A model generated the notes under the pieces. The model did not search any database and had not been told where the DNA came from. It saw only the letters and a program-made list of their open reading frames with translations. The position numbers were made by a program, and so were the translations under genes. This document shows, in pieces, positions 1 to 64,000 of a DNA stretch of 64,000 nt (the first letter of the stretch is position 1; each line of letters opens with the position of its first letter). The stretch is from Streptomyces sp. NBC_01304 (lineage in GTDB: Bacteria; Actinomycetota; Actinomycetes; Streptomycetales; Streptomycetaceae). Location: assembly GCF_035975855.1 (NCBI RefSeq), contig NZ_CP109055.1, forward strand, positions 4,278,001-4,342,000, written 5' to 3'.

Positions 1-1
1 C

Positions 2-1531
2 CGCCAGTACTACAGCTCCGAGTTCACCGCCCAGAGCCTGTACAACCGCACGCTCACGACATACAAGGTCGACCCCGGGACCGGCCGCATGACCCTGGTC
101 GGCGACCTCGCCACCGACACCGGGAAGTCCTCGGACAACGGCAAGACCTGGACGTACACGCTCAAGGACAACATCCGTTTCGAGGACAGCTCCCTGATCA
201 CCTCGAAGGACGTACGCCACGGCATCGAGCGGCAGTACGCGGACTTCGCCCTCGAAGGCCCGACCTATCTGCCGCAGTGGCTGTCCGGAGACGACTACCG
301 CGGCAAGGTCCTGCCCAAGGGCCCGTACGGGGGCAAGCACCTGCCGGACAGCGTTCTGGAGACCCCGGACGACAGGACCGTCGTGTTCCACTTCGACCGG
401 CCGCGCGCCGAGGTGCCGTACCTGATGGCGCTGCCCACTTCGTCCCCGGTGCCACAGGACAAGGACTCCAAGGCGGCGTACGACACGAAGCCGGTGGCCT
501 CGGGACCGTACAAGATCGAAAGCTACACGCCGGGCAAGAGCCTGTCCCTGGTGCGGAACAGCCAGTGGGACCCGGACACCGACGCCGTACGCCACAACCA
601 CGTCGACGGGTTCGAGGTGTCCCTCGGTCTGTCCCAGGACGAGGCGACCGTGCGCCTGCGGGCGGGCACCGGCGAGAACGCGACCGCCATGTCCTGGACC
701 AATGTCATCACCCCCGCCGGGGCCGCGGCCGTCCAGGGCGACCCGAAGCTCAAGAAGCGCTCGCTCACCGCACCACAGCCCTTCGTCCGCTCCGCCACCA
801 TCAACACCAAGCGCATCAAGGACAAGAAGGTCCGCGAGGCCATCGCCCGTGCCTTCCCGTCCGGGACCTATCTGCAGGCGTACGGCGGCAAGAGCGCGGG
901 CGAGGTCACCGGGTCGCTGTACGGGCCGCCGCTCGAAGGCTCGGCCGATTTCGACCCCTTCGACAAGGTCGGGAAGCCCGACGGCGATCCCGCCAAGGCC
1001 AAGCAGCTCCTCGAGGAGGCCGACGCCACGGGAAAGAAGATCGTCTACGCCTACCGCCGCGACGGCCGGGACGACCGGGCCGCCGAGACGGTGAGCCAAG
1101 CACTGGAGCGGGCCGGATTCAAGGTGGAGCTCAAGCCGCTGGAAGTCACCGAGTTCTACTCGGAGATCAACAATCCGGACAGCACGTTCGATCTGTACCC
1201 GACCTCCTGGTCCGCCGACTGGCCGTCCGCGTCGACCGTGGTGTCACCGCTGTTCGACGGCAGTTACGCCGACAAGGACATGACCAATTACGCGAAGCTC
1301 AAGGACCGCGAAGTCGACTCGCGCATCGACCAGGCCGAGCGGATCGCCGACCCGGACGAGTCCACGAAGACGTGGGCCGAGCTGGGCCGGGACATCCTCA
1401 CCGAGCACATCCCGCAGGTCCCGATCTTCACCTCACGGATCCTCACGGTGTGGGGCCCGCGCCTCGGCGGGGTGAAGTACCAAGGGCTCTACGGGGCTCT
1501 CGACCCCACCGCCGTGTACGTCAAGAAGTAG
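2..1531 (+). CDS. Oligopeptide ABC transporter substrate-binding protein (family 5), 5' end outside window
   Basis: The reading frame is open from base 2, so the N-terminus and lipoprotein signal lie upstream of the window; about 509 residues are visible. It matches the peptide/nickel-binding (SBP_bac_5) fold: a GKTWTYTLKD segment near the start, QWLSG, and a C-terminal lobe with YAYRRDGR and SADWPSASTV. The same segments occur in the same order in the BldKB homologue at 17784-19574 (GKTWTYTLKD, QWLSG, WGQDWASASTV), and both proteins end in a hydrophobic residue plus KK. By family it would be a membrane-anchored extracellular peptide receptor. No permease or ATPase follows it on this strand, so it may use a neighbouring importer or head an operon cut by the window. 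The stop codon sits inside a 20-bp tandem repeat. Confidence 0.9.
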   Translation, partial: RQYYSSEFTAQSLYNRTLTTYKVDPGTGRMTLVGDLATDTGKSSDNGKTWTYTLKDNIRFEDSSLITSKDVRHGIERQYADFALEGPTYLPQWLSGDDYRGKVLPKGPYGGKHLPDSVLETPDDRTVVFHFDRPRAEVPYLMALPTSSPVPQDKDSKAAYDTKPVASGPYKIESYTPGKSLSLVRNSQWDPDTDAVRHNHVDGFEVSLGLSQDEATVRLRAGTGENATAMSWTNVITPAGAAAVQGDPKLKKRSLTAPQPFVRSATINTKRIKDKKVREAIARAFPSGTYLQAYGGKSAGEVTGSLYGPPLEGSADFDPFDKVGKPDGDPAKAKQLLEEADATGKKIVYAYRRDGRDDRAAETVSQALERAGFKVELKPLEVTEFYSEINNPDSTFDLYPTSWSADWPSASTVVSPLFDGSYADKDMTNYAKLKDREVDSRIDQAERIADPDESTKTWAELGRDILTEHIPQVPIFTSRILTVWGPRLGGVKYQGLYGALDPTAVYVKK

Positions 1532-1590
1532 CTGCGCACGTCAAGAAGTAGCCGTATACGTCCGGAAGTAGCCGTGTACGTCAAGAAGTA
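1511..1590. repeat. Four 20-bp tandem repeats over two convergent gene ends
   Basis: Four head-to-tail 20-mers start at 1511, 1531, 1551 and 1571. The first and fourth are identical; the others differ at a few bases. The core is TACGTCAAGAAGTA. Copy 1 encodes the last residues (VYVKK) of the binding protein, and the first base of copy 2 completes its TAG stop. Copy 4 contains the TGA stop of the convergent oxidoreductase at 1581. The array looks like an expansion of the 3' coding end. Confidence 0.95.
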
Positions 1591-2555
1591 GGCGCCGGAC
1601 CGGCCGGGTGGACACGCACCCCGCTCACCTCCCCGCCGGGACGGGTTGCCTCGCGCACCGCCGGGGCGATCTCCTCCGCCCAGCGGGCGAGCGCCGACTC
1701 GTCCGGGGCCGCGCCGCCCGGCGCGAAGTACACGAAGCCGGACGCGCCGTGCTCCAAGGCCGCGCCGGTCAGCTCCTCGACCCACTGGTCGACCGAGCCG
1801 CCCACCCAGCGGCCGTCGTCGTCGCGGGTACGGGCGAGCGGGGTGGGGGTGATGGCGCCGGGCAGGTTGTAGACGGTGGCGATGTCCCCGGGGTCGCGGC
1901 CCGCCGCCACCGCCGCCTCGTCGATCACCGGACGCGAGGTGCGATACCGCTCACTGAGCCAGTCCGCGGCATGCCCGGGGAACCAGCCGTCGGCCAACCG
2001 CCCGGTGACGGCCAGGGACTTCGGCCCGACCGAACCGGTCCACACGGGCGCGGCCGGAACCGGGGCAGGCTGCAGGCCCTCGACCCGGTGGAACTCCCCG
2101 TCGAAGGTGACCGGTTCGCCCCCGTCGGACAGGGCCCTGACCAGCGTGATCGCCTCCTCGAAGGCACGCACAGCGGCCCCGGGCCCGAGCCGCTCCACGC
2201 CCAGCCGGACGATCTCGTCCCACAGCCCGCCGACCCCGAGCCCGAGCACCACCCGGCCGCCGGAGAGCGCGGAGAGCGAGGTGATCGTGCGGGCCAGCAT
2301 GGGCGCGGGACGGCTCGGCAGGTTGGTGACGCAGTCGATGACCGTGATCCGGCCGGTCCGGCCGAGGACGACCCCGAGCACTGCGTACGCGTCCAACCGG
2401 TCGCCGAAGTAGGGGTGGTCGGAGACCGTGAACAGGTCGAGCCCGGCACGGTCCGCCTGCTCGGCGCGCTTCAGCACCTCCTCGGCGGAACCGACGGCGG
2501 TGCTGCCGTGGGCACCGAACAGAGGGCCGCGTGGGGAAGTGGACAGCTGTTTCAT
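1581..2555 (-). CDS. LLM-class F420-dependent oxidoreductase
   Basis: A 324-residue luciferase-like monooxygenase-fold protein (TIM barrel). Family features are SDHPYFGDRLDAYAVLG near residue 45, the LGLGVGG strand/loop near 105, and VWTGSVGPKSLAVTGRLADGW in the second half. Such actinobacterial enzymes usually use F420H2 or FMNH2 to reduce or oxygenate small organic substrates; the substrate here is unknown. A TTG at 2570 extends the frame, but a good ribosome-binding site (GGAAGG) lies inside that extension 7 nt before ATG 2555, so 2555 is chosen. It is transcribed divergently from the MarR gene at 2610 across a 54-bp gap holding a perfect inverted repeat, which suggests control by that MarR protein. 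Its last codons and stop lie in the 20-bp tandem repeat. Confidence 0.85.
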   Translation of the reverse strand: MKQLSTSPRGPLFGAHGSTAVGSAEEVLKRAEQADRAGLDLFTVSDHPYFGDRLDAYAVLGVVLGRTGRITVIDCVTNLPSRPAPMLARTITSLSALSGGRVVLGLGVGGLWDEIVRLGVERLGPGAAVRAFEEAITLVRALSDGGEPVTFDGEFHRVEGLQPAPVPAAPVWTGSVGPKSLAVTGRLADGWFPGHAADWLSERYRTSRPVIDEAAVAAGRDPGDIATVYNLPGAITPTPLARTRDDDGRWVGGSVDQWVEELTGAALEHGASGFVYFAPGGAAPDESALARWAEEIAPAVREATRPGGEVSGVRVHPAGPAPTS

Positions 2556-2573
2556 CGGCTTGCCTTCCAATAG

Positions 2574-2586
2574 TTCGTGCTACGAA
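2574..2586. promoter_or_regulatory. Probable MarR operator TTCGT-GCT-ACGAA
   Basis: A perfect 5-bp inverted repeat with a 3-bp spacer lies between the divergent oxidoreductase and MarR starts. The same TTCGTnnnACGAA motif occurs twice more upstream of the FAD oxidoreductase at 4209. Three copies confined to the promoters of this neighbourhood make it a strong candidate operator for the MarR protein encoded at 2610. Confidence 0.75.
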
Positions 2587-2609
2587 TCATGTGGCGGTAA
2601 CCTGACCCC

Positions 2610-3065
2610 ATGGCCAAGTCCGATGAGGGGCAGATGGGAGTCGTCGCCGCACTGGTGCGCTCCGCGTTTCTGGTGAACGCCGTGTACGCCGAGTCGAGCA
2701 GGGCGTACGGAATCACCTCCCAGCAGGGCCAGTTGATGTGCGTCCTGATGGCCCGGCCGCTCGGGATGAGCGAGCTCGGCGCCACCCTCGGCCTCGCCAA
2801 GTCGAGCCTCACCGGCCTGGTCGACCGGACCGCCCGGCACGGCCTGGTGCACCGCGAGCCGGACCCCGCGGACGGGCGGGCGATCCGGGTGGCGCTCACC
2901 GAGAAGGGTGCCGCGCTCGTGGACGAGTTCTACACCGAGACCTGCCGGCGCATCGAACTGCTCCCCGAGGGCCTGAGCAAGGCCGAGCGCGCGACGCTCG
3001 CCTCGCTCCTGGCCCGGGTGGTGCAGGACAACAAGGTGCCCGAGGTCTTCTCCGAGACCTCGTGA
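2610..3065 (+). CDS. MarR-family transcriptional regulator
   Basis: A 151-residue protein with a central winged helix-turn-helix (about residues 50-100): MSELGATLGLAKSSLTGLVDR is the recognition region, followed by the wing DPADGRAIRVALTEKG. MarR proteins bind short palindromes as dimers and usually release DNA on binding phenolic or oxidant ligands. Two cysteines (residues 44 and 112) could allow thiol sensing, but this is speculative. No clear Shine-Dalgarno precedes ATG 2610, so translation may be leaderless or weakly initiated. The operator at 2574 lies between this gene and the divergent oxidoreductase, so autoregulation is likely. Two matching sites near 4250 suggest it also controls the FAD oxidoreductase gene. 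Confidence 0.92.
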   Translation: MAKSDEGQMGVVAALVRSAFLVNAVYAESSRAYGITSQQGQLMCVLMARPLGMSELGATLGLAKSSLTGLVDRTARHGLVHREPDPADGRAIRVALTEKGAALVDEFYTETCRRIELLPEGLSKAERATLASLLARVVQDNKVPEVFSETS

Positions 3066-3093
3066 CCCAGCCCCTCAAGCCGTACCGAGCAGC

Positions 3094-4209
3094 TCACGCC
3101 GTACCGAACAGCTCGGCGAACCGCCCCGTGAACAGGTCCGCCCCCTTGTACTCGGCGACCATCCGCGCGGGCAGCACGTTCGGCCCTTCCGGCGAAGGGA
3201 ACTGCCCGACCCCGCCGGTCGGACCGAGCGGCAGCAGCACGGCCGGGACGGGCGAGGGCCGGTAGACGGCCTCGGGCCGCTCGCCGCGGACCCGCGCGAG
3301 GATGTTCTTCGCCACGACTTCGGCGTGCTGCATCGCGTACCCGGCCATCTTGGCCTCGGCGAGATCGGTCAGGTCGCCGACCGCGTAGATGTGCTCGTAC
3401 CCCTCGACATTGAGCTCCTCCGTCACCCGGACCTGCCCCTTGGGCGTGCGGACCGCGGCCAACTCCCCTTCCAGGGGCTCCCCGTTGATGCGTACGCCGT
3501 AGCACCGGAACCAGATGTCGGCGGTCAGCGGCCCGCCGGAGGTGGCGACGGTGAACGTCTTCGCCTGCCCAGGACCGGTCGGCGGCTCACCGGTCAGACT
3601 CGTGCCGAGCCGTACCTCGACACCGAGTTCGGCGAGCTGGCGGGTCAGGTCGGCGCGCATCTCGGGCGCGAAGCCGGGGACGAGTTCCTCGGCCGGGTCG
3701 ACCAGCGTGACCTCCTTCTCCGGCCACACCGCCTTGATCTCACCGGCCAGCTCAAGCCCGACCGGACCGGCCCCGACGAGCAACACCCGCCCTGCCTCGC
3801 CGAGTTCGGCATGCGTGGCCCGCAGCCGTTCGAGGGCGACCTCGGCGGTGTCGGTGTCCGGCTTGGCGGGGAAGGGGTAGCCGGAGCCGGTGGCCAGGAC
3901 CAGGTAGTCGGCGTCGACGCGCTCCCCCGAGCCCAGCGTCACACCCGCGGCGTCCACCGAGGCGGCGCGGTCCCGGACGAACCGGCCCCGCTGGAGCAGG
4001 GTGTCGTACGGGAAGAAGATGTTGTCCGCCCAGTCGGGCTTCACCAGCGCCCGCAGCGATCCGGCCGCGTGCACGAAGGCGTCCTTGGGGTCGATGAGGA
4101 CGACGTCCGTGTCCTCGTCCAGCGCCTTCGCGACGGCGGATCCGCCGTAACCCCCGCCTATGACGGCGACGGTGGGCCTTGCGATTCCCTTGCCCATGGC
4201 CTTGCTCAT
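3094..4209 (-). CDS. FAD/NAD(P)-dependent pyridine nucleotide-disulfide oxidoreductase (NDH-2/AIF-like)
   Basis: A 371-residue flavoprotein with the classic double-Rossmann layout: FAD-binding VAVIGGGYGG at residues 14-23, LVLATGSGYPFP near 105, a second dinucleotide motif VLLVGAGPVGLELAGEI at 142-158, and the FAD-contacting YAVGDL at 275-280. No CxxxxC redox pair is visible in the FAD domain, so it resembles AIF/FSP1-like or type II NADH dehydrogenase-like quinone reductases rather than thioredoxin reductases. The start ATG at 4209 has GGGAG about 9 nt upstream; ATG 4197 is an alternative. It faces the MarR gene tail-to-tail. Its promoter holds two TTCGTnnnACGAA-type sites 22 bp apart, predicting repression by the MarR at 2610. 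Confidence 0.88.
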   Translation of the reverse strand: MSKAMGKGIARPTVAVIGGGYGGSAVAKALDEDTDVVLIDPKDAFVHAAGSLRALVKPDWADNIFFPYDTLLQRGRFVRDRAASVDAAGVTLGSGERVDADYLVLATGSGYPFPAKPDTDTAEVALERLRATHAELGEAGRVLLVGAGPVGLELAGEIKAVWPEKEVTLVDPAEELVPGFAPEMRADLTRQLAELGVEVRLGTSLTGEPPTGPGQAKTFTVATSGGPLTADIWFRCYGVRINGEPLEGELAAVRTPKGQVRVTEELNVEGYEHIYAVGDLTDLAEAKMAGYAMQHAEVVAKNILARVRGERPEAVYRPSPVPAVLLPLGPTGGVGQFPSPEGPNVLPARMVAEYKGADLFTGRFAELFGTA

Positions 4210-4237
4210 GACGTGTCACTCCCGGCAATCAGCAGCA

Positions 4238-4280
4238 GTAGTTCGTAGTACGAAGTTAATTGATTCGCACTACGAACTAC
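4238..4280. promoter_or_regulatory. Double MarR operator in a 43-bp dyad
   Basis: Two sites, TTCGTAGTACGAA (4242-4254, perfect) and TTCGCACTACGAA (4264-4276, one mismatch), lie 22 bp apart centre to centre, about two helical turns. Together with the flanking GTAG/CTAC they form a larger dyad: 17-bp arms at 4238-4254 and 4264-4280 with one mismatch and a 9-bp AT-rich spacer. It lies 29 bp upstream of the FAD oxidoreductase start, where a dimer pair would block transcription. Confidence 0.78.
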
Positions 4281-4303
4281 AACCGCTGCCGGTGAACCAG
4301 CCC

Positions 4304-5416
4304 TCAGTCTTTGGGCCTAGGCCCAGAGTCGGGCTCCTGCGTCGGCTCCGTCGGAACCACCTGCTTCTCCTCCGCGAAATGGCACGCCGACTCATGCGCC
4401 GCAGGCCCGCCCTCGAGCCGGAACACCGCAGGCACCGCCAGCTCCGGCACCTCCAACTGGCACCGCTCCTGCGCCTTCCAGCAGCGCGTACGGAAGCGGC
4501 AGCCCGAGGGCGGGTTGGCGGGCGAGGGCACATCGCCGAAGAGGATGATCCGCTCCCGGTGCTCCCGCGCCGCGGGGTCCGGCACCGGGACGGCGGAGAG
4601 CAGCGCCTGCGTGTACGGATGCGTCGGGTGCTCATAGATCTCGACGTCCGTGCCGATCTCGGCGAGCCGGCCGAGGTACATCACGCCGACCCGGTCGGAG
4701 ATGTGCCGCACGATCGACAGATCGTGGGCGATGAAGACGTACGACAGGTTGAACTCGTTCTGCAGCTGCTCAAGGAGGTTGATGACCTGCGCCTGCACCG
4801 ACACGTCGAGCGCCGACACCGGTTCGTCGGCCACGATGATCTCGGGCCGCAGCGCCAACCCCCGGGCGATGCCGATGCGTTGGCGCTGGCCGCCGGAGAA
4901 CTGATGGGGGTACCGGTTGATGTACTCGGGGTTGAGCCCGACGACGTCGAGCAGCTCCTGCACCTTCTGCCGGCGCGAGCCCTTCGGGGCGACCTCGGGG
5001 TGGATCTCGTACGGCTCCCCGATGATGTCGCCGACCGTCATGCGCGGGTTGAGCGACGTGTAGGGGTCCTGGAACACCATCTGGATGTTGCGGCGTACGG
5101 CCTTCAGGGCGCGCCCCGACAGGTTGCTGATGTCCTCGCCCTTGTAGCGGATCTCGCCCGCCGTCGGCCGCTCCAGGTTCACCAGCATCTTGGCGACGGT
5201 CGACTTGCCGCAGCCGGACTCGCCCACGATGCCGAGGGTTTCGCCCTGGTGCAGCGCGAAGTCGATGCCGTCGACGGCCTTGACCGCGCCGACCTGCTTC
5301 TTGAAGAGGATGCCGCGCGTCAGCGGATAGTGCTTGACCAGACCGCGCACTTCGAGGATCGGCTCCCCGGAGCGAACCGGCGCCGCGTCCTGGGCCTCCT
5401 TGGTGAGCTCAGGCAT
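4304..5416 (-). CDS. Oligopeptide ABC importer ATP-binding subunit (OppF/DppF type)
   Basis: A 370-residue ATPase: Walker [10 protein letters not shown] at residues 65-73, Q-loop [10 protein letters not shown], signature FSGGQRQR at 173-180, Walker B IIVADEP at 193-199, and the C-terminal oligopeptide-family domain with CRFRTRCW. It should power peptide uptake together with the OppD partner at 5409. ATG 5416 is chosen: it overlaps the OppD stop in ATGCCTGA, and upstream codons of the open frame duplicate OppD sequence in another frame. It is the last gene of an SBP-B-C-D-F operon. By synteny this is the operon that lies beside bldK in S. coelicolor (SCO5117-SCO5121), from memory. Confidence 0.95.
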
Positions 5417-6386
5417 CTCGCAGCGTCTCCTTCCAGAAGTGGCAGGCGCTCTGCCGGTCCTCGCTGACCTTCGCCAGCGGCGGCACATCGGTGCGGCAGA
5501 TGTCCTGGGCCCTGGGGCAGCGCGGGTTGAAGGCGCAGCCCGGCGGGATCGCCATCAGGTTGGGCGGCAGGCCCTTGATCGCGTACAACTCCTGGCCCTT
5601 CTGGTCCAGGCGCGGGATGGAGTCGAGCAGGCCCCGGGTGTAGGGGTGGGCGGGCGCCTTGTAGATCTCGTGCACGGGGGCGTGCTCGACGATGCGGCCC
5701 GCGTACATCACCGCGATCTTGTCGGCGACGTCCGCGACGACGCCCAGGTCGTGGGTGATGAGGATCAGCCCCATGTTGAGCTCGCGCTGCAACTCCGCGA
5801 GCAGGTCCATGACTTGGGCCTGAACGGTGACGTCGAGGGCCGTCGTCGGCTCGTCGGCGATGATCAGCGCGGGCTCCAGTGCCATCGCCATCGCGATCAT
5901 GATGCGCTGGCGCATGCCGCCGCTGAACTGGTGCGGATAGTTGGAGACCCGCTCCTTGGCGGCGGGAATCCTGACCCGGTCCATCAGCTCGACGGCCTTG
6001 GCCTTGGCGTCCTTGCGGGACATCCCCCGGTGCACGGTGAACATCTCGCCGAGCTGTTCGCCGACCGTGAGCACCGGGTTCAGGGAGGACAGCGCGTCCT
6101 GGAAGATCATGGCCATCTCGGCGCCCCGGATCTTGCGCCGCTCCTCCTCCTTGAGCTTGAGGAGGTCCTTGCCCTGGAAGAGGATCTCGCCACCGGCGAT
6201 CTTCCCGGGCGGCATGTCGAGGATGCCCATGATGGCCTGCGCGGTGACCGACTTGCCGGACCCGGACTCACCGAGGACCGCCAGGGTCTCGCCCGCGTCC
6301 ACCGAGTAGGTGACGCCGTTGACGGCCTTGGCGACCCCGTCCCTCGTACGGAATTCCACCTGCAGATCGCGTACGTCGAGCAGCAT
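5409..6386 (-). CDS. Oligopeptide ABC importer ATP-binding subunit (OppD/DppD type)
   Basis: A 325-residue ATPase with Walker A GESGSGKS at residues 39-46, Q-loop [10 protein letters not shown], signature FSGGMRQR at 154-161, Walker B ALIIADEP at 173-180, and the oligopeptide C-terminal domain with [17 protein letters not shown] 6386 is the start, because the longer open frame upstream merely reads through the OppC gene out of frame. It begins 8 nt after the OppC stop (6395) and overlaps the next ATPase start by 8 nt, so the two ATPases are translationally coupled. OppD and OppF normally form the heterodimeric motor. Confidence 0.95.
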
Positions 6387-6394
6387 GCGGCCGG

Positions 6395-7414
6395 TCACCT
6401 CAGCTTGGGGTCGAGGGCGTCGCGCACCGCGTCGCCGAGCATGATGAAGGCGAGCACCGTGATGCTCAGCGCGCCCGCCGGCCAGAGCAGCATGTGCGGG
6501 GCGTTGCGGATCTGCGGGGCGGCGTTCGAGATGTCGATGCCCCAGGAGACGGTCGGCGGCTTCAGGCCCACACCGAGGTACGACAGGGTCGCTTCGAGCG
6601 CGATGTACGTGCCGAGCGCGATGGTCGCCACGACGATCACCGGCGCGATCGCGTTGGGCGCCACGTGCCTGAGCAGCATCCGGCTGTTGCTCGCGCCGAG
6701 CGCCCGCGCCGCCTGGACGTAGTCGTTCTGCTTGGCCGTGATCACCGATCCGCGGGCGATGCGGGAGATCTGCGGCCAGCCGAGCAGAATCATGAAGCCG
6801 ACCACCGGCCAGATCCCGGAGCCGGTGACGACGGACAGGAAGACCAGGCCGCCGAGGATCACCGGGATGCCGAAGAAGATGTCGGCGAGCCGGGAGAGCA
6901 GCGCGTCCCACCAGCCGCCGAAGAACCCGGCGAGCCCGCCGAGCAGCGAGCCGAGCAGGGCGACGCCGAGGGTGGCGCAGATGCCGACCGAGATCGAGGC
7001 GCGCGCCCCGTACACGGTCCGGGTGTAGACGTCACAGCCCTGGGTGTCGAAGCCGAAGGGGTGCCCCGGCTGCGAACCCTGCTGGGACTTGGACAGGTCG
7101 CACTTCAACGGGTCGCCGCTTGCGATCAGTTGGGGCCAGATCGCGATGATGACGAGGAACAGGATCAGCAGCGACGAGACGATGAAGATGGGATTGCGGC
7201 GCAGCTGGTGCCAGGCGTCGGTCCACAGGCTGCGCGGCTTGTTCGCGGCACCGGTCCCGTCGGGAGCACCGACCCCGCCCGGCCCACCGGGGGCCTTCTC
7301 CAAACTCTCGCCCTCTTCCAACGCGAGGTCCATGGCACCGCCCTGGCCGGTCGGGGCGATCGCCTCGCTCTTGCCCGCCTTCAGCGGGTCGTACGGCAGC
7401 TCGGGCTCAGGCAT
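6395..7414 (-). CDS. Oligopeptide ABC importer permease (OppC/DppC type)
   Basis: A 339-residue inner-membrane permease. The N-terminal 70 residues are hydrophilic (MPEPELPYDP...), followed by a first membrane helix (IFIVSSLLILFLVIIAI), a periplasmic loop, and about five further helices. The cytoplasmic EAA loop is recognisable (DYVQAARALGASNSRMLLRH), which docks onto the ATPase. ATG 7414 is chosen because it overlaps the OppB stop in ATGCCTGA, the same 8-nt junction used between OppD and OppF. The preceding part of the open frame is out-of-frame OppB sequence. Confidence 0.95.
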   Translation of the reverse strand: MPEPELPYDPLKAGKSEAIAPTGQGGAMDLALEEGESLEKAPGGPGGVGAPDGTGAANKPRSLWTDAWHQLRRNPIFIVSSLLILFLVIIAIWPQLIASGDPLKCDLSKSQQGSQPGHPFGFDTQGCDVYTRTVYGARASISVGICATLGVALLGSLLGGLAGFFGGWWDALLSRLADIFFGIPVILGGLVFLSVVTGSGIWPVVGFMILLGWPQISRIARGSVITAKQNDYVQAARALGASNSRMLLRHVAPNAIAPVIVVATIALGTYIALEATLSYLGVGLKPPTVSWGIDISNAAPQIRNAPHMLLWPAGALSITVLAFIMLGDAVRDALDPKLR

Positions 7415-8330
7415 AACGGATCCTCGGGTCCAGGACCGCGTACAGCAGGTCGACGAGCAGGTTGGCAAGCAGGAAGACGATCACCAGGATGGTCACGAAG
7501 CCGACGACCGTGGGGGCGTTGTTGCGCAGGATGCCCTGGTAGAGCTGGTAGCCGACGCCGTGGATGTTGAAGATCCGCTCCGTCACGATCGCGCCGCCCA
7601 TCAGGGCGCCGATGTCGGTGCCGATGAAGGTGACGACCGGGATCAGTGAGTTGCGCAGGAGGTGGCGGGTGATGACCCGGCGCTTCGGCAGGCCCTTGGC
7701 GATGGCCGTACGGACGTAGTCGGCGCGGGCGTTCTCCGCGATCGAGGTCCGGGTCAGCCTGGTGACGTACGCCAATGACACCAGCGCGAGCACGACGCCG
7801 GGCAGGATCAGTTCGTTGAACGGCGCGTCCGAGGAGACCGACGGCCGGACGATCCCCCACTTCACGCCGAACAGGAACTGCAGCAGATAGCCGCTGACGA
7901 ACGTCGGGATGGAGACCACGACGAGGGTGAGCAGCAGCACCGAGGTGTCGATGGTCCGGCCCCGCTTGAGGCCGCTGATCACGCCGAGCGTGATGCCGAC
8001 GACCATCTCGATGACGATGGCGACCAGGGTGAGCCGCAGCGTCACCGGGAAGGCCGTGCTCATCAGCTCGGTGACCTTCTGGCCGTTGAAGGCGGTGCCG
8101 AAGTCGCCCTGGAAGATGTTGCCCATGTAGTGCAGGTACTGCTTCCACAGGGGCTGATCGAGATACAGCTCCTTGCGGATGAGCGCGGCGGTGGCCGGGT
8201 CGGGTGCCTTGTCGCCGAAGAGGGCCGCTACCGGGTCCCCGAGCGCGTACACCATGAAGAAGATCAGGAACGTACTGCCGATGAACACAGGGATCATCTG
8301 AAGCAGCCGCCGGATCACATAGCGTCCCAT
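7407..8330 (-). CDS. Oligopeptide ABC importer permease (OppB/DppB type)
   Basis: A 307-residue permease that starts with the typical N-terminal helix (MGRYVIRRLLQMIPVFIGS), followed by a periplasmic domain and five more helices. The EAA motif ADYVRTAIAKGLPKRRVITRH and the C-terminal DPRIRYA are characteristic of the OppB family. GGGAAG lies 6 nt upstream of ATG 8330. The gene follows the binding protein after 134 bp, a gap containing short CTGAGCG/CTCAGCG repeats that may form weak stem-loops. Confidence 0.95.
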   Translation of the reverse strand: MGRYVIRRLLQMIPVFIGSTFLIFFMVYALGDPVAALFGDKAPDPATAALIRKELYLDQPLWKQYLHYMGNIFQGDFGTAFNGQKVTELMSTAFPVTLRLTLVAIVIEMVVGITLGVISGLKRGRTIDTSVLLLTLVVVSIPTFVSGYLLQFLFGVKWGIVRPSVSSDAPFNELILPGVVLALVSLAYVTRLTRTSIAENARADYVRTAIAKGLPKRRVITRHLLRNSLIPVVTFIGTDIGALMGGAIVTERIFNIHGVGYQLYQGILRNNAPTVVGFVTILVIVFLLANLLVDLLYAVLDPRIRYA

Positions 8331-8464
8331 TAGCTTCCCATGTCAGTCAGGCTCCGGGGGGTGAGAGGAAGAGGGCCGCCCGCGAGGACGTACGTCGCCG
8401 CGAACGGCCCTTCCGATCGCTTCCTGATCGCTTTCTGAGCGCTCTCTCAGCGCTTCCTGAGCGG

Positions 8465-10093
8465 TCAGTTGACCTTGATCTGGTCGTAGACCGGGACGCT
8501 GAACTGGTTGAGGGAGACGTTGGAGACCTTGTCCGAGTAGCCGGCGCTGCCGTTCTGGTACCAGAGCGGGATCGCCGGGACCTGCGCCGCGAGGATCTTC
8601 TCGGCGTCCTGGAACTTGGTCAGGGCCTTGGCGTTGTCGGACTCGGCGTTGGCCTCGTCGATCAGCTTGTCGAAGTCCTTGTTGCTGAACTTCGCGTAGT
8701 TCGAGGAGCCGCCCGTGTAGTACAGCGGGTCGAGGAAGTTCTCGATCAGCGGGTAGTCGGCCTGCCAGCCGGAGCGGAACGGCCCGGTGAGCTTGAAGCC
8801 GCTGAGCTGGTTCTTGAAGTCGGCGAAGGTGCCGATGGGGTTGACCGTACAAACGGCCCCCTTGCCCAGGGCGTTGTTGATGCTGTTGCAGACGGCGTCC
8901 ATCCACTCGCGGTGCGAGCCGGTGTCGACGTTCGAGGTGAGCGTGACCTTGCCGCCGGGCAGGCCGCCGCCCTCCTCGATCAGCTTCTTGGCCTTGGCCG
9001 GGTCATACTTGCACAGGTCGCCGCAGACGTCCTTGTAGCCGCCCTTGTCGCCGAGGGCGGCCGAGGTCCAGTCCTTGGCCGGGGTGCGGGTGTCCTGGAA
9101 GATCGTCTTGGTGATCTCGTCCCGGTTGATCGCCATGGACAGGCCCTGGCGGACCTTCTCCATGCCGGGCTTGCCCCACTTGGCGTCGTACAGCGGGAAG
9201 ACGACGGTCTGAATGATCAGCGCCGGCTGATTGATGTACCGGTCACCGAGGTCGTTCTTGACGTTCTTGAGCTGCTGCGCCGGTACGTCGTCGACGAGGT
9301 CGAGGTCGCCCGCCATCAGCGCGGTGTAGGCGGTGTTGTTGTCCGTGAAGACGGTCAGGTCGACACCGGCGTTCTGGGCCTTGTCGTCGCCCTTGTAGCC
9401 GTCCCACTTGCGGAGCTTCATGCCGGAGCCCTTGGTGTAGGACTCGACGGTGTACGGGCCGTTGCCGACGGGCTTGTTCAGCCAGCCCGCGTGGTCCTTG
9501 TAGAAGGACTGGGGCAGCGGCGAGAAGGCCGAGCTGCCGAGGGTGTCGGGCCAGGTGGAGAACTTGCCGCTGAGCTTGACCGTGAAGGTCTTGTCGTCCT
9601 TGACTGCCAGGCCGGACATGGTCTTGGCGGACGCGGTCCCGGTCTCCGGGTGGACCTTGTCGTAGCCCTCGATGTCCTTGAAGAACGTGGCGCTGTTCTG
9701 CTTGTTGTCGACCAGCGCGCCGTAGTTCCAGGCGTCCACGAAGGACTTCGCGGTGACCTTCTCGCCGTTGCTGAAGGTCCAGCCGTCCTTCAGCGTGACG
9801 GTGAAGTTCTGCGAGTCCGAGGTGTCGATCTTGTCGGCGATCATGTTCTTCGCCTCGCCGGTCTTCGCGTCGTAGCGCTTCAGACCGCGGAAGAGCATGT
9901 CGAGGACCTTGCCGCCCTGCACCTCGTTGGTGTTGGCGGGCTCGAGCGGGTTCTGCGGATCACCCCACGAGGACTTCACGATCCCGGAGCCGTCGCCGCT
10001 ACTGCTTCCACCGCCACAGCCGGCGAGGCCGGTGGCCGCCAGCGCTACGGTGGCCGCGCAAGCGGCCCACTTGGCGTGTGTGGCTCCGCGCAT
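8465..10093 (-). CDS. Oligopeptide ABC importer substrate-binding lipoprotein
   Basis: A 542-residue family-5 solute-binding lipoprotein. The signal peptide MRGATHAKWAACAATVALAA runs into lipobox LAGC (Cys26), then a GSSSG linker. SBP_bac_5 features include WTFSNGEKVTAKSFVDAWNYG near residue 105, NGPYTVESYTKGSGM near 210, and RQGLSMAINRDEITKTIF near 310. It is anchored outside the membrane and delivers peptides to the OppB/OppC pair encoded downstream. GAGGAGG lies 8 nt before ATG 10093. A fragment nearly identical to its first nine codons and ribosome-binding site is found upstream of bldKA at 21006, showing that this gene was once duplicated there. Confidence 0.96.
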   Translation of the reverse strand: MRGATHAKWAACAATVALAATGLAGCGGGSSSGDGSGIVKSSWGDPQNPLEPANTNEVQGGKVLDMLFRGLKRYDAKTGEAKNMIADKIDTSDSQNFTVTLKDGWTFSNGEKVTAKSFVDAWNYGALVDNKQNSATFFKDIEGYDKVHPETGTASAKTMSGLAVKDDKTFTVKLSGKFSTWPDTLGSSAFSPLPQSFYKDHAGWLNKPVGNGPYTVESYTKGSGMKLRKWDGYKGDDKAQNAGVDLTVFTDNNTAYTALMAGDLDLVDDVPAQQLKNVKNDLGDRYINQPALIIQTVVFPLYDAKWGKPGMEKVRQGLSMAINRDEITKTIFQDTRTPAKDWTSAALGDKGGYKDVCGDLCKYDPAKAKKLIEEGGGLPGGKVTLTSNVDTGSHREWMDAVCNSINNALGKGAVCTVNPIGTFADFKNQLSGFKLTGPFRSGWQADYPLIENFLDPLYYTGGSSNYAKFSNKDFDKLIDEANAESDNAKALTKFQDAEKILAAQVPAIPLWYQNGSAGYSDKVSNVSLNQFSVPVYDQIKVN

Positions 10094-10309
10094 AGGGAGT
10101 GCCTCCTCGTATCAGGCCCGTCAGGCCCATCGGGCTCATCAGGCCCGTTTGGGCCGGATAAATCACAGATAGGCCCAAATACACCCCAGGTGGTGACGAG
10201 TCGCACCTCTATGGCGGCCTTCTGGGGGTTCTGTGGCGGAGAAACCCTCGGATGACGGAGCGCTGCGCTGGGCAAGCCGGAGGAGGTGAGCCCTCGGTAC
10301 CTTCATGTC
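10094..10309. promoter_or_regulatory. Divergent promoter region with CAGGCCC repeats
   Basis: This 216-bp gap separates the opp operon (minus) from the Uma2 gene (plus). From about 10111 to 10176 it carries direct and inverted copies of TCAGGCCC/GGGCCTGA (10112, 10121, 10139), followed by GTTTGGGCC and TAGGCCCAAA, all in the predicted 5' leader of the opp mRNA. No promoter hexamers can be assigned with confidence. Confidence 0.4.
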
Positions 10310-10897
10310 ATGGAGTACGCGAAGATGCGTGGGATCGCCGAGGAGCTAATGGCCTACGCCGAGCGACTCGAAGGGTCTTGGAGCGTCGAGATCGGCCCGT
10401 CGGGCCCGGTCCTGGCCATGGCGAGCGTTCCGAACAGACACCACGGCACAGCCCGCAGGATCCGGAAGCAGCTGGACCAGCAGCTCACCGCAACCCACCC
10501 CGGCTACATCTGCGCCGGCGGCCCCGAAATCGAGCACCCCGCAATCGGCCGCATGAGGCACCCGGACGCGGTCGTGATCCCCGAAGCTTCGCTTGACGAA
10601 GAGGGCCTCGCAGTAGACGTGGCCGAAGTACTCGCCGTCATCGAAATCGTCTCCCCCTCCAATCCGGACAACGACTACCGGGACAAACTCGCCGACTACC
10701 CCGCCATGGGTATCCCGCTCTATCTGATCGTCGACCCACGCACCGGCACCATCGAGGTGCACTCCGAGCCTTGCGGTAACCGGTACGGGTCGAAGGAGCC
10801 GTACATCTTCGGCGACACGGTCCCCTTCGGCCCATGGCTCCTTGAGACCGGGGCGTTCCGTCGGTACGGGAAGCCGGGCACCGACAGCCAACGCTGA
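10310..10897 (+). CDS. Uma2 family (DUF820) putative endonuclease
   Basis: About 195 residues of the Uma2/DUF820 family, a PD-(D/E)XK nuclease-like fold common in multiple copies in Streptomyces and cyanobacteria. Matching parts are HPDAVVIPE (acidic strand), DVAEVLAVIEIVSPSN (E in the catalytic strand), then DYRDKLADYPAMGIPLYLIVDPRTG. The biological role of the family is unsettled. Start choice is uncertain. GTG 10286 is in frame but lies only 2 nt from the GGAGG; ATG 10310 (MEYAKMRG) fits the usual N-terminus of Streptomyces members but lacks a spaced ribosome-binding site. The gene is monocistronic and ends tail-to-tail with the GNAT gene 11 bp away. Confidence 0.82.
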   Translation: MEYAKMRGIAEELMAYAERLEGSWSVEIGPSGPVLAMASVPNRHHGTARRIRKQLDQQLTATHPGYICAGGPEIEHPAIGRMRHPDAVVIPEASLDEEGLAVDVAEVLAVIEIVSPSNPDNDYRDKLADYPAMGIPLYLIVDPRTGTIEVHSEPCGNRYGSKEPYIFGDTVPFGPWLLETGAFRRYGKPGTDSQR

Positions 10898-10908
10898 GAC
10901 CAAGGCTC

Positions 10909-11847
10909 TCAGGGGGCGACCCCGAGGGTGTTCTCCCAGGTGTCCACCGCATAGTGCTGCCGCATGCCATGAGCCTCGTACAGGCGCAGCGCTCCCGTCG
11001 CGTTCTGCACGTCCACGCCGAGGCCGGCCGTGTCGCGGCCCCGGGCCGCGTAGACCGCGAAGGCATGGCGCAACAGATGGCCCGCGATGCCGCGGCCGCG
11101 CGCTTCTGCCAGGACGCCGATCGTGCGGATCCAGGCCATGGCCTGGCGGTCGTCGCGGGAGAGGAGGACGCCCACGTCCCGGCCGGCGAGGGTGGCGATC
11201 CAGATCAGGGACCAGTCGAGGCGCTCAGCGTCGAGGTCCAGCAGCCACTGTTCGTACGTACGCGGCTGATGGTCGAAGTGGTCCGCCATGGTCGCCTCGG
11301 TCAGGCGGTGCGCGAGGCGGCGGTCGGCCTCGGCCTCGCAGGTGCGCAGGGTCAGGCCGGGGAGCGCAGGCGGGGTGGGGTCGGTGGCTTCGGAGACCTC
11401 GCGGGTCATCACCTGATAGCGGCGGACGCGTCGCCAGCCCCGCCCTTCGAGGAGGGCGAGGTCGAGGGTGGGGCTGGAGTTGAGGTGCAGATGCACCACG
11501 GCCCGCTCGGCACCGTTCGCCGCCGCCTTCTCGGCCGCGCGCCTCTCCATGAGCTCGAACAGGCGGGCCCCGGCGACCTGTTGGTCCGGCAGGACGTAGT
11601 GGTCGATGTCGATGCGCTCGGCCCCGGAGTCGTCCCAGAGCAGGCCGTACGCGACGAGCTTGCCTTCCTCGTCATGGGCGAGCCACGAGTTGCGGGCCAG
11701 ATCGGCCTCGACCTGCTTGAGGTCCGCCTGCACCTCGTGCAGGTCCGTTTCGGGCCGGCCTATCTCCAACTCATCGATGGTGTTGAGGAGTTCGCAGATC
11801 GCCGGGGCGTCGGCGAAGGCGGCGGGGCGGACGGCGAAGGAAGGCAT
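10909..11847 (-). CDS. Tandem-domain GNAT acetyltransferase
   Basis: A 312-residue protein with two GNAT-like halves. The first (about 1-150) is degenerate: LVAYGLLWDD and QQVAGARLFELMERRA stand where the acetyl-CoA loop should be. The second (about 165-312) keeps the acetyl-CoA motif IGVLAEARGRGIAGHLLRHA and the following DVQNATGALRLYEAHGM. This architecture resembles MshD-like two-domain enzymes, but it is not obviously mycothiol synthase and the substrate is unknown. ATG 11847 (MPSFAVRPA) is preferred over the longer frame from 12021, whose extra 58 residues are low-complexity and read through an intergenic hairpin. Confidence 0.85.
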   Translation of the reverse strand: MPSFAVRPAAFADAPAICELLNTIDELEIGRPETDLHEVQADLKQVEADLARNSWLAHDEEGKLVAYGLLWDDSGAERIDIDHYVLPDQQVAGARLFELMERRAAEKAAANGAERAVVHLHLNSSPTLDLALLEGRGWRRVRRYQVMTREVSEATDPTPPALPGLTLRTCEAEADRRLAHRLTEATMADHFDHQPRTYEQWLLDLDAERLDWSLIWIATLAGRDVGVLLSRDDRQAMAWIRTIGVLAEARGRGIAGHLLRHAFAVYAARGRDTAGLGVDVQNATGALRLYEAHGMRQHYAVDTWENTLGVAP

Positions 11848-11930
11848 GGGGTCAGGGTCCGGGGACGGGCGCCCTGATCGCAAAGGGGTTTCCGGCGATG
11901 CGGAGCGCCCCGCCCAGGACCGACACCAGC

Positions 11931-12000
11931 CATGTGGGGAGAAAGGGGCACCAGGAGGCCTGGTATGCCCCATATCGCCGCCCCTTTCGCCCCACATACC
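11931..12000. repeat. Dispersed hairpin element, copy A
   Basis: A 70-bp inverted repeat. Arms of the form TGTGGGGnGAAAGGGGC and GCCCCTTTCnCCCCACA enclose a loop of about 35 nt containing TATG-CC. A second copy with the same arms and a related loop lies at 31047-31117 in an unrelated setting. Here it sits between divergent genes, so it is unlikely to serve simply as a terminator. Confidence 0.8.
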
Positions 12001-12073
12001 GCTGGCATCACCCACCCCCACCAGCCACGCGCTCGAGCACTTCCGCAGTGACCGCGACCGGCAGACTGGCCCG

Positions 12074-12826
12074 ATGGTGGATCACGCGTACGAGGACGGC
12101 CGACTGGCCCGGCTGTACGACCTGTTCAACACCTGGGGACCGGGTGACGAGTTCTATCTCGGGCTGGTGGGGGACGCCGGGTCCGTGCTCGATGTGGGCT
12201 GCGGGACGGGGCTGTTGCTGCACCGGGCCCGGGAGGCGGGGCACACGGGGCGGCTGGTGGGGCTCGATCCGGCGCGCGGCATGCTGGGAGTCGCGCGGCG
12301 GAGGCGCGAGGACATCGAGTGGGTGCTCGGCGATGCCCAATCCACCGACTGGGACGCGGAGTTCGACCTCACGGTGATGACCGGGCACGCCTTCCAAGTG
12401 CTGGTGACCGACGACCAGCTGCGCACCTCGCTCGCCGCGATTCGCCAGGCCCTCACCCCGGGTGGGGCCTTCGCCTTCGAGACACGGAACCCTTCGGCCA
12501 AGGCCTGGGAGCGCTGGACCCCGGAACGCGCGGCCGAGGTCACCGACGCGGACGGCGCCCTGGTGCGGGCCGCCCACGAGGTCGAGCACCCCGTGGACGT
12601 CGACCCCGTCGACGGCGGCCTGGTCCGCTTCAGCACGACCTGCACCGGCGCGGGCTGGGCCGGGCCGGAGGTGAGCCGGAGCACGCTGCGGTTCCTCGGG
12701 CAGGAGAGGCTCGGGGAATTCCTTGCCGAGGCCGGGCTTGAGGTGGCGGAGCAGTACGGCGACTGGGGGCGCGGCCCGGTCACCGAAGCAAGCCCCGAGA
12801 TCATCACCGTGGCAAGGCGGGCCTAG
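12074..12826 (+). CDS. Class I SAM-dependent methyltransferase
   Basis: A 250-residue Rossmann methyltransferase. Motif I is VLDVGCGTGLLLHRA near residue 41, the acidic residue closing beta-2 is in LVGLDPARGML, and motif II is LTVMTGHAFQVL near 101. The C-terminal half (CTGAGWAGPEVSRSTLRFL) matches methyltransferase domain type 25/11 proteins of unknown substrate. No clear ribosome-binding site is seen before ATG 12074; the in-frame GTG at 12077 is equivalent. It stands alone between a divergent GNAT gene and the co-directional M1 peptidase, which starts 75 bp after its stop. Confidence 0.88.
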   Translation: MVDHAYEDGRLARLYDLFNTWGPGDEFYLGLVGDAGSVLDVGCGTGLLLHRAREAGHTGRLVGLDPARGMLGVARRRREDIEWVLGDAQSTDWDAEFDLTVMTGHAFQVLVTDDQLRTSLAAIRQALTPGGAFAFETRNPSAKAWERWTPERAAEVTDADGALVRAAHEVEHPVDVDPVDGGLVRFSTTCTGAGWAGPEVSRSTLRFLGQERLGEFLAEAGLEVAEQYGDWGRGPVTEASPEIITVARRA

Positions 12827-12901
12827 GGCAGCTCGCCCGCGATGTCCCTGGATTGTCACAGCCGAGGTGAACACTCCACCGGCCTGCAATGATCCACTGC
12901 C

Positions 12902-14311
12902 ATGCAGTCAACTCTTGCCAGACCACCAAGAGCCCTCCGATACGTACTAGTTGGCCTCCTCGCCTCACTCGTCACGGCAGGCGCGACCATCGCCGACGCG
13001 GGCCCCGCACCCGTGGGCAAGACCAAAGCCGGATCCATCGAGGCCGCGACACCCGATCACCTTCGCTACGAAGTGGCCCTGCGAAGCGACGCCGACGGTT
13101 CGCACTGGAAGGGCCGGGAGCGGGTGTCGTTCCGCAATGCCACCGGTCGCCCCTTGCGCGAGGTGTACGTACGGCTGTGGGGTAACGGCGACGACAAGTG
13201 CGGCACACCGGGCAAGCCGTCCCCCATCAAGGCGTCCCGGGTGCGCGGGGGCACTCCGGGCCGCCTTGCGGTGAACTGCAGCGCGCTGCGTGTCACCTTG
13301 CCGAAGCCGCTCGCGCGCGGTCGGCGGGCAGCCGTCTCGTTCGACGTGTCCATCGCCGTGCCGAAGCGCAACGACCGCTTCGGGCGTGAGGGTGCTTTCC
13401 GCTTCCTGGGCAATGCGCTGCCGGTGCTCGCCGTGCACGATGCGAAGGGGTGGCATCTCGATCCCTATGTGAACCTCGGGGAGAGCTTCTACGCCCTGGC
13501 GAGCGATTTCCGGGTGCGCCTCGACCACCCGACGAGCCTCAAGGTCCCGGCTACCGGGCGCACTTGGACCCGGCCCGGTATGGCAGGGCGGACGGTCACC
13601 CAGAGCGTCGCCCACCGCGTGCGGGACTTCGCGTGGTCGGCGGGCCCGTTCCGTACGGCGACCGACACCTCGCCCGGAGGCGTCCGCGTGAAGTCCTACT
13701 GGGCACCGAACACGCCCGCCGTGGGTGTGCGCCTCAACCGCAAGTTGGGGGTCGCCGCCATCGACCGCTTCGGCAAGGAGTTCGGCCGCTATCCGTATGG
13801 CGAGATCGACCTCGTGATGACGCCCGAATTCGGCGGCAACGGCATGGAGTACCCCGGTCTGGTCCTGCTCGCCACCACGGAGGAGGAGAGCGCCATCGTG
13901 CACGAAGTGGCCCACCAATGGTGGTACGGCATCGTCGGCAACGACGAATACTCCTCGCCCTGGCTGGACGAGGGCTTTACGCAGTACGCCATGTACCGCT
14001 TCAACGGCGACGAGAGACGCGGCTGCTGGTCCGACGTCAACTGGCCGGACGCGCGCACCGCGCTCACCAACTCGATGGCCTACTGGTCCAATCATCGCGA
14101 CGAGTTCATGTTCATCCTCTATGACGCCGGCTCCTGCGCCCTGGCAGACCTGGAGCGCACCCTCGGCCCCGACGCCATGACGAAACTCCTCAAGCGGTAC
14201 GCCCACGACCACTGGTACGGCATCTCCACCACCGCCGACTTCAAGAAGGCCGCCCAGTCCATGACGGACAAGGACCTGACCTCCTTCTGGAAGAAGCACC
14301 GCATCCGGTGA
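12902..14311 (+). CDS. Secreted M1-family zinc metallopeptidase
   Basis: A 469-residue exported aminopeptidase-like protein. A Sec signal spans about residues 1-32 (VLVGLLASLVTAGATIADAGPA). An N-terminal beta-sandwich is followed by the gluzincin catalytic domain: the GxMEN-equivalent GGNGMEYPG, then HEVAHQWW with zinc ligands His/His and the downstream Glu in WLDEGFTQY. The C-terminal segment has DLTSFWKKHRI. M1 enzymes remove N-terminal residues from peptides. The gene lies between two oligopeptide importer operons, so it could feed them; that is contextual inference only. A strong palindromic terminator follows at 14358. Confidence 0.93.
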   Translation: MQSTLARPPRALRYVLVGLLASLVTAGATIADAGPAPVGKTKAGSIEAATPDHLRYEVALRSDADGSHWKGRERVSFRNATGRPLREVYVRLWGNGDDKCGTPGKPSPIKASRVRGGTPGRLAVNCSALRVTLPKPLARGRRAAVSFDVSIAVPKRNDRFGREGAFRFLGNALPVLAVHDAKGWHLDPYVNLGESFYALASDFRVRLDHPTSLKVPATGRTWTRPGMAGRTVTQSVAHRVRDFAWSAGPFRTATDTSPGGVRVKSYWAPNTPAVGVRLNRKLGVAAIDRFGKEFGRYPYGEIDLVMTPEFGGNGMEYPGLVLLATTEEESAIVHEVAHQWWYGIVGNDEYSSPWLDEGFTQYAMYRFNGDERRGCWSDVNWPDARTALTNSMAYWSNHRDEFMFILYDAGSCALADLERTLGPDAMTKLLKRYAHDHWYGISTTADFKKAAQSMTDKDLTSFWKKHRIR

Positions 14312-14357
14312 AGTAGCGTCCCGCCGCGCTCGATGGAGCGCGACGAAGGGGCGCGAC

Positions 14358-14397
14358 GAAGGGGCGCCCGGAACCGATCGGTTCCGGGCGCCCCTTC
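14358..14397. terminator. Bidirectional terminator, perfect 40-nt palindrome
   Basis: A fully self-complementary 40-nt sequence centred on CCGATCGG lies between the convergent M1 peptidase (stop 14311) and bldKE (stop 14439). The 18-20 bp GC-rich stem without a U tract is typical of Streptomyces terminators. Confidence 0.85.
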
Positions 14398-14438
14398 AAC
14401 GTACAGACGCACAGCTGCGCGGACGTACGGCCGAAGCC

Positions 14439-15572
14439 TCAGTCCTTCGCGACGTGCCCGTCCTCCAGCGCCGCCAGCGCCGGGTCGAGGACGATGTCCT
14501 CGTCGCGGGCCTCGGTGGTCGGGTCCTCCGGGTAGTGGCAGGCCGTGAGGTGGCCTTCCTTGTTTCCGGAGATCTGGACCAGCGGGGGCTCCTCCGACGC
14601 GCACTTGTCCGTCGCCTTCCAGCAACGGGTGCGGAAGCGGCAGCCGGACGGGGGGCTGATCGGCGAAGGCACGTCGCCCTGGAGGCGGATGCGCTCCTTC
14701 TTGTCACCGTCGAGGTCCACCTCGGGCACGGCCGAGAGCAGCGCGTGCGTGTAGGGGTGGCGCGGGCGGTTGTAGAGGGAGTCGCGGTCCGCGACCTCGA
14801 CGATCTTGCCGAGGTACATCACGGCCACACGGTGCGAGAAGTGGCGCACGATGGCGAGGTCGTGGGCGATGAAGACGAAGGCGATGCCCATCTCCTGCTG
14901 CACCTTCTGCAGCAGGTTGATGACCTGGGCCTGGATCGACACGTCGAGCGCGGAGACCGGCTCGTCGGCGATGATCACCTTCGGCTCGAGCGCCAACGCC
15001 CGGGCCACACCGATGCGCTGCCGCTGGCCGCCCGAGAACTCGTGCGGGAAGCGGTTGTAGTGCTCCGGGTTGAGGCCGACGATCTCGAGGAGTTCGCGGA
15101 CCCGGGCCTCGCGGCCGCCGGGCGGGTTGATGCCGTTGATCTCCATCGGGCCCGCGATGATCGAGCCGACCGTCTGCCTCGGGTTCAGCGAGGCGTACGG
15201 GTCCTGGAAGATCATCTGGATCTCGGAGCGCACCGGCGCCAGCTGCCTGCGGCTGGCCTTGGTGATGTCCTTGCCCTGGTACGAGATCTCGCCGTCGGTC
15301 GGCTCCATCAGGCGGGTCAGGAGCCGGCCCGTCGTGGACTTGCCGCAGCCAGACTCGCCGACCAGGCCCAGGCTCTCGCCGGGGTAGACCGCGAGGTCCA
15401 CTCCGTCGACGGCCCGGACCGCGCCGACCTTCCGCTTGATCGGGAAGCCGCCGTAGATCGGGAAGTGCTTGGTCAGGCCCTTCGCCTCGAGCAGCGGCTT
15501 GGACTGGTCCGAGTTCCGCTGCGCCGGGACGGCATCGGACACCGCGGTGGCCGTGTTCTTGTTCTCACTCAT
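14439..15572 (-). CDS. bldKE: BldK oligopeptide importer ATP-binding subunit BldKE
   Basis: A 377-residue OppF-type ATPase. After a 25-residue polar N-terminus it has [12 protein letters not shown], Walker [11 protein letters not shown]-loop [10 protein letters not shown], signature FSGGQRQR, Walker B VIIADEP, and the oligopeptide C-terminal domain (CRFRTRCW). It is the last gene of the operon bldKA-KB-KC-KD-KE, starting 25 bp after bldKD. Naming rests on gene order (permease, lipoprotein, permease, ATPase, ATPase) and on adjacency to typA, as in S. coelicolor SCO5112-SCO5116. In that species BldK imports an extracellular peptide signal required for aerial mycelium on rich medium. Confidence 0.93.
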
Positions 15573-15597
15573 GGTCGTTGACCCCAGTCGCCGTCTG

Positions 15598-16662
15598 TCA
15601 GCCCAGCCGGGGCTGGATCTTCTCGATGAACACCTGCTGCTTCTGGTCCGCGCTCAGGTGGCAGGCCGCGCCGCGCGCCACGGGCAGCCCCGGACGCTCA
15701 CCGCTGCAGCGTGCGCTGCCGTCGACCAGGTCGACGTACGCGCAACGCGGGTGGAAGGCGCACCCCGACGGCGGGTTGAGCAGGCTCGGCGGGGCCCCGG
15801 GGATGGGGTTGAGCGGCTCGTCGACGTCACCCCCGAGGCGCGGCATCGAGCCGAGCAGGCCCCAGGTGTACGGGTGTTGCGGGGCCTTCAGCACCTCGCG
15901 CACCGAACCGCGCTCCACGGCCCGCCCTGCGTACATGACCAGCAGGTCGTCCGCCATGTTGGCGACCACACCGAGGTCGTGCGTGATCATGATGATCGAG
16001 GAGCCGAACTCCTGCTGCAGGTCCTTGAGCAGGTCCAGGATCTGCGCCTGCACGGTCACGTCGAGCGCGGTGGTCGGCTCGTCCGCGATCAGCAGATCGG
16101 GGTTGCAGACCAGCGACATGGCGATCATCGCGCGCTGGCGCATACCGCCGGAGAACTGGTGCGGGTAGTCGTCCACGCGCGTCTTGGGCTGCGGGATGCC
16201 GACCTTCTCCAGCATCTGGATGGCCCGGTCGCGGGCCTCCTTCTTGCTGCAGCCGGTGTGCTTCCGGTACGGCTCCGCGATCTGCCGGCCGACCGTGTAG
16301 TACGGCGACAGGGCGGTCAGCGCGTCCTGGAAGATCATCGCCATCTTGTTGCCGCGGAGCTTCTCGAGCGTCTTCTCCGAGGCGTCGGTGAGCTCTTGGC
16401 CGTCCAGGCTGATCGAGCCGGTGACAGTCGTCGACCGCGGGTTGTGCAGCCCGAGCACCGTCAGGTTGGTGACGGACTTGCCCGAACCGGACTCGCCCAC
16501 GATGCCGAGCGTCTTGCCGCGCTCCAGGTCGAAGGAGAGCCCGTCCACGGCCTTGACGATGCCGTCCTCGGTGGAGAACTGGACACGCAGGTCGCGCACC
16601 TGGAGGAACGCGTCGGAGCCGGTCGGCGCCTCGGCGTCCTCGGTCTTGGTGAGTGTGGTCAC
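15598..16662 (-). CDS. bldKD: BldK oligopeptide importer ATP-binding subunit BldKD
   Basis: A 354-residue OppD-type ATPase: [16 protein letters not shown], Walker [10 protein letters not shown]-loop [12 protein letters not shown], signature FSGGMRQR, Walker B LLIADEP, and the C-terminal peptide-transport domain [19 protein letters not shown]. The open frame continues upstream to 16719 inside bldKC. GTG 16662 is chosen because AGGAG lies 7 nt before it and it begins 10 nt after the bldKC stop. The Q-loop has ALSPYY where most OppD proteins have SLNP, a mild deviation in an otherwise intact enzyme. Confidence 0.93.
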
Positions 16663-16672
16663 GGTCGAACTC

Positions 16673-17650
16673 CTAGGACAGCCGCACGCGCGGGTCGATG
16701 TATGCGTACGCCGCGTCAATGATGATGTTGAAGAGAAGAATGAAGGCCGCGCTGAAGATCATCACGCCCATGGTGAGCGGCAGGTCCTTGTTGTTGACCG
16801 ACTCCACCGCCAGGCGTCCGAGGCCGTGCAGTCCGAAGGTGAACTCGGTGACGATCGCGCCGCCGAAGAGCGCACCCAGGTCCATGCCGAGGATGGTGAC
16901 GATGGGGATGAGCGAACCGCGCCAGGCGTAGCGGAAGAAGACGTACTTGCTCGTCATGCCCTTGGCCCGGGCCGCGCGGACGTGTTCCTCCTGCAGCTGC
17001 TCGATCATCGTCGAGCGCGCCATACGCGTGTAGTTCGCCGTGAAGATGACGGACATGACCAGCCAGGGGATCAGCAACCCCATGAACCAGCCGCCGAAAG
17101 ACTCGCTGAACGGAACGTACTTCGGCTTGTCCAGCCAGCCGGTGCTGAAGACGAAGAGGCCGACCATCACCGGGCCGAGGAAGTAGATCTGCATCGAGCT
17201 GAGGACCAGTGAGAACGCGCTGACCGTCTTGTCGAGGCTGGTGCCACGCTTCCACGCGGCCATCATGCCGGTGCCGAGGCCGATGGTCAGGAAGGAGATG
17301 ATGCCGCCGATGGAGAGCGAGAGCGTCAGCGGGAATCGGTCGATGAGGGTGTCCCAGACCATCTCCCGGTCGCTGAAGGACATACCGAAGCACGGCGCAT
17401 CACAGCGGCCGACGGAGAAGTCGCGGCCGTTGAAGATGCCGACGACGAAGTCCCAGAACTGTACGGGTACCGGGGAGTCGAGGCCGAGGTTCTTGTGGAT
17501 GATCGCCAGGGCGTCCGGCGTGCAGTTCTTGCCACAGGCCAGGGTTGCCGGGTCCTGCGGGATCGCGAAGAACATGAAGAACGTGAACGCGGCGATCAGG
17601 AACAGGATGACCACGGCGCCGGTTGTGCGGCGCAGGAGAAATCTAAGCAT
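16673..17650 (-). CDS. bldKC: BldK oligopeptide importer permease BldKC (OppB type)
   Basis: A 325-residue permease with the OppB-type N-terminal helix (MLRFLLRRTTGAVVILFLIAAFTFFMF), a periplasmic domain with a CGKNC pair (residues 38-42) and a further Cys pair near 79-83, then five helices. The EAA loop is EEHVRAARAKGMTSKYVFFRYA and the end is DPRVRLS. The two periplasmic cysteine pairs are absent from the OppB paralogue at 7407 and could form disulfides. It lies downstream of bldKB after a 133-bp gap that holds a stable stem-loop. Confidence 0.93.
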   Translation of the reverse strand: MLRFLLRRTTGAVVILFLIAAFTFFMFFAIPQDPATLACGKNCTPDALAIIHKNLGLDSPVPVQFWDFVVGIFNGRDFSVGRCDAPCFGMSFSDREMVWDTLIDRFPLTLSLSIGGIISFLTIGLGTGMMAAWKRGTSLDKTVSAFSLVLSSMQIYFLGPVMVGLFVFSTGWLDKPKYVPFSESFGGWFMGLLIPWLVMSVIFTANYTRMARSTMIEQLQEEHVRAARAKGMTSKYVFFRYAWRGSLIPIVTILGMDLGALFGGAIVTEFTFGLHGLGRLAVESVNNKDLPLTMGVMIFSAAFILLFNIIIDAAYAYIDPRVRLS

Positions 17651-17723
17651 GACAATTCGCTGCTCTCAGGGCGGCGGCGGTTGAGGGGTTGGGTGGCTTG
17701 TGGCCGGGTGTGACGGGCCCGCC

Positions 17724-17760
17724 GCCCGGAGTGCGCCACCGCCGTGGACACACTCCGGGC
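17724..17760 (-). promoter_or_regulatory. Stem-loop between bldKB and bldKC
   Basis: A 10-bp perfect stem (GCCCGGAGTG / CACTCCGGGC) with a 17-nt loop follows the bldKB stop. No U tract follows. Similar hairpins after binding-protein genes of ABC importer operons act as partial terminators or 3' stabilisers that raise the binding protein above its permeases; that role is inferred here. Confidence 0.55.
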
Positions 17761-17783
17761 AAGCGGGGGTTACGCCGCTGCTG

Positions 17784-19574
17784 CTACTTCTTGAGGAAGA
17801 TGTTCGTCAGGTCGATGTAGCTCTTCTCGGTCGAGTAGCGAGCGCCACCGACGTTCGAGCCCTGGACCTGCAGAACCTTCACGAAGTACATCGGGGCCGC
17901 CGGGTTGATCTTCTCGACGATGTACTTCTGGAGCGTGTTCCACTCCTTGGCGGACTTCGCCGGGTCCGTGATCTTCAGGATCCGCTGGATCTCGGAGTTG
18001 ACGTGCTCGTCGTTCAGGTGCGCGTAGTTCGAGGCACCGTCCTGGATCTGCGTACCGTCGAAGGACGGCGGGATGACGGTGGAGGCAGACGCCCAGTCCT
18101 GGCCCCAGCCGGTCATGTAGACGTCAAAGCCGTTCTTGACCTTGCCCATCTGCTCGTACCAGGTGGCGTTGTCGACTTCCTTCTTCTGGACGTCGAAGCC
18201 GGCCTTCTCGAGAGCCTTCTCGATGATCACGGACTGCTGCTGGCGGACCGGGATGTTGGAGTAGGCGTAGACGAGCTTCATGCCCTCCTTGCCGGCCTTC
18301 TTCAGGAGCGCCCTGGCCTTCTCCGGGTCACCATTCGGCTTCGCGAGCTTGCCGTAAGGGTCGTAACCCTTCTCGTAGCCCGGGACGGTCGGGGCGAGCA
18401 GACCACCGGCCGGCTCACCGCCGTAGTTGCCACCGTCGGGCTTGTAGATCTGGCCGTTGGGCAGCGCGTAGGTGATCGCATCGCGGATCTTCTTGTCCTT
18501 GATGCGGTCCATGTTCATGTTGAGCTGCCACACGTACGGGGCGTAGCCCGCGATGGAGCGCTTCTTGACGTCCGTCGTGACGACGTCCTTGACCAGGTTG
18601 GTGGCAACCTGACCGGTCATCATGATGGCGTTCTTGGCCTCACCGCGGTCGGCGATGATGGTCTTGGTCTGGTCCTCGTCGTCGTGGCCGAACTCGATGT
18701 TGAAGCCGTCGACGTACTGGTGACGGACCGCGTCGGTGTCCGCCTTCCAGTTCTCGTTCTTGACGAGGGTGAGGGACTTGCCGACCTTGTGCTCGGCGAC
18801 CTTGTACGGGCCCATGCCGGCGGGCTCGGTGTCGTACTTCTCCTTCGTGTCCGCCTTCTTGGCGACGATGGAGTAGCCGGCCATGGCGAGCGCCTGCGGC
18901 AGGTCGGGCTGGGCGTCCTTGAAGTGGAAGACGACCGTCTTCGCGTCCGGGGTGTCCAGGACGGTGGCGGGCAGGTGCTTGCCCTTGTACGGACCCGGGT
19001 ACGCCTTGCGGTACGTGGTGCCGGAGCCGGACAGCCACTGCTGGATGTAGCTCGGGCCGTCCGTGATGAACGGGTCGTAGAGCCGCTCGAAGGTGTGGCG
19101 GACGTCGGCCGAGCTGATGGCGTTGCCCTGGCTGTCCTTCAAGTCGTCCTTGAGGGTGTACGTCCAGGTCTTGCCGCCGTCGGTCATCTTGCCGGAGTCG
19201 GTGGCTATGTCACCGACGACGGTCTGGCCGCCCTTGTCGTCTTCCTTGATGGTCGTGAGACCACGCTGGATCATCTTGGAGACGAGGCCGGCGTCGCTCA
19301 CGTAGATCTGAGCGGGGTCCAGGTGGGAGAACTTGTTCTCCTGGTACACGGTGACCGTGCCACCGGACTTGGCGCCCTTGACCGCGGCCGCGGGGCCCGT
19401 GGAGGCCGCCTTGTCGCCGAGGGCCACGGCGTCGCCCTGGGAGGCAGCGTCCTTCTGGTCCTTGCCGCCGGTGGCCTTGCCGCCGTTGTTGTCACTGCAG
19501 GCGGTCAGGACCAGCGAGCCGGCCGCGAGAGCGACCAGTGCGGCGCGCGCAGTGCGCGAGGGAAGCATCTTCAT
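17784..19574 (-). CDS. bldKB: BldK oligopeptide-binding lipoprotein BldKB
   Basis: A 596-residue SBP_bac_5 lipoprotein, close to the length reported for S. coelicolor BldKB. A signal peptide leads to lipobox LTAC (Cys26), then a Gly/Lys/Gln-rich linker, GKTWTYTLKD and ADVRHTFERLYDPF in lobe I, GPYKVAEHKVGKSLTLVKN, and lobe II RDAITYALPNGQIY and GWGQDWASASTV. It captures extracellular peptides for the BldKA/KC channel. It starts 106 bp after the bldKA stop, and the two permease genes flank it, an order unusual among Opp operons but typical of bldK. ATG 19574 is followed two codons later by a second possible ATG. Confidence 0.95.
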   Translation of the reverse strand: MKMLPSRTARAALVALAAGSLVLTACSDNNGGKATGGKDQKDAASQGDAVALGDKAASTGPAAAVKGAKSGGTVTVYQENKFSHLDPAQIYVSDAGLVSKMIQRGLTTIKEDDKGGQTVVGDIATDSGKMTDGGKTWTYTLKDDLKDSQGNAISSADVRHTFERLYDPFITDGPSYIQQWLSGSGTTYRKAYPGPYKGKHLPATVLDTPDAKTVVFHFKDAQPDLPQALAMAGYSIVAKKADTKEKYDTEPAGMGPYKVAEHKVGKSLTLVKNENWKADTDAVRHQYVDGFNIEFGHDDEDQTKTIIADRGEAKNAIMMTGQVATNLVKDVVTTDVKKRSIAGYAPYVWQLNMNMDRIKDKKIRDAITYALPNGQIYKPDGGNYGGEPAGGLLAPTVPGYEKGYDPYGKLAKPNGDPEKARALLKKAGKEGMKLVYAYSNIPVRQQQSVIIEKALEKAGFDVQKKEVDNATWYEQMGKVKNGFDVYMTGWGQDWASASTVIPPSFDGTQIQDGASNYAHLNDEHVNSEIQRILKITDPAKSAKEWNTLQKYIVEKINPAAPMYFVKVLQVQGSNVGGARYSTEKSYIDLTNIFLKK

Positions 19575-19680
19575 GAGATTGAGGCACCTGCCTGTCGATA
19601 GTGATCCAGCTGAGCTGCCTTGCGCGACCGGCCGGGCCGACGCACGAGAGTGGCAGCGATTCCCCCCCTAGAGGCGGACT

Positions 19681-20730
19681 TCAGCGTCCTGTCTTGGGGT
19701 CGAACGCATCCCGTACGGAGTCTCCGAGGAGATTGAACGCCACGACGAAAATGACCATGGCGATGCCCGGGAAGAACATGTAGGTCGGGTCTTGCTCGTA
19801 GATCTTGGCGCCGGTGGCGAACATCCGCCCCCAGTCAGGGGTGGGTTCGGTGTAGCCGACGCCGACGTACGAGAGGAAGGCCACCGAGAGGATGGTGGAC
19901 GGGAGCAGATACGTCGCCTGCACCAGGATCGGTGTGACGATGTTGGGGAGCAGTTCCTTGCGGATGATGCGCCAGGGAGACGCACCCGAGACCTTGGCGG
20001 CCTCGACGAACTCCCGTTCCCTGAGGGACAGGGTCACCGACCTGATCAGACGGGCGAGGCCCATCCAGCCCAGGAACCACATGACGCCGATGATGGCCAA
20101 CGTCCGGACGTAGACCGGGGTTTCCTCGGACGGGCTGACGAAGACCGAGGTGACGATGGGCATCGCGGCGATGAAGAAGAGCTGCTGCGGGAAGGCGATG
20201 AAGAAGTCCGTCGCGCGACCGATGACGTAGTCGATCTTTCCGCCGAAATAGCCGCCGGCCAGGCCGATGAGGACACCCGTGATGACCATCATGACCGTCG
20301 CGGCGAGGGCGGTGTAGAGCGAAGTGCGCATGCCGTAGATCAGCTGCGTGAACACATCGCGGCCGAGGATGGGCTCGATGCCGAACCAGAAGTCCCCGGA
20401 TATACCGCCGTTGGACCCGAGCGGCATGTTGAAGTCGTCGAGCAGGAACTGATCCTGCCCGTACAGGTCGTACGGGTTCTTGCCGTAGACCTTGCCGATC
20501 AGCGGAGCGAGCGCCGCCACCGCGAAGAAGGCGATGACGATCCAGGCGGATATGACGCCCGCCCGGTCCCGCTTGAAGCGGATCCACATCAGCTGCCCGG
20601 GGGAACGACCGACGAGCAGCTCGTCGTCCTTGCCCTTGCCCTTGCCGGACTTCTTGCCCGACTTCTTCGCGATCTCGCCGTCCAAGACGACAGAGGACTT
20701 GGCGCCCTCGGTCTCGATTGGACTAGTCAT
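19681..20730 (-). CDS. bldKA: BldK oligopeptide importer permease BldKA (OppC type)
   Basis: A 349-residue permease. The cytoplasmic N-terminus is very lysine-rich (about residues 20-36, KKSGKKSGKGKGKDDELL). The first helix is VISAWIVIAFFAVAALAPLIG, followed by an OppC-type periplasmic loop, and the EAA motif REFVEAAKVSGASPWRIIRKE. It ends DSVRDAFDPKTGR. First gene of the bldK operon; the ribosome-binding site before ATG 20730 is weak. The long upstream gap contains the remains of a binding-protein gene, so the operon may once have begun with its own SBP. Confidence 0.93.
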   Translation of the reverse strand: MTSPIETEGAKSSVVLDGEIAKKSGKKSGKGKGKDDELLVGRSPGQLMWIRFKRDRAGVISAWIVIAFFAVAALAPLIGKVYGKNPYDLYGQDQFLLDDFNMPLGSNGGISGDFWFGIEPILGRDVFTQLIYGMRTSLYTALAATVMMVITGVLIGLAGGYFGGKIDYVIGRATDFFIAFPQQLFFIAAMPIVTSVFVSPSEETPVYVRTLAIIGVMWFLGWMGLARLIRSVTLSLREREFVEAAKVSGASPWRIIRKELLPNIVTPILVQATYLLPSTILSVAFLSYVGVGYTEPTPDWGRMFATGAKIYEQDPTYMFFPGIAMVIFVVAFNLLGDSVRDAFDPKTGR

Positions 20731-20955
20731 GTTTTGTCCGTTTCACGGGTATTGTCGGCCTGCGCTCCCGCGCCGGTCCGGCAGATTCGGTGAGCGATAC
20801 GCCGAACCGGGTCATCTGCGGGCCGGGAAAGCCGAGTTGTCTCGGCTCCGGGAATGCACCCAAAGGGTCAGGCAGGCCGGGTGGGCTGCCAGACGTCAGG
20901 TCCGCGTACCGCGGCCGGGTACCGAGCGATACGAACTGCGCCGGGTGAGACCGCC

Positions 20956-21006
20956 GGCCCATGCCGACGACGGCGCAACCCACTTGGCGCTTGTGGCACC
21001 ACGCAT
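20956..21006 (-). pseudogene. Remnant of an oligopeptide-binding protein gene (first codons only)
   Basis: Reading on the minus strand from ATG 21006, the codons give MRGATSAKW, against MRGATHAKW in the intact binding protein at 10093, and the ribosome-binding region (GAGGAGG about 6 nt upstream) matches as well. After codon 9 the frame is lost: a one-base shift would continue GCAVV, reminiscent of the signal-peptide core, and then similarity ends. No lipobox or body remains before bldKA at 20730. A duplicated SBP gene apparently decayed here, leaving its translation start intact. Confidence 0.7.
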
Positions 21007-21486
21007 GGGTTCCTCCTCATGAGTCCACTTGTTCACCTGAAAGGTGAGGCACCGACGCTTCGCCGCCACCCCTGACGGCAAAGATCAAGTACCCCGGTGT
21101 GCTCGTGAGTCGGCGCTCCCCATAGCGCGTAACCCATTGACCCGAGCTCTACGCGCTCAACTATTAGCCATCGGGTTCCAAGCGACCACACACTTTTGGT
21201 CTCGGTTCGATCACACCTGCGACCTACTTCTTCCGAAATATGGACAAACCGATCCTAGATAGATCACTGCGAAACGGACTCGTTACGTATCTATCGGTCA
21301 TGATCGTTCGAATACCGGACGGGCCGTACAGGAAAAGGAGTTGCGCCGAAGCCGCTCGCTCTGATCGTTCGTGATCTTGCGAGACGCGGGCGGGCAGTGG
21401 CCCCCGGAGGCGGTATGACGTGCACCTTAACGGCTCGATCAGGCCGTTCCGCAGGGGTTCTGCAAAATATGTCGAGCCGCCCGGCG
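21007..21486. promoter_or_regulatory. Upstream region of the bldK operon
   Basis: About 480 bp between the SBP remnant and the HAD gene. It is less GC-rich than its surroundings, especially around 21120-21310 (ACTATTAGCC, TAGATAGATCAC, TACGTATCTATCGG). This AT-richer stretch is the likely promoter area for minus-strand bldK transcription. I cannot place -35/-10 hexamers or a known regulator site with confidence. Confidence 0.4.
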
Positions 21487-22164
21487 TCACGCGTGCCGGG
21501 CCCGCTCCTGAGGGCTGGTTCCGGACGCGAAGGCGAGAATGTCCTGCACCGCCTCGCGCAGGCCGGCGAAGTGGCGGTGCACGCCGTCAACGGCCGTGGG
21601 GGCGTTGACGCCCCACACCGTCATCCCGGCGCTCAGCCCGGAGCGCACTCCGGACGGGGCGTCCTCGATGACCAGGCACTCCCCCGGTGCGGCGCCGAGC
21701 AGCGTGGCGGCCCGCAGATACGGCACGGGGGACGGCTTGCCCTCCTCGACGGCGGCCGCGTCCACGAGGACCTCCGGGACCGGCAGGCCGGTCCGGGCGA
21801 AGCGGCCGCGTACCCGGTGCTCGTAGTTCGAGGTCACCAGGGCCCAGGTCCCGGGCCGCAGGGCCGTGAGCAATTCCGCGGCTCCGTCGAAGGCGGCATA
21901 GGTGCCGGACCGTACGTCGTCGTCCTCCAACTCGTGCAGGGCCGCGAGGCATTCCTGCGGGTTCCGGTCCGGCGCGACCTGCGCGAAGGTCTCCAACGGC
22001 CTTGCCCTCAGGGCCACTTGGTAGACCTCGTCGGCATCGAGTCCGTACCGCTCGGCCCAAGTGCGCCAGACCTGGCGCTGGTTGGCCACGGCGTCGATCA
22101 ATGTGCCGTCGACGTCGAACAGGACGTATCGCTCGGTGCCGGGCTGAGAGAGTTCGCTGGTCAC
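21487..22164 (-). CDS. HAD-superfamily phosphatase (subfamily IA, sugar-phosphate type)
   Basis: A 225-residue HAD hydrolase with all four motifs: I YVLFDVDGTLID (nucleophile Asp19, acid/base Asp21), II WALVTSNYEHR, III Lys in EEGKPSPVPYL, and IV VIEDAPSGVRSG. The GKPSPVPYL and EDAPSG signatures are typical of the YniC/GPP/DOG group that dephosphorylates sugar phosphates such as glycerol-3-phosphate or 2-deoxyglucose-6-phosphate; the substrate is not determined by sequence. GTG 22164 has only a weak ribosome-binding site. It lies 133 bp downstream of typA with a terminator-like hairpin between, so it probably has its own promoter. Confidence 0.88.
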   Translation of the reverse strand: MTSELSQPGTERYVLFDVDGTLIDAVANQRQVWRTWAERYGLDADEVYQVALRARPLETFAQVAPDRNPQECLAALHELEDDDVRSGTYAAFDGAAELLTALRPGTWALVTSNYEHRVRGRFARTGLPVPEVLVDAAAVEEGKPSPVPYLRAATLLGAAPGECLVIEDAPSGVRSGLSAGMTVWGVNAPTAVDGVHRHFAGLREAVQDILAFASGTSPQERARHA

Positions 22165-22241
22165 CTCTGGATCATGTCACCAGGCGCCGGGCGGAACGAC
22201 GCCAGGCACTGGGCAGAACGCGAGCCGCCGGGCAGAACGCC

Positions 22242-22278
22242 GATGGGCCCGGCCCCCTCTCGGGGTACCGGGCCCATC
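22242..22278 (-). terminator. Stem-loop downstream of typA
   Basis: An 11-bp outer stem (GATGGGCCCGG / CCGGGCCCATC) encloses a CCCC/GGGG inner stem, 20 bp after the typA stop. It fits a Streptomyces GC-rich terminator for typA. Confidence 0.75.
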
Positions 22279-22297
22279 AGTCGATCAATGCTTGGCT

Positions 22298-24205
22298 TCA
22301 GCTGTTCTTGGCCCGCGAAGCCGCCCGCGCACGCGCCGTCTTGTCCAGGCCGACCTTGCGGATGCGGACCGCCTCCGGGGTCACCTCGACGCACTCGTCG
22401 TCGCGGCAGAACTCCAGGGACTGCTCCAGGGAGAGCTTGCGCGGCGGGACGATCGCCTCGAAGGAGTCGGCCGCGGCCGAGCGCATGTTGGTGAGCTTCT
22501 TCTCCTTGGTGATGTTCACGTCCATGTCGTCGGCGCGCGAGTTCTCGCCGACGATCATGCCCTCGTACACCTCGGTGCCGGGCTCGGTGAACAGCACGCC
22601 GCGCTCCTGCAGGTTGGTCATCGCGAACGCGGTGACGGCGCCGGCGCGGTCGGCGACCAGCGAACCGTTGTTACGGGTCGCCAGGGTGCCGAACCAGGGC
22701 TCGAGGCCCTCGTGGATGGAGTGCGCGATGCCCGTGCCGCGGGTCTGCGTCAGGAACTCCGTACGGAAGCCGATGAGGCCGCGGGACGGGACGACGAACT
22801 CCAGGCGGACCCAGCCGGAGCCGTGGTTCGACATGTTGTCCATACGGCCCTTGCGGACGCCCATGAGCTGCGTGACGGCGCCCATGTGCTCCTCGGGCAC
22901 GTCGATCGTCATGCGCTCGACCGGCTCGTGCGTCTTGCCGTCGATCTCCTGCGTGACGACCTGCGGCTTGCCGATGGTCAGCTCGAAGCCCTCGCGGCGC
23001 ATCTGCTCGACCAGGATGGCCAGCGCCAGCTCACCGCGGCCCTGCACCTCCCAGGCGTCGGGGCGCTCGGTGTCCAGGACGCGCAGCGAGACGTTACCGA
23101 TGAGCTCGCGGTCCAGACGGTCCTTGACCTGGCGCGCGGTGACCTTGCGGTCCTTGACCTGGGTGCCCTTGTCCGCGCCCTTGCCGGTGGCGCCCCGGCC
23201 GACCAGCGGCGAGGTGTTGGTGCCGATGGTCATGGAGATCGCCGGCTCGTCCACCGTGATGAGCGGCAGCGCGATCGGGTTCTCCGGGTCGGCCAGGGTC
23301 TCGCCGATCATGATGTCCGGGATACCCGCGACGGCGCAGATGTCACCGGGGCCCGCCACCTCGGCGGGCTTGCGGGTGAGCGCCTCGGTCATCATCAGCT
23401 CGGTGATGCGGACGTTGGCGATCGTGCCGTCACGCTTGATCCACGCGACCGTCTGGCCCTTGCGCAGCTCGCCCTGCTCGACACGGAGCAGCGCGATACG
23501 GCCGAGGAAGTTGTCCGCGTCGAGGTTGGTGACGTGGGCCTGCAGCGGGGCGGCGTCGTCGTACTCCGGAGCCGGGACGTGCTCGAGGATCGTCGAGAAG
23601 AACGGCTCCAGGCTGTCGCTGTCCGCCGGGACGGTGCCGTCCTCCGGCTTGGTCAGCGAGGCGATGCCGTCACGGCCACAGGCGTAGACGATCGGGAACT
23701 CGATCTGGTCCTCGTCCGCGTCCAGGTCCAGGAAGAGGTCGTACGTCTCGTTGACGACCTCGTCGATGCGGGAGTCCGGGCGGTCCGTCTTGTTGATGCA
23801 CAGGATGACGGGCAGGCGCTGCTGGAGGGCCTTGCGGAGCACGAAGCGGGTCTGCGGGAGCGGGCCCTCGGAGGCGTCCACGAGCAGGACCACCGCGTCC
23901 ACCATCGACAGACCACGCTCGACCTCGCCACCGAAGTCGGCGTGGCCCGGGGTGTCGATGATGTTGATGGTGATGACGTCGCCGCCATCCTTCGGGTGGT
24001 ACTTCACGGCCGTGTTCTTGGCCAGGATCGTGATGCCCTTCTCACGCTCCAGGTCGTTCGAGTCCATCATGCGGTCGTCGAGGGACTCGGCGGCGTGCGC
24101 GGCGAAGGAGCCGGCCTGCTTGAGCATGGCGTCGACGATGGTCGTCTTGCCGTGGTCGACGTGAGCGACGATGGCGACGTTACGGATGTCGTGGCGCGTG
24201 GGCAT
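22298..24205 (-). CDS. typA: Translational GTPase TypA/BipA
   Basis: A 635-residue ribosome-associated GTPase. The G domain starts at residue 1: G1 AHVDHGKTT, G2 region EREKGITI, G3 DTPGHADFG, G4 NKTDRPDSR, followed by an EF-Tu-like beta-barrel, an EF-G domain III/V-like region and the BipA-specific C-terminal domain (EFCRDDECVEVTPEAVRIRK). Full length for the family. BipA assists 50S assembly and stress or low-temperature growth. GGGAG lies upstream of ATG 24205. Its neighbourhood with bldK is conserved in S. coelicolor (SCO5111 beside SCO5112, from memory). Confidence 0.97.
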   Translation of the reverse strand: MPTRHDIRNVAIVAHVDHGKTTIVDAMLKQAGSFAAHAAESLDDRMMDSNDLEREKGITILAKNTAVKYHPKDGGDVITINIIDTPGHADFGGEVERGLSMVDAVVLLVDASEGPLPQTRFVLRKALQQRLPVILCINKTDRPDSRIDEVVNETYDLFLDLDADEDQIEFPIVYACGRDGIASLTKPEDGTVPADSDSLEPFFSTILEHVPAPEYDDAAPLQAHVTNLDADNFLGRIALLRVEQGELRKGQTVAWIKRDGTIANVRITELMMTEALTRKPAEVAGPGDICAVAGIPDIMIGETLADPENPIALPLITVDEPAISMTIGTNTSPLVGRGATGKGADKGTQVKDRKVTARQVKDRLDRELIGNVSLRVLDTERPDAWEVQGRGELALAILVEQMRREGFELTIGKPQVVTQEIDGKTHEPVERMTIDVPEEHMGAVTQLMGVRKGRMDNMSNHGSGWVRLEFVVPSRGLIGFRTEFLTQTRGTGIAHSIHEGLEPWFGTLATRNNGSLVADRAGAVTAFAMTNLQERGVLFTEPGTEVYEGMIVGENSRADDMDVNITKEKKLTNMRSAAADSFEAIVPPRKLSLEQSLEFCRDDECVEVTPEAVRIRKVGLDKTARARAASRAKNS

Positions 24206-24305
24206 ACTGGGGCGCTTCTCCCGGAATCGTGGACGGCTTGCGCGTACGGTCCGGTACGCGAGCCCTGCCGGGCAGACACGCCACGGCCTTACCCCATCGT
24301 ACGTG

Positions 24306-24334
24306 GCCCCCGCGGAGGCGGCCTCCGCGGGGGC
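24306..24334. terminator. Strong GC hairpin between the orphan SBP gene and typA
   Basis: A 13-bp perfect stem (GCCCCCGCGGAGG / CCTCCGCGGGGGC) with a 3-nt loop is followed by TTTCTG on the plus strand. It lies downstream of the minus-strand binding-protein gene that stops at 24407 and upstream of typA, so it most likely insulates typA from read-through. Confidence 0.8.
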
Positions 24335-24406
24335 TTTCTGTACGTCTGAAGTTCACTTACGTCTTGTCGCTGACCTGCGGATATACCGAAGCAGCGACGG
24401 AGGAAG

Positions 24407-26608
24407 CTACGCCTTCGGCGGCGCCTTCAGGAAGCCGATGTCCTCGTAGTGCGGCGACTCGAAGCCGAAGGCACCCGCATTGGCCAGGGCCGGGCGCACC
24501 GCGTACAGCTGCGGGCGCTGGTAGAGCGGGATGGAGCCCGCCGCCGCCCAGATCCGGGCGTCCGCCTGCTTGACCAGGTCCCGCGAGGCGCCCTCGTCCA
24601 GCTCTCCGAGCGCCTGCTCGAAGAGCTGGTCGATGTGGTCGGTGCCGACCCGGCTGTAGTTCTGCTCGACGTTGAGCGAGCCGTCCGCCGCGGGCTGCGG
24701 CTTGGCGAAGATCGGGCGGGCGTCGGTGGCCGGGAAGGCCGAGGCGGGCCACGAGTACAGGGCCATGTCGAACTGGCCGGACGCGACGTGGTCCTTGAAG
24801 TAGCTGTCGTCGGCGACGCGGTCGATCTCCGTACGGATGCCGATGCGCTGCAGCATCCGGGAGACCTTGTCGCCCACCGCGCGCAGCGACTCCGTGCCGG
24901 GGCCCGAGGGGAGCACGAACTTCAGCGTCAGGGCCTTGCCGTCCTTGGCGAGCGGGCCGCCGGCCGGCTTCGGGGCACCCGCGCCCTTCGGCGCCGCGGT
25001 GCCCTTCGGGGCGTACGCACCCGGAGCGCCGCCCTTCTTCGCCTGCTGCTGCTCCTTCTTCTTGTGCTCGCCCGCCTTCTTCTTCTCTTTGTTCTCCTCG
25101 CGCTTGGCCTCCAGCTGGGCCTCGGGCTTGGTGTCGCGGCGGGCGGAGGCGGGCTGCTTGTCGTCCTCCTGGCCGACGATGTACGTACCGTCGTCCTCCG
25201 CGGAGTCCTTGGCCTTCTTCTTGTCGGCCTTGCTGCCCGCCGTCTTCTCCTTGAGCGGGCCGCCGGGCACCCAGCCCGCGTCCGCGAGCAGGGCCTGGGC
25301 CTCGGCGGTGTCCTGGGTGCCGAGCGCCGAGCTGTTGTCGTTGTAGGCCTGCTGTCCGGCGAGCGCCAGGTGGCTGCCGACCGGCACGGCGGGCAGGCCG
25401 AGCGGCTTGAGGACCACCTCGGCGAGCTCGGCGCGGTTCAGGGCGCGGGCCACGGCGCGGCGGACCCGCTCGTCGGCGAGCGGGCCGTCGGCGCCGTTCA
25501 GGGCGAGCTGGGTGTACGCCGGCTCCAGCGACTTGCGGACCACGAAGCCGCGCAGTCCGGACTGCTCGGTCGCGTACTCCCTGATGGCCTGCTGGTTCTT
25601 CTTGCGGGCCTTCTGCTCGGCCTCCGCCTTGTCCTCGTCCTCGCTGTGCGCGCGGATCCAGGACTTCAGCGCCTGGGCCGGCGTGATCTTCGAGCCCGGG
25701 CCGTGGGCCAGCGGACCCTTGGCCCCCGCGTCCCGCGCCGCGAGCGCGATCCGCTCGGCCTCGCCGCTGCCGATCTCGGCGACGTCGACCTGACCGGCGG
25801 CCAGCGCTCCGGCGAGCTCGCCCCGCGGCACCGCGCGGAAGCTCAGGCGCTCCAGCTTGGCCGGGCTGCCCCACCAGCGCGGGTTGCGGGTGAGCGTGAC
25901 CTCGCCGGCCTTTCGGTCGAGCTGCTCGATGCGGAAGGGGCCGGCCGTGGCCTTGAGCTTCTTGCGGGCGCCGTCGTTGAAGCTGTCCGGCGTCCCCATC
26001 ACGTCCTTGGGGTACAGCGGCGAGAACAGCGAGCGCCAGTCCGTGTACGGCTTGGCGAAGGTGACCCGGACCTCCAGGTTGCTGGCGCCGCGCTCGACCT
26101 TCTCGATCCGGTCGTAACCGGCGTTCCGCGCCGTCCAGTAGGCGCTGTCCTGCCCCGACAGGGCGCGCCACTGGGCGGCGAAGTCGGCGGCCCCGATCTC
26201 GCGGCCGTCGCTCCACACCGCCTGCTGGTGGAGCTTGTAGAGCACGACCTGCTTGGGCTCGCGCTCGACGATCTCGGCCTTCTCCAGGAAGTCGGCGTTG
26301 CGCTGCGCCCGGCCCTTGGCGTCGAGCGTGAACATCGACGGCAGCACCGCCCCGGCGATCCGCGAGGTGGCCGAACCGGCGTCCGCCTGGAAGGAGTTGA
26401 GGGTCTCGGGCATCGCGTCGACCGCCCAGGTGGCCTTGCCCCCGTCCGCGACCTGGTCCCGCTGCGCGCGCGAGATGTCCTGGGGCGCCGTGGTGGCCCC
26501 GCCCTCCTCGCCCGAGCTGCAGCCGGCGAGCGCGGGCAGGGCGAGCACCCCCGTGGTGAGGAGCGCGGCAGAGCGGAGTCTGACGCCCGCTGATCCTGGT
26601 CGGGCCAT
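24407..26608 (-). CDS. Orphan ABC-type peptide-binding lipoprotein with lysine-rich insertion
   Basis: A 733-residue family-5 binding protein. A signal peptide leads to lipobox LAGC (Cys30). Lobe I includes QAVWSDGREIGAADFAAQW and KKLKATAGPFRIEQLD; the middle has RRAVARALNRAELAEVVLKPLG. Residues about 451-556 are a low-complexity insertion rich in Lys, Glu, Ala, Gln and Pro (for example KREENKEKKKAGEHKKKEQQ). The fold resumes at LTLKFVLPSG, ending with IPLYQRPQLYAVRP. Typical family members are 500-600 residues. ATG 26608 has GGAGG 10 nt upstream; the open frame runs 76 codons further upstream without meaning. No permease or ATPase gene accompanies it, so it probably serves a shared importer. 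Confidence 0.9.
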   Translation of the reverse strand: MARPGSAGVRLRSAALLTTGVLALPALAGCSSGEEGGATTAPQDISRAQRDQVADGGKATWAVDAMPETLNSFQADAGSATSRIAGAVLPSMFTLDAKGRAQRNADFLEKAEIVEREPKQVVLYKLHQQAVWSDGREIGAADFAAQWRALSGQDSAYWTARNAGYDRIEKVERGASNLEVRVTFAKPYTDWRSLFSPLYPKDVMGTPDSFNDGARKKLKATAGPFRIEQLDRKAGEVTLTRNPRWWGSPAKLERLSFRAVPRGELAGALAAGQVDVAEIGSGEAERIALAARDAGAKGPLAHGPGSKITPAQALKSWIRAHSEDEDKAEAEQKARKKNQQAIREYATEQSGLRGFVVRKSLEPAYTQLALNGADGPLADERVRRAVARALNRAELAEVVLKPLGLPAVPVGSHLALAGQQAYNDNSSALGTQDTAEAQALLADAGWVPGGPLKEKTAGSKADKKKAKDSAEDDGTYIVGQEDDKQPASARRDTKPEAQLEAKREENKEKKKAGEHKKKEQQQAKKGGAPGAYAPKGTAAPKGAGAPKPAGGPLAKDGKALTLKFVLPSGPGTESLRAVGDKVSRMLQRIGIRTEIDRVADDSYFKDHVASGQFDMALYSWPASAFPATDARPIFAKPQPAADGSLNVEQNYSRVGTDHIDQLFEQALGELDEGASRDLVKQADARIWAAAGSIPLYQRPQLYAVRPALANAGAFGFESPHYEDIGFLKAPPKA

Positions 26609-26939
26609 GACTTGGTACCTCCGGGGGCTCGCCCGGCCGCCCGCTACCAGTCGTGGGCCGGGTTTGTTCACGTATGGCGGTATTAAGGGGCTGATCACAC
26701 CTATCGCCCTACTGAAGGGGCCCGGGCCCGGCGCATGGCGGCGACACGTCGGCAGCGCCAAGGAAGCCCACCCATTGGGCCCAATCCGGCCGCGCGGGGC
26801 GCACAGGCGCGCCAGTCGACGCACTGAAGTGTTCAATCCGCGCAGATCTCTTCACAACGCGGGATGTGACGCGCAACACTCGCAGGCGCATGGATCGACG
26901 ACTGCATTGCCACCGCAACCGCGGAAGTGAGGGCAAGTC
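26609..26939. promoter_or_regulatory. Divergent promoter region between the SBP gene and the sdh operon
   Basis: This 331-bp gap holds the 5' leader of the minus-strand lipoprotein gene (GGAGG at 26618) and the promoter of the plus-strand sdh group (GGAAGTGAGGG just before ATG 26940). A short inverted repeat, GGGGCCCGGGCCCGG, lies near 26717. No hexamers are assigned. Confidence 0.4.
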
Positions 26940-27227
26940 ATGTCCCTGCAGGACGATTTGACGGCGGTTCAGCGCTGCCTGGACGACCTGGTGCGCTCCG
27001 TCGGAAGGCTGGAGCAGCAGGTCGGACCGGGCCTGGACATACGCCGGGTAGGCACGGACACCGACCATCTGCGGGACAGCGTCGCGCTCCTGCGCGCGGC
27101 GGCGCCCGCACTGCCCCCGAAGCAGCGCCCCGAGATGGTCACGATCCCCGACACGCCGTACGACCGCTCGCTCTGGACCGACTCGGACGACGAGGGTCTG
27201 GGCGCCCGCGACCGCCACGCGCCCTAG
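26940..27227 (+). CDS. Small conserved protein of unknown function preceding sdhC
   Basis: A 95-residue soluble, acidic protein (MSLQDDLTAVQRCLDDLVRS...). The N-terminal 30 residues have a heptad-like pattern that could form a coiled coil; the C-terminal part (MVTIPDTPYDRSLWTD) is a short extended motif. It has an excellent ribosome-binding site, GGAAGTGAGGG, 6 nt before ATG, strong codon bias, and sits 42 bp upstream of the sdh genes on the same strand, so it is real and likely co-transcribed. I do not recognise a functional domain. An accessory role for the dehydrogenase is only contextual. Confidence 0.75.
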   Translation: MSLQDDLTAVQRCLDDLVRSVGRLEQQVGPGLDIRRVGTDTDHLRDSVALLRAAAPALPPKQRPEMVTIPDTPYDRSLWTDSDDEGLGARDRHAP

Positions 27228-27269
27228 CACCCCCGAACCCCCTGAGCGCGACCTCCCCTGGAGACCTCG

Positions 27270-28094
27270 TTGGCCACTGGCACGGAACCCGAACTCAATA
27301 CCGCGGGCGGTGTGCGCGGCGCCTCACGTGCCGCCATCGCCGCCCCTCATCTGCGGACAGACCGCTGGTGGCTGGCGCCCGCCGGGACCGCCGCGGGGCT
27401 GTTCGCCTTCGTCGTGTACTCGACGTGGCGGGCCTTCGCGAACTCGGACTACTACGCGGCCCCGTACGTCTCGCCGTTCTACTCGCCCTGTCTCGCGGAC
27501 AACTGCCAGACCATGAAGGGCGGCCCCAACTGGGAGATCTTCGGCAGCTGGTGGGCCCTGTCCCCCGCGCTGCTCATCCTGATCTTCCCGCTGGGCTTCC
27601 GGCTGACCTGCTACTACTACCGCAAGGCCTACTACCGCGGCTTCTGGGCCTCGCCGCCCGCCTGCGCGGTGGCCGAGCCGCACACGAAGTACAGCGGCGA
27701 GACGAAGTTCCCGCTGATCTTCCAGAACATGCACCGCTACTTCTTCTACGCCGCGGTGCCGGTGGCCGGAATCCTCACGTACGACACCGTTCTCGCCTTC
27801 CGCGACGAGAACTACGAGTGGGGCCACATGGGACTCGGGTCCCTGGTCTTCCTCCTCAACATCGTGCTGATCTGGATGTACACGCTGTCCTGCCACTCCT
27901 GCCGGCACATCGTCGGCGGCAAGCTCAAGCACTTCTCCAAGCACCCGGTGCGCTACCGGGCGTGGCAGTGGATCGGGAAGCTGAATGCCCGTCACATGCT
28001 GCTCGCCTGGGCCTCGTTGATCAGCGTGGCACTCGCGGACTTCTACGTCTTCCTGGTCGCGTCCGGTGCTTTCGATGATCCGAGGTTCTTCTGA
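27270..28094 (+). CDS. sdhC: Succinate dehydrogenase membrane anchor (Sdh1-type, di-haem b-like)
   Basis: A 274-residue integral membrane protein with five apparent helices (about residues 37-55, 85-106, 140-162, 176-196, 228-252). It matches the single-subunit anchor of the mycobacterial-type Sdh1 complex. Histidines in the helices or near their ends (QNMHRYFF, CHSCRHIVGG, NARHMLLAW) are haem-ligand candidates, and a CADN/CQTM cysteine pair lies in the first loop. It starts at TTG 27270, preceded by GGAG 8 nt upstream. The stop overlaps the sdhA ATG by one base (TGATG). It would pass electrons from the iron-sulfur subunit to menaquinone. Confidence 0.88.
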   Translation: MATGTEPELNTAGGVRGASRAAIAAPHLRTDRWWLAPAGTAAGLFAFVVYSTWRAFANSDYYAAPYVSPFYSPCLADNCQTMKGGPNWEIFGSWWALSPALLILIFPLGFRLTCYYYRKAYYRGFWASPPACAVAEPHTKYSGETKFPLIFQNMHRYFFYAAVPVAGILTYDTVLAFRDENYEWGHMGLGSLVFLLNIVLIWMYTLSCHSCRHIVGGKLKHFSKHPVRYRAWQWIGKLNARHMLLAWASLISVALADFYVFLVASGAFDDPRFF

Positions 28095-30037
28095 TGACTC
28101 AGGTGGAGCGGCAGCAGTGGGACGTTGTCGTGATCGGTGCGGGCGGCGCGGGACTGCGCGCCGCGATCGAGGCGCGCGAGCAGGGGGCGCGTACGGCGGT
28201 CATCTGCAAGTCGCTGTTCGGCAAGGCGCACACGGTGATGGCCGAGGGCGGCATCGCGGCCGCCATGGGCAACGTGAACAGCGAGGACAGCTGGCAGACG
28301 CACTTTCGCGACACCATGCGCGGCGGCAAGTTCCTCAACCAGTGGCGGATGGCCGAACTGCACGCGCAGGAGGCCCCGGACCGGGTCTGGGAGCTGGAGA
28401 CCTGGGGTGCGCTCTTCGACCGCACCAAGGACGGCCGGATCTCGCAGCGCAACTTCGGCGGGCACGAGTACCCGCGGCTCGCGCACGTCGGTGACCGTAC
28501 GGGCCTCGAACTGATCCGCACGCTGCAGCAGAAGATCGTGTCGCTGCAGCAGGAGGACAAGAAGGAGCACGGCGACTACGAAGCCGGGTTGAAGGTCTTC
28601 CAGGAGTGCACGGTCACCCGCATCCTCAAGGACCCGGACGGCCGGGTCTCCGGGGTGTTCTGCTACGAGCGCGAGTCGGGCCGCTTCTTCGTCATCGAGG
28701 CGCCGTCCGTCGTGATCGCCACGGGTGGCATCGGCAAGTCCTTCAAGGTGACGTCCAACTCGTGGGAGTACACGGGTGACGGGCACGCGCTCGCCCTGCT
28801 CGCCGGGGCGCCGCTGCTGAACATGGAGTTCGTGCAGTTCCACCCGACCGGGATGGTCTGGCCGCCGTCGGTGAAGGGGATCCTCGTCACCGAGTCCGTA
28901 CGCGGTGACGGCGGGGTGCTGCGGAACTCCGAGGGCAAGCGGTTCATGTTCGACTACATCCCGGACGTGTTCAAGGAGAAGTACGCCCAGTCCGAGGAGG
29001 AGGGCGACCGCTGGTACGACGACCAGGCCAACAACCGGCGACCTCCGGAACTGCTCCCCCGCGACGAGGTGGCCCGCGCCATCAACTCCGAGGTGAAGGC
29101 GGGCCGCGGATCACCGCACGGCGGGGTCTTCCTGGACGTGTCCAGCCGCCTCCCAGCCGATGTGATCAAGCGCAAACTCCCCTCCATGTACCACCAGTTC
29201 AAGGAGCTGGCGGACGTCGACATCACGGCGGAGGCCATGGAGGTCGGGCCGACCTGCCACTACGTGATGGGCGGCATCGCGGTCGAGTCCGACACCGCCG
29301 CGGCGCTCGCCGTGCCCGGTCTGTACGCGGCCGGTGAGGTCGCGGGCGGAATGCACGGCTCGAACCGCCTCGGCGGGAACTCGCTCTCCGACCTCCTCGT
29401 GTTCGGGCGCCGGGCCGGTCTGCACGCGGCGCAGTACGCGACCGCGCTGACGAGCCGCCCCGCCGTGGACGACCTGGAGATCGACGTGGCGGCGGCCGAG
29501 GCGCTGCGGCCCTTCTCCGCCGAGGGGCCGCCGGAAGGCGAGGTCAACGGCAGGCCGCCGGAGAATCCGTACACCATCCACCAGGAACTCCAGCAGACCA
29601 TGAACGACCTGGTCGGCATCATCCGCCGCGAGGGCGAGATGCACGAGGCCCTGCAGAAGCTCGCCGAGCTGCGGGTGCGGGCGCGGCGGGCCGGGGTCGA
29701 GGGGCACCGGCAGTTCAACCCGGGCTGGCACCTCGCGCTCGACCTCAGGAACATGCTCCTGGTCAGCGAGTGCATCGCGCGGGCCGCCCTGGAGCGGCAG
29801 GAGAGCCGGGGCGGGCACACCCGCGAGGACTTCCCGGGCATGGACCGGCAGTGGCGGCGCGCCAATCTGCTCTGCCAACTCGCCGATCCCAGCGGGGGGT
29901 TGGCGGCCACCGATCCGGTACGGGGCCAGATCAAGCTCGTACGGAAAGAGACCGAGCCCATCCGTCCGGACCTGCTCGCCCTCTTCGAGAAGGAAGAGCT
30001 GGTCAAGTACCTCGCCGAAGAGGAGCTCTACGAGTGA
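28094..30037 (+). CDS. sdhA: Succinate dehydrogenase / fumarate reductase flavoprotein subunit
   Basis: A 647-residue flavoprotein. N-terminal FAD-binding VVVIGAGGAGLRAA (GxGxxG at residues 15-20); the covalent-FAD histidine is expected in GKAHTVMAEGG (His46). The capping domain is followed by EVAGGMHGSNRLGGNSLSD and the helical C-terminus ARRAGVEGHRQFNPGWHLALDL. Size and order (anchor, A, B) match Sdh1 of actinobacteria. It oxidises succinate in the TCA cycle. The last codons overlap the sdhB GTG by 4 nt, so the subunits are translationally coupled. Confidence 0.96.
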   Translation: MTQVERQQWDVVVIGAGGAGLRAAIEAREQGARTAVICKSLFGKAHTVMAEGGIAAAMGNVNSEDSWQTHFRDTMRGGKFLNQWRMAELHAQEAPDRVWELETWGALFDRTKDGRISQRNFGGHEYPRLAHVGDRTGLELIRTLQQKIVSLQQEDKKEHGDYEAGLKVFQECTVTRILKDPDGRVSGVFCYERESGRFFVIEAPSVVIATGGIGKSFKVTSNSWEYTGDGHALALLAGAPLLNMEFVQFHPTGMVWPPSVKGILVTESVRGDGGVLRNSEGKRFMFDYIPDVFKEKYAQSEEEGDRWYDDQANNRRPPELLPRDEVARAINSEVKAGRGSPHGGVFLDVSSRLPADVIKRKLPSMYHQFKELADVDITAEAMEVGPTCHYVMGGIAVESDTAAALAVPGLYAAGEVAGGMHGSNRLGGNSLSDLLVFGRRAGLHAAQYATALTSRPAVDDLEIDVAAAEALRPFSAEGPPEGEVNGRPPENPYTIHQELQQTMNDLVGIIRREGEMHEALQKLAELRVRARRAGVEGHRQFNPGWHLALDLRNMLLVSECIARAALERQESRGGHTREDFPGMDRQWRRANLLCQLADPSGGLAATDPVRGQIKLVRKETEPIRPDLLALFEKEELVKYLAEEELYE

Positions 30038-30840
30038 GCACGGTTCAGGAGACGGGCGCCGGGGCGTCGACCTCGTACGAGGCGCGCTTCAAGGTGTGGC
30101 GCGGGGACACCGACGGCGGTGGGCTCGAGGACTTCAAGGTCGAGGTCAACGAGGGCGAGGTGATCCTCGACATCATCCACCGGCTGCAGGCCACCCAGGC
30201 GCCGGATCTCGCGGTGCGCTGGAACTGCAAGGCGGGCAAGTGCGGTTCGTGTTCGGCGGAGGTCAACGGCCGGCCCCGGCTGATGTGCATGACGCGGATG
30301 TCGACGTTCTCGCGGGAGGAAGTCATCACGGTGACGCCGCTGCGGGCGTTTCCGGTGGTGCGGGACCTGGTGACGGACGTCGGCTTCAACTACACGAAGG
30401 CCAGGGAGGTCCCGGCCTTCGTGCCGCCGCAGGGGGTCGCCGCCGGTGAGTACCGGATGCAGCAGGAGGACGTGGACCGCTCGCAGGAGTTCCGCAAGTG
30501 CATCGAGTGCTTCCTCTGCCAGGACACCTGCCACGTGGTCCGCGACCACGAGGAGAACAAGGGCGCCTTCGCGGGCCCGCGCTTCCTGATGCGGGTCGCC
30601 GAGCTGGACATGCACCCGCTGGACGCGGCCGCCGAGTCGGGCCTCGACCGGAAGGCCACGGCGCAGGAGGAGCACGGGCTCGGGCTCTGCAACATCACCA
30701 AGTGCTGCACCGAGGTGTGCCCCGAGGGCATCAAGATCACGGATAACGCCCTGATTCCGCTGAAGGAGCGGGCGGTGGACAGGAAGTACGACCCGTTGGT
30801 GTGGCTGGGGAACAAGATCCGCAGGCGGGGCGAGGGGTAG
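30034..30840 (+). CDS. sdhB: Succinate dehydrogenase iron-sulfur subunit
   Basis: A 268-residue protein. The [2Fe-2S] ligands are Cys65, Cys70, Cys73 and Cys85 (CKAGKCGSC ... C). Two further clusters are bound by CIECFLCQDTC (156-166) and CNITKCCTEVCPEGI (219-233). The GTG start at 30034 overlaps the sdhA stop in GTGA. The first 17 residues are a poorly conserved polar extension. It transfers electrons from FADH2 to the membrane anchor. It is the last gene of the operon; a long G-rich repeat tract and hairpin follow. Confidence 0.96.
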   Translation: MSTVQETGAGASTSYEARFKVWRGDTDGGGLEDFKVEVNEGEVILDIIHRLQATQAPDLAVRWNCKAGKCGSCSAEVNGRPRLMCMTRMSTFSREEVITVTPLRAFPVVRDLVTDVGFNYTKAREVPAFVPPQGVAAGEYRMQQEDVDRSQEFRKCIECFLCQDTCHVVRDHEENKGAFAGPRFLMRVAELDMHPLDAAAESGLDRKATAQEEHGLGLCNITKCCTEVCPEGIKITDNALIPLKERAVDRKYDPLVWLGNKIRRRGEG

Positions 30841-30860
30841 GCGGGGGCCCTGCTGGGCGA

Positions 30861-30966
30861 GCCGGGGCCGGGCAGGTCGGGGGCAGGTCGGGCGGGCCGG
30901 GCGGGCCGGGGCAGGCCGGGCAGGCCGGGGCAGGCCGGGCAGGCCGGGCAGGCCGGGGGCAGGTCG
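30861..30966. repeat. G-rich degenerate tandem repeat downstream of sdhB
   Basis: About 105 bp built from variable 9-11-bp units of the form GGCCGGGCA / GGCAGGTCGGG on the plus strand, starting about 20 bp after the sdhB stop. The many GGG/GGGG runs on the sense strand could form a G-quadruplex in the mRNA 3' end. Confidence 0.8.
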
Positions 30967-31046
30967 GCAACGGAAAGAGGCGCGGCGGGGGCGGGGCGGA
31001 AGGCGAGGGCGAGGGCGCAGCAGGGGACCGGAAGGTGAAGCGGGGC

Positions 31047-31117
31047 TACATGGGGGGGAAAGGGGCGCCAGACGGACCCTTATGTCCGTTATGGCTGCCC
31101 CCTTTCCCCCACGTAGC
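31047..31117. repeat. Dispersed hairpin element, copy B
   Basis: An inverted repeat with the same design as 11931-12000: left arm CATGGGGGGGAAAGGGGC, right arm GCCCCCTTTCCCCCACGT, with a loop carrying GCCAGA...TTATG-CC...TTATG. It lies between the convergent sdh operon and the pspA-like gene, where it could terminate both. The shared loop sequence with copy A implies common descent rather than chance terminator similarity. Confidence 0.8.
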
Positions 31118-31179
31118 CCCACGGGACCCCCTCCCCGCTCGGTCCCGGTGCTCGTCGCCCCGCGTGCCTGGGCGCGCGG

Positions 31180-31893
31180 CTAAGCCGTAGCCTTCAGCGC
31201 CGCCAGCCGCGCCTCGATCTCCGCCTGGTCGCCCATCGAGTCCAGCTGCTCGAACTGCGCGTCCAGGGAGGACTCCGCGAGCTCCTGCTTGCCGAGCGCC
31301 TTGGCCTCCTCGCGGCGGACCTTCTCCTCGAAGCGGCTCAGTTCGCTCGTCGGGTCGAGGACGTTGATGTTCTTCGCGGCGTCCATCATCTGGTTCTGCG
31401 CCGACGCCGTCTTCGCGCGGGCCACCAACTGGTCGCGCTTCGACTGGAGTTCGGTCAGCTTGACCTTCATCTGGTCGAGTCCGGTCTTCAGCTTGTCGAC
31501 GACCTCCGTCTGCGCGGCGATCGTCGGCTCGGCGTCCTTCGCCTCCTTCTCGGCCTGCAGCTGGCGCTGCAGCGCGACCTTGGCGAGGTTGTTGAACTTG
31601 TCCGCGTCCGCGGAATCGCCGGCGGACGCCAGCTCGTCGGCCTTCTTGCTGGCCGCCGCCGCCTTGCCGCCCCACTCGGCGGACGCGTCCACGTCCTCCT
31701 TGTGGTCCTGCTCCAGCATCCGCAGGTTGCCGATGGTGGTGGCCACCGCCTGCTCCGCCTCGCTGATGTTGTTGGTGTAGTCCCGGATCAGCTGGTCGAG
31801 CATCTTCTGCGGGTCCTCGGCCTGGTCGAGCAGGGCGTTGATGTTGGCCTTCGCGAGCTGGGCGACACGGCCCAGGATCGTCTGCTTGGTCAT
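31180..31893 (-). CDS. PspA/IM30 (Vipp1) family protein
   Basis: A 237-residue, almost entirely helical protein of the PspA/IM30 family: an amphipathic N-terminus (MTKQTILGRVAQLAKANINALLDQAEDPQKML), then long coiled-coil helices rich in Ala, Glu, Lys and Gln (about residues 25-200). No signal peptide or transmembrane helix. Family members form ESCRT-III-like oligomers that protect or reshape the cytoplasmic membrane under envelope stress. AGGAG lies 9 nt upstream of ATG 31893. It is followed upstream, on the same strand, by the TPM-domain gene at 31955, so the pair is probably co-transcribed. Confidence 0.9.
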   Translation of the reverse strand: MTKQTILGRVAQLAKANINALLDQAEDPQKMLDQLIRDYTNNISEAEQAVATTIGNLRMLEQDHKEDVDASAEWGGKAAAASKKADELASAGDSADADKFNNLAKVALQRQLQAEKEAKDAEPTIAAQTEVVDKLKTGLDQMKVKLTELQSKRDQLVARAKTASAQNQMMDAAKNINVLDPTSELSRFEEKVRREEAKALGKQELAESSLDAQFEQLDSMGDQAEIEARLAALKATA

Positions 31894-31954
31894 GGCTCAA
31901 GCTCCTTGCCTGAAAAGGTAATTGGGGGACATACCGGATCGAGCTAGGTGGGAT

Positions 31955-34024
31955 TCAGAACCTGCCTCCGCCCATCCGCCCCCGAGTCCCTCCACCGCCG
32001 AAGCTCCCGGGCCCGCCCCCGCCGAAGCCGCCGCCCCCACCGCCGCCGCCCATCCCCCGCCCCATCCCGCCGAAGATCTCGCCGAGGATGATCCCGCCGA
32101 GCACCGCCCCGCCCATGCCGCCGCCACCGCGCTGCTGTCCGCCGAATCCGCCGCCGTACGGGCTGCCGTACGAACCCACGTCGCGCTCGGCCAGCTGCTG
32201 TGCCTGGCGGGCCATGGAGTCCGCCTGCTGGGCCTCGGCCAGGGCGGTCGAGGCGTCGGAGGCGGCGATCGCGTCGGCCCGCTCCAGGTGGCGCTGGGCC
32301 TCGGCGAGCCGGGTGCGGGCCTGGCTGCCGACGGCGCCGCGATGGGTGGTGATGTAGTCCGCGGCGGCGCCGATGCCACTGCGGGCGGTGAGCATGGCCT
32401 GGTCGAGCAGGGCCCGGGCCCGCTGGTTCGCGACCTCGCGCTCGCGGGCGCCGTCCAGGGCCTCGTCAAGCGCGGAGTCGGCCTCCTCGATGCGGCGCAG
32501 CGCGTCGATCGGGTCGTACCGGCCCGTCGTCATCTCCTGTCGTACGTCGCTGACGACGGCCTCCGCGCGGCCGATGCGGCCCTGCAGATCGGCCGTCGAG
32601 GTGCCGGTGACCGTGCCCTGCAGCATGCCGCGGGCGTCCGCCAGATCGGTCTCGGTCTCGGTGAGCGCGGCCGGCAACTTGCCGGTGGCCTCGGCGAGTT
32701 CCTGGGCGAGGCGGTCGATGGAGTCGACGAGGGTGCCGGCCTGGTCGACCGCGCCCTCGGCGGCCCGCAGATAGACGGCCGCCCTGCCGTTGTCGCCGCC
32801 GTCGACGGACTGGCGGGCCTGGTTGAGGTTGGTGGTGGCGAAGACCAGGCGCTCCTTGGCCTCCTCGACGTGTCCGGTCACGGACGCGGACGCGGAGTCG
32901 GCGTAGCGGGTGGTGAGCGCGGCGAGCGTCGCCTCCGCGGTGCCCGTGCGGCCCGCGATCTGCCGGAACGCGCCCTCCGCGTGGGTCAGTGCCTCGGGGG
33001 CGTTCTGCTCCAGGGCGCGCAGCCGGTCGAAGTCGGCGGTCTCCGCGTCCAGGCGGCGGTTGGCCTCGGTGCAGCGCGTGATGATCTCGTCGAGCATGCG
33101 GCGCTTGGTCGGGTCGTCCTCGGGGAACGCGTCGTCGAGCTGCTGGCGGATGCGGAAGGCCGCCGTCAGCTCGGCCTTCGCGTACTCCACCGCCTCGGTG
33201 AAGGGTTTGATCGCTTCGTCGCCGAACTGGGCGCTGGCGAAGCCGAGTTCCTCGGTGCTGGTGCGGATCGCGTCGTCGGTCTGGACGAGCAGGTGCTTGG
33301 CCTTGGTGTCCAGTTCGGGCAGCGGGGTCAGGGGGACGGCCGGCTGTCCGGGTGTGGTGCGCGTGGTGGTACGCCGCTTGCGCCGGGTGTACGCGTACGC
33401 CGCCAGGGCGCCCGCGCTGCCGACGGCGATCACCGGCAGGACGAGGTCGCCGCTCGCGGTGGAGTCGGAAGCGGCTCCTCCCGGGTCGGCCTCGCCGGGG
33501 GTGATCGCGGGGGCCGGGACGGGCTGTCCGGCGAGGACCGCGTCATAGCCGTTCGCGGCCCCGATGGCGGCGCCCGCCCAGTCGTTCTGCCGCAGGGTGG
33601 GCACGATCGCCTTCTGCGCGACGTCCGCGAGCTGGGCGTCGGTGAGCCGGGAGCCCTGGTCGACCCAGTAGGTGTAGTTGCGGTCGCGGGTCGCGACGGC
33701 GAGCAGGACGTCGTTCAGGCCGAGCCCGTTGCGGCGCGCGGTGGCGTCGGCCCAGTCCTGCGCGGAACGGCCGGAGAAGTCGCGTACGTAGGTGACGAAG
33801 AGCTGCATCCCCCGGTCGTCGTACAGCTTGTTGAGGGCCTGGGTGACCTCGCCCTTGCGATCCCCGAGCGCGCCCACCTTGTCGGTGATCTGGCCGGTCC
33901 GGGAGAGGGTGACCGGGTCCTCGGCCCGTGCCGTGCCGACGGTCGGCAGCAGAGCGCCGACGGCGAGGAGCCCGGCGGCGAGCGCCCGGACGGCTATGTG
34001 GGGCAGCGAACGGGATGGCGTCAC
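31955..34024 (-). CDS. Secreted TPM-domain (YgcG-like) membrane protein with glycine-rich tail
   Basis: A 689-residue protein. A signal peptide (AVRALAAGLLAVGALLPTVGTARA, cleavage near residue 34) is followed by a TPM phosphatase-like domain (about 38-160, including DRGMQLFVTYVRDF and NDVLLAVATRDRNYTYWV). A membrane helix (LPVIAVGSAGALAAYAYT) and RKRR stop-transfer come near 200-220. Then comes about 400 residues of helical coiled-coil-like sequence, and finally a Gly-rich tail from about 625 (GGGGMGGAVLGGIILGEIFGG). GTG 34024 lacks a clear ribosome-binding site. TPM proteins in this setting often neighbour PspA homologues, consistent with an envelope maintenance role, but the molecular function is unknown. 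Confidence 0.88.
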   Translation of the reverse strand: MTPSRSLPHIAVRALAAGLLAVGALLPTVGTARAEDPVTLSRTGQITDKVGALGDRKGEVTQALNKLYDDRGMQLFVTYVRDFSGRSAQDWADATARRNGLGLNDVLLAVATRDRNYTYWVDQGSRLTDAQLADVAQKAIVPTLRQNDWAGAAIGAANGYDAVLAGQPVPAPAITPGEADPGGAASDSTASGDLVLPVIAVGSAGALAAYAYTRRKRRTTTRTTPGQPAVPLTPLPELDTKAKHLLVQTDDAIRTSTEELGFASAQFGDEAIKPFTEAVEYAKAELTAAFRIRQQLDDAFPEDDPTKRRMLDEIITRCTEANRRLDAETADFDRLRALEQNAPEALTHAEGAFRQIAGRTGTAEATLAALTTRYADSASASVTGHVEEAKERLVFATTNLNQARQSVDGGDNGRAAVYLRAAEGAVDQAGTLVDSIDRLAQELAEATGKLPAALTETETDLADARGMLQGTVTGTSTADLQGRIGRAEAVVSDVRQEMTTGRYDPIDALRRIEEADSALDEALDGAREREVANQRARALLDQAMLTARSGIGAAADYITTHRGAVGSQARTRLAEAQRHLERADAIAASDASTALAEAQQADSMARQAQQLAERDVGSYGSPYGGGFGGQQRGGGGMGGAVLGGIILGEIFGGMGRGMGGGGGGGGFGGGGPGSFGGGGTRGRMGGGRF

Positions 34025-34100
34025 ATTGGGGAGCGTATGTCCGGTTCTGCGGCGTCGCGACCGGGGCGGGGCCCTCCGCTGTCACCGCTCGCGGCGCCGG

Positions 34101-36659
34101 TCAGAACATGCTGAGCAGCGCCTCCACCGACGGCTCGTCGGCCGCGTCCCCGTTCGGCAGCGGCAGCTCGAACCACACCGTCTTGCCGCGAGGTGTCCTG
34201 CGGGCGCCCCAGGAGGCGCTGAGCAGGCCGACCAGCTGGAGCCCGCGGCCGCCCTCGTCGGTGTCCTTGGCGCGGCGGCGCCGGGGCTGGACCAGGCCGG
34301 CGTCCCAGACCTCGCAGACCAGGGTGCGGTCCAGGAGCAGGCGGAGTCTGATCTCGCCCTCGCCGTATCTGAGGGCGTTGGTGACCAGCTCGCTGACCAG
34401 GAGTTCCGTGGTGTCGATGAGGGGTTCCAGGTCCCAGGACTGCAGCTGCGCACGGGCCAGCTCGCGGGCCCGGCCGACCGAGCGGGGCTCGCGGGGCAGC
34501 GTCCAGTCGCCGACGGCGTCCTCGGGCAGGCCCTGGACGCGGGCCATGAGAAGGGCGATGTCGTCCTCGCCGTGGTGGGTGTCGAGGGTGTTGAGGACGT
34601 GGTCGCAGACGTCCTCGAGGGGGCGTACCGGATCCGTTATGGCCGTACGGAAGGCGCGCAGGCCCTCGTCGAGAGGGTGGTCCCGGGATTCGACCAGGCC
34701 GTCCGTGTAGAGGGCGAGCAGGGCGCCCTCGGGGAGTTCGACCTCGACCTCCTCGAAGGGCTCGCCGCCGACGCCGAGCGGCATGCCGGGCGGTACGTCG
34801 AGCATGAGGGCGGGCTCGCCGGGTTCGACCAGGACGGGCGGGAGGTGGCCCGCGTTGGCGAACGTACATCGGCGGGTCACCGGGTCGTAGACGGCGTAGA
34901 TGCAGGTGGCGAGGTAGACCTCGGACGGGTCGACGTCGCGGCCCTGCAGGGCGCGGCGGGACGACTGCGGGGACGGGGCGTGCGCCGGGCCGATGGTGGA
35001 CGGGGTGCCGAGCCCGCGGGCGATCTCGTCGAGGGCGGAGAGGACCTCGGCAGGTTCGAGGTCGAGGAGCGCCAACGTCCGTACGGCGGTGCGCAGTTCA
35101 CCCATGGCGACGGCGGCGCGCAGGCCGCGGCCCATCACGTCGCCGACGACGAGGGCGGTGCGGTGGCCGGGGAGTTCGATGACGTCGAACCAGTCGCCGC
35201 CGACCTCGGTGGCCGCGTTCCCCGGCAGATAGCGGCAGGCGATGTCGAGGCCGGAGGCCTCCGGGTCGCCGGGCGGGAGCAGGGAGCGCTGCAGGATCAG
35301 CGCGCGCTCGTGCTCCCTCCGGTACAGGCGGGCGTTGTCGATGCAGACCGCGGCGCGGGCGGCGAGCTCGGTCGCGAGGGACCGGTCGCGTTCGCCGAAG
35401 GGCTCGCTGCCCTTCGTACGGCTGAAGCGGGCGAGGCCGACCACCGTGTCGTGGGCGACCATCGGGACGGCGAGGGTCTGCTGGACGAGGCCGCCCTCGG
35501 CGCCCTGGATGGTGCGCGGGCGGGCGGTGCGCAGGGCGTCCGCGCAGGGCGAGTTGAAGGAGTAGCGGTGCTTGGCGCCGACGGTCGGCGCCTCCTCGCT
35601 GCACTCGTCGAGCGGGGCGTCCGAGACGGCGCTGGCGAAGGCCACGCGGCGCAGTTCGGCACTGCCGTCGGCGAGGCCGGGCGGGGCCTCGTCGCCGTCG
35701 AGCAGGCCCTGGTAGAGGTCGACGGAGGCCAGGTCGCAGAAGACGGGGACGGAGACGTCGAGCAGCTCGCGGGCCGTGGTCTCCAGGTCCAGGGAGTTGC
35801 CGATCCGGGCGCCCGCCTCGTTGAGCAGGGCCAGATTGCGGCGGGCGTGCGCGGCCTCGCGGGCTGCGGCGTGCCGGCGGGTGACGTCGGTGCCGAGGCC
35901 CGCGATGCCGATGGGCCGGCCCGCGCCGCTGTGCACGCGGTAGAGGTTGACCGACCAGTGGCGGCGGTCGCCGCCGCCCGGGGACGAGCCGACCAGCTGC
36001 ATGTCCGTGACGGCCTCGCCGGTCTCCAGGACGCGCTTGAGCGCGGCCTGCATACGGTCGGCCTCGTGGCGCGGCAGATAGTCGTGGACGGTGCGGCCGC
36101 GGTGTTCGTCGGCGTCGCCGCCGAAGACGGAGGCGAAGCGCTTGTTGGCGCGCTGGACGCGGAGGTCCGTGCCGAAGAGGAGGAAACCGAAGGGAGATTG
36201 ACCGAAAATGGCCTGAGAGGCAGCGAGATCGGTCTCTATGCGGCGAAGCGCCCGTACGTCGACGACGATGCAGACCGCCGCGCGGTCGCCGCTCTCCGTC
36301 TCGGTCGGCATCACATAGACCTCGGCGATGCCGTCCATCGATCCGTCGGGCGCCATCCGGAACGGGACCACGCCCGTCCACTCCCGTCCGTCCAGGATCT
36401 CGGCGACCTTGCGATGTCCCAGGTCACGCAGGTCGGCGGGGACGAAGGCCTCGATCGGGTCCTTTCCGACGGCGTCGGCCGCGCGGACGCCGAACAGCTG
36501 CTCCGCGCGCAGGCTCCACTGATCGATCAGGCCGTCCGGACCCAGGGAGAACGAGGCGACCCTGATGTAGTCATAGATCGAGCCAGGCGGGCTGCTCTGC
36601 CACAGCACATCGCCCGGATTGTCACCAGGCCCCTGCGCCCTGGCTGGTATTCCGCTCAC
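34101..36659 (-). CDS. PAS-PAS-GAF-SpoIIE phosphatase with HATPase domain
   Basis: An 852-residue cytoplasmic signalling protein. Domains in order: PAS (about 25-140), PAS (about 150-265, FGQSPFGFLLFGTDLRVQRAN), GAF (about 290-445), SpoIIE-type PP2C phosphatase (about 470-690, with GGDWFDVIELPGHRTALVVGDVMGRG and YTDGLVESRD holding the metal aspartates), and HATPase_c_2 (about 720-850, LLVSELVTNALRYGEG). Such actinobacterial proteins regulate anti-sigma/anti-anti-sigma switches by dephosphorylating STAS proteins, while the HATPase domain may phosphorylate them. GTG 36659 has GGAGGGG 8 nt upstream. A separate HATPase protein is encoded just upstream on the same strand (36838). Confidence 0.92.
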   Translation of the reverse strand: MSGIPARAQGPGDNPGDVLWQSSPPGSIYDYIRVASFSLGPDGLIDQWSLRAEQLFGVRAADAVGKDPIEAFVPADLRDLGHRKVAEILDGREWTGVVPFRMAPDGSMDGIAEVYVMPTETESGDRAAVCIVVDVRALRRIETDLAASQAIFGQSPFGFLLFGTDLRVQRANKRFASVFGGDADEHRGRTVHDYLPRHEADRMQAALKRVLETGEAVTDMQLVGSSPGGGDRRHWSVNLYRVHSGAGRPIGIAGLGTDVTRRHAAAREAAHARRNLALLNEAGARIGNSLDLETTARELLDVSVPVFCDLASVDLYQGLLDGDEAPPGLADGSAELRRVAFASAVSDAPLDECSEEAPTVGAKHRYSFNSPCADALRTARPRTIQGAEGGLVQQTLAVPMVAHDTVVGLARFSRTKGSEPFGERDRSLATELAARAAVCIDNARLYRREHERALILQRSLLPPGDPEASGLDIACRYLPGNAATEVGGDWFDVIELPGHRTALVVGDVMGRGLRAAVAMGELRTAVRTLALLDLEPAEVLSALDEIARGLGTPSTIGPAHAPSPQSSRRALQGRDVDPSEVYLATCIYAVYDPVTRRCTFANAGHLPPVLVEPGEPALMLDVPPGMPLGVGGEPFEEVEVELPEGALLALYTDGLVESRDHPLDEGLRAFRTAITDPVRPLEDVCDHVLNTLDTHHGEDDIALLMARVQGLPEDAVGDWTLPREPRSVGRARELARAQLQSWDLEPLIDTTELLVSELVTNALRYGEGEIRLRLLLDRTLVCEVWDAGLVQPRRRRAKDTDEGGRGLQLVGLLSASWGARRTPRGKTVWFELPLPNGDAADEPSVEALLSMF

Positions 36660-36837
36660 GCGACCGTCCCCTCCAGCTCACCGCTACCGCCACCGCACAG
36701 ACCTGCGGTCTTCGGACGGCTTGCCCGCAGTATCCAGCACTACGGCCGCACGCAACACTGCGTTCACATCTCCCGCGCTTCCCGACGCTTTTCGGCCGTA
36801 AGGCCGGGGCTCGCGGAGATCGGCTCTCCCCCACCTT

Positions 36838-37254
36838 CTAACCAGGCAGAGCCAGCTCGAACCACACCGTCTTACCCGTTTTCCCGCGCCGGGTGCCCCA
36901 GCGCACCGCGGAACAGGCCACCAGCTGCAGGCCACGGCCGCCTTCGTCGTCGGGGGCGGCGACCCGTTCGCGCGGCGGATCCGGAAGCGGATCGGAAACC
37001 TCCACAAGGAGGTGGGGGGACCTGTGCGCGGGCGCGGGGGCGGCCGCGGGGCGTACCAGGCGTACGCCGATGGGGCCCGAGGCGTGCCGCAGGGAGTTGG
37101 TCACGAGTTCACTGACGAGGAGCACGGTCATGTCTGCGACGGCGTCGAGGTTCCAGTCGCCGAGTTGGTGGCGGACGCGGGCGCGGGCGGTGCGTACGGC
37201 TCCTGGATCGGCGGGGAAGGTCCACTCGGCGCAGTCGCCCTCGGTGTCGATCAC
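36838..37254 (-). CDS. Anti-sigma-factor-like ATP-binding protein (HATPase_c_2)
   Basis: About 138 residues of the RsbW/SpoIIAB-like kinase fold widespread in Streptomyces: VRTARARVRHQL, the N box LLVSELVTNSLRHA, a degenerate G1 region VEVSDPLPDPP and the G2-like DDEGGRGLQLV, ending KTVWFELALP. It closely parallels the C-terminal HATPase domain of the neighbouring 852-residue protein, including the terminal KTVWFEL. The open frame starts at GTG 37263, but AGGAAG abuts that codon; GTG 37254, spaced 9 nt from it, is preferred. It may phosphorylate an anti-anti-sigma factor that the SpoIIE protein dephosphorylates. Confidence 0.85.
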   Translation of the reverse strand: MIDTEGDCAEWTFPADPGAVRTARARVRHQLGDWNLDAVADMTVLLVSELVTNSLRHASGPIGVRLVRPAAAPAPAHRSPHLLVEVSDPLPDPPRERVAAPDDEGGRGLQLVACSAVRWGTRRGKTGKTVWFELALPG

Positions 37255-37503
37255 GCCGATCACCTTCCTGGCGGACCTGCCTTTTGACCCCTGTCCGGTT
37301 TCATGGGGTTAATCACCCCATACCCGATATCGCTGGGGTCGTATCGCCTACGCGGGCGCACTGTGGCACGTATGGCTTACGCGGGGCGTGGGGCTTGGGC
37401 CGATTGCGCCCCTCTACGCCCTGCTCCCGACTCCGGCCTCACCCGCCCGAGCTCACGGGGGCGCCGCCCCCGGGCCCCCGGTCCTGGCCGGACGGGCTTT
37501 CAA

Positions 37504-37675
37504 TTTCCCCTCCCCGCCCCTTCCCGAAAGCCTGCGGCGCCTGGGTGGGTGGGAGTGGGTTGTCACCTGCCGGTCAAAGACTGTCCTCAAGCGCCGGACG
37601 GGCTGACTCGGTCAGCCCGTCCGGCGCTTGAGGACACAGCTCCGCAGGATTTCGGGAAGGGGCGGGGAGGGGAAA
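37504..37675. repeat. Nested palindromic element (Streptomyces-type GCCGGACGGGC repeat)
   Basis: Outer arms of 26 bp are perfectly complementary (37504-37529 with 37650-37675), extended by CCTGCGG/CCGCAGG (37531-37537, 37642-37648). Inside is a second perfect hairpin with 26-bp arms (37582-37607 with 37611-37636) and a 3-nt loop TCG, carrying the CGCCGGACGGGCTGA sequence familiar from many Streptomyces intergenic regions. A further GGCCGGACGGGCTT fragment lies at 37487. The inner hairpin ends 44 bp from the NUDIX stop and could terminate it. Confidence 0.9.
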
Positions 37676-37679
37676 AAGA

Positions 37680-38075
37680 TCACTGAAGCCGGGCCGCGGC
37701 CTCCGAAACCGCCGGGCGGTCCTCGTCCAGCCAGTTCACGGTCCAGATCTCGGACGGGCCCAGCCAGCGCAGCTCGTCGTGGTCCTCCAGGGGCCGCGGG
37801 TCACTCGCGATGAGCTTCGCCGTCCAGGCCTGGAGGACGTAGCCGGGCCGGCCAAGCGGCCACTCGCCCGGAAGGCGTTCCAGGAGCTCCGCCTCCACGC
37901 CCAGCTCCTCGCGGAGCTCGCGCACGAGCGCCTGCGAAGGCAATTCGCCGGGCTCCACCTTCCCGCCCGGGAGCTCCCACCGGCCGGCCAGCGCAGCGGG
38001 AGCGCTGCGCCGGGCCGCGAGCATGCGCCCGTCTGCGAACAGGGCGGCGCCCACGACAAGGATGCGATCCGTCAT
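37680..38075 (-). CDS. NUDIX hydrolase (MutT-like nucleotide pyrophosphohydrolase)
   Basis: A 131-residue single-domain NUDIX protein. The Nudix box is complete: GGKVEPGELPSQALVRELREELG (residues about 37-59; Gly, Glu and REL-EE-G positions all present). WELPGGK before it and the small size resemble MutT/CTP pyrophosphohydrolases that cleanse oxidised or non-canonical NTPs; substrate specificity cannot be read from the sequence. The ribosome-binding site before ATG 38075 is weak. Its 3' end abuts the nested palindrome at 37504-37675. Confidence 0.9.
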   Translation of the reverse strand: MTDRILVVGAALFADGRMLAARRSAPAALAGRWELPGGKVEPGELPSQALVRELREELGVEAELLERLPGEWPLGRPGYVLQAWTAKLIASDPRPLEDHDELRWLGPSEIWTVNWLDEDRPAVSEAAARLQ

Positions 38076-38093
38076 ACGCCGGAGCCTAAGCGG

Positions 38094-38282
38094 TCAGCCG
38101 GACTCGGCGGCCTGCCGGCCGAGGCGCTCGACGAAGTAGAGCTGCTCGTGGCCGCGGTCGTCGAGGCTGTCCACGACCTGCTCGGCCTCGGCCCTGGTGG
38201 CGTATCTGCCGACGCGATAGCGGTTGCTGTGGTCGTCCTGCCTGATGACCTGCCATGGGAGCATCGCGCTGCCGTCGTTCAT
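38094..38282 (-). CDS. SPOR-like mini-protein
   Basis: A 62-residue protein consisting of little more than one SPOR/PGBD-like alpha-beta module: WQVIRQDDHSNRYRVGRYATRAEAEQVVDSL, then an EQLYFVERL strand. SPOR domains bind denuded glycan strands, but this form has no signal peptide or membrane helix and is probably cytoplasmic, so that role is doubtful. GGGGGGTGG lies upstream of ATG 38282. It lies 18 bp upstream of the NUDIX gene on the same strand, suggesting a small operon. Confidence 0.78.
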   Translation of the reverse strand: MNDGSAMLPWQVIRQDDHSNRYRVGRYATRAEAEQVVDSLDDRGHEQLYFVERLGRQAAESG

Positions 38283-38490
38283 CGTGCGCCACCCCCCGGG
38301 AAGCCCAGTGCCGGTTCGACCCGTGCCCCGATCTCTAAGGAAACCGCAATCCGCATATGCCCGAGCCTACGCCCGACCTTCACTCAGCGGATATGTGTTT
38401 GCACAATGAGGTAGCGCGGACGACATCAACCAGCCAACGCCGGCCCAGACCAATGGGGGCGCACCCCTCGGATGCGCCCCCGAAGCCAGG

Positions 38491-40182
38491 TCAGTCGGCC
38501 GTACGTACCGTCGGCAGCGGCATCAGCACCGGCTCGCCCGGCGTCTTGCGGCAGGCATCGCCGCACTCCGCGTCGAGGGAGCAGCACAGCGAGCAGATCG
38601 GGCCCGACTGGACCGGGCAGTCGGCGACGTCGGGGAGTTCGTAGGCCGTGGCGCAGACCGAGCAGGTGTGGGTGGCCGTGATGTCGGCGATCTCGACGTC
38701 CGGGCCGTTCACCGGGTTGGGCCTGGCCAGGTAGTACTTGCCCTTCGTGGCCCAGGCGATCAACGGGCAGAGAATCAGGGCGAGTCCGGCCGCGATGAAG
38801 GTCGAGAAGGCCTCGGCGTACGTACCGAAGAGGCCGAAGAAGGCCAGGATCGAGACCGTCGAGGCGATCGCCATCGAGCCGAAGCCGGCCGGGTTCACGG
38901 CGTACAGGTAGGCGCGCTTGAACTCGATGTACTTCGGGCTCCAGCCCATCCGCTTGTTGATGACCAGGTCCGCCGCCACGGCCGTGATCCACGCGATGCC
39001 CACGTTGGAGTAGAAGCCGAGCAGTTTGTTCAGGGCGGCGAACATGTTCATTTCCATCAGCGTCAGCGCGATGGCGAGGTTGAGGAAGATGTACCAGACG
39101 CGGCCCGGGTGCTTGTGCGTGATGCGGGAGAAGAAGTTGGACCAGGAGAGCGAACCGCTGTAGGCGTTCGTGACGTTGATCTTGATCTGGGAGACGATCA
39201 CGAAGATCGCCGCGGCGGGGAGGGCGAAGGTGCCGAGCCAGGGGCGCAGGGCCTCCAGCTGCGGGGCTATGGGCTCCAGGGCGTGCGTCTTGCCGACCGC
39301 TTCCAGGGCGACGAAGGCCAGGAAGGCGCCGCCGAGCTGCTTGGCCGCGCCGATGATGACCCAGCCGGGGCCTGCGGCAAGGACGGCCAGATTCCAACGC
39401 CGTTTGTTGGAAGCCGTCTTGGCGGGCATGAAGCGCAAGTAGTCCGCCTGCTCGCCGATCTGGGCGATGAGGGAGAGCGCCACACCCGTGCCGAGCCCGA
39501 AGCCGATCCAGGAGAAGCCGGAGCCCGCGCCCTCCGTGCCGCCGAAGTGGCCGAACGCGCCCCAGGCGTCCGGGGCCTCGAAGGCGAGGACGACGAACGG
39601 GAGCACCATGCCGATGATCCAGATCGGCTGCGTCCAGGCCTGCACCTTGGCGAGCGCGCCCATCCCGCGGAACACGATCGGGATCACGATGAGGGTGGTG
39701 ACCAAGTAGCCGACCTGCACCGGGAGTCCGACCGCCTGGTGCATGGCCTGGGCCATGATCGAGCCCTCGAGCGCGAAGAAGATGAAGGTGAAGGACGCGT
39801 AGATGAGGGACGTCAGGGTCGAGCCGAAGTAGCCGAAGCCCGCTCCCCGTGTCACCAGGTCCATGTCCAGGCCGTACTTGGCGCAGGCCCGGGCGATCGG
39901 GATGCCGGTCAGGAAGATGATCGTGGCCGCGGTCAGGATCGACGCGAAGCCACTGGTGAAGCCGTACGTGAAGACGATCGACGCACCGATCGCGAAGTCC
40001 GCGAGATAGGCGATCCCGCCGAGCGCGGTACCCGCCACCGTGCCGGGCGACCAGGTCCGAAAAGAGTGCGGCGCATAGCGCAGCGAGTAGTCCTCGCGGC
40101 TCTCGTCGGCGGCGAGCTTGGCATAACTCCTCTTTGGCGGTGGGGAGTTGCTCGTGGTGTCGCGGGTGACCGTGTCCGTCAT
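38491..40182 (-). CDS. Cytosine/purine permease (NCS1 family) with cysteine-rich C-terminal tail
   Basis: A 563-residue NCS1-type transporter with about 12 hydrophobic helices between residues 45 and 480 (first GTVAGTALGGIAYLADFAIGASIVF). QIGEQADYLRFMP and SQIKINVTNAYSGSLSWSNFFSR are typical CodB-family helices. NCS1 proteins import nucleobases, allantoin or hydantoins with Na+ or H+. After the last helix, about residues 500-551 form a cytoplasmic tail with nine cysteines: CSVC, C, then CSLCC and CGDAC, a zinc-ribbon-like pattern rarely seen on such permeases. A GntR/UTRA regulator lies just upstream on the same strand and probably controls it. Start ATG 40182 with AAGGAA upstream. Confidence 0.9.
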   Translation of the reverse strand: MTDTVTRDTTSNSPPPKRSYAKLAADESREDYSLRYAPHSFRTWSPGTVAGTALGGIAYLADFAIGASIVFTYGFTSGFASILTAATIIFLTGIPIARACAKYGLDMDLVTRGAGFGYFGSTLTSLIYASFTFIFFALEGSIMAQAMHQAVGLPVQVGYLVTTLIVIPIVFRGMGALAKVQAWTQPIWIIGMVLPFVVLAFEAPDAWGAFGHFGGTEGAGSGFSWIGFGLGTGVALSLIAQIGEQADYLRFMPAKTASNKRRWNLAVLAAGPGWVIIGAAKQLGGAFLAFVALEAVGKTHALEPIAPQLEALRPWLGTFALPAAAIFVIVSQIKINVTNAYSGSLSWSNFFSRITHKHPGRVWYIFLNLAIALTLMEMNMFAALNKLLGFYSNVGIAWITAVAADLVINKRMGWSPKYIEFKRAYLYAVNPAGFGSMAIASTVSILAFFGLFGTYAEAFSTFIAAGLALILCPLIAWATKGKYYLARPNPVNGPDVEIADITATHTCSVCATAYELPDVADCPVQSGPICSLCCSLDAECGDACRKTPGEPVLMPLPTVRTAD

Positions 40183-40263
40183 GAGGGTTCCTTCTTCGCT
40201 TCTCGCCGACCGGGATGCGGGTACGGTCGAGGAAGCTAGGAGCCGGACATGACGATCCGTAGC

Positions 40264-40271
40264 GGTATACC
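40264..40271. promoter_or_regulatory. GGTATACC palindrome in the permease promoter
   Basis: A perfect 8-bp palindrome lies 81 bp upstream of the permease start in an AT-richer stretch (TTAATGGTATACCGC on the minus strand) that could include a -10 element. It is a candidate operator for the adjacent GntR protein, though it does not match the GTnTAnAC consensus described for HutC-type regulators. Confidence 0.4.
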
Positions 40272-40379
40272 ATTAACCCGGTGTTACGTGGCCCGGGCAT
40301 GCGTTAACTCGCGGTCACGGCGCCGGACGGAGGCATCCGGCTATCGGTCACCGGCCGCCCGAAGGGGCGTACGCCGGGG

Positions 40380-41132
40380 CTATTTGACCGGCAGGTGGTA
40401 GGCAATCCGGAAACGGTCGGCGGGCACGACGACATCGGCCGTCTCGACCGGGCGTCCCGAGGCGAAGTACGTACGCTCGATGACCACGACCACATGTCCG
40501 GGCACCCCGCCGAGCGCCAGCAGCTCCTCCGCGAGGCCCGGGCGGGCGCCGACCTCCTCCGCGACGTTGTCCACGATCACGTCGATCGCGGCCATCCGCT
40601 CGACCACGCCACAGCCGCCGAGGGGGCCCTCCTCGGGCAGCATCACGGGAGTGCGTCCCGTGACGGCCAGGGGTTCGTACGACGTCGAGAGCATCATGGT
40701 CTCGCCCGCGTCCCGGAAGACGTACTTCGTGCGCATCACGCGGTCGCCGACGGACAGCGCGAGGCGGTCGGCGATCTCCTCGGTCGCCTCGATCTGCTCG
40801 CTGCGCGACTCCCAGGTGCCGCGCGCGCCGGACTCGGCCTGCTCCTGCCTGAAGGGCGTCGAGCCGTTCGACGAGCGGTATCCCGAGCGGGACACCCGGC
40901 GCGGCACGGGGCGCTCGCGCACATAGGTGCCGGATCCGGAACGCCCCTCGACCAGGCCCTCGGCCATGAGCACCTTGCGCGCCTCGAGCGCCACGGTGTC
41001 CGAGACGCCGTACTCCTCGCGGATGCGGGCCTGCGAGGGGAGGCGGGTGTGCGGCGGCAGTGTCCCGCTGACGATCTGCTTGCGGAGGTCGTCGGCGACG
41101 CGCAGATACGCCGGCTGCTCACCGAAGGTCAC
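40380..41132 (-). CDS. GntR-family regulator, HutC subfamily (UTRA domain)
   Basis: A 250-residue regulator. The N-terminal winged helix (about 5-72) reads YLRVADDLRKQIVSGTLPPHTRLPSQARIREEYGVS; a linker containing VRERPVPRRVSR follows; the C-terminal UTRA effector domain (about 95-240) includes MMLSTSYEPLAVTGRTPVMLPEEGP and VVVIERTYFASGRPVETADVVVPADRFRIAYHL. Ligands of the subfamily are often small metabolites of the regulated pathway. GTG 41132 has GGGAG 7 nt upstream. It directly precedes the nucleobase permease (198-bp gap), so that gene is the likely target; its own promoter carries repeated GGTTG/CAACC half-sites. Confidence 0.92.
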   Translation of the reverse strand: MTFGEQPAYLRVADDLRKQIVSGTLPPHTRLPSQARIREEYGVSDTVALEARKVLMAEGLVEGRSGSGTYVRERPVPRRVSRSGYRSSNGSTPFRQEQAESGARGTWESRSEQIEATEEIADRLALSVGDRVMRTKYVFRDAGETMMLSTSYEPLAVTGRTPVMLPEEGPLGGCGVVERMAAIDVIVDNVAEEVGARPGLAEELLALGGVPGHVVVVIERTYFASGRPVETADVVVPADRFRIAYHLPVK

Positions 41133-41147
41133 TGGCCACTCCCATCA

Positions 41148-41196
41148 GGTTGACAGACAGCAACAGCCTGGCAACCGTGGGTTGTTGACCGCAACC
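41148..41196. promoter_or_regulatory. Cluster of GGTTG/CAACC half-sites upstream of gntR
   Basis: Five half-sites lie within 49 bp: GGTTG 41148, CAAC 41161, CAACC 41172, GGTTG 41180, CAACC 41192. The middle pair forms the perfect inverted repeat CAACC-GTG-GGTTG (41172-41184). Probable autoregulatory operator area for the GntR protein. Confidence 0.5.
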
Positions 41197-41333
41197 TTAG
41201 GCCAAAGAACCACTCGATGTGATGAACGGGGGTTTACCCAGCGGGGTTTCGCAAGGCGCGACTTGAGCCCAACGAGCGAGGCAGTCCGGCGGCACGGGCC
41301 GCGGTCACGGTGTGTGCGGGGCCGGGGGTGAGG

Positions 41334-42161
41334 TCAGACCTCGGACCCTTGGCCGCCCTCACCCGAGTCCTCGGAACCGTCGTCGCCCGAGCCCGGCGCG
41401 GTGTCACGCAGCGAGCCCGAGGTCTTGCTGCCGTCCGCCTGGCCGAGCACACAGGTCACCTCGCGGTCACCGTCCGACCAGCTGGAATCCGTGGGGCCGA
41501 AGAAGTACAGGTACGCGCCCGAGGACGCCGCGCCCCGGTCCCCCACGTAATCGTCGACGAGCTTGGAGCACTTGTCCTGGGCGACCTCGGTGATGCGGTC
41601 CTCGCCCGGGTAGCCGTCGCGGTCGGCCAGGTCGAAGGAGCCGAACACCTCGCCGTGGTGCCGCTCGGCGCAGGGCACGACGTCGACATCGGTCATGTCG
41701 CCCTCCATGTCGCCGCCCGGGACGTTGAAGCACTCGCCCTTGTCGAGCGCGGTGACCTGGTTCTCGCGGGCCTCGCGCAGCCCGTCCCGTACGCCGTCCA
41801 TGAAGTCGGAGGCCGCGCCGGAGAAGAAGAACAGGGCGAGCAGCAGCGACCCGACCGAGGAGAGCGTGAGGCCCGCGACGGCCATGCCCTTGCCCCGGTC
41901 GCCGCTCTTCTTGATCTGGACGAGCGCGACGATGCCGAAGATCAGGCCGAGCAGCGGGAGGCAGCACAGGATGCCGACGACGAGCGAGGCGATGGCCCAG
42001 CCGTTCACCGGGGACTGCGCGGGAGGCGGGCCGCCGTAGGGGTAGGGCTGCTGCCAGCCGGAGCCGTAGGGGGCCGGCGGGACCTGGCCGTAGGGGCTCT
42101 GGCCGTACGGGCTCGGCTCGGGCGCCCCCTGGGCGTCCTGGGGCGGCGGGGGTATGGCCAC
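41334..42161 (-). CDS. DUF4190 / septum-formation-domain membrane protein
   Basis: A 275-residue protein. The N-terminal 50 residues are Pro/Gly/Tyr-rich (PYGQSPYGQVPPAPYGSG), followed by a DUF4190 pair of helices (about 52-77 and 92-115: NGWAIASLVVGILCCLPLLGLIFGIVALVQIKKSGDRGKG). Then comes an extracellular septum-formation-type domain (about 138-235) with three of its cysteines visible (GECFNV, VPCAERHHGEVFGSF, CSKLVDDYVG) and a Ser/Gly/Asp-rich tail. This architecture is common in Streptomyces; the exact role is unknown. GTG 42161 has AGGAG 8 nt upstream. It reads toward gntR. Confidence 0.85.
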   Translation of the reverse strand: MAIPPPPQDAQGAPEPSPYGQSPYGQVPPAPYGSGWQQPYPYGGPPPAQSPVNGWAIASLVVGILCCLPLLGLIFGIVALVQIKKSGDRGKGMAVAGLTLSSVGSLLLALFFFSGAASDFMDGVRDGLREARENQVTALDKGECFNVPGGDMEGDMTDVDVVPCAERHHGEVFGSFDLADRDGYPGEDRITEVAQDKCSKLVDDYVGDRGAASSGAYLYFFGPTDSSWSDGDREVTCVLGQADGSKTSGSLRDTAPGSGDDGSEDSGEGGQGSEV

Positions 42162-42289
42162 GCGGGTGCTCCTGCTCGACTCTGCCGCGCGTACGACAGC
42201 AACACCGCGCGAACGAATGCGCGAATCGTACGCCGCCCCCGGAAGGGGACGGCGTACGACGTCAGGAACGGTCAGCGGCTACCGGGAGC

Positions 42290-43861
42290 TCAGAACTGCA
42301 GGCCCCAGGAGTCGATCTTGCCGGTGTCGATGTTCGCGTTGTCCGTCACCCGCAGCTTCCAGGTGCCGTTCGCCACCTCGGAGGAGGCGTTCACGGTGTA
42401 CGTGGTGTTGATGTTGTCGCTGCTGCCACCGGTACCGAAGCCCTTCAGGGTGTACGCGGTCCCGTCGGGGGCGATCAGCTGGACCCGGAGGTCGCCGATG
42501 TAGGTGTGCTTGATGTCGACCGGAACCTTCAGCGTCGCGGGGGCGTTGCCCGCGACACCGGTGACGGCGATCGGCGACTCCACGGTCGTGTTGTCGGCGA
42601 TCGCGTAGTCGGTCGGGTTCGAGAACGACTTGCCGGGCGGGGTGGTCCCGCCGGGGCCGACCTGCAGCAGACGGTTGGGCGAGCCGGTGCCCGGGCTGGT
42701 CACCACGCCCGTGCTGGAAGCGGCCACCAGGCCGTCACGGACCTGCGCCGGGGTCGCCGTCGGGTTGTCCGCGAGGTACAGCGCGGCCGCACCCGCGGTG
42801 TGCGGCGAGGCCATCGACGTACCGGAAATGGTGTTGGTGGCGGTGTCGCTGGTGTTCCACGCGGAGGTGATCGACGAACCCGGGGCGAACAGGTCGAGCA
42901 CGGTGCCGTAGTTGGAGTAGCTGGCCTTGGCGTCCGTGTTCGTGGTCGCGCCGACCGTGATGGCCTCGGCCACGCGGGCGGGCGAGCGGGTGGAGGCGTC
43001 GGTCGACTCGTTGCCCGCGGCCAGGGCGTAAGTGACGCCGGAGGCTATGGAGTTGCGGACCGCGGTGTCGAGCGCGGTGTCGGCGCCGCCGCCGAGGCTC
43101 ATGTTCGCGGCGGCCGGCTTGACGGCGTGCTGGGTGACCCAGTCGATGCCCGCGACGACCTGCTCTGTGGTGCCCGAGCCGGAGTTGTCGAGGACGCGGA
43201 CCGCGACGATCTTCGCCTTCTTGGCGACGCCGTAGCTGTTGCCCGCGACGGTGGCGGCGACGTGCGTGCCGTGGCCGTGGCCGTCCTGGGCGGTGTTGTC
43301 GTTGTCGATGGCGTCATAGCCGTAGGAGGCACGGCCGCCGAAGTCGCTGTGCGTGATCCGGGTGCCGGTGTCGATGACGTAGACGGTGACGCCCTCGCCG
43401 GCCTTGTCCGGGTAGGTGTAACTCTGGTTCAGCGGCAGCGTCTTCTGGTCGATGCGGTCCAGGCCCCACGACGGCGGGTTGGGCTGGGTGCCGTCCACCT
43501 TGAAGACGCGGTTCTGGACGACCGACGCGACCGCCGGGTCCGCCGCGAACCGCTTGGCCTCGGCCTCGGTGGCCTTGACCGAGTAGCCGTTGAGCGCCTC
43601 CTTGTACGTGCGCTTGATGTCGGCGCCGTACTCCTTGGCGAGGGCCTTGCCCTTCGCGGACGTCGACTTCGCGGCGCTGTCCTTCAGCGTCACGATGTAG
43701 CTGTCCTTGACGGCGCCCTTGGCGCCCGCGTTCTCGATCGTGCCCACACGTGCCTGCGCCGCGCCCGATGGTGGGGCGGACATGACGCCGAGGGCGAGTG
43801 CCGCCACGGCTGTCGCGCTGAGGGTTGCGAGTCTTCGCCGTGCAGGACTCTTCAGTGCCAT
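42290..43861 (-). CDS. Secreted subtilisin-family serine protease with P-domain
   Basis: A 523-residue S8 peptidase. A signal peptide (LATLSATAVAALALGVMSAPPSGAA) precedes an I9 propeptide inhibitor (about 54-122) and the catalytic domain with Asp164 in YVIDTG, His197 in GHGTHVA, the oxyanion Asn in AAGNES and Ser349 in GTSMASPH. A PGG linker leads to a P/Homo_B-type beta-sandwich (about 414-523, HTYIGDLRVQLIAPDGT and SWGLQF at the end). GGAGG lies 9 nt before ATG 43861. The open frame upstream to 44062 is non-coding read-through. A degradative or morphogenetic exoprotease; the substrate is unknown. Confidence 0.95.
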   Translation of the reverse strand: MALKSPARRRLATLSATAVAALALGVMSAPPSGAAQARVGTIENAGAKGAVKDSYIVTLKDSAAKSTSAKGKALAKEYGADIKRTYKEALNGYSVKATEAEAKRFAADPAVASVVQNRVFKVDGTQPNPPSWGLDRIDQKTLPLNQSYTYPDKAGEGVTVYVIDTGTRITHSDFGGRASYGYDAIDNDNTAQDGHGHGTHVAATVAGNSYGVAKKAKIVAVRVLDNSGSGTTEQVVAGIDWVTQHAVKPAAANMSLGGGADTALDTAVRNSIASGVTYALAAGNESTDASTRSPARVAEAITVGATTNTDAKASYSNYGTVLDLFAPGSSITSAWNTSDTATNTISGTSMASPHTAGAAALYLADNPTATPAQVRDGLVAASSTGVVTSPGTGSPNRLLQVGPGGTTPPGKSFSNPTDYAIADNTTVESPIAVTGVAGNAPATLKVPVDIKHTYIGDLRVQLIAPDGTAYTLKGFGTGGSSDNINTTYTVNASSEVANGTWKLRVTDNANIDTGKIDSWGLQF

Positions 43862-44100
43862 CTGAGGGATCCTCCTCGTTGATGGTGCGCTGGTGGGGGG
43901 TGTTGCGGGGGTGATCAGCGATGGTGCGTGGGTGGTTCCGGTGCGCTCACAGAACAGCGGCAGGGCCATGACAGGCCGGGCCGTCAGCGAAAGATTGGCG
44001 GATCCATAGGAATCACACAAGGGTCCTGCACAGTCGTAATAGAGCCGCCATGGGCCTGACATGACGCATCGTCATCACATGGGGCATTTAGGTTGTGTTC

Positions 44101-45231
44101 ATGACTGCATTGCCTGATTGTGTCTGCCCTGTTGACGGAACGCGCGTCCCCGCCGGGTCCCTGACCTGGTGCTGCCCCTCCTGCCGGGGTCCACTGGACC
44201 TCGATTTCCATCCGACCCCGACGCCTCTCAAGTCCCTTGCGGGGCGCGTCAATTCGCTCTGGCGGTACGCGGAGTCGCTGCCCCTGTCGAACCCCTCGGT
44301 CAGCCTCGGCGAGGGGCGTACGCCGGTGGTACCGCTCACGGACCAGGTCTCGGCGAAGCTGGACTTCCTGATGCCGACCCTGTCCTTCAAGGACCGTGGC
44401 GCGGTGATGCTGGCCGAGCTGGCGCGCCGGCTCGGGCCCGAGCGCGTGATCGCGGACTCCAGCGGTAACGCGGGGACCGCGGTGGCGGCCTACTGCGCGC
44501 GGGCCGGGCTCAAGTGCACGGTGTACGTCCCGCGCGGTACGTCGCCGAAGAAGGTGGAGCAGGTGCGGGCGCACGGGGCTTCGGTGGAGGTGGTGGAGGG
44601 GGATCGGGAGGCGACGGCTGTCGCGGCTCGGGCTGCCGCTGATCTGCCGGGGGTTTTCTACGCCTCCCATGTGCACAACCCGTACTTCCTGCACGGGACG
44701 AAGACGTACGTCCACGAGCTGTGGGAGGACCTGGGCGGGCGGCTGCCCGACGCGGTGGTGGTGCCGGTCGGGAACGGGACGCTGCTGCTCGGGGCGGCGC
44801 TCGCTCTGCGGGAGTTGCACACGGCGGGGCTGATCGACCGGGTGCCGGTGCTTTACGGGGTGCAGGCCGCGGCGGTCTCGCCGTTGGCTGCGGCGTTCGC
44901 GGCCGGTTCCTCCGAGCTGGGCCCGCCTGTTGACGTCAAGCCCACCTACGCGGAGGGCATCGCGATTCCGCGGCCGCCCCGGGCCCGGCAGATCCTTTCT
45001 GCTGTACGGGAGTTCGGCGGGTCGATCGTGACGGTGCCGGATCCGGCGATCGCCGCGGCACAGCGGGATCTGGCCCGGCGCGGGCTTTATGTCGAGTCGA
45101 CCGGTGTTGCCTGCTGGGCGGCTGTGCACCGAGGGGCGCTGGCCACGGTGCTGGCGGGGCGGGGCGTGGTGGTGCCGCTCTGTGGGGCGGGGGCGAAGAC
45201 CGGCATGGCGGAGGTGGTGGGGGTGGAGTGA
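44101..45231 (+). CDS. Threonine synthase-like PLP-dependent enzyme
   Basis: A 376-residue fold-type II PLP enzyme. An N-terminal zinc-ribbon-like segment (CVCP and CCPSC) precedes the PLP lysine in LSFKDRG (Lys97) and the phosphate-binding SSGNAGTA. VPVGNGTLLLG and the C-terminal VPLCGAGAKTGMAEV complete the fold. It resembles threonine synthases and pyridoxal-phosphate-dependent lyases, but the short length and isolated context (no thrB/hom nearby) leave the substrate open. ATG 44101 is chosen; GTG 44095 is two codons upstream, and there is no clear ribosome-binding site. Divergent from the subtilase gene. Confidence 0.85.
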   Translation: MTALPDCVCPVDGTRVPAGSLTWCCPSCRGPLDLDFHPTPTPLKSLAGRVNSLWRYAESLPLSNPSVSLGEGRTPVVPLTDQVSAKLDFLMPTLSFKDRGAVMLAELARRLGPERVIADSSGNAGTAVAAYCARAGLKCTVYVPRGTSPKKVEQVRAHGASVEVVEGDREATAVAARAAADLPGVFYASHVHNPYFLHGTKTYVHELWEDLGGRLPDAVVVPVGNGTLLLGAALALRELHTAGLIDRVPVLYGVQAAAVSPLAAAFAAGSSELGPPVDVKPTYAEGIAIPRPPRARQILSAVREFGGSIVTVPDPAIAAAQRDLARRGLYVESTGVACWAAVHRGALATVLAGRGVVVPLCGAGAKTGMAEVVGVE

Positions 45232-45528
45232 GCGGGCCGGACGGCTAGTTGGCGACGATTTGGGACCGGGTGGCGTGCTGTTGTGATCGGCGGGCGCCAG
45301 GTTTTCGTCGCTTTTCGTCTTCGCGTGACATTCGGTGTCCACCTTGGCCTGTTTTAACCTGACCCATACCCACGCCGGTTATGTCACTGGCACGGTGCCG
45401 GATGACGGTGCCCGGGTCCGCCCAGCCCCTGCCGGATCTGCCCGGTGCCGTCGTCCGCACCACTGCGGAACTCCAGGGGGCTCCCCGTCCCCGCCGTCAG
45501 GGTGCGGGTCCGGAAGGTGGACTTCCTG
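45232..45528. other. Intergenic region before the RTX-repeat protein
   Basis: Nearly 300 bp without a convincing gene. A short AT-richer patch near 45345-45362 (CCTGTTTTAACCTGACCC) may belong to the promoter of the downstream secreted protein. No operator or strong hairpin is seen, apart from GGTGCCGGATGACGGTGCC near 45400. Confidence 0.35.
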
Positions 45529-46749
45529 ATGTCTTCGACCACACCGAACCATTCCTTACGCGGCTCACCCGCTTCGGCCTCCTTACCCTCCTTACCGCGC
45601 AGGCTGCGCGGCAGGCTGGCCGTCCTGTTCTCCGCGCTGGCGCTGGCGCTGTACGGCATGCTCGCCGTGGCCGTCCCCGCGTACGCGGACGACCACATCC
45701 AGATCACGGACTCGGCCGACCCGGTCCCGGCCAACACGCCCTACGACTACATCGTGACTGTCCCCAACCCGCTGTATCAGGGCGGCTTCGGCGAGATCAC
45801 CGTCGATCTCAGCGGCGCCGCGGCCACCTTCACCGGCGTCTACTCCGCCGACCACCCCTCCATCGTGTGCAGTGCATCCGGAACCCACGCGACCTGCCAT
45901 GCGACGTTCAGCCCGGGATCCGCGCCCATCCACATCAACTTGACGGTCCTGCCGACCGTTGAGGGAACAGTCGACGCCGACACGGAACTGATCGGCATGC
46001 AGCCCCTCGGCTCCGACAGCACCACCACCACGATCACTGCGGGTGGCGGCGCCGATGAAGCCGACCTGGCCACCACCGTCACCGACTCGCCCGACCCCGT
46101 CGCACTCGGCGGCTCCTTCACCGACACCGTGACCGTCACCAACAACGGCCCGGACAATGCCACTTCGGTCGAGACCTCCGTCGCGTACACGGGCGCCGCG
46201 TCCACGCTGGGCACGGTGAGCCCCAGCCAGGGCACCTGCACCCCCAGCGGCTCCACGGTGAACTGCGCCCTGGGCTCGCTGGCCAACGGCGCGTCCGCCA
46301 CCGTGACGATCACCGTTGAACCGTCGGCGACCGGCACCGTCACCGCGACCGCCACCACCACGGCGACCGAGGACGACCCGACGCCCGGCAACAACAGCGA
46401 CGCCGAGTCGACCACCGTCAACAACGCCAACGGCTGCACGATCACCGGCACCAGCGGCAACGACACCATCAACGGCACCAACGGCAACGACGTGATCTGC
46501 GCCCTCGGCGGCAACGACACCGTCAACGCCGGCAACGGCCACGACACCGTCTACGGCGGCGCAGGCAACGACACGCTCAATGGCGACAACGGCGACGACA
46601 CCCTCCACGGGGGTGACGGTGACGACGCCCTGAACGGCAACAACGGCAACGACACCATCAACGGCGGCGCCGGAGACGACACCGCCGACGGCGGCAACGG
46701 CAACGACACCTGCCCCGGCACCGAACACCCGACGAGCTGCACCGCCTAG
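45529..46749 (+). CDS. Secreted DUF11 / RTX-type calcium-binding repeat protein
   Basis: A 406-residue exported protein. The Sec signal (residues about 25-53, RLAVLFSALALALYGMLAVAVPAYA) is followed by an Ig-like region (54-175), a DUF11 domain (about 178-300, PDPVALGGSFTDTVTVTNNGPDNA), and about ten RTX-like nonapeptides (GGNGxDxhx) from about residue 308 to 390, for example GGAGNDTLNGDNGDDTLHGG, which form Ca2+-binding beta-rolls. It ends with a CPGTEHPTSC disulfide-capable tail. RTX repeats usually accompany type I secretion in Gram-negatives; here a Sec signal replaces the C-terminal secretion signal. No LPXTG sorting signal, so probably released. ATG 45529 is chosen from the signal-peptide layout. 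Confidence 0.85.
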   Translation: MSSTTPNHSLRGSPASASLPSLPRRLRGRLAVLFSALALALYGMLAVAVPAYADDHIQITDSADPVPANTPYDYIVTVPNPLYQGGFGEITVDLSGAAATFTGVYSADHPSIVCSASGTHATCHATFSPGSAPIHINLTVLPTVEGTVDADTELIGMQPLGSDSTTTTITAGGGADEADLATTVTDSPDPVALGGSFTDTVTVTNNGPDNATSVETSVAYTGAASTLGTVSPSQGTCTPSGSTVNCALGSLANGASATVTITVEPSATGTVTATATTTATEDDPTPGNNSDAESTTVNNANGCTITGTSGNDTINGTNGNDVICALGGNDTVNAGNGHDTVYGGAGNDTLNGDNGDDTLHGGDGDDALNGNNGNDTINGGAGDDTADGGNGNDTCPGTEHPTSCTA

Positions 46750-46781
46750 CGGGCCCGGCTCCTCCCGCACCACCCCATGAC

Positions 46782-46817
46782 GCTGTCCCGGCCGCCCTCA
46801 CCACCGGCCGGGACAGC
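46782..46817. terminator. Terminator of the RTX-repeat gene
   Basis: A 13-bp perfect stem (GCTGTCCCGGCCG / CGGCCGGGACAGC) with a 10-nt loop, 32 bp after the stop codon. Confidence 0.85.
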
Positions 46818-46832
46818 CCACGCCCGACTTGG

Positions 46833-46852
46833 GGCATTTACCGATAAATGCC
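46833..46852. promoter_or_regulatory. GGCATTTA-CCGA-TAAATGCC hairpin upstream of the GH65 gene
   Basis: A perfect 8-bp AT-containing inverted repeat with a 4-nt loop, 24 bp before the GTG start of the glycosidase. Its position suggests an operator or leader hairpin rather than a terminator. Confidence 0.55.
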
Positions 46853-46876
46853 GGACCGGCTGTAAGACTCGGCCAG

Positions 46877-49498
46877 GTGACCAAGCGCCTGATCGCCGTC
46901 CTGCTCACGGCCGCCCTCGCCGCCCCGGCCACCACCGTGACGGCCGCCGCCTCCGATCGCACCGACCCGGGCGGCGAGTGCGCCCCCTCCCCCGACTGGA
47001 CCCCGGCCGCCACCTCGCCCGGCGCGACCGGAGCGGCCCACGCCTACGTCGGGAACGGCTATCTCGGCGTACGCGTGCCACCGCGCGGGACCGGGTACGA
47101 CGCGTCCACGGCACCGACCGGCTGGCCCCTGTTCACCCCGCGCTACGACGGCGCCTTCGTCTCGGGCCTGTACGCCGTGGACGCCACGAGCCCCCGCAAC
47201 ACCGGCCGGCAGGCCATCGCCGCACTCCCGAACTGGTCGGCGCTCGACATCGCCACCGGCGGGCCCGGCGGGGAGACGTACGGGCCCGGGAGCCGGATCT
47301 CCCGGTACCGCCAGACGCTGTTCCTGCGCTGCGGATTCGTGCGTACGTCGCTGACCTGGACGGCGGCCGACGGGCGGCGCACGGACCTCCAGTACGACGT
47401 CCTCGCGGACCGCAACGCCGCGCACAGTGCGGCCGTACGGCTCAGACTCACCCCGCACTGGGACGGCCGGGCCACCGTCACCGACCGGATCGACGGGCGG
47501 GGCGCGCGGCGCCTCGCGCAGCTGGCCGGTGGGCCGCAGGGGCGCGAGACGATGGATGTCGCGTTCCGGGCGGAGGGTACCGGGACCGTGGGAGCGGTCG
47601 CCTCGACGCTGCGAGCTCCGGGACCGGTCGAACGAGCGCGCCCGGCACGGGACTTGAGCGTCGCCCAGTCCGCCTCCTTCCCCGTCCGCAGCGGGCGCGC
47701 CTACGTCGCCACCAAGTACGTCGGCGTCGACACCACCCTCACCGCACAGGCCCCGCGCGCCGCCGCGGGCACCGCCTCCCTGCAGGCCGCCCGGCGCGGC
47801 TGGACCCCGCTGTTCGCCGCGCACGCCGGTGCCTGGCAGGCGCTGTGGTCGTCGCGGATCGAGGTGCCGGGGCGTCCGGAGCTGCAACTGTGGGTGCGCT
47901 CGGCGCAGTACGGGCTGTACTCGGCGCTGCGCCGAGGCGCCCGGGGCAGCATCGCCCCGGCCGGGCTGACCAGCGACAACTACGCGGGCCTGGTCTTCTG
48001 GGACGCGGAGACCTGGATGTATCCGGCGCTGCTCGTCACCCGGCCCGAGCTCGCCCGGCCCGTCCTCGACTACCGGTACGAGACGCGCGCGGGAGCCGCC
48101 GCCAACGCCCGGAAGCTGGGCTTCAAGGGGCTGTTCTACCCCTGGACGAGCGGCAGTTCGGGCGAGGTGTGGTCCGAGTGCCACAGCTGGCGGCCGCCGC
48201 ACTGCGTCACCCAGAACCACCTCCAGAGCGACATCGCGCTCGCCGTCTGGCAGTACTGGCAGGCGACCGGCGACCGCGCCTGGCTGCTCGAACGCGGCTG
48301 GCCGCTCCTGAAGGGGCTCGCGGAGTTCTGGGCCGACCGGGCCGACGACAATAAGGACGGCACGTACTCGATCAGGCAGGTGGCCGGGCCCGACGAGTAC
48401 AGCAACGGCGTGGACGACGCCGCCTTCACCAACGCGGGGGCCGCCACCACCCTGCGCCACGCCACCCGCGCGGCCCGAGCCCTCGACCAACCCGCCGATC
48501 CCGCCTGGGAGTTGATCGCCGGCCGCCTGCGGATGCCGTACGACCCCAAGCGCAAGATCTTCCTGCAGTACGCCGGCTTCGACCGCCCGAACATCAAGCA
48601 GGCGGACACGGTGCTGCTCACCTATCCCCTGGAGTGGCCGATGCCGCCGGGCGCGGCCGCCGCGACCCTCGATCACTACGCCGCGATCACCGACCCGGAC
48701 GGGCCGGCCATGACGGACTCGGTGCACGCGGTCGACGCCGCCGCGATCGGGGAGCCCGGGTGCGCCGCGTACACGTATCTGCAGCGGGCGATCCGGCCGT
48801 TCGTACGCGGCCCCTTCGCGCTCTTCTCCGAGGCGCGCGGCGACAAGGCGGGGGCCGACGATCCCCTGGCCGGGTCGCCCGCACAGGACTTCCTGACCGG
48901 GAAGGGCGGGTTCCTGCAGGTGTTCACGCACGGCCTGACGGGGCTGCGGATGCGCGAGGACCGGGTACGGCTCGATCCGATGCTGCCCCCTCAACTGCCG
49001 GGTGGGGTAAGGCTGTTCGGGCTGCGCTGGCAGGGGCGTACGTACGATCTCGCCATCGGGCCGCGCGAGACGACGGTGCGGCTGACGGAGGGCGAGCCCT
49101 TCACGGTCGAGACGCCGCAAGGACGGTTCACCGTCGGTTCGTCACCCTTGGTTCTCAAGACGCGGCGGCCCGATCTCGTACCGAGCGGGAATCTGGCGCG
49201 CTGCAGGCCCGCGACAGCCACCTCGGAGGAGCCGGGGCTGTACGCGGCGGCCGCGGTGGACGGCAGCCCCGCGACTCTCTGGCGGCCGGGCGCCGCCGGG
49301 GCCTCGCTGACGGTGGATCTGCAGCGGACGACCGCGATCCAGGACGTGCGGGTGACGGGCACGCGCGCGTACCGGGCGACCGTGTCGGCCGACGGGAAGC
49401 GCTGGGCGGCGCTCGCGCCGGGGATCCGGGGGCGGTTCGTGCGGATCACACAGACGGGCGAAAAGCCCACCGAGGTAAGCGAGTTGACCGTCATGTGA
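46877..49498 (+). CDS. Secreted glycoside hydrolase family 65 protein with discoidin-like domain
   Basis: An 873-residue exported protein. A signal peptide (KRLIAVLLTAALAAPATTVTAAA) is followed by the GH65 N-terminal beta-sandwich (about 40-320) and an (alpha/alpha)6 barrel with FWDAETWMYP near 375 and the general acid Glu507 in AGPDEYSNGVDD. A barrel C-cap then leads to an F5/8 type C (discoidin-like) carbohydrate-binding domain in the last 110 residues (ATSEEPGLYAAAAVDGSPATLW). Secreted members are mostly acid trehalase or kojibiose-type enzymes; the preferred disaccharide is not deducible. GTG 46877 fits the signal peptide better than the upstream ATG at 46829, which lies before the hairpin. 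The stop overlaps the convergent marR stop by 8 bp. Confidence 0.9.
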   Translation: MTKRLIAVLLTAALAAPATTVTAAASDRTDPGGECAPSPDWTPAATSPGATGAAHAYVGNGYLGVRVPPRGTGYDASTAPTGWPLFTPRYDGAFVSGLYAVDATSPRNTGRQAIAALPNWSALDIATGGPGGETYGPGSRISRYRQTLFLRCGFVRTSLTWTAADGRRTDLQYDVLADRNAAHSAAVRLRLTPHWDGRATVTDRIDGRGARRLAQLAGGPQGRETMDVAFRAEGTGTVGAVASTLRAPGPVERARPARDLSVAQSASFPVRSGRAYVATKYVGVDTTLTAQAPRAAAGTASLQAARRGWTPLFAAHAGAWQALWSSRIEVPGRPELQLWVRSAQYGLYSALRRGARGSIAPAGLTSDNYAGLVFWDAETWMYPALLVTRPELARPVLDYRYETRAGAAANARKLGFKGLFYPWTSGSSGEVWSECHSWRPPHCVTQNHLQSDIALAVWQYWQATGDRAWLLERGWPLLKGLAEFWADRADDNKDGTYSIRQVAGPDEYSNGVDDAAFTNAGAATTLRHATRAARALDQPADPAWELIAGRLRMPYDPKRKIFLQYAGFDRPNIKQADTVLLTYPLEWPMPPGAAAATLDHYAAITDPDGPAMTDSVHAVDAAAIGEPGCAAYTYLQRAIRPFVRGPFALFSEARGDKAGADDPLAGSPAQDFLTGKGGFLQVFTHGLTGLRMREDRVRLDPMLPPQLPGGVRLFGLRWQGRTYDLAIGPRETTVRLTEGEPFTVETPQGRFTVGSSPLVLKTRRPDLVPSGNLARCRPATATSEEPGLYAAAAVDGSPATLWRPGAAGASLTVDLQRTTAIQDVRVTGTRAYRATVSADGKRWAALAPGIRGRFVRITQTGEKPTEVSELTVM

Positions 49499-49997
49499 TC
49501 GACGTGTCGCCGTGGGCCTCAAGGAGCTTGCGCAGGCCGGCCGCGACCTGGTCGCACTCCTCGCGGTCCAGGGCGGCGGCGATCCGGGCGTAGTTGACGA
49601 GGTGGGCCGCCATCACCTTGTCGATCACCTTCCGACCCTCCCCCGTGAGCCGGATCTGCACGGTCCGGCGGTCGCCGCCGTCCCGGACCCGCTCGACCAG
49701 GCCCTTGGCCTCCATGCGGTCGATGCGATTGGTGATCGCGCCCGAGGTGACCATGGCCGCCTTGAGGAAGGCGCCGGCCGTCAGTGCGTACGGCGGGCCG
49801 GAGCGTCGGAGCGTGGTGAGGACGTCGAACTCGCCCAGTTCCAGGCCGTGTTGGGACGAGAACGTCTTCTGCTCCTTCTCGATGACGCGCGCGAGGCGCT
49901 GAATACGGGCCAGGACCTGTACCGGCCAGAGGTCTTCGGCCAGCTCCGGCCGCTCCTCGACCCACTGGCCGACGATCGCGTCCACCGCATCACCCAT
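49491..49997 (-). CDS. MarR-family transcriptional regulator
   Basis: A 168-residue MarR protein. Winged helix: LELGEFDVLTTLRRSG, TAGAFLKAAMVTSGAITNRIDRMEAKGLVERVRDGGDRRTVQIRLTGEG in segments from about residue 53 to 122, with the conserved DxRR of the wing. N- and C-terminal helices form the dimer interface. It is transcribed divergently from an MFS transporter, the classic arrangement in which the regulator represses the pump until a ligand binds. Three related operator-like sites lie in the 115-bp gap. Confidence 0.93.
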   Translation of the reverse strand: MGDAVDAIVGQWVEERPELAEDLWPVQVLARIQRLARVIEKEQKTFSSQHGLELGEFDVLTTLRRSGPPYALTAGAFLKAAMVTSGAITNRIDRMEAKGLVERVRDGGDRRTVQIRLTGEGRKVIDKVMAAHLVNYARIAAALDREECDQVAAGLRKLLEAHGDTSIT

Positions 49998-50029
49998 GAC
50001 AGCTCCTCACTCAGCTTCGACCCTCGATC

Positions 50030-50089
50030 TCTCAATATTAAGACACTTGACGTTGAACGACACCGACTGCTTTTATCTCAACGTTAAGA
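50030..50089. promoter_or_regulatory. Probable MarR operators upstream of the MFS gene
   Basis: Two copies of TCTCAAnnTTAAGA lie at 50030-50043 (TA centre) and 50076-50089 (CG centre). A third, inverted and less exact copy (CTTGACGTTGAA) sits at 50046-50057. They are imperfect palindromes in an AT-rich divergent promoter and probably bind the MarR protein at 49491-49997. Confidence 0.7.
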
Positions 50090-50112
50090 AAATCAATCTT
50101 CAGGGGGTTCTC

Positions 50113-51333
50113 GTGTCCATCGCTGCCGCACGCACCGTCGTCCGACCGGCCGACGCCGCAGCCCCACCCCGCCAAGTCCCCGTCCTCTGGCTGGCGTTGC
50201 TCGCCACCCCCATCGCCGCGGGCGCCAACGCGCCCGTGCTGATCCTGCCGGACATGGGCCGCTCGCTCGGTGTCTCCACGGCCACCGTGACCTGGCTGGT
50301 CACCGCCTTCGCCTGGGCCATGTCGATCGGCACGCCGCTGCTCTCGGGGCTGATCCGGCAGCGCGGCGTGGCGGCCGCGCTGAAGGTCGGCTCCGCCTTC
50401 GTCGTGGCAGGCACCGCGCTCGTCTCCTTCGCGCCCTGGCTGCCGCTCACCCTCCTCGGGCGGGCGGGGCAGGCGATCGGCGGTGCGGGACTGGTCGCCG
50501 TGGCGCTGAACCTGGCCGGGAGCGCCAAGCGGATGGGCGTCATCACCTCCGGGTTCGGCATTCTCGGGGCATCCGGACCGCTGCTCGGGCAGCAGTTGAG
50601 CTCCTCCGTGTCCTGGCGCCTCTCGCTCGCCGTGTCCGCGCTCTCGCTGCTCGCCGTGCCGGTCGTGGCGCGGCACGCGAAGTCGGCGCCGCCCGCACCG
50701 TCGACGTTCGACGTACGCGGGGCCGGGCTCCTGGTCGCGCTCGCCACCTCCCTCGTACTGATTCCCAAGGCGCCCCTGCCGGCGCTGGGTGCGGCGCTCG
50801 TCGCCGCCGCGTTCCTCGGCGTACACCTGAAGAAGCGCCCGGAGGGGTTCGTACCGGCCGCGCTGCTGCGGTCGCGGGCCTTCCTGACCGCGTCCGCCGT
50901 CGCGCTTACCCTCTCCACCTCGTACTTCGCGCTGCTCTTCGCCGTGCCGCAGCTGATCAAGGACCGGACCGACTGGAGCGTCGGCGCGGTCGGCACGGGG
51001 CAGCTCGTCGCCATGCTCGCCGGGTCGGTGCTGTCCTGGCTGCTCGCGGCGGCCTCGGCACGGATGGGGCGGCGTTCCGTGTACGGGATGCTGCTCGGGG
51101 TCGGGATCACGGCGGCCGTCGTCGCGGTGTTCGCGAGCTGGGCGCCACTGCTGCTGCTCGCCACCACGGCCGCGATCTTCTCGGCGACCGGCAGCAACGC
51201 GTGCCTCGCCATGTACGCGGGCCAGGCCTCGCCGGCGCCGCAACGGCCTTCCGCGATCGGCCTGTTCGTCCTCGCCTATCAGCTGGGCGGCGCGCTCGGT
51301 CCGGCCATCGCGGCACTGCTCGTCCTGTCCTGA
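50113..51333 (+). CDS. MFS transporter (drug-efflux type)
   Basis: A 406-residue major facilitator with 12 apparent helices. It begins VPVLWLALLATPIAAGANAPVLILPDMG; TWLVTAFAWAMSIGTPLLSGLIRQRG spans helix 2 and the motif-A-like loop, and PVVARHAKSAPPAPST is the central loop. It resembles the DHA1-type chloramphenicol/multidrug efflux group of actinobacteria; the substrate is unknown. GTG 50113 has CAGGGGG upstream and excludes 39 upstream codons that overlap the operator region. Divergent from marR. The last codons and stop lie in the first unit of a 22-bp tandem repeat array. Confidence 0.88.
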   Translation: MSIAAARTVVRPADAAAPPRQVPVLWLALLATPIAAGANAPVLILPDMGRSLGVSTATVTWLVTAFAWAMSIGTPLLSGLIRQRGVAAALKVGSAFVVAGTALVSFAPWLPLTLLGRAGQAIGGAGLVAVALNLAGSAKRMGVITSGFGILGASGPLLGQQLSSSVSWRLSLAVSALSLLAVPVVARHAKSAPPAPSTFDVRGAGLLVALATSLVLIPKAPLPALGAALVAAAFLGVHLKKRPEGFVPAALLRSRAFLTASAVALTLSTSYFALLFAVPQLIKDRTDWSVGAVGTGQLVAMLAGSVLSWLLAAASARMGRRSVYGMLLGVGITAAVVAVFASWAPLLLLATTAAIFSATGSNACLAMYAGQASPAPQRPSAIGLFVLAYQLGGALGPAIAALLVLS

Positions 51334-51512
51334 ACGGCTGCTCGTCCCGTCTTGAACGGCTGCTCGTCCCGTCTTGAACGGCCGCTCGCCCTGTCCTGAA
51401 CGGCCGCTCGCCCTGTCCTGAACGGCCGCTCGCCCTGTCCTGAACGGCCGCTCGCCCTGTCCTGAACGGCCGCTCGCCCTGTCCTGAACGGCCGCTCGCC
51501 CTGTCCTGAACG
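51331..51512. repeat. 22-bp tandem repeat array at the MFS gene 3' end
   Basis: Eight full units and a partial ninth start at exact 22-bp intervals (51331, 51353, 51375, 51397, 51419, 51441, 51463, 51485, 51507), each beginning TGAACGGC. The first TGA is the MFS stop codon, and the preceding coding bases (CTGCTCGTCCTGTCC) match the end of a unit. Units 1-2 differ slightly from the near-identical later units. Because 22 is not a multiple of 3, the array places stops in all three frames. Confidence 0.95.
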
Positions 51513-51560
51513 CCCGCCCCGCCCGCTCCTGACCGGCCGCCGTCTGTCTAAGGTGCTCCG

Positions 51561-52076
51561 ATGACCACGCCCACCACCGGGTCCGTCCCGTCCGCCCCGT
51601 CCTCCGAAGTGACCTTCCACGTCAACGGCAGCCCCCACACCCTACGCCTCGACAACCGCACCACCCTCCTGGACGCCCTGCGCGAGCGGCTCGCGGTGAC
51701 CGGGCCGAAGAAGGGCTGCGACCACGGGCAGTGCGGCGCCTGCACCGTCCTCGTCGACGGACGCCGGATGAACGCGTGCCTGCTGCTCGCGGTCACGCTG
51801 GACGGGGCCGAGGTGACCACGGTGGAAGGGCTCGCTTCGGGCGGTGAACTGCACCCGGTACAGCGGGCGTTCCTGGAGCGGGACGCGTTCCAGTGCGGGT
51901 TCTGTACGCCGGGGCAGCTGTGCTCGGCCGTGGGAATGCTGGCCGAGAGCGAGGGAGCGGAGCTCTCCGACGCCGACGTACGGGAGCGGATGAGCGGGAA
52001 CCTCTGCCGGTGCGGGGCCTACCGGAACATCGTGCGGGCCATTCAGGACGCGGCCTCGCAGAACGGTGCCGTCTGA
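51561..52076 (+). CDS. Molybdenum hydroxylase [2Fe-2S] subunit (PaoA/XdhC-like small subunit)
   Basis: A 171-residue protein with an N-terminal plant-type ferredoxin domain (Cys53, 58, 61, 73 in CDHGQCGAC...C) and a C-terminal helical domain binding the second [2Fe-2S] cluster (Cys112, 115, 149, 151; QCGFCTPG and CRCGAYRNI). It passes electrons from the molybdenum centre to FAD. Unlike E. coli PaoA it lacks a twin-arginine signal, so the complex should be cytoplasmic. The 3' end overlaps the FAD subunit start (TGATG). Confidence 0.93.
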   Translation: MTTPTTGSVPSAPSSEVTFHVNGSPHTLRLDNRTTLLDALRERLAVTGPKKGCDHGQCGACTVLVDGRRMNACLLLAVTLDGAEVTTVEGLASGGELHPVQRAFLERDAFQCGFCTPGQLCSAVGMLAESEGAELSDADVRERMSGNLCRCGAYRNIVRAIQDAASQNGAV

Positions 52077-53064
52077 TGCAGACCTTCGATTACCTGCGAG
52101 CCGCAAGCCCCACCGAGGCCGTCGCCGCCGTCACCGGCGCGCCCGGCACCCGCTTCCTCGCGGGCGGCACCAACCTCGTCGACCTGATGAAGCTCGGCGT
52201 GGAGCGCCCCGACCGGCTCGTCGACATCGGCCGGCTCCCGCTCGACCGCATCGAGGAGACCGTGGACGGCGGTCTGCGGATCGGCGCGACCGTCCGCAAC
52301 AGCGATCTCGCCGCCCACCCCTTGGTCCGCGAACGCTGGCCCGCACTGTCCCAGGCCTTGCTCGCCGGGGCCTCCGGGCAGGTGCGCAACGCCGCGACGG
52401 TGGGCGGGAATCTGCTGCAGCGCACCCGCTGCGGCTACTTCCAGGACACCTCGAAGCCGTGCAACAAGCGGGTCCCGGGCAGCGGTTGTCCGGCCCGTAC
52501 GGGAGCCCACCGGGATCTGGCGATCCTCGGCACGTCCGAGTCCTGTGTGGCGACGTACCCCGGCGACATGGCCGTCGCGCTCGCCGCCTTCGACGCGCGG
52601 GTGCGGCTGCTCGGCCCGGACGGGGCCACGCGCACGGTGGAGCTCACCGGGTTCCACCGGCTGCCGGGCGACGATCCGGCGCGGGACACCGTCCTCGCAC
52701 ACGGGGAGCTGATCACCGCCGTGGAGCTGCCGCCGCTCCCCGTCGCCGCGCGCTCGGTCTACCGCAAGGTCCGCGACCGGGCCTCGTACGCCTTCGCGCT
52801 CGCGTCGTGCGCCGCCGCCATCGACGTACAGGACGGTGTCGTACGTGAAGTCCGGTTGGCTTACGGGTCGTTGGCGCCCCGGCCGTGGCGGGCCCTCGCC
52901 GCCGAGACCTTCCTGACCGGGCGGCCCGCGACCGCCGAGTCCTTCGCCGCGGCGGCGGACGCCGAGCTCGCCGCCGCGCGGCCGCTGCCCGGCAACGCCT
53001 TCAAGGCCGGGCTGGCCCGCAACCTGACCGTCCAGCTCCTCACCGACCTCACGGAGGGCGCCCG

Positions 53065-53068
<4 letters not shown>
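52076..53068 (+). CDS. Molybdenum hydroxylase FAD-binding subunit with extra [4Fe-4S] motif (PaoB-like)
   Basis: A 330-residue CO-dehydrogenase-flavoprotein-type subunit. FAD-binding RFLAGGTNLVDLMK is near residue 26, and TVGGNLLQRTRCGYF near 108. Four cysteines (119, 129, 138, 157) form the insertion that in E. coli PaoB binds a [4Fe-4S] cluster, which points to the PaoABC aldehyde-oxidoreductase subgroup rather than ordinary xanthine dehydrogenase. The start overlaps the small-subunit stop by one base, and its end overlaps the large subunit by 4 nt (ATGA). Confidence 0.93.
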
Positions 53069-55158
<2,090 letters not shown>

Positions 55159-55229
55159 CCTCGGGGCCCGGCTCCCCAACTGCCTTGTACAGTCGGGGAG
55201 TTGCGGCCTTTGGGAGTCGGCGAGTCGGG

Positions 55230-55754
55230 CTAGCGGAGTTCACCCTCCAGCAGCCCCATGGTGACCATGTCGTGCCACTGCCCGTCCCGCCGGAAGCAGC
55301 TCCGCAGCCGGCCTTCCTCGACGAAGCCGACCTTCTTGTAGATGTGCTGGGCGGAGACGTTATCGGCCACGACCGTCAGCGTGATCTTGTGCAGGCGCAT
55401 CTTGTCGAAGCCGTACCGGCACATGGTGCGCATCGCGTCGGTGGCGTGGCCGCGCCCCCAGTAGTCCTTCTCGCCGAGGTAGATGTCGATCTCGGCGACT
55501 CCGGTCTCCGGCTCCGCGTCGTGCAGCATGACCAGGCCGATGAGCTGGGAGTCCGCCAACTCCTCGATGCCGTAGATGACATCGCCGTACGAGTTGCGCG
55601 GCCGCTCGGCCAGCCACCTGGCGACGCTCTCCAGGTTCTGCTCGTACCCGTCCCGCATCCACCGCATGACCTCGGGGTCGTGGTTCCAGCGCCAGAGCGC
55701 CTCGGCGTCGTCCGGGCCCATGGCGCGCAGGCCTATTCGTTCTCCTCGAACCAT
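55230..55754 (-). CDS. GNAT acetyltransferase (RimJ/RimL type)
   Basis: A 174-residue single-domain GNAT. The N-terminus GERIGLRAMGPDDAEALWRWNHDPEVMRWM is typical of RimL-like members; beta-4 is AEIDIYLGEKDYWGRGHATDAM, with the acetyl-CoA-binding Q/RxxGxG/A replaced by YWGRGHA. LTVVADNVSAQHIYKKVGFVEEGRLR completes the fold. The substrate is unknown: protein N-termini, antibiotics and small amines are all possible for this group. GGAGAGG lies 10 nt upstream of ATG 55754. It faces the molybdenum-hydroxylase operon tail-to-tail. Confidence 0.9.
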   Translation of the reverse strand: MVRGERIGLRAMGPDDAEALWRWNHDPEVMRWMRDGYEQNLESVARWLAERPRNSYGDVIYGIEELADSQLIGLVMLHDAEPETGVAEIDIYLGEKDYWGRGHATDAMRTMCRYGFDKMRLHKITLTVVADNVSAQHIYKKVGFVEEGRLRSCFRRDGQWHDMVTMGLLEGELR

Positions 55755-55967
55755 GCCGATCAGCCTCTCCAGATCACGATGAAGAGCCGATCCTAGGTCG
55801 CCGACCTGGGAGCCCCGCCACCGAGGGTCCGGTTTGAGTAGGCGCCGTGGCGCACCTGGGTAGTCCTACTCATGCCGCCGCCGGTCCTCCGCCGCGAGCA
55901 TGGTCGAACCGGAATCGCACCGGAGTCGCACCGGATCACTCGGCCACCCCCAGCTGGAGGCACCCTC

Positions 55968-56366
55968 ATGGACCACGCCCGGAATCACCAGGCCGCCTTC
56001 ACCGCCCCGCCGTTCCCGGGGTGGGGTGCCGGGTGGCAGGCCCCGCGGCCCGCCGCCGGCCGCCGGGAAGGCGCCCTGCTGGGGGTCGGGATCGCGCTCT
56101 GGGGCGTGACATACGTGAGCCTCGGTCTGCTGACGTGCGCCTGGGGCGTCGTGCTGATCTTCTGGGCCGCCGCGGGCGAGCCGGTGGGGCCCTACGTTCT
56201 CCACACGGTCGGCGCCGCCCTGGGTGCCGCCGTCCTGCTGGCCGCCCTCGCCTTCGCCCCCGGCATCCGCAAGCTGTCCGCCGCCGCGCGCCTGGCGCTC
56301 CTCGGCGCCCTGGCCTGCCCGGGGCCGCTGGTGCTCGCGCTGTGGACCTGGTCCGCCATGGACTGA
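55968..56366 (+). CDS. Small membrane protein, unknown function
   Basis: A 132-residue protein. The N-terminal 38 residues are cytoplasmic or disordered (Pro/Gly/Trp-rich), followed by three hydrophobic segments (about 42-69, 78-102, 109-128). ATG 55968 has CTGGAGG 7 nt upstream, a much better start than the frame's first ATG at 55872. I recognise no family. It precedes the mauE-like gene by 142 bp on the same strand; that gap has its own promoter-like repeats, so membership in the peptide cluster (for example as an immunity protein) is possible but unproven. Confidence 0.7.
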   Translation: MDHARNHQAAFTAPPFPGWGAGWQAPRPAAGRREGALLGVGIALWGVTYVSLGLLTCAWGVVLIFWAAAGEPVGPYVLHTVGAALGAAVLLAALAFAPGIRKLSAAARLALLGALACPGPLVLALWTWSAMD

Positions 56367-56382
56367 CGCGGCGTCAGGCCAT

Positions 56383-56434
56383 GGCGGCTCATCGTGGCGG
56401 CTCATCGTGGCGGCTCATCGGGGCGGCTCAACTC
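56383..56434. repeat. Four 13-bp tandem repeats
   Basis: Units of GGCGGCTCATCGT start at 56383, 56396, 56409 and 56422; the last two diverge at their 3' ends. They lie between the small membrane protein and the mauE promoter. Confidence 0.85.
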
Positions 56435-56455
56435 CCGCTCCGGTGACCGCCGCAG

Positions 56456-56499
56456 GCTGTAGGCCCGCTGTATGGAGTGCTGTACGCCCTGCTCATAGC
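56456..56499 (+). promoter_or_regulatory. Candidate SARP-controlled promoter of the mauE operon
   Basis: Three direct repeats of GCTGTA start at 56456, 56467 and 56479 (spacing 11 and 12 bp). The last is followed 7-8 nt later by CATAGC (56494-56499), a plausible -10. SARP regulators bind direct heptamer repeats spaced about 11 bp apart just upstream of the -10, which is what is seen. A start site about 8 nt further would fall at the GTG 56509, implying a leaderless mRNA, in agreement with the missing ribosome-binding site. Confidence 0.55.
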
Positions 56500-56508
56500 G
56501 TCGACGCG

Positions 56509-57090
56509 GTGTACTACCTCTGCCTCGCCATCAGGCTCCTGCTGATCGGCGTCTTCTCCGTAGCGACCTGGGGGAAGCTCAGACACCGGTCGGCGTTCCG
56601 TGAGTTCGTGCGCTCGGTCGCCGGTCTGCGCCTCTTCCCCGCCGGTCTTTCCACCGCGATCGCCGTCTCGGTGATCGCGGCCGAGGCCGGCTCGGTCGTC
56701 CTCCTCGCGATCCCCGCCGCCCCCGCCGTGACAGGCGTGGGCTTCGCGCTCGCCGGCTGTGTGCTCGCCGCCTTCGGGGCCGGGATCCTGGCCTCGCGGC
56801 GCGGGGGCGCCCGCGTGGCGTGCCGTTGCTTCGGCACGAAGGGCGTGGTGCTCGGCAAGCCGCACATCATCCGCAATCTGCTGCTGGCCGCGCTCGCGGC
56901 CGTCGGTTTGCTCGCCGTACTCACCGGTACGACGCCGAGCAGCCTGCACCCCGGAGGCACGGCCATCGCCGCCCTCGCGGCCGGTGTGGGCGGACTTCTC
57001 GTCGTACGCCTGGACGATCTGCTGGCCCTGATCGCTCCGACCGCGGATCCCCGCACCGGATCACCGACCGCTGACAGGAGTTTCCGTTGA
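56509..57090 (+). CDS. MauE/DoxX-like redox-associated membrane protein
   Basis: A 193-residue membrane protein with about five helices (residues 2-22, 42-62, 68-94, 119-137, 147-163). A CRCFG motif (Cys105, Cys107) lies at a helix end, as in the MauE family. MauE proteins work with a thioredoxin-fold partner (MauD) to form disulfides in exported proteins. Here the partner is the next gene, whose TTG start overlaps this stop in TTGA. The GTG 56509 start has no ribosome-binding site and may be leaderless. There are no methylamine dehydrogenase structural genes, so the target is probably another cysteine-rich product. Confidence 0.82.
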   Translation: MYYLCLAIRLLLIGVFSVATWGKLRHRSAFREFVRSVAGLRLFPAGLSTAIAVSVIAAEAGSVVLLAIPAAPAVTGVGFALAGCVLAAFGAGILASRRGGARVACRCFGTKGVVLGKPHIIRNLLLAALAAVGLLAVLTGTTPSSLHPGGTAIAALAAGVGGLLVVRLDDLLALIAPTADPRTGSPTADRSFR

Positions 57091-57686
57091 TCTTCCTAGT
57101 CGTCGCCGTGGTGCTGCTCGCCGCGCTGTGCTGCTTCGAACTGCTCGTCCTGTTCGCCGTGTTGCGCCGGCTGCGGGAGCACGAGGAACGGTTCGCCGTG
57201 CTGGGCGATCACGCCTCCGCACCCGAACCGTACGACTACGCGGAGCTCGAGGGCCGGGCCGCTCCGTCGCTCGCCACGCTCCTGTCGGGCGAGGCCGGCC
57301 TGGTCGGCTTCTTCGACGTGAACTGCGACACCTGCCACGACAAGGCACCCGCGTTCACCCGGCTCGCACCCGAGCAGCAGGCCGCCTGCGCGATCGTCGC
57401 GGGCAGCCCGCCCGACGAACTCGTCGGGCTGCTCGACGGCGTACGGACCGTCGTGACCGGTCCCGAGAGCGACAAGTTGGTGAAGGAACTCGGCATCCAG
57501 GCATTTCCCACCTTCCTGTACGTCGGACCGACGGGCGTCGTGGAACGCGCGGGATTCGAGCCGGCGGACGCGGTCGCCCCGGCGCACGAACCAGAGGCAG
57601 TCACCGAGCACGGGCCAGAGGCCGTCACGGAGCATGAGCCCCAGGCCGTCACGGCGCACGAGCCAGAGGCAGTCACGGCGCGATGA
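57087..57686 (+). CDS. Membrane-anchored thioredoxin-fold protein (MauD-like) with octapeptide tail
   Basis: A 199-residue protein. An N-terminal anchor (residues 1-26, IFLVVAVVLLAALCCFELLVLFAVL) precedes a thioredoxin-like domain (about 45-155) with redox pair Cys80/Cys83 in VNCDTCHDKAP and the cis-proline in QAFPTFLYV. It lacks WCxxC but keeps CxxC, as in MauD/TlpA relatives. The last 33 residues are four octapeptides of the form HEPEAVTE (residues 167-198) plus Arg, encoded by four 24-bp DNA repeats at 57585-57680. TTG start overlapping mauE; its stop overlaps the exporter ATG (ATGA). Predicted to oxidise or isomerise cysteines outside the membrane. Confidence 0.8.
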   Translation: MIFLVVAVVLLAALCCFELLVLFAVLRRLREHEERFAVLGDHASAPEPYDYAELEGRAAPSLATLLSGEAGLVGFFDVNCDTCHDKAPAFTRLAPEQQAACAIVAGSPPDELVGLLDGVRTVVTGPESDKLVKELGIQAFPTFLYVGPTGVVERAGFEPADAVAPAHEPEAVTEHGPEAVTEHEPQAVTAHEPEAVTAR

Positions 57687-59572
57687 AGGACCGCACCGGT
57701 CCCCGGGGCCTGCTGCGACAGCTGCGGCTGGCCTGGCGAAGCTGCTGGGCCGCCGCACCCTGGATCTGGGCCGGGCATCTGCCGCTCGCCGTGACGGCGG
57801 GGCTCGTCCCCATGGCCACGGCCTGGCTGACCAAACTGCTCGTCGACGCGCTCGCCGAGGGCCGGCAGTCGGCCGCGGTGCAGGCCGCGACCGGCCTGCT
57901 GGTGGTGGGCCTGCTGAGTGGGGTGCTTCCGCAGCTCACACAGTTCCTGGGCAATGAACTCCGGCGGCGCATGGACTGGTTCCTGCGCGACCGGCTGCAC
58001 TCCGTGGTGGGCCGATTCCAGGGCCTGTCCCGTTTCGAGGATCCCCGGCTCATCGACCGGCTGCGGATGGCGGCCCAGACGACCGGCGAGACGCTGATGC
58101 CCGTGACCGGCAGCATGGCGGACATGGGGCGCAACATCATCGCCCTGCTCAGCCTGCTCGCCACGCTCCTCGTGCTGAGCCCCGTGATGGCGGTCGTGGT
58201 GCTGATCGCCGCGGTGCCGGTGCTCGTCGCCGAACTGTGGCTCTCGCGCAAGCGCGTGAACATGGTGGCGGCGACCTCGGCCGGCATCCGCAAGGAGCTG
58301 TTCTACTCCGCCCTGATCACCGAGGAGTCCGCGGCCAAGGAGGTGCGGCTGTTCGGCCTCGGCGACTTCCTCAAGGGGCGGATGCTGCGCGAACTGCACA
58401 CGATCCAGCGCGCGGAACGCCGCCTCGACCGGCGTGACGCCGCGGTGCAGAGCGGGCTCGCGGCGCTGTCCGCGCTGGTCGCGGGCGCGGGTCTGATCTG
58501 GACCGTGCAGGCGGCCGCGGCCGGCCGGCAGACGCCCGGTGACATCGTCGCGTTCGTCGCCGCGGTGGCCGGGGTGCAGGCGGCGCTGATCGGCCTGGTC
58601 GGCAATATCGGGCTGGCCCATCAGGCGCTGCTGATGTTCTCGTACCACACCTCGGTGATCGAGCTGCCGGACGACGTGGCACCTCGTGACGGCGGCGTAC
58701 GCGGTGAGGGGCCGCTGCCCGCTCTGCGGCGCGGCATCGAACTGCGCGACGTCTGGTTCCGTTACGACGAGAGCCACCCCTGGGTGCTGCGGGGCGTCAA
58801 CCTCTTCATCCCTGCGGGCAGTTCGGTCGCCCTCGTCGGGCTCAACGGCGCGGGCAAGAGCACGCTGATCAAGCTGCTGTGCCGGTTCTACGACCCGGAC
58901 CGGGGATCGATCAGCTGGGACGGCGACGATCTGCGGGACGTGCCGCCCGCTCAACTGCGCGAGCGGATGGGCGTGTTGTTCCAGGACTACATGAACTACG
59001 ACCTGACGGCGGCGGAGAACATCGGCATCGGCGCGCTCGACCTGCTGGACGACCGCGCGAAGGTGACGGAGGCGGCCCGGCTCGCCGGCGCCCACGAGCT
59101 GGTAGACGGTCTGCCCCAGGGGTACGACACCATGCTGAGCCGCATCTTCTTCGCGGACGGCGAGGACGCCGAGGAGACACCCGGGGTGGTGCTTTCCGGC
59201 GGGCAGTGGCAGCGGCTGGCCCTCGCCAGGACGCTGCTGCGGCAGGACCGGGACCTGCTGATCCTGGACGAGCCCAGCGCGGGGCTCGACGCCCGGGCGG
59301 AGTACGAGATCCACGCCCGGCTGCGGGCGCACCGCGCCGGCACCACCAGCCTGCTGGTCTCGCACCGGCTGAGCGCCGTACGGGAAGCCGACACCATCGT
59401 GGTCCTCGAAGAGGGACGCATCACCGAGCAGGGCAGCCACGCCGAGCTCATGGCGCGTGCGGGCAGCTACGCGCAGCTGTTCACCGTGCAGGCGCAGGGC
59501 TATCAGGAGGTGGGCAGCAGCGCGGGCGGATCGGCCGAGGAGGGCTCGACGGAGAGCAGTTCGGCCGCGTAG
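57683..59572 (+). CDS. ABC exporter, fused permease-ATPase
   Basis: A 629-residue half-transporter of the type IV exporter fold. Six membrane helices lie between about 25 and 310; the ATPase domain from about 350 has Walker A GLNGAGKST (Lys392), Q-loop LFQDYMNYD, signature LSGGQWQRLALA, Walker B LLILDEPSAGLD and the H-loop VSHRLS. There is no N-terminal C39 peptidase domain, so leader removal must be done elsewhere, plausibly by the signal peptidase at 61410. It is co-transcribed with the mauE/mauD-like pair. Its last 70 bp overlap the convergent SARP gene, giving a Ser/Gly/Glu-rich tail. Confidence 0.9.
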   Translation: MKDRTGPRGLLRQLRLAWRSCWAAAPWIWAGHLPLAVTAGLVPMATAWLTKLLVDALAEGRQSAAVQAATGLLVVGLLSGVLPQLTQFLGNELRRRMDWFLRDRLHSVVGRFQGLSRFEDPRLIDRLRMAAQTTGETLMPVTGSMADMGRNIIALLSLLATLLVLSPVMAVVVLIAAVPVLVAELWLSRKRVNMVAATSAGIRKELFYSALITEESAAKEVRLFGLGDFLKGRMLRELHTIQRAERRLDRRDAAVQSGLAALSALVAGAGLIWTVQAAAAGRQTPGDIVAFVAAVAGVQAALIGLVGNIGLAHQALLMFSYHTSVIELPDDVAPRDGGVRGEGPLPALRRGIELRDVWFRYDESHPWVLRGVNLFIPAGSSVALVGLNGAGKSTLIKLLCRFYDPDRGSISWDGDDLRDVPPAQLRERMGVLFQDYMNYDLTAAENIGIGALDLLDDRAKVTEAARLAGAHELVDGLPQGYDTMLSRIFFADGEDAEETPGVVLSGGQWQRLALARTLLRQDRDLLILDEPSAGLDARAEYEIHARLRAHRAGTTSLLVSHRLSAVREADTIVVLEEGRITEQGSHAELMARAGSYAQLFTVQAQGYQEVGSSAGGSAEEGSTESSSAA

Positions 59573-61413
59573 AGCCGGATCAGCTCCGGCATCCGGAACA
59601 GGCCCCCGCCCACCGCGTCCAGGAGCCAGCCCTCCACCAGGGCGTCCAGGATGCGCAGCACCTGCCGCGCGTCGACGCCGAGCAGTGCCGCCGCGTCGGC
59701 CGCCGTGAACTCCTGTGCGCCGAGCAGGCTCAGCCGCGCGAACGCCTCCGGGGCTCCGGCGACGCCCCGGACGAGCAGTTCGCGCAGGCTAGCCCCGATG
59801 CAGGCGCGCACGGACAGTCCGCCGGCCTGGAGCTCGTCCAGCCGGGACCGCGGATCCCGCAGCCGGTCGCGCAGTGCCGCGGGCGACCAGTCCGGCCGGG
59901 CCCCGAGCCTCGCCCCGGCGATGCGCAGCGCCAGCGGGAGCCGGTCGCAGAGCCGGACGATCTCGGCCGTTTCCGTCAGCTCCGAGCGCACCCGCAGCCC
60001 GCCGGCAACCTGCGAAAGGAGCAGCAGCGCATGCTCCTCGGCGAGCAGGCCCAGCCGGACGCGCACCGCGTCCACCTCCGGCAGCGCGCCCCGGCTGGTC
60101 ACCAGCACGGCACAGGCGCCGCTCGCCGGGATCAGCGGCAGGACCTGGGCGCCGTCGACCACGTTGTCAAGGACGATCAGCAGGCGCCGGCCGGCGGTGA
60201 CCGCCTGGTACAGCGCCGCCAGTTCGGCCGGCCCCTCCGGCACCCGGTCCGGCGGTACGTCCAGCGCCCGCAGGAACCGGCCAAGGACCTCCACGACGCC
60301 CATCCGACCCGTACCGGGGCCGTCGCCCTGGAGGTCCGCGTACAGCCGGCCGTCGCCGTACGTGTCACCGAGCTCGTGCGCGACGCGCAGTGCCAGCGCC
60401 GACTTGCCGACGCCGCCGCGCCCGTACAGCACGACGGTGGGAGCCCCCGCGCGGACGGTCGACGGCGGGCCGAGGGCGGCGCGGACCGCGGCTATCTCGC
60501 GGCTCCTGCCGGTCAGGACGCAGGACTCCCCGGGCAGTTGGTAAGGAACGCTGCGCCCGGCCGGCCGGGCGGTCCGGGGTGCGGGCGGCCGCGTCGCGCC
60601 GCCGACCCGCGACAGCGCCGGATCGCGCATGAGGATCGCCCGCTGCAGCTGGCGCAGCTCCCCGCCGGGGTCCACGCCGAGCTCGTCCCTGAGCAGCTCA
60701 CGTGTTTCGGTGAAGACCTCCAGCGCACCCGGCACATCACCGCTCTGGTAAAGCGCCCGCATCAGCCGCCCGACCAACTGCTCGTGCATGGGGTGCACCT
60801 TGACCGCCTGGCGGAGCCGGTCGATGGCCGGGGCGTAGCGCTCGAGCCCGATCTCTATGTCGGCGAGCCGCTCGGCCGTACCGAGATGCGCATGGGTCAG
60901 GTGCTCCGTGAACAGCCGCAGCTTCGGCCCCTGCACGACGTCTTCCAAGGGCGCCGCACGCCACAACTCCAGGGCCTGCGCGAAGTGTTCGCAGGCCCTG
61001 GCGAGGTCACCCTGGGCGGCCGCGCGGCGACCCTCGGCGTCCAGCGTGCGGTAGCGGAGGTGTTCGAGCTCGATGCCGGCCATCCGCAGCGTGTAGCCGG
61101 ACCGGGAGGTGACCAGCCGGTCCGGCCCCGTTGCCGCGTCCCCGGCCAGCATGCGGCGCAACTGCATCACGTACGTCCGCAGATTGGCCACCGCCGACTT
61201 CGGTGGCTCGGCCCCCCAGATCTCTTCGATCATCGTCGCCAGCGGAACGGCCCTGCCCTCGCTGACGAGCAGCAGCGCGAGGGCGGTACGCAGCTTCGTC
61301 GCGCCGATCAGCACGGGCCGGCCGTCGACGCGCAGCTCCAGCGCGCCGAGGATGCCGGCGTCGACGGCGCCTGTCCGGGTCTGGGTCCTGCTCCCCAGTG
61401 CGGCGATGCTCAC
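59503..61413 (-). CDS. SARP-family transcriptional regulator (AfsR-like, with NB-ARC domain)
   Basis: A 636-residue regulator. An OmpR-like winged helix (about 20-113, LRTALALLLVSEGRAVPL, VANLRTYVMQLRRML) precedes the bacterial transcriptional activation domain (about 120-265) and an NB-ARC/STAND ATPase with P-loop GRGGVGKS (331-338), kinase-2 LLIVLDNV and LPLALRIAG. The C-terminus is winged-helix-like; no TPR block is evident, so it is shorter than AfsR. SARPs activate biosynthetic operons through direct repeats. The GTG 61413 start overlaps the signal-peptidase stop (GTGA), so the two are coupled, and the 3' end overlaps the exporter gene by 70 bp on the opposite strand. Confidence 0.9.
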   Translation of the reverse strand: MSIAALGSRTQTRTGAVDAGILGALELRVDGRPVLIGATKLRTALALLLVSEGRAVPLATMIEEIWGAEPPKSAVANLRTYVMQLRRMLAGDAATGPDRLVTSRSGYTLRMAGIELEHLRYRTLDAEGRRAAAQGDLARACEHFAQALELWRAAPLEDVVQGPKLRLFTEHLTHAHLGTAERLADIEIGLERYAPAIDRLRQAVKVHPMHEQLVGRLMRALYQSGDVPGALEVFTETRELLRDELGVDPGGELRQLQRAILMRDPALSRVGGATRPPAPRTARPAGRSVPYQLPGESCVLTGRSREIAAVRAALGPPSTVRAGAPTVVLYGRGGVGKSALALRVAHELGDTYGDGRLYADLQGDGPGTGRMGVVEVLGRFLRALDVPPDRVPEGPAELAALYQAVTAGRRLLIVLDNVVDGAQVLPLIPASGACAVLVTSRGALPEVDAVRVRLGLLAEEHALLLLSQVAGGLRVRSELTETAEIVRLCDRLPLALRIAGARLGARPDWSPAALRDRLRDPRSRLDELQAGGLSVRACIGASLRELLVRGVAGAPEAFARLSLLGAQEFTAADAAALLGVDARQVLRILDALVEGWLLDAVGGGLFRMPELIRLYAAELLSVEPSSADPPALLPTS

Positions 61414-61862
61414 GCTCTTTCACCGCCGAGCCGGCGCACCATGACGCCCAGCAGGCGGTCGGCGGGGAAGAAGCCCCGCTGCCGGGAGTCGATGCCGTCG
61501 GGGTTGTCCCCGAGGACGACGAGCGAGCCGGCCGGCACCGCGTCCACCGCGGGCTGCCCGTCGCGTCGCGTCACGCCCGCGGGCACCGGCTGACCGGGCA
61601 GTGCGGCGACCCGCTTGACGTTCCAGGCGCCCTCCACGACAGGGGCGTAGTCCCCGGTGATGTCCGGCGGTCTCAGCACGACCACGTCGCCCCGGCTGAG
61701 CCGGTCGGCGGTTCTGCGGCGTACGACGATCCGGTCTCCGTCGTGGAGGGTCGGGGACATGCTGCGTCCCGACACCGTCACCACCACATACGACCTGCGA
61801 ACGTGAAAGGCGGCCGCCAACGCGGCCGCCAGGAACACGGATACACCGGTGGTCAGCCGCAT
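61410..61862 (-). CDS. S26 family type I signal peptidase
   Basis: A 150-residue membrane-anchored peptidase. One N-terminal helix (about residues 5-20) precedes box B SGRSMSPTL with nucleophile Ser34, box D NVKRVAALPG with general base Lys83, and box E GDNPDGIDSRQRG. It is shorter than housekeeping LepB. ATG 61862 is chosen because GGGAGG lies 7 nt upstream; the open frame to 61937 has no such signal. Being co-transcribed with the SARP and divergent from a cysteine-rich peptide gene whose leader ends in AQA, it is probably a dedicated leader peptidase. Confidence 0.88.
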   Translation of the reverse strand: MRLTTGVSVFLAAALAAAFHVRRSYVVVTVSGRSMSPTLHDGDRIVVRRRTADRLSRGDVVVLRPPDITGDYAPVVEGAWNVKRVAALPGQPVPAGVTRRDGQPAVDAVPAGSLVVLGDNPDGIDSRQRGFFPADRLLGVMVRRLGGERA

Positions 61863-61979
61863 CTCCGTTGCCTCCCGCCGTTGTTGCTCAAGGTACGTAG
61901 ATCGCGGAACAGCAGGATCATCCGAAACACGCGTCACTCATGTCAATCCCCTTACAACGAACGGGTGTTCGCGCCCGGA

Positions 61980-62019
61980 GGTACGTGACTGTACGAGCCG
62001 CTGTACCGGTGCGCATATG
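61980..62019 (+). promoter_or_regulatory. Candidate SARP-controlled promoter of the cysteine-rich peptide gene
   Basis: Direct repeats CTGTACG (61989) and CTGTACC (62001) are preceded by a weaker GGTACG (61980) and followed after 6 nt by CATATG (62014-62019), a possible -10. The repeats and layout match the CTGTA triplet upstream of the mauE-like gene at 56456-56499. An inverted repeat GCATAC/GTATGC (62026-62031, 62046-62051) lies in the predicted leader. Confidence 0.5.
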
Positions 62020-62075
62020 TCTCACGCATACGGTGCGGATGCGGCGTATGCCACGCCGGTGAGGCTGGAGAAGGG

Positions 62076-62279
62076 ATGCATCACATGACAGGGATGTTGA
62101 GGAAGATGGGCGACAAGGCACTGGCGCGCCTCGCGCCCAGCGCGACCGCACAGGCCGATTCCTCCTTCTACAGGCACTGCTACTGCCGCGAGCGGTCCGA
62201 CTTCCGGCAGCTGTGCCACATCGTCGGCGGCACGACCGGCTGTGGCTCGTGTCAGGCGTACCGCACCTGCGGCGGCTGA
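62076..62279 (+). CDS. Six-cysteine secreted peptide precursor (candidate bacteriocin-like peptide)
   Basis: A 67-residue precursor. The N-terminal part (1-27) is basic and amphipathic (LRKMGDKALARLAPSATAQA) without the hydrophobic core of a Sec signal, and ends in AQA, a type I signal-peptidase site. The predicted 40-residue product (28-67) has six cysteines (35, 37, 47, 56, 59, 65) in the pattern CxC-x9-C-x8-CxxC-x5-C, plus Gly-rich turns, and ends CGG. GGAG lies 5 nt before ATG 62076, and a strong terminator follows. With a MauE/MauD-like pair, an exporter, a signal peptidase and a SARP next door, three disulfides are expected. I do not recognise the peptide family; antimicrobial or signalling activity is inference. 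Confidence 0.75.
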   Translation: MHHMTGMLRKMGDKALARLAPSATAQADSSFYRHCYCRERSDFRQLCHIVGGTTGCGSCQAYRTCGG

Positions 62280-62335
62280 CCACACCCTGAGGCGCGAGCC
62301 CCCGGCCGCGCCACAGACGCACCACCTGGAAACAA

Positions 62336-62368
62336 CAAGGGGTCGGCTCCCGAGGAGCCGACCCCTTG
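62336..62368. terminator. Terminator of the cysteine-rich peptide gene
   Basis: A 15-bp perfect stem (CAAGGGGTCGGCTCC / GGAGCCGACCCCTTG) with loop CGA, 57 bp after the peptide stop. Its AAGGGGTCG...CGACCCC core resembles the ychF terminator at 63871-63898. Confidence 0.88.
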
Positions 62369-62420
62369 CCATCTGTACGCCTGTTGTACGCCTCACGAAC
62401 TGCGGGACCGCAGTCGCGGG

Positions 62421-62443
62421 CTGCTCACACGTTGAAGCGGAAC
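62421..62443 (-). other. Duplicate of the ychF 3' end
   Basis: Twenty-one of 23 bases match 63944-63966, which is the last coding segment and stop of ychF. On the minus strand this copy still reads FRFNV-stop, but upstream codons (…TFTQVGALRQA) do not resemble YchF. It lies about 50 bp beyond a terminator, the same spacing as at the real ychF end. It may be an old attachment-site or recombination scar. Confidence 0.6.
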
Positions 62444-62490
62444 GCCTGACGCAGAGCTCCCACCTGCGTAAACGTTGCCACTGAGGGCCC

Positions 62491-62540
62491 CATCCAGCAC
62501 AGATCCAGCACCGTCGGAACCCATCCAGCACATCCAGCAC
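62491..62540. repeat. ATCCAGCAC dispersed repeat, copy 1
   Basis: ATCCAGCAC occurs at 62492, 62503, 62523 and 62532. The first three are spaced 11 and 20 bp, with GTCGGAACC between the second and third. The same pattern recurs at 63160-63200. Confidence 0.85.
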
Positions 62541-62599
62541 GCCAGGTCTGCCCGAAGCGGAGCATGGAGGCCGACTCGTTCGGCGTTGCGGTCAGTGCG

Positions 62600-62980
62600 C
62601 TAGGCGGCGCTCGGGGACTGTGCGAGGCATTCCATCAGCGCCTTGCGAGCAGCAGCGGTCTCAGCGATGGCGTTGGTGAAGTCCTTGGACGCGGCTGTGG
62701 CAGCTGCCTCGGCGGCTGCCACAGCGGCTGTGTCGGGGTTGGCATCGGTCTCGGGGTCCGGCGCACTAATTGTGGCCGCGTCTACCCTGTTGGCGACTAC
62801 GACGGTCTGGTGCTCCGAGACGTCTTCGGCCTTGAGGTAGGCCAGGTGCTTCTGATCGCAGTTGCCGGCGGCGGGGGCCTGGTGCGGCTCGGCCAGGGTG
62901 GTCTGGGCCGAGGCGGTAGCGGGCACGGCCAGGGCCAGAGCCGTGAAGGTGCAGATTGAGAGGTTCTTCCAGGTACTCAT
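62600..62980 (-). CDS. Small secreted alanine-rich protein, unknown function
   Basis: A 126-residue protein with a clear Sec signal (STWKNLSICTFTALALAVPATASA, cleavage near residue 25). The mature part is about 100 residues, Ala/Glu/Asp-rich and probably helical (AAVAAAEAAATAASKDFTNAIAETAAARKAL), with two cysteines (41 and 118) that could join its ends. No lipobox, membrane anchor or sorting signal. It has normal Streptomyces codon usage but no recognised family, and only a weak ribosome-binding site. It is flanked on both sides by the ATCCAGCAC repeat. Confidence 0.7.
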   Translation of the reverse strand: MSTWKNLSICTFTALALAVPATASAQTTLAEPHQAPAAGNCDQKHLAYLKAEDVSEHQTVVVANRVDAATISAPDPETDANPDTAAVAAAEAAATAASKDFTNAIAETAAARKALMECLAQSPSAA

Positions 62981-63253
62981 GGCTCACGAGCCTGGCCTGC
63001 CCCGCTCGCAGCTCCCCTTTGCCCCGCCGCGGGCTGGGCCGAACGGCCCAGCACAGTGCAGTGCACCCGCACAGCGAATATCGCTGTACGCCTTCGGGGC
63101 TCACCCCGCTCAGGAAGCGCGAGTACACGGGAGATCCAAGAGGTGGCGATGTGTCAGATCATCCGGCACCGATCCGGCACGGTCGGAACCCATCCAGCAC
63201 GCCCGCCGCTGCGCCGACCCGACCCGCATGTAGGGGCTTTCCCTTCGACTGTT
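62981..63253. other. Intergenic region with two small palindromes
   Basis: Between the secreted-protein gene (minus) and the antitoxin gene (plus). It contains a hairpin GCTGGGCC-GAAC-GGCCCAGC (63033-63052), a palindrome ACAGCGA-ATA-TCGCTGT (63071-63087) and the second ATCCAGCAC repeat (63160-63200). No coding frame with convincing features is seen. Confidence 0.5.
63160..63200. repeat. ATCCAGCAC dispersed repeat, copy 2
   Basis: ATCCGGCAC at 63161 and 63172 and ATCCAGCAC at 63192, with the same 11- and 20-bp spacing and the same GTCGGAACC linker as copy 1. The two 41-bp copies differ at only a few positions. Confidence 0.85.
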
Positions 63254-63261
63254 GTGTACAC
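63254..63261. promoter_or_regulatory. GTGTACAC palindrome, likely antitoxin operator
   Basis: A perfect 8-bp palindrome containing TGTACA, 27 bp before the antitoxin start. TGTACA is the core recognised by YefM-YoeB complexes in E. coli, so autorepression by the antitoxin and its toxin complex is likely. Confidence 0.6.
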
Positions 63262-63287
63262 CTGTGGCACTCGGTACTCTTGAGCGC

Positions 63288-63557
63288 ATGACGCAGCCTC
63301 TGCCCATAGAGTCCATCCGAGACGTACGCGCACACCTCGCCGAGGTCGTAGAGCGCGCCGATCGCGAGGACGTGCCCACCGTGATCACTCGCCGGGGCAA
63401 GCAAGTCGCCGCGGTCGTTTCCATCGAGGTACTACGCAAGTACCAGGAGTGGGAAGAGCGCGAGATCAACCGGATCATCGACGAGCGCATGGCGAATCCG
63501 GCAACCGGCATCCCGATCGAGGACATCATGAGGGAGACGCTGGCGCGCAGTGAGTGA
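63288..63557 (+). CDS. Type II antitoxin, Phd/YefM family
   Basis: An 89-residue protein. The N-terminal Phd/YefM fold (PIESIRDVRAHLAEVVERADREDVPTVITRRGKQVAAVVS in segments, residues 5-48) binds DNA; the C-terminal acidic helix (YQEWEEREINRIIDERM...) should wrap and neutralise the toxin. ATG 63288 is chosen over the upstream GTG frame because the TGTACA operator lies just before it. It overlaps the toxin start by 8 nt, so synthesis is coupled. Confidence 0.9.
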   Translation: MTQPLPIESIRDVRAHLAEVVERADREDVPTVITRRGKQVAAVVSIEVLRKYQEWEEREINRIIDERMANPATGIPIEDIMRETLARSE

Positions 63558-63813
63558 GTACCGCACCGTCTTCCGGCCTGAGGCCCAGGCCGAACTGCGC
63601 AAAGTTCCGCGCGACATGGCACTTCGCATCCTGGCCAAGCTGACCGAGCTCGAGGGTGATCCGCTCGGCTTCAACACCACCGCGCTCGTATCGCAGCCGG
63701 ACCGTCGCCGACTGCGAGTCGGCGATTACCGAGTCGTCTACACGATCGACAACGGGGAACTGGTGGTGTGGGTCGTGCACATCGGGCATCGCTCGACCGT
63801 CTACGACACCTGA
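63550..63813 (+). CDS. Type II toxin, RelE/ParE family
   Basis: An 87-residue basic protein of the RelE/ParE fold: YRTVFRPEAQAELRKVPRDMALRILAKLTELEGDP (two N-terminal helices), then the sheet RRLRVGDYRVVYTIDNGELVVWVVHIGHRSTVYD. The RxGxYRVxY motif and the H-R-S-x-Y end are typical of RelE mRNA interferases, which cut mRNA on the ribosome. GTG 63550 lies inside the antitoxin gene. A terminator follows at 63871. Confidence 0.92.
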   Translation: MSEYRTVFRPEAQAELRKVPRDMALRILAKLTELEGDPLGFNTTALVSQPDRRRLRVGDYRVVYTIDNGELVVWVVHIGHRSTVYDT

Positions 63814-63837
63814 CCCAGACCTGATGCACCGTCAGAA

Positions 63838-63858
63838 CATCCAGCACCTATCCAGCAC
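63838..63858. repeat. ATCCAGCAC dispersed repeat, copy 3 (short)
   Basis: ATCCAGCAC at 63839 and 63850 (11-bp spacing), preceded by GTCAGAAC, which resembles the GTCGGAACC linker of copies 1 and 2. It lies 25 bp after the toxin stop. Confidence 0.8.
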
Positions 63859-63870
63859 GAGCACAACGAA

Positions 63871-63898
63871 GGGGTCGACACCGCAAGGCGTCGACCCC
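63871..63898. terminator. Terminator between the toxin gene and ychF
   Basis: A 12-bp stem with one mismatch (GGGGTCGACACC / GGCGTCGACCCC) and GCAA tetraloop, between convergent genes. Bidirectional use is likely. Confidence 0.8.
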
Positions 63899-63947
63899 TC
63901 CCGACCTGCACACTTGACGCGAAATCTTACGTGCAGTAGCGAACTGG

Positions 63948-64000
63948 TCACACGTTGAACCGGAACTCCACCACGTCCCCGTCCTGCATGACGTAGTCCT
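63948..64000 (-). CDS. ychF: Redox-regulated ATPase YchF, 3' end only
   Basis: The last 16 codons and TGA stop are visible on the minus strand, translating as DYVMQDGDVVEFRFNV. This is the conserved end of the TGS domain of YchF/OLA1, an ATPase of the Obg GTPase superfamily that binds ribosomes. The rest of the gene lies beyond the window. Identification rests on the highly conserved C-terminal signature. A near copy of this end is present at 62421-62443. Confidence 0.85.
   Translation of the reverse strand, partial: DYVMQDGDVVEFRFNV

Follow-up and report, generated by a model that had tools for sequence, protein, structure and literature searches.

The 64-kb window, the whole 64,000-nucleotide stretch of the Streptomyces chromosome analysed here, carries a locus belonging to a broader class, widespread and little described, in which the same leader heads very different cysteine-rich cores. 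Computation recovers a recurring gene set, a shared leader, repeats common to two promoters and even cysteine counts, and together these make it quite probable that the locus specifies a SARP-controlled pathway yielding a small disulfide-stabilised peptide. Relatives occur in several genera with the gene set kept together, confirming that the locus exceeds chance.

The precursor gene (+) is divergent from an S26-SARP pair (-), which converges on a mauE-trx-ABC operon (+), and a check of the frames found all parts named by the first-pass annotation where it had placed them. The operon opens with a MauE-like membrane protein bearing a CxCFG motif (56509-57090, +, GTG start), which the PF07291 match places in the MauE family (E 3.9e-19; 69.7 bits against a cut-off of 27). 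A MauD-like thioredoxin-fold protein, Trx (57087-57686, +, TTG start), and an ABC exporter of MsbA/P-glycoprotein type (57683-59572, +; ABC_membrane and ABC_tran matches) follow. The Pfam scan returned nothing for Trx, whose sequence reads as one N-terminal membrane helix, CDTC and, further on, FPTF; it also found no C39 peptidase domain in the ABC protein, which thus falls outside the C39 peptide exporters. The minus strand encodes a SARP regulator with BTAD and NB-ARC domains (59503-61413, -; PF03704, E 1.3e-35) and an S26 signal-peptidase-like protease with Ser-Lys motifs (61410-61862, -), a family member by PF10502 (E 1.1e-21; 78 bits against a cut-off of 22.9). Overlaps of 4 nt join S26 to SARP (61410-61413), MauE to Trx (57087-57090) and Trx to ABC (57683-57686), and the convergent ABC and SARP genes share 70 nt. 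A signal peptidase I coupled to a SARP, and an operon of MauE, a CxxC thioredoxin-fold protein and a C39-less ABC protein, had both been proposed, and coordinates and domains agree. The proposed absence of the usual RiPP enzymes also holds for the seven proteins scanned, none of which is a LanB/C/M, YcaO, radical SAM or lasso cyclase protein, so that the cassette lacks the class enzymes of lanthipeptides, lasso peptides, sactipeptides and LAPs.

Two start codons require comment. The S26 frame opens at GTG 61937, and ATG 61862, giving a 150-residue protein, is its likely start because GGGAGG lies 8 nt before it and a promoter-like site (TTGACA/GATGAT, 61946-61917) stands ahead of it. The 67-residue precursor frame first annotated at 62076-62279 exists, with its six cysteines and AQA motif; translation most likely begins at ATG 62085, 9 nt downstream of the first, because the Shine-Dalgarno-like GGAGAAGGG (62067-62075) directly adjoins that first ATG but sits 9 nt ahead of the second, and because the database version has 64 residues. 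The precursor gene (62085-62279, +) thus comprises a leader (62085-62156) and a six-cysteine core (62157-62276). A 15-bp hairpin 3' of it (62336-62368, +; -32.4 kcal/mol, z -6.9, no T run) possibly marks the transcript end; a scan for consensus terminators found none.

A single-sequence search with the precursor returned 3 proteins, a precursor profile 45 at E ≤ 1 and a wider profile 48. With E ≤ 0.001 as the limit, 7 of 392 genus genomes and 18 of 394 class genomes have a match, in several cases a weak one. Carriers include Nonomuraea, Streptomyces, Lentzea, Virgisporangium and a strain filed as Nocardia and, by database name, Streptosporangium, Amycolatopsis, Kibdelosporangium and Actinophytocola (45-protein profile) and Kribbella (wider profile). 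Two branches are apparent, one with six cysteines and one with eight, the two extra cysteines appearing together (AACPPD...NGAC). The window precursor differs from its nearest relative at 17 first, 17 second and 26 third codon positions, with 18 synonymous and 20 non-synonymous codons; with the 45 profile relatives, this gives the frame the coding conservation on which the first-pass reading depended. The precursor fits no Pfam or NCBIfam family, and matches over 43 relatives are scattered, with one or two members each. In an AlphaFold model built with 43 sequences, the leader is of low confidence and the core forms three strands (pLDDT about 90 for residues 31-60; pTM 0.45); a PDB comparison found no significant match to the model, laterosporulins being among the weak ones.

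The partner genes travel with the precursor. The 35 stretches compared represent 34 distinct loci (L018 repeats L004), namely the window and 33 reached via the precursor, and five partner profiles were seeded with the window proteins and trained on those same 34 loci. MauE, Trx, ABC and S26 all lie beside the precursor in 31 of the 34, the exceptions being L021 (SARP only), L063 (no ABC) and L073 (no S26), and gene order differs between loci. The set was thus found conserved together, as the first-pass annotation required, for these four proteins; the SARP that it had included is inconstant, with a strong match in 26 of the 34 loci and none in 8. Three genes flanking the cassette in the window (GNAT, a membrane protein and a secreted protein) had no match in 12 related-locus stretches. 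MauE itself is common, with some match in 47 of 61 relatives, and some MauE loci are no cassette. An adjacent MauE-Trx pair of cassette type is carried by 28 of 150 sampled Streptomyces genomes (36 pairs, hand count).

Several individual loci merit description. At L021:10001-10186, in Virgisporangium, a window-type precursor and a SARP occur in a 20-kb stretch that lacks MauE, Trx and S26, and this precursor may be an orphan or be served by a distant cassette. The source genome of the window has a second cassette (L118, contig C1, ~838.7-842.6 kb), with S26, ABC, Trx, MauE and an eight-cysteine precursor whose core begins CGWNCWNDCWQC. Genome G161 (contig C1, 4347794-4359926) has two equally scoring MauE-Trx pairs that face opposite ways, separated by ~11 kb; a cassette seems to have been duplicated there in inverted form, and L171 contains one half. 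MauE matches also fall within 998- and 990-residue frames (G137:C122:23531-24031 and G159:C444:32449-32949) with no Trx match nearby; these are perhaps fusions.

After MauE searches had brought in further loci, a 21-column weight matrix of the leader set 70 ORFs apart from the rest, at a threshold of 14.5 bits picked after the gap had been seen (lowest accepted 14.9, next 13.5). The leader consensus is roughly LGDRxLxRLVPxxxAxA, and the cores share little but cysteine, so that a ribosomal precursor with a conserved leader and a variable core, as expected of a RiPP, is what the 70 ORFs present. Core cysteine number played no part in their choice, and one of the accepted leaders itself contains a cysteine. 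Cysteine counts are even in all 70 (49 with 6, 18 with 8 and 3 with 10), distributed over 48 spacing patterns. The cores form 52 clusters at 70% identity, 31 at 50%, 5 at 40% (single linkage) and 1 at 35%, and the parity count does not amount to 70 independent tests because clusters at the two lower identities are so few. Counts are likewise even in 45 of 45 precursor-profile proteins (25 with 6, 20 with 8); the database match P0053 has one cysteine and a core that reads like a frameshift. In a control of 42-residue ORF tails, from which precursors were not removed, tails with 4-10 cysteines were even in 594 cases and odd in 221, an excess that arises because 466 have exactly 4; with at least 5 cysteines, 128 were even and 221 odd.

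With the matrix frozen, a forward test covered 20 of 24 previously unseen loci chosen solely by their MauE-Trx pair. A leader ORF was present in 17 of the 20 (18 ORFs; lowest accepted score 18.0, next 12.9), and none was found in L170, L178 or L174, the last of which starts at a contig edge. Counts were even in 17 of the 18 ORFs, two of those having 4 cysteines, and several of the cores are similar to one another or to ones obtained earlier (L160/L167, L162/L171, L161 with L135, L163 with L141 and L168 with L137). The single odd case, a seven-cysteine precursor near 6769 (-) of L172, may be broken, dimer-forming or wrongly bounded. Within these stretches of 7-13 kb, 19 of the 20 loci had an ABC match, 19 an S26 match and 5 a SARP. 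The even counts argue for full disulfide pairing, without telling which cysteine pairs with which, and suggest the core modification expected of a RiPP. By analogy, one conserved leader with highly varied cores appears to follow a plan like that of venomous snail toxins.

The two promoters of the window share a repeat. CTGTA occurring three times at intervals of 11 and 12 bases (56457-56484, +) forms a candidate SARP operator for the mauE operon, with a -10-like TCATAG (56493-56498, +) 8 nt after it, and from this spacing the mauE mRNA is probably nearly leaderless. Two further repeats, 12 bases apart (61989-62005, +), form the candidate operator of the precursor and are followed by 8 nt and then CATATG. 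The pattern CTGTA-N5-8-CTGTA has three matches in 64 kb (0.03 expected), two overlapping before mauE and one before the precursor, and no repeat pairs elsewhere in the window; in 100 shuffles that number was never attained. SARP sites are typically marked by direct repeats with a period of 11-12 bases, 8 nt before the -10, and the CTGTA repeats are likely SARP operators at both promoters. They occur in all seven Streptomyces loci with the window core type (the window, L004, L019 and L025-L028), where 10 of 10 arrays are followed by 8 nt and then a hexamer of the TCATAG, TCTATG, TCGTAG, CATATG or CGTATC kind. Among the other stretches scanned, L073, L130 and L136 have single matches, and L017, L020-L024 and L029, the last from the same genus with another core, have none. 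At precursor promoters the repeat is confined to the Streptomyces loci with the window core type, and the candidate operator is to be taken as a trait of the window subfamily, not of the whole class.

How might the parts work together? We infer oxidation, cleavage and export, together with their order and the side of the membrane, as follows. The SARP would switch on two promoters, those of the precursor and of mauE-trx-ABC, and the 24-residue leader would act as an address tag for membrane-bound machinery. MauE and the membrane-anchored Trx would oxidise the six core cysteines to three disulfides, passing electrons into the membrane, and the S26 protease would cut after AQA to give a 40-residue product, with a computed monoisotopic mass of 4472.86 when carrying three disulfides. 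The ABC transporter would then export the peptide, which is probably defensin-like or an otherwise bioactive secreted peptide. The catalytic parts are well kept: CxCF occurs in 34 of 34 cassette MauE rows and CxxC in 33 of 34 Trx rows (rows that include L018, the repeat of L004), and each of 43 cassette S26 frames has the catalytic motifs (SMxP, KR and DSR/DSK boxes). As a single pathway that exports, oxidises and trims a small peptide, the earlier proposal is supported by the gene set kept in 31 of 34 loci and the even cysteine counts; the charge patterns suggest another side of the membrane for oxidation and trimming than the one it had pictured.

Oxidation and cleavage could equally well be placed on the cytoplasmic face before export or not, an even call on the sequences at hand; the strongest alternative, which is possible if somewhat doubtful, is that the ABC protein exports a reduced precursor, and that MauE and Trx oxidise it and S26 trims it on the outer face, as first drawn. 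The cytoplasm is normally reducing, the known signal peptidases I act outside, and MauE/MauD have been described as extracytoplasmic systems, all of which favours the outside. Against it, in 64 of 71 S26 frames and 72 of 74 from Trx, Lys and Arg are more numerous behind the single helix (median 3) than ahead of it (median 0), whereas three housekeeping Sip proteins have none after the helix by the same count. This count runs from the nearest start codon and truncates the N-termini of two of the three control Sips, so only its after-helix part discriminates, the N-terminal charges of those two being hidden. In MauE, median Lys/Arg numbers are 5 in loop 1 and 6 in the CxC loop and 0 in loops 2 and 4 (23 proteins, loop limits set by fixed offsets). 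The window S26 would have an Arg-rich N-terminus from GTG 61937, which would favour the outside, but one Arg before the helix from the more likely 61862. Under the positive-inside rule, these patterns suggest, with start codons uncertain, that the active sites of all three proteins (the domains of S26 and Trx and the CxC loop of MauE) are cytoplasmic and not, as had been pictured, outside. The leader does not look like a typical Sec signal: the best 10-residue mean hydropathy is 0.72 in the window (median 0.94 over 70 leaders), giving no strong hydrophobic core, and the last 22 residues carry a median of 6 charges.

A second comparison is with nickel superoxide dismutase, in which a short leader before a Cys-containing N-terminus is removed by an S26-type protease. 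The cassette leader resembles the SodN propeptide of the source genome, MLSRLFAPKVTVSA before HC; 99 of 1,700,806 background 11-mers score as high, a figure that is descriptive because the comparison was conceived after the leader had been seen. The window S26 scores 39.9 bits against the Ni-SOD maturation protease model TIGR02754 (SodX), below its cut-off of 63.25. In an S26 tree, the three housekeeping Sips form their own branch (100/99), apart from cassette S26, and SodX falls among the cassette S26 proteins next to L153 (unstarred support 92/93), a weak placement. The cassette shares a similar short leader and an S26-type protease with SodN/SodX, and its precursor is no SodN. This likeness is what speaks for cysteines serving as metal or cofactor ligands that MauE and Trx keep reduced, which we regard as improbable: no common ligand pattern is apparent among the 48 kinds of cysteine spacing, and even counts are what pairing predicts. 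A further reading, to which we give a shade less than an even chance, is that actinobacteria have a large class of disulfide peptides, guided by their leaders, whose maturation takes place at the cytoplasmic face: MauE, with its CxC loop inside, and an inward-facing Trx would draw electrons from the peptide into the membrane, an inward-facing S26 protease akin to the Ni-SOD type would remove the leader, and the ABC transporter would export the finished, bridged peptide.

An enzyme that escaped recognition might instead install thioethers or other cross-links, which would suit a compact cassette that, like a RiPP cluster, brings its own exporter and regulator, but this is more improbable still, as the cassette proteins have no such enzyme domain, the three flanking genes had no match in the 12 related-locus stretches and thioethers require no even cysteine count. 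That the precursor is just a small secreted protein of the ordinary sort, with no relation to its neighbours, as its AxA motif might suggest, is very improbable given the weakly hydrophobic leader, co-occurrence in both directions (31 of 34 loci, and 17 of 20 in reverse) and the repeat common to both promoters. The locus is treated as of the leader-guided ribosomal peptide kind, with no RiPP class membership claimed.

Similar clusters have been flagged before. The decRiPPter study of 2020 reported three mauE-containing candidate RiPP families from Streptomyces whose precursors have 8 or more cysteines, in clusters of mauE homologues (one also with mauD), a Cys-rich precursor, a transporter, a peptidase and a regulator, and suspected a part for mauE in modification (PMC7794033). 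These families resemble the cassette in genus and in each of those components; they differ in being three families from one genus, and the available text of that account describes no shared leader, cysteine parity, operator or S26 protease. The cassette class is set apart by description, and memberships may overlap: under the cysteine threshold in that text, the window core with 6 falls outside, and the eight-cysteine branch and L118 would fit. The first impression of an undescribed locus is tempered by this earlier notice of MauE-associated Cys-rich precursors (PMC7794033). A literature search, mostly without subscription papers, found no other relevant accounts.

Methylamine dehydrogenase maturation likewise uses a MauE-family membrane protein together with a thioredoxin-like partner anchored in the membrane, and their presumed substrate is rich in cysteine. 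The cassette differs in its 40-residue peptide substrate with its own leader and in its ABC exporter, and none of 43 precursors matched MauA (PF02975) at E ≤ 1. The laterosporulins, defensin-like bacteriocins of Brevibacillus, are leaderless according to a PDB title and, as above, give no significant fold match to the core. What this analysis adds is the shared leader, the cross-genus MauE-Trx-ABC-S26 cassette, the cysteine parity, the promoter repeats and the question of topology.

If true, the cytoplasmic reading would mean that enzymes form disulfides inside the cell in peptides destined for export, combined with a plan of conserved leader and hypervariable core. The cassette would be a genetically small, mineable actinobacterial route to disulfide-rich peptides, offering one leader, many cysteine scaffolds, a dedicated oxidase pair, a protease and an exporter. 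Should recognition depend mainly on the leader, the cassette might serve for making bridged peptides, and the unclear role of MauE/MauD becomes testable on a 40-residue substrate.

Two features beyond the cassette were noted by eye. Two overlapping small genes at 63292-63813 resemble a YefM-type antitoxin and a RelE-type toxin. Similar hairpins (GGGGTCG...CGACCCC) followed by CACACGTTGAA occur at 62335-62440 and 63865-63960, and the repeated unit reads like a short duplicated stretch.
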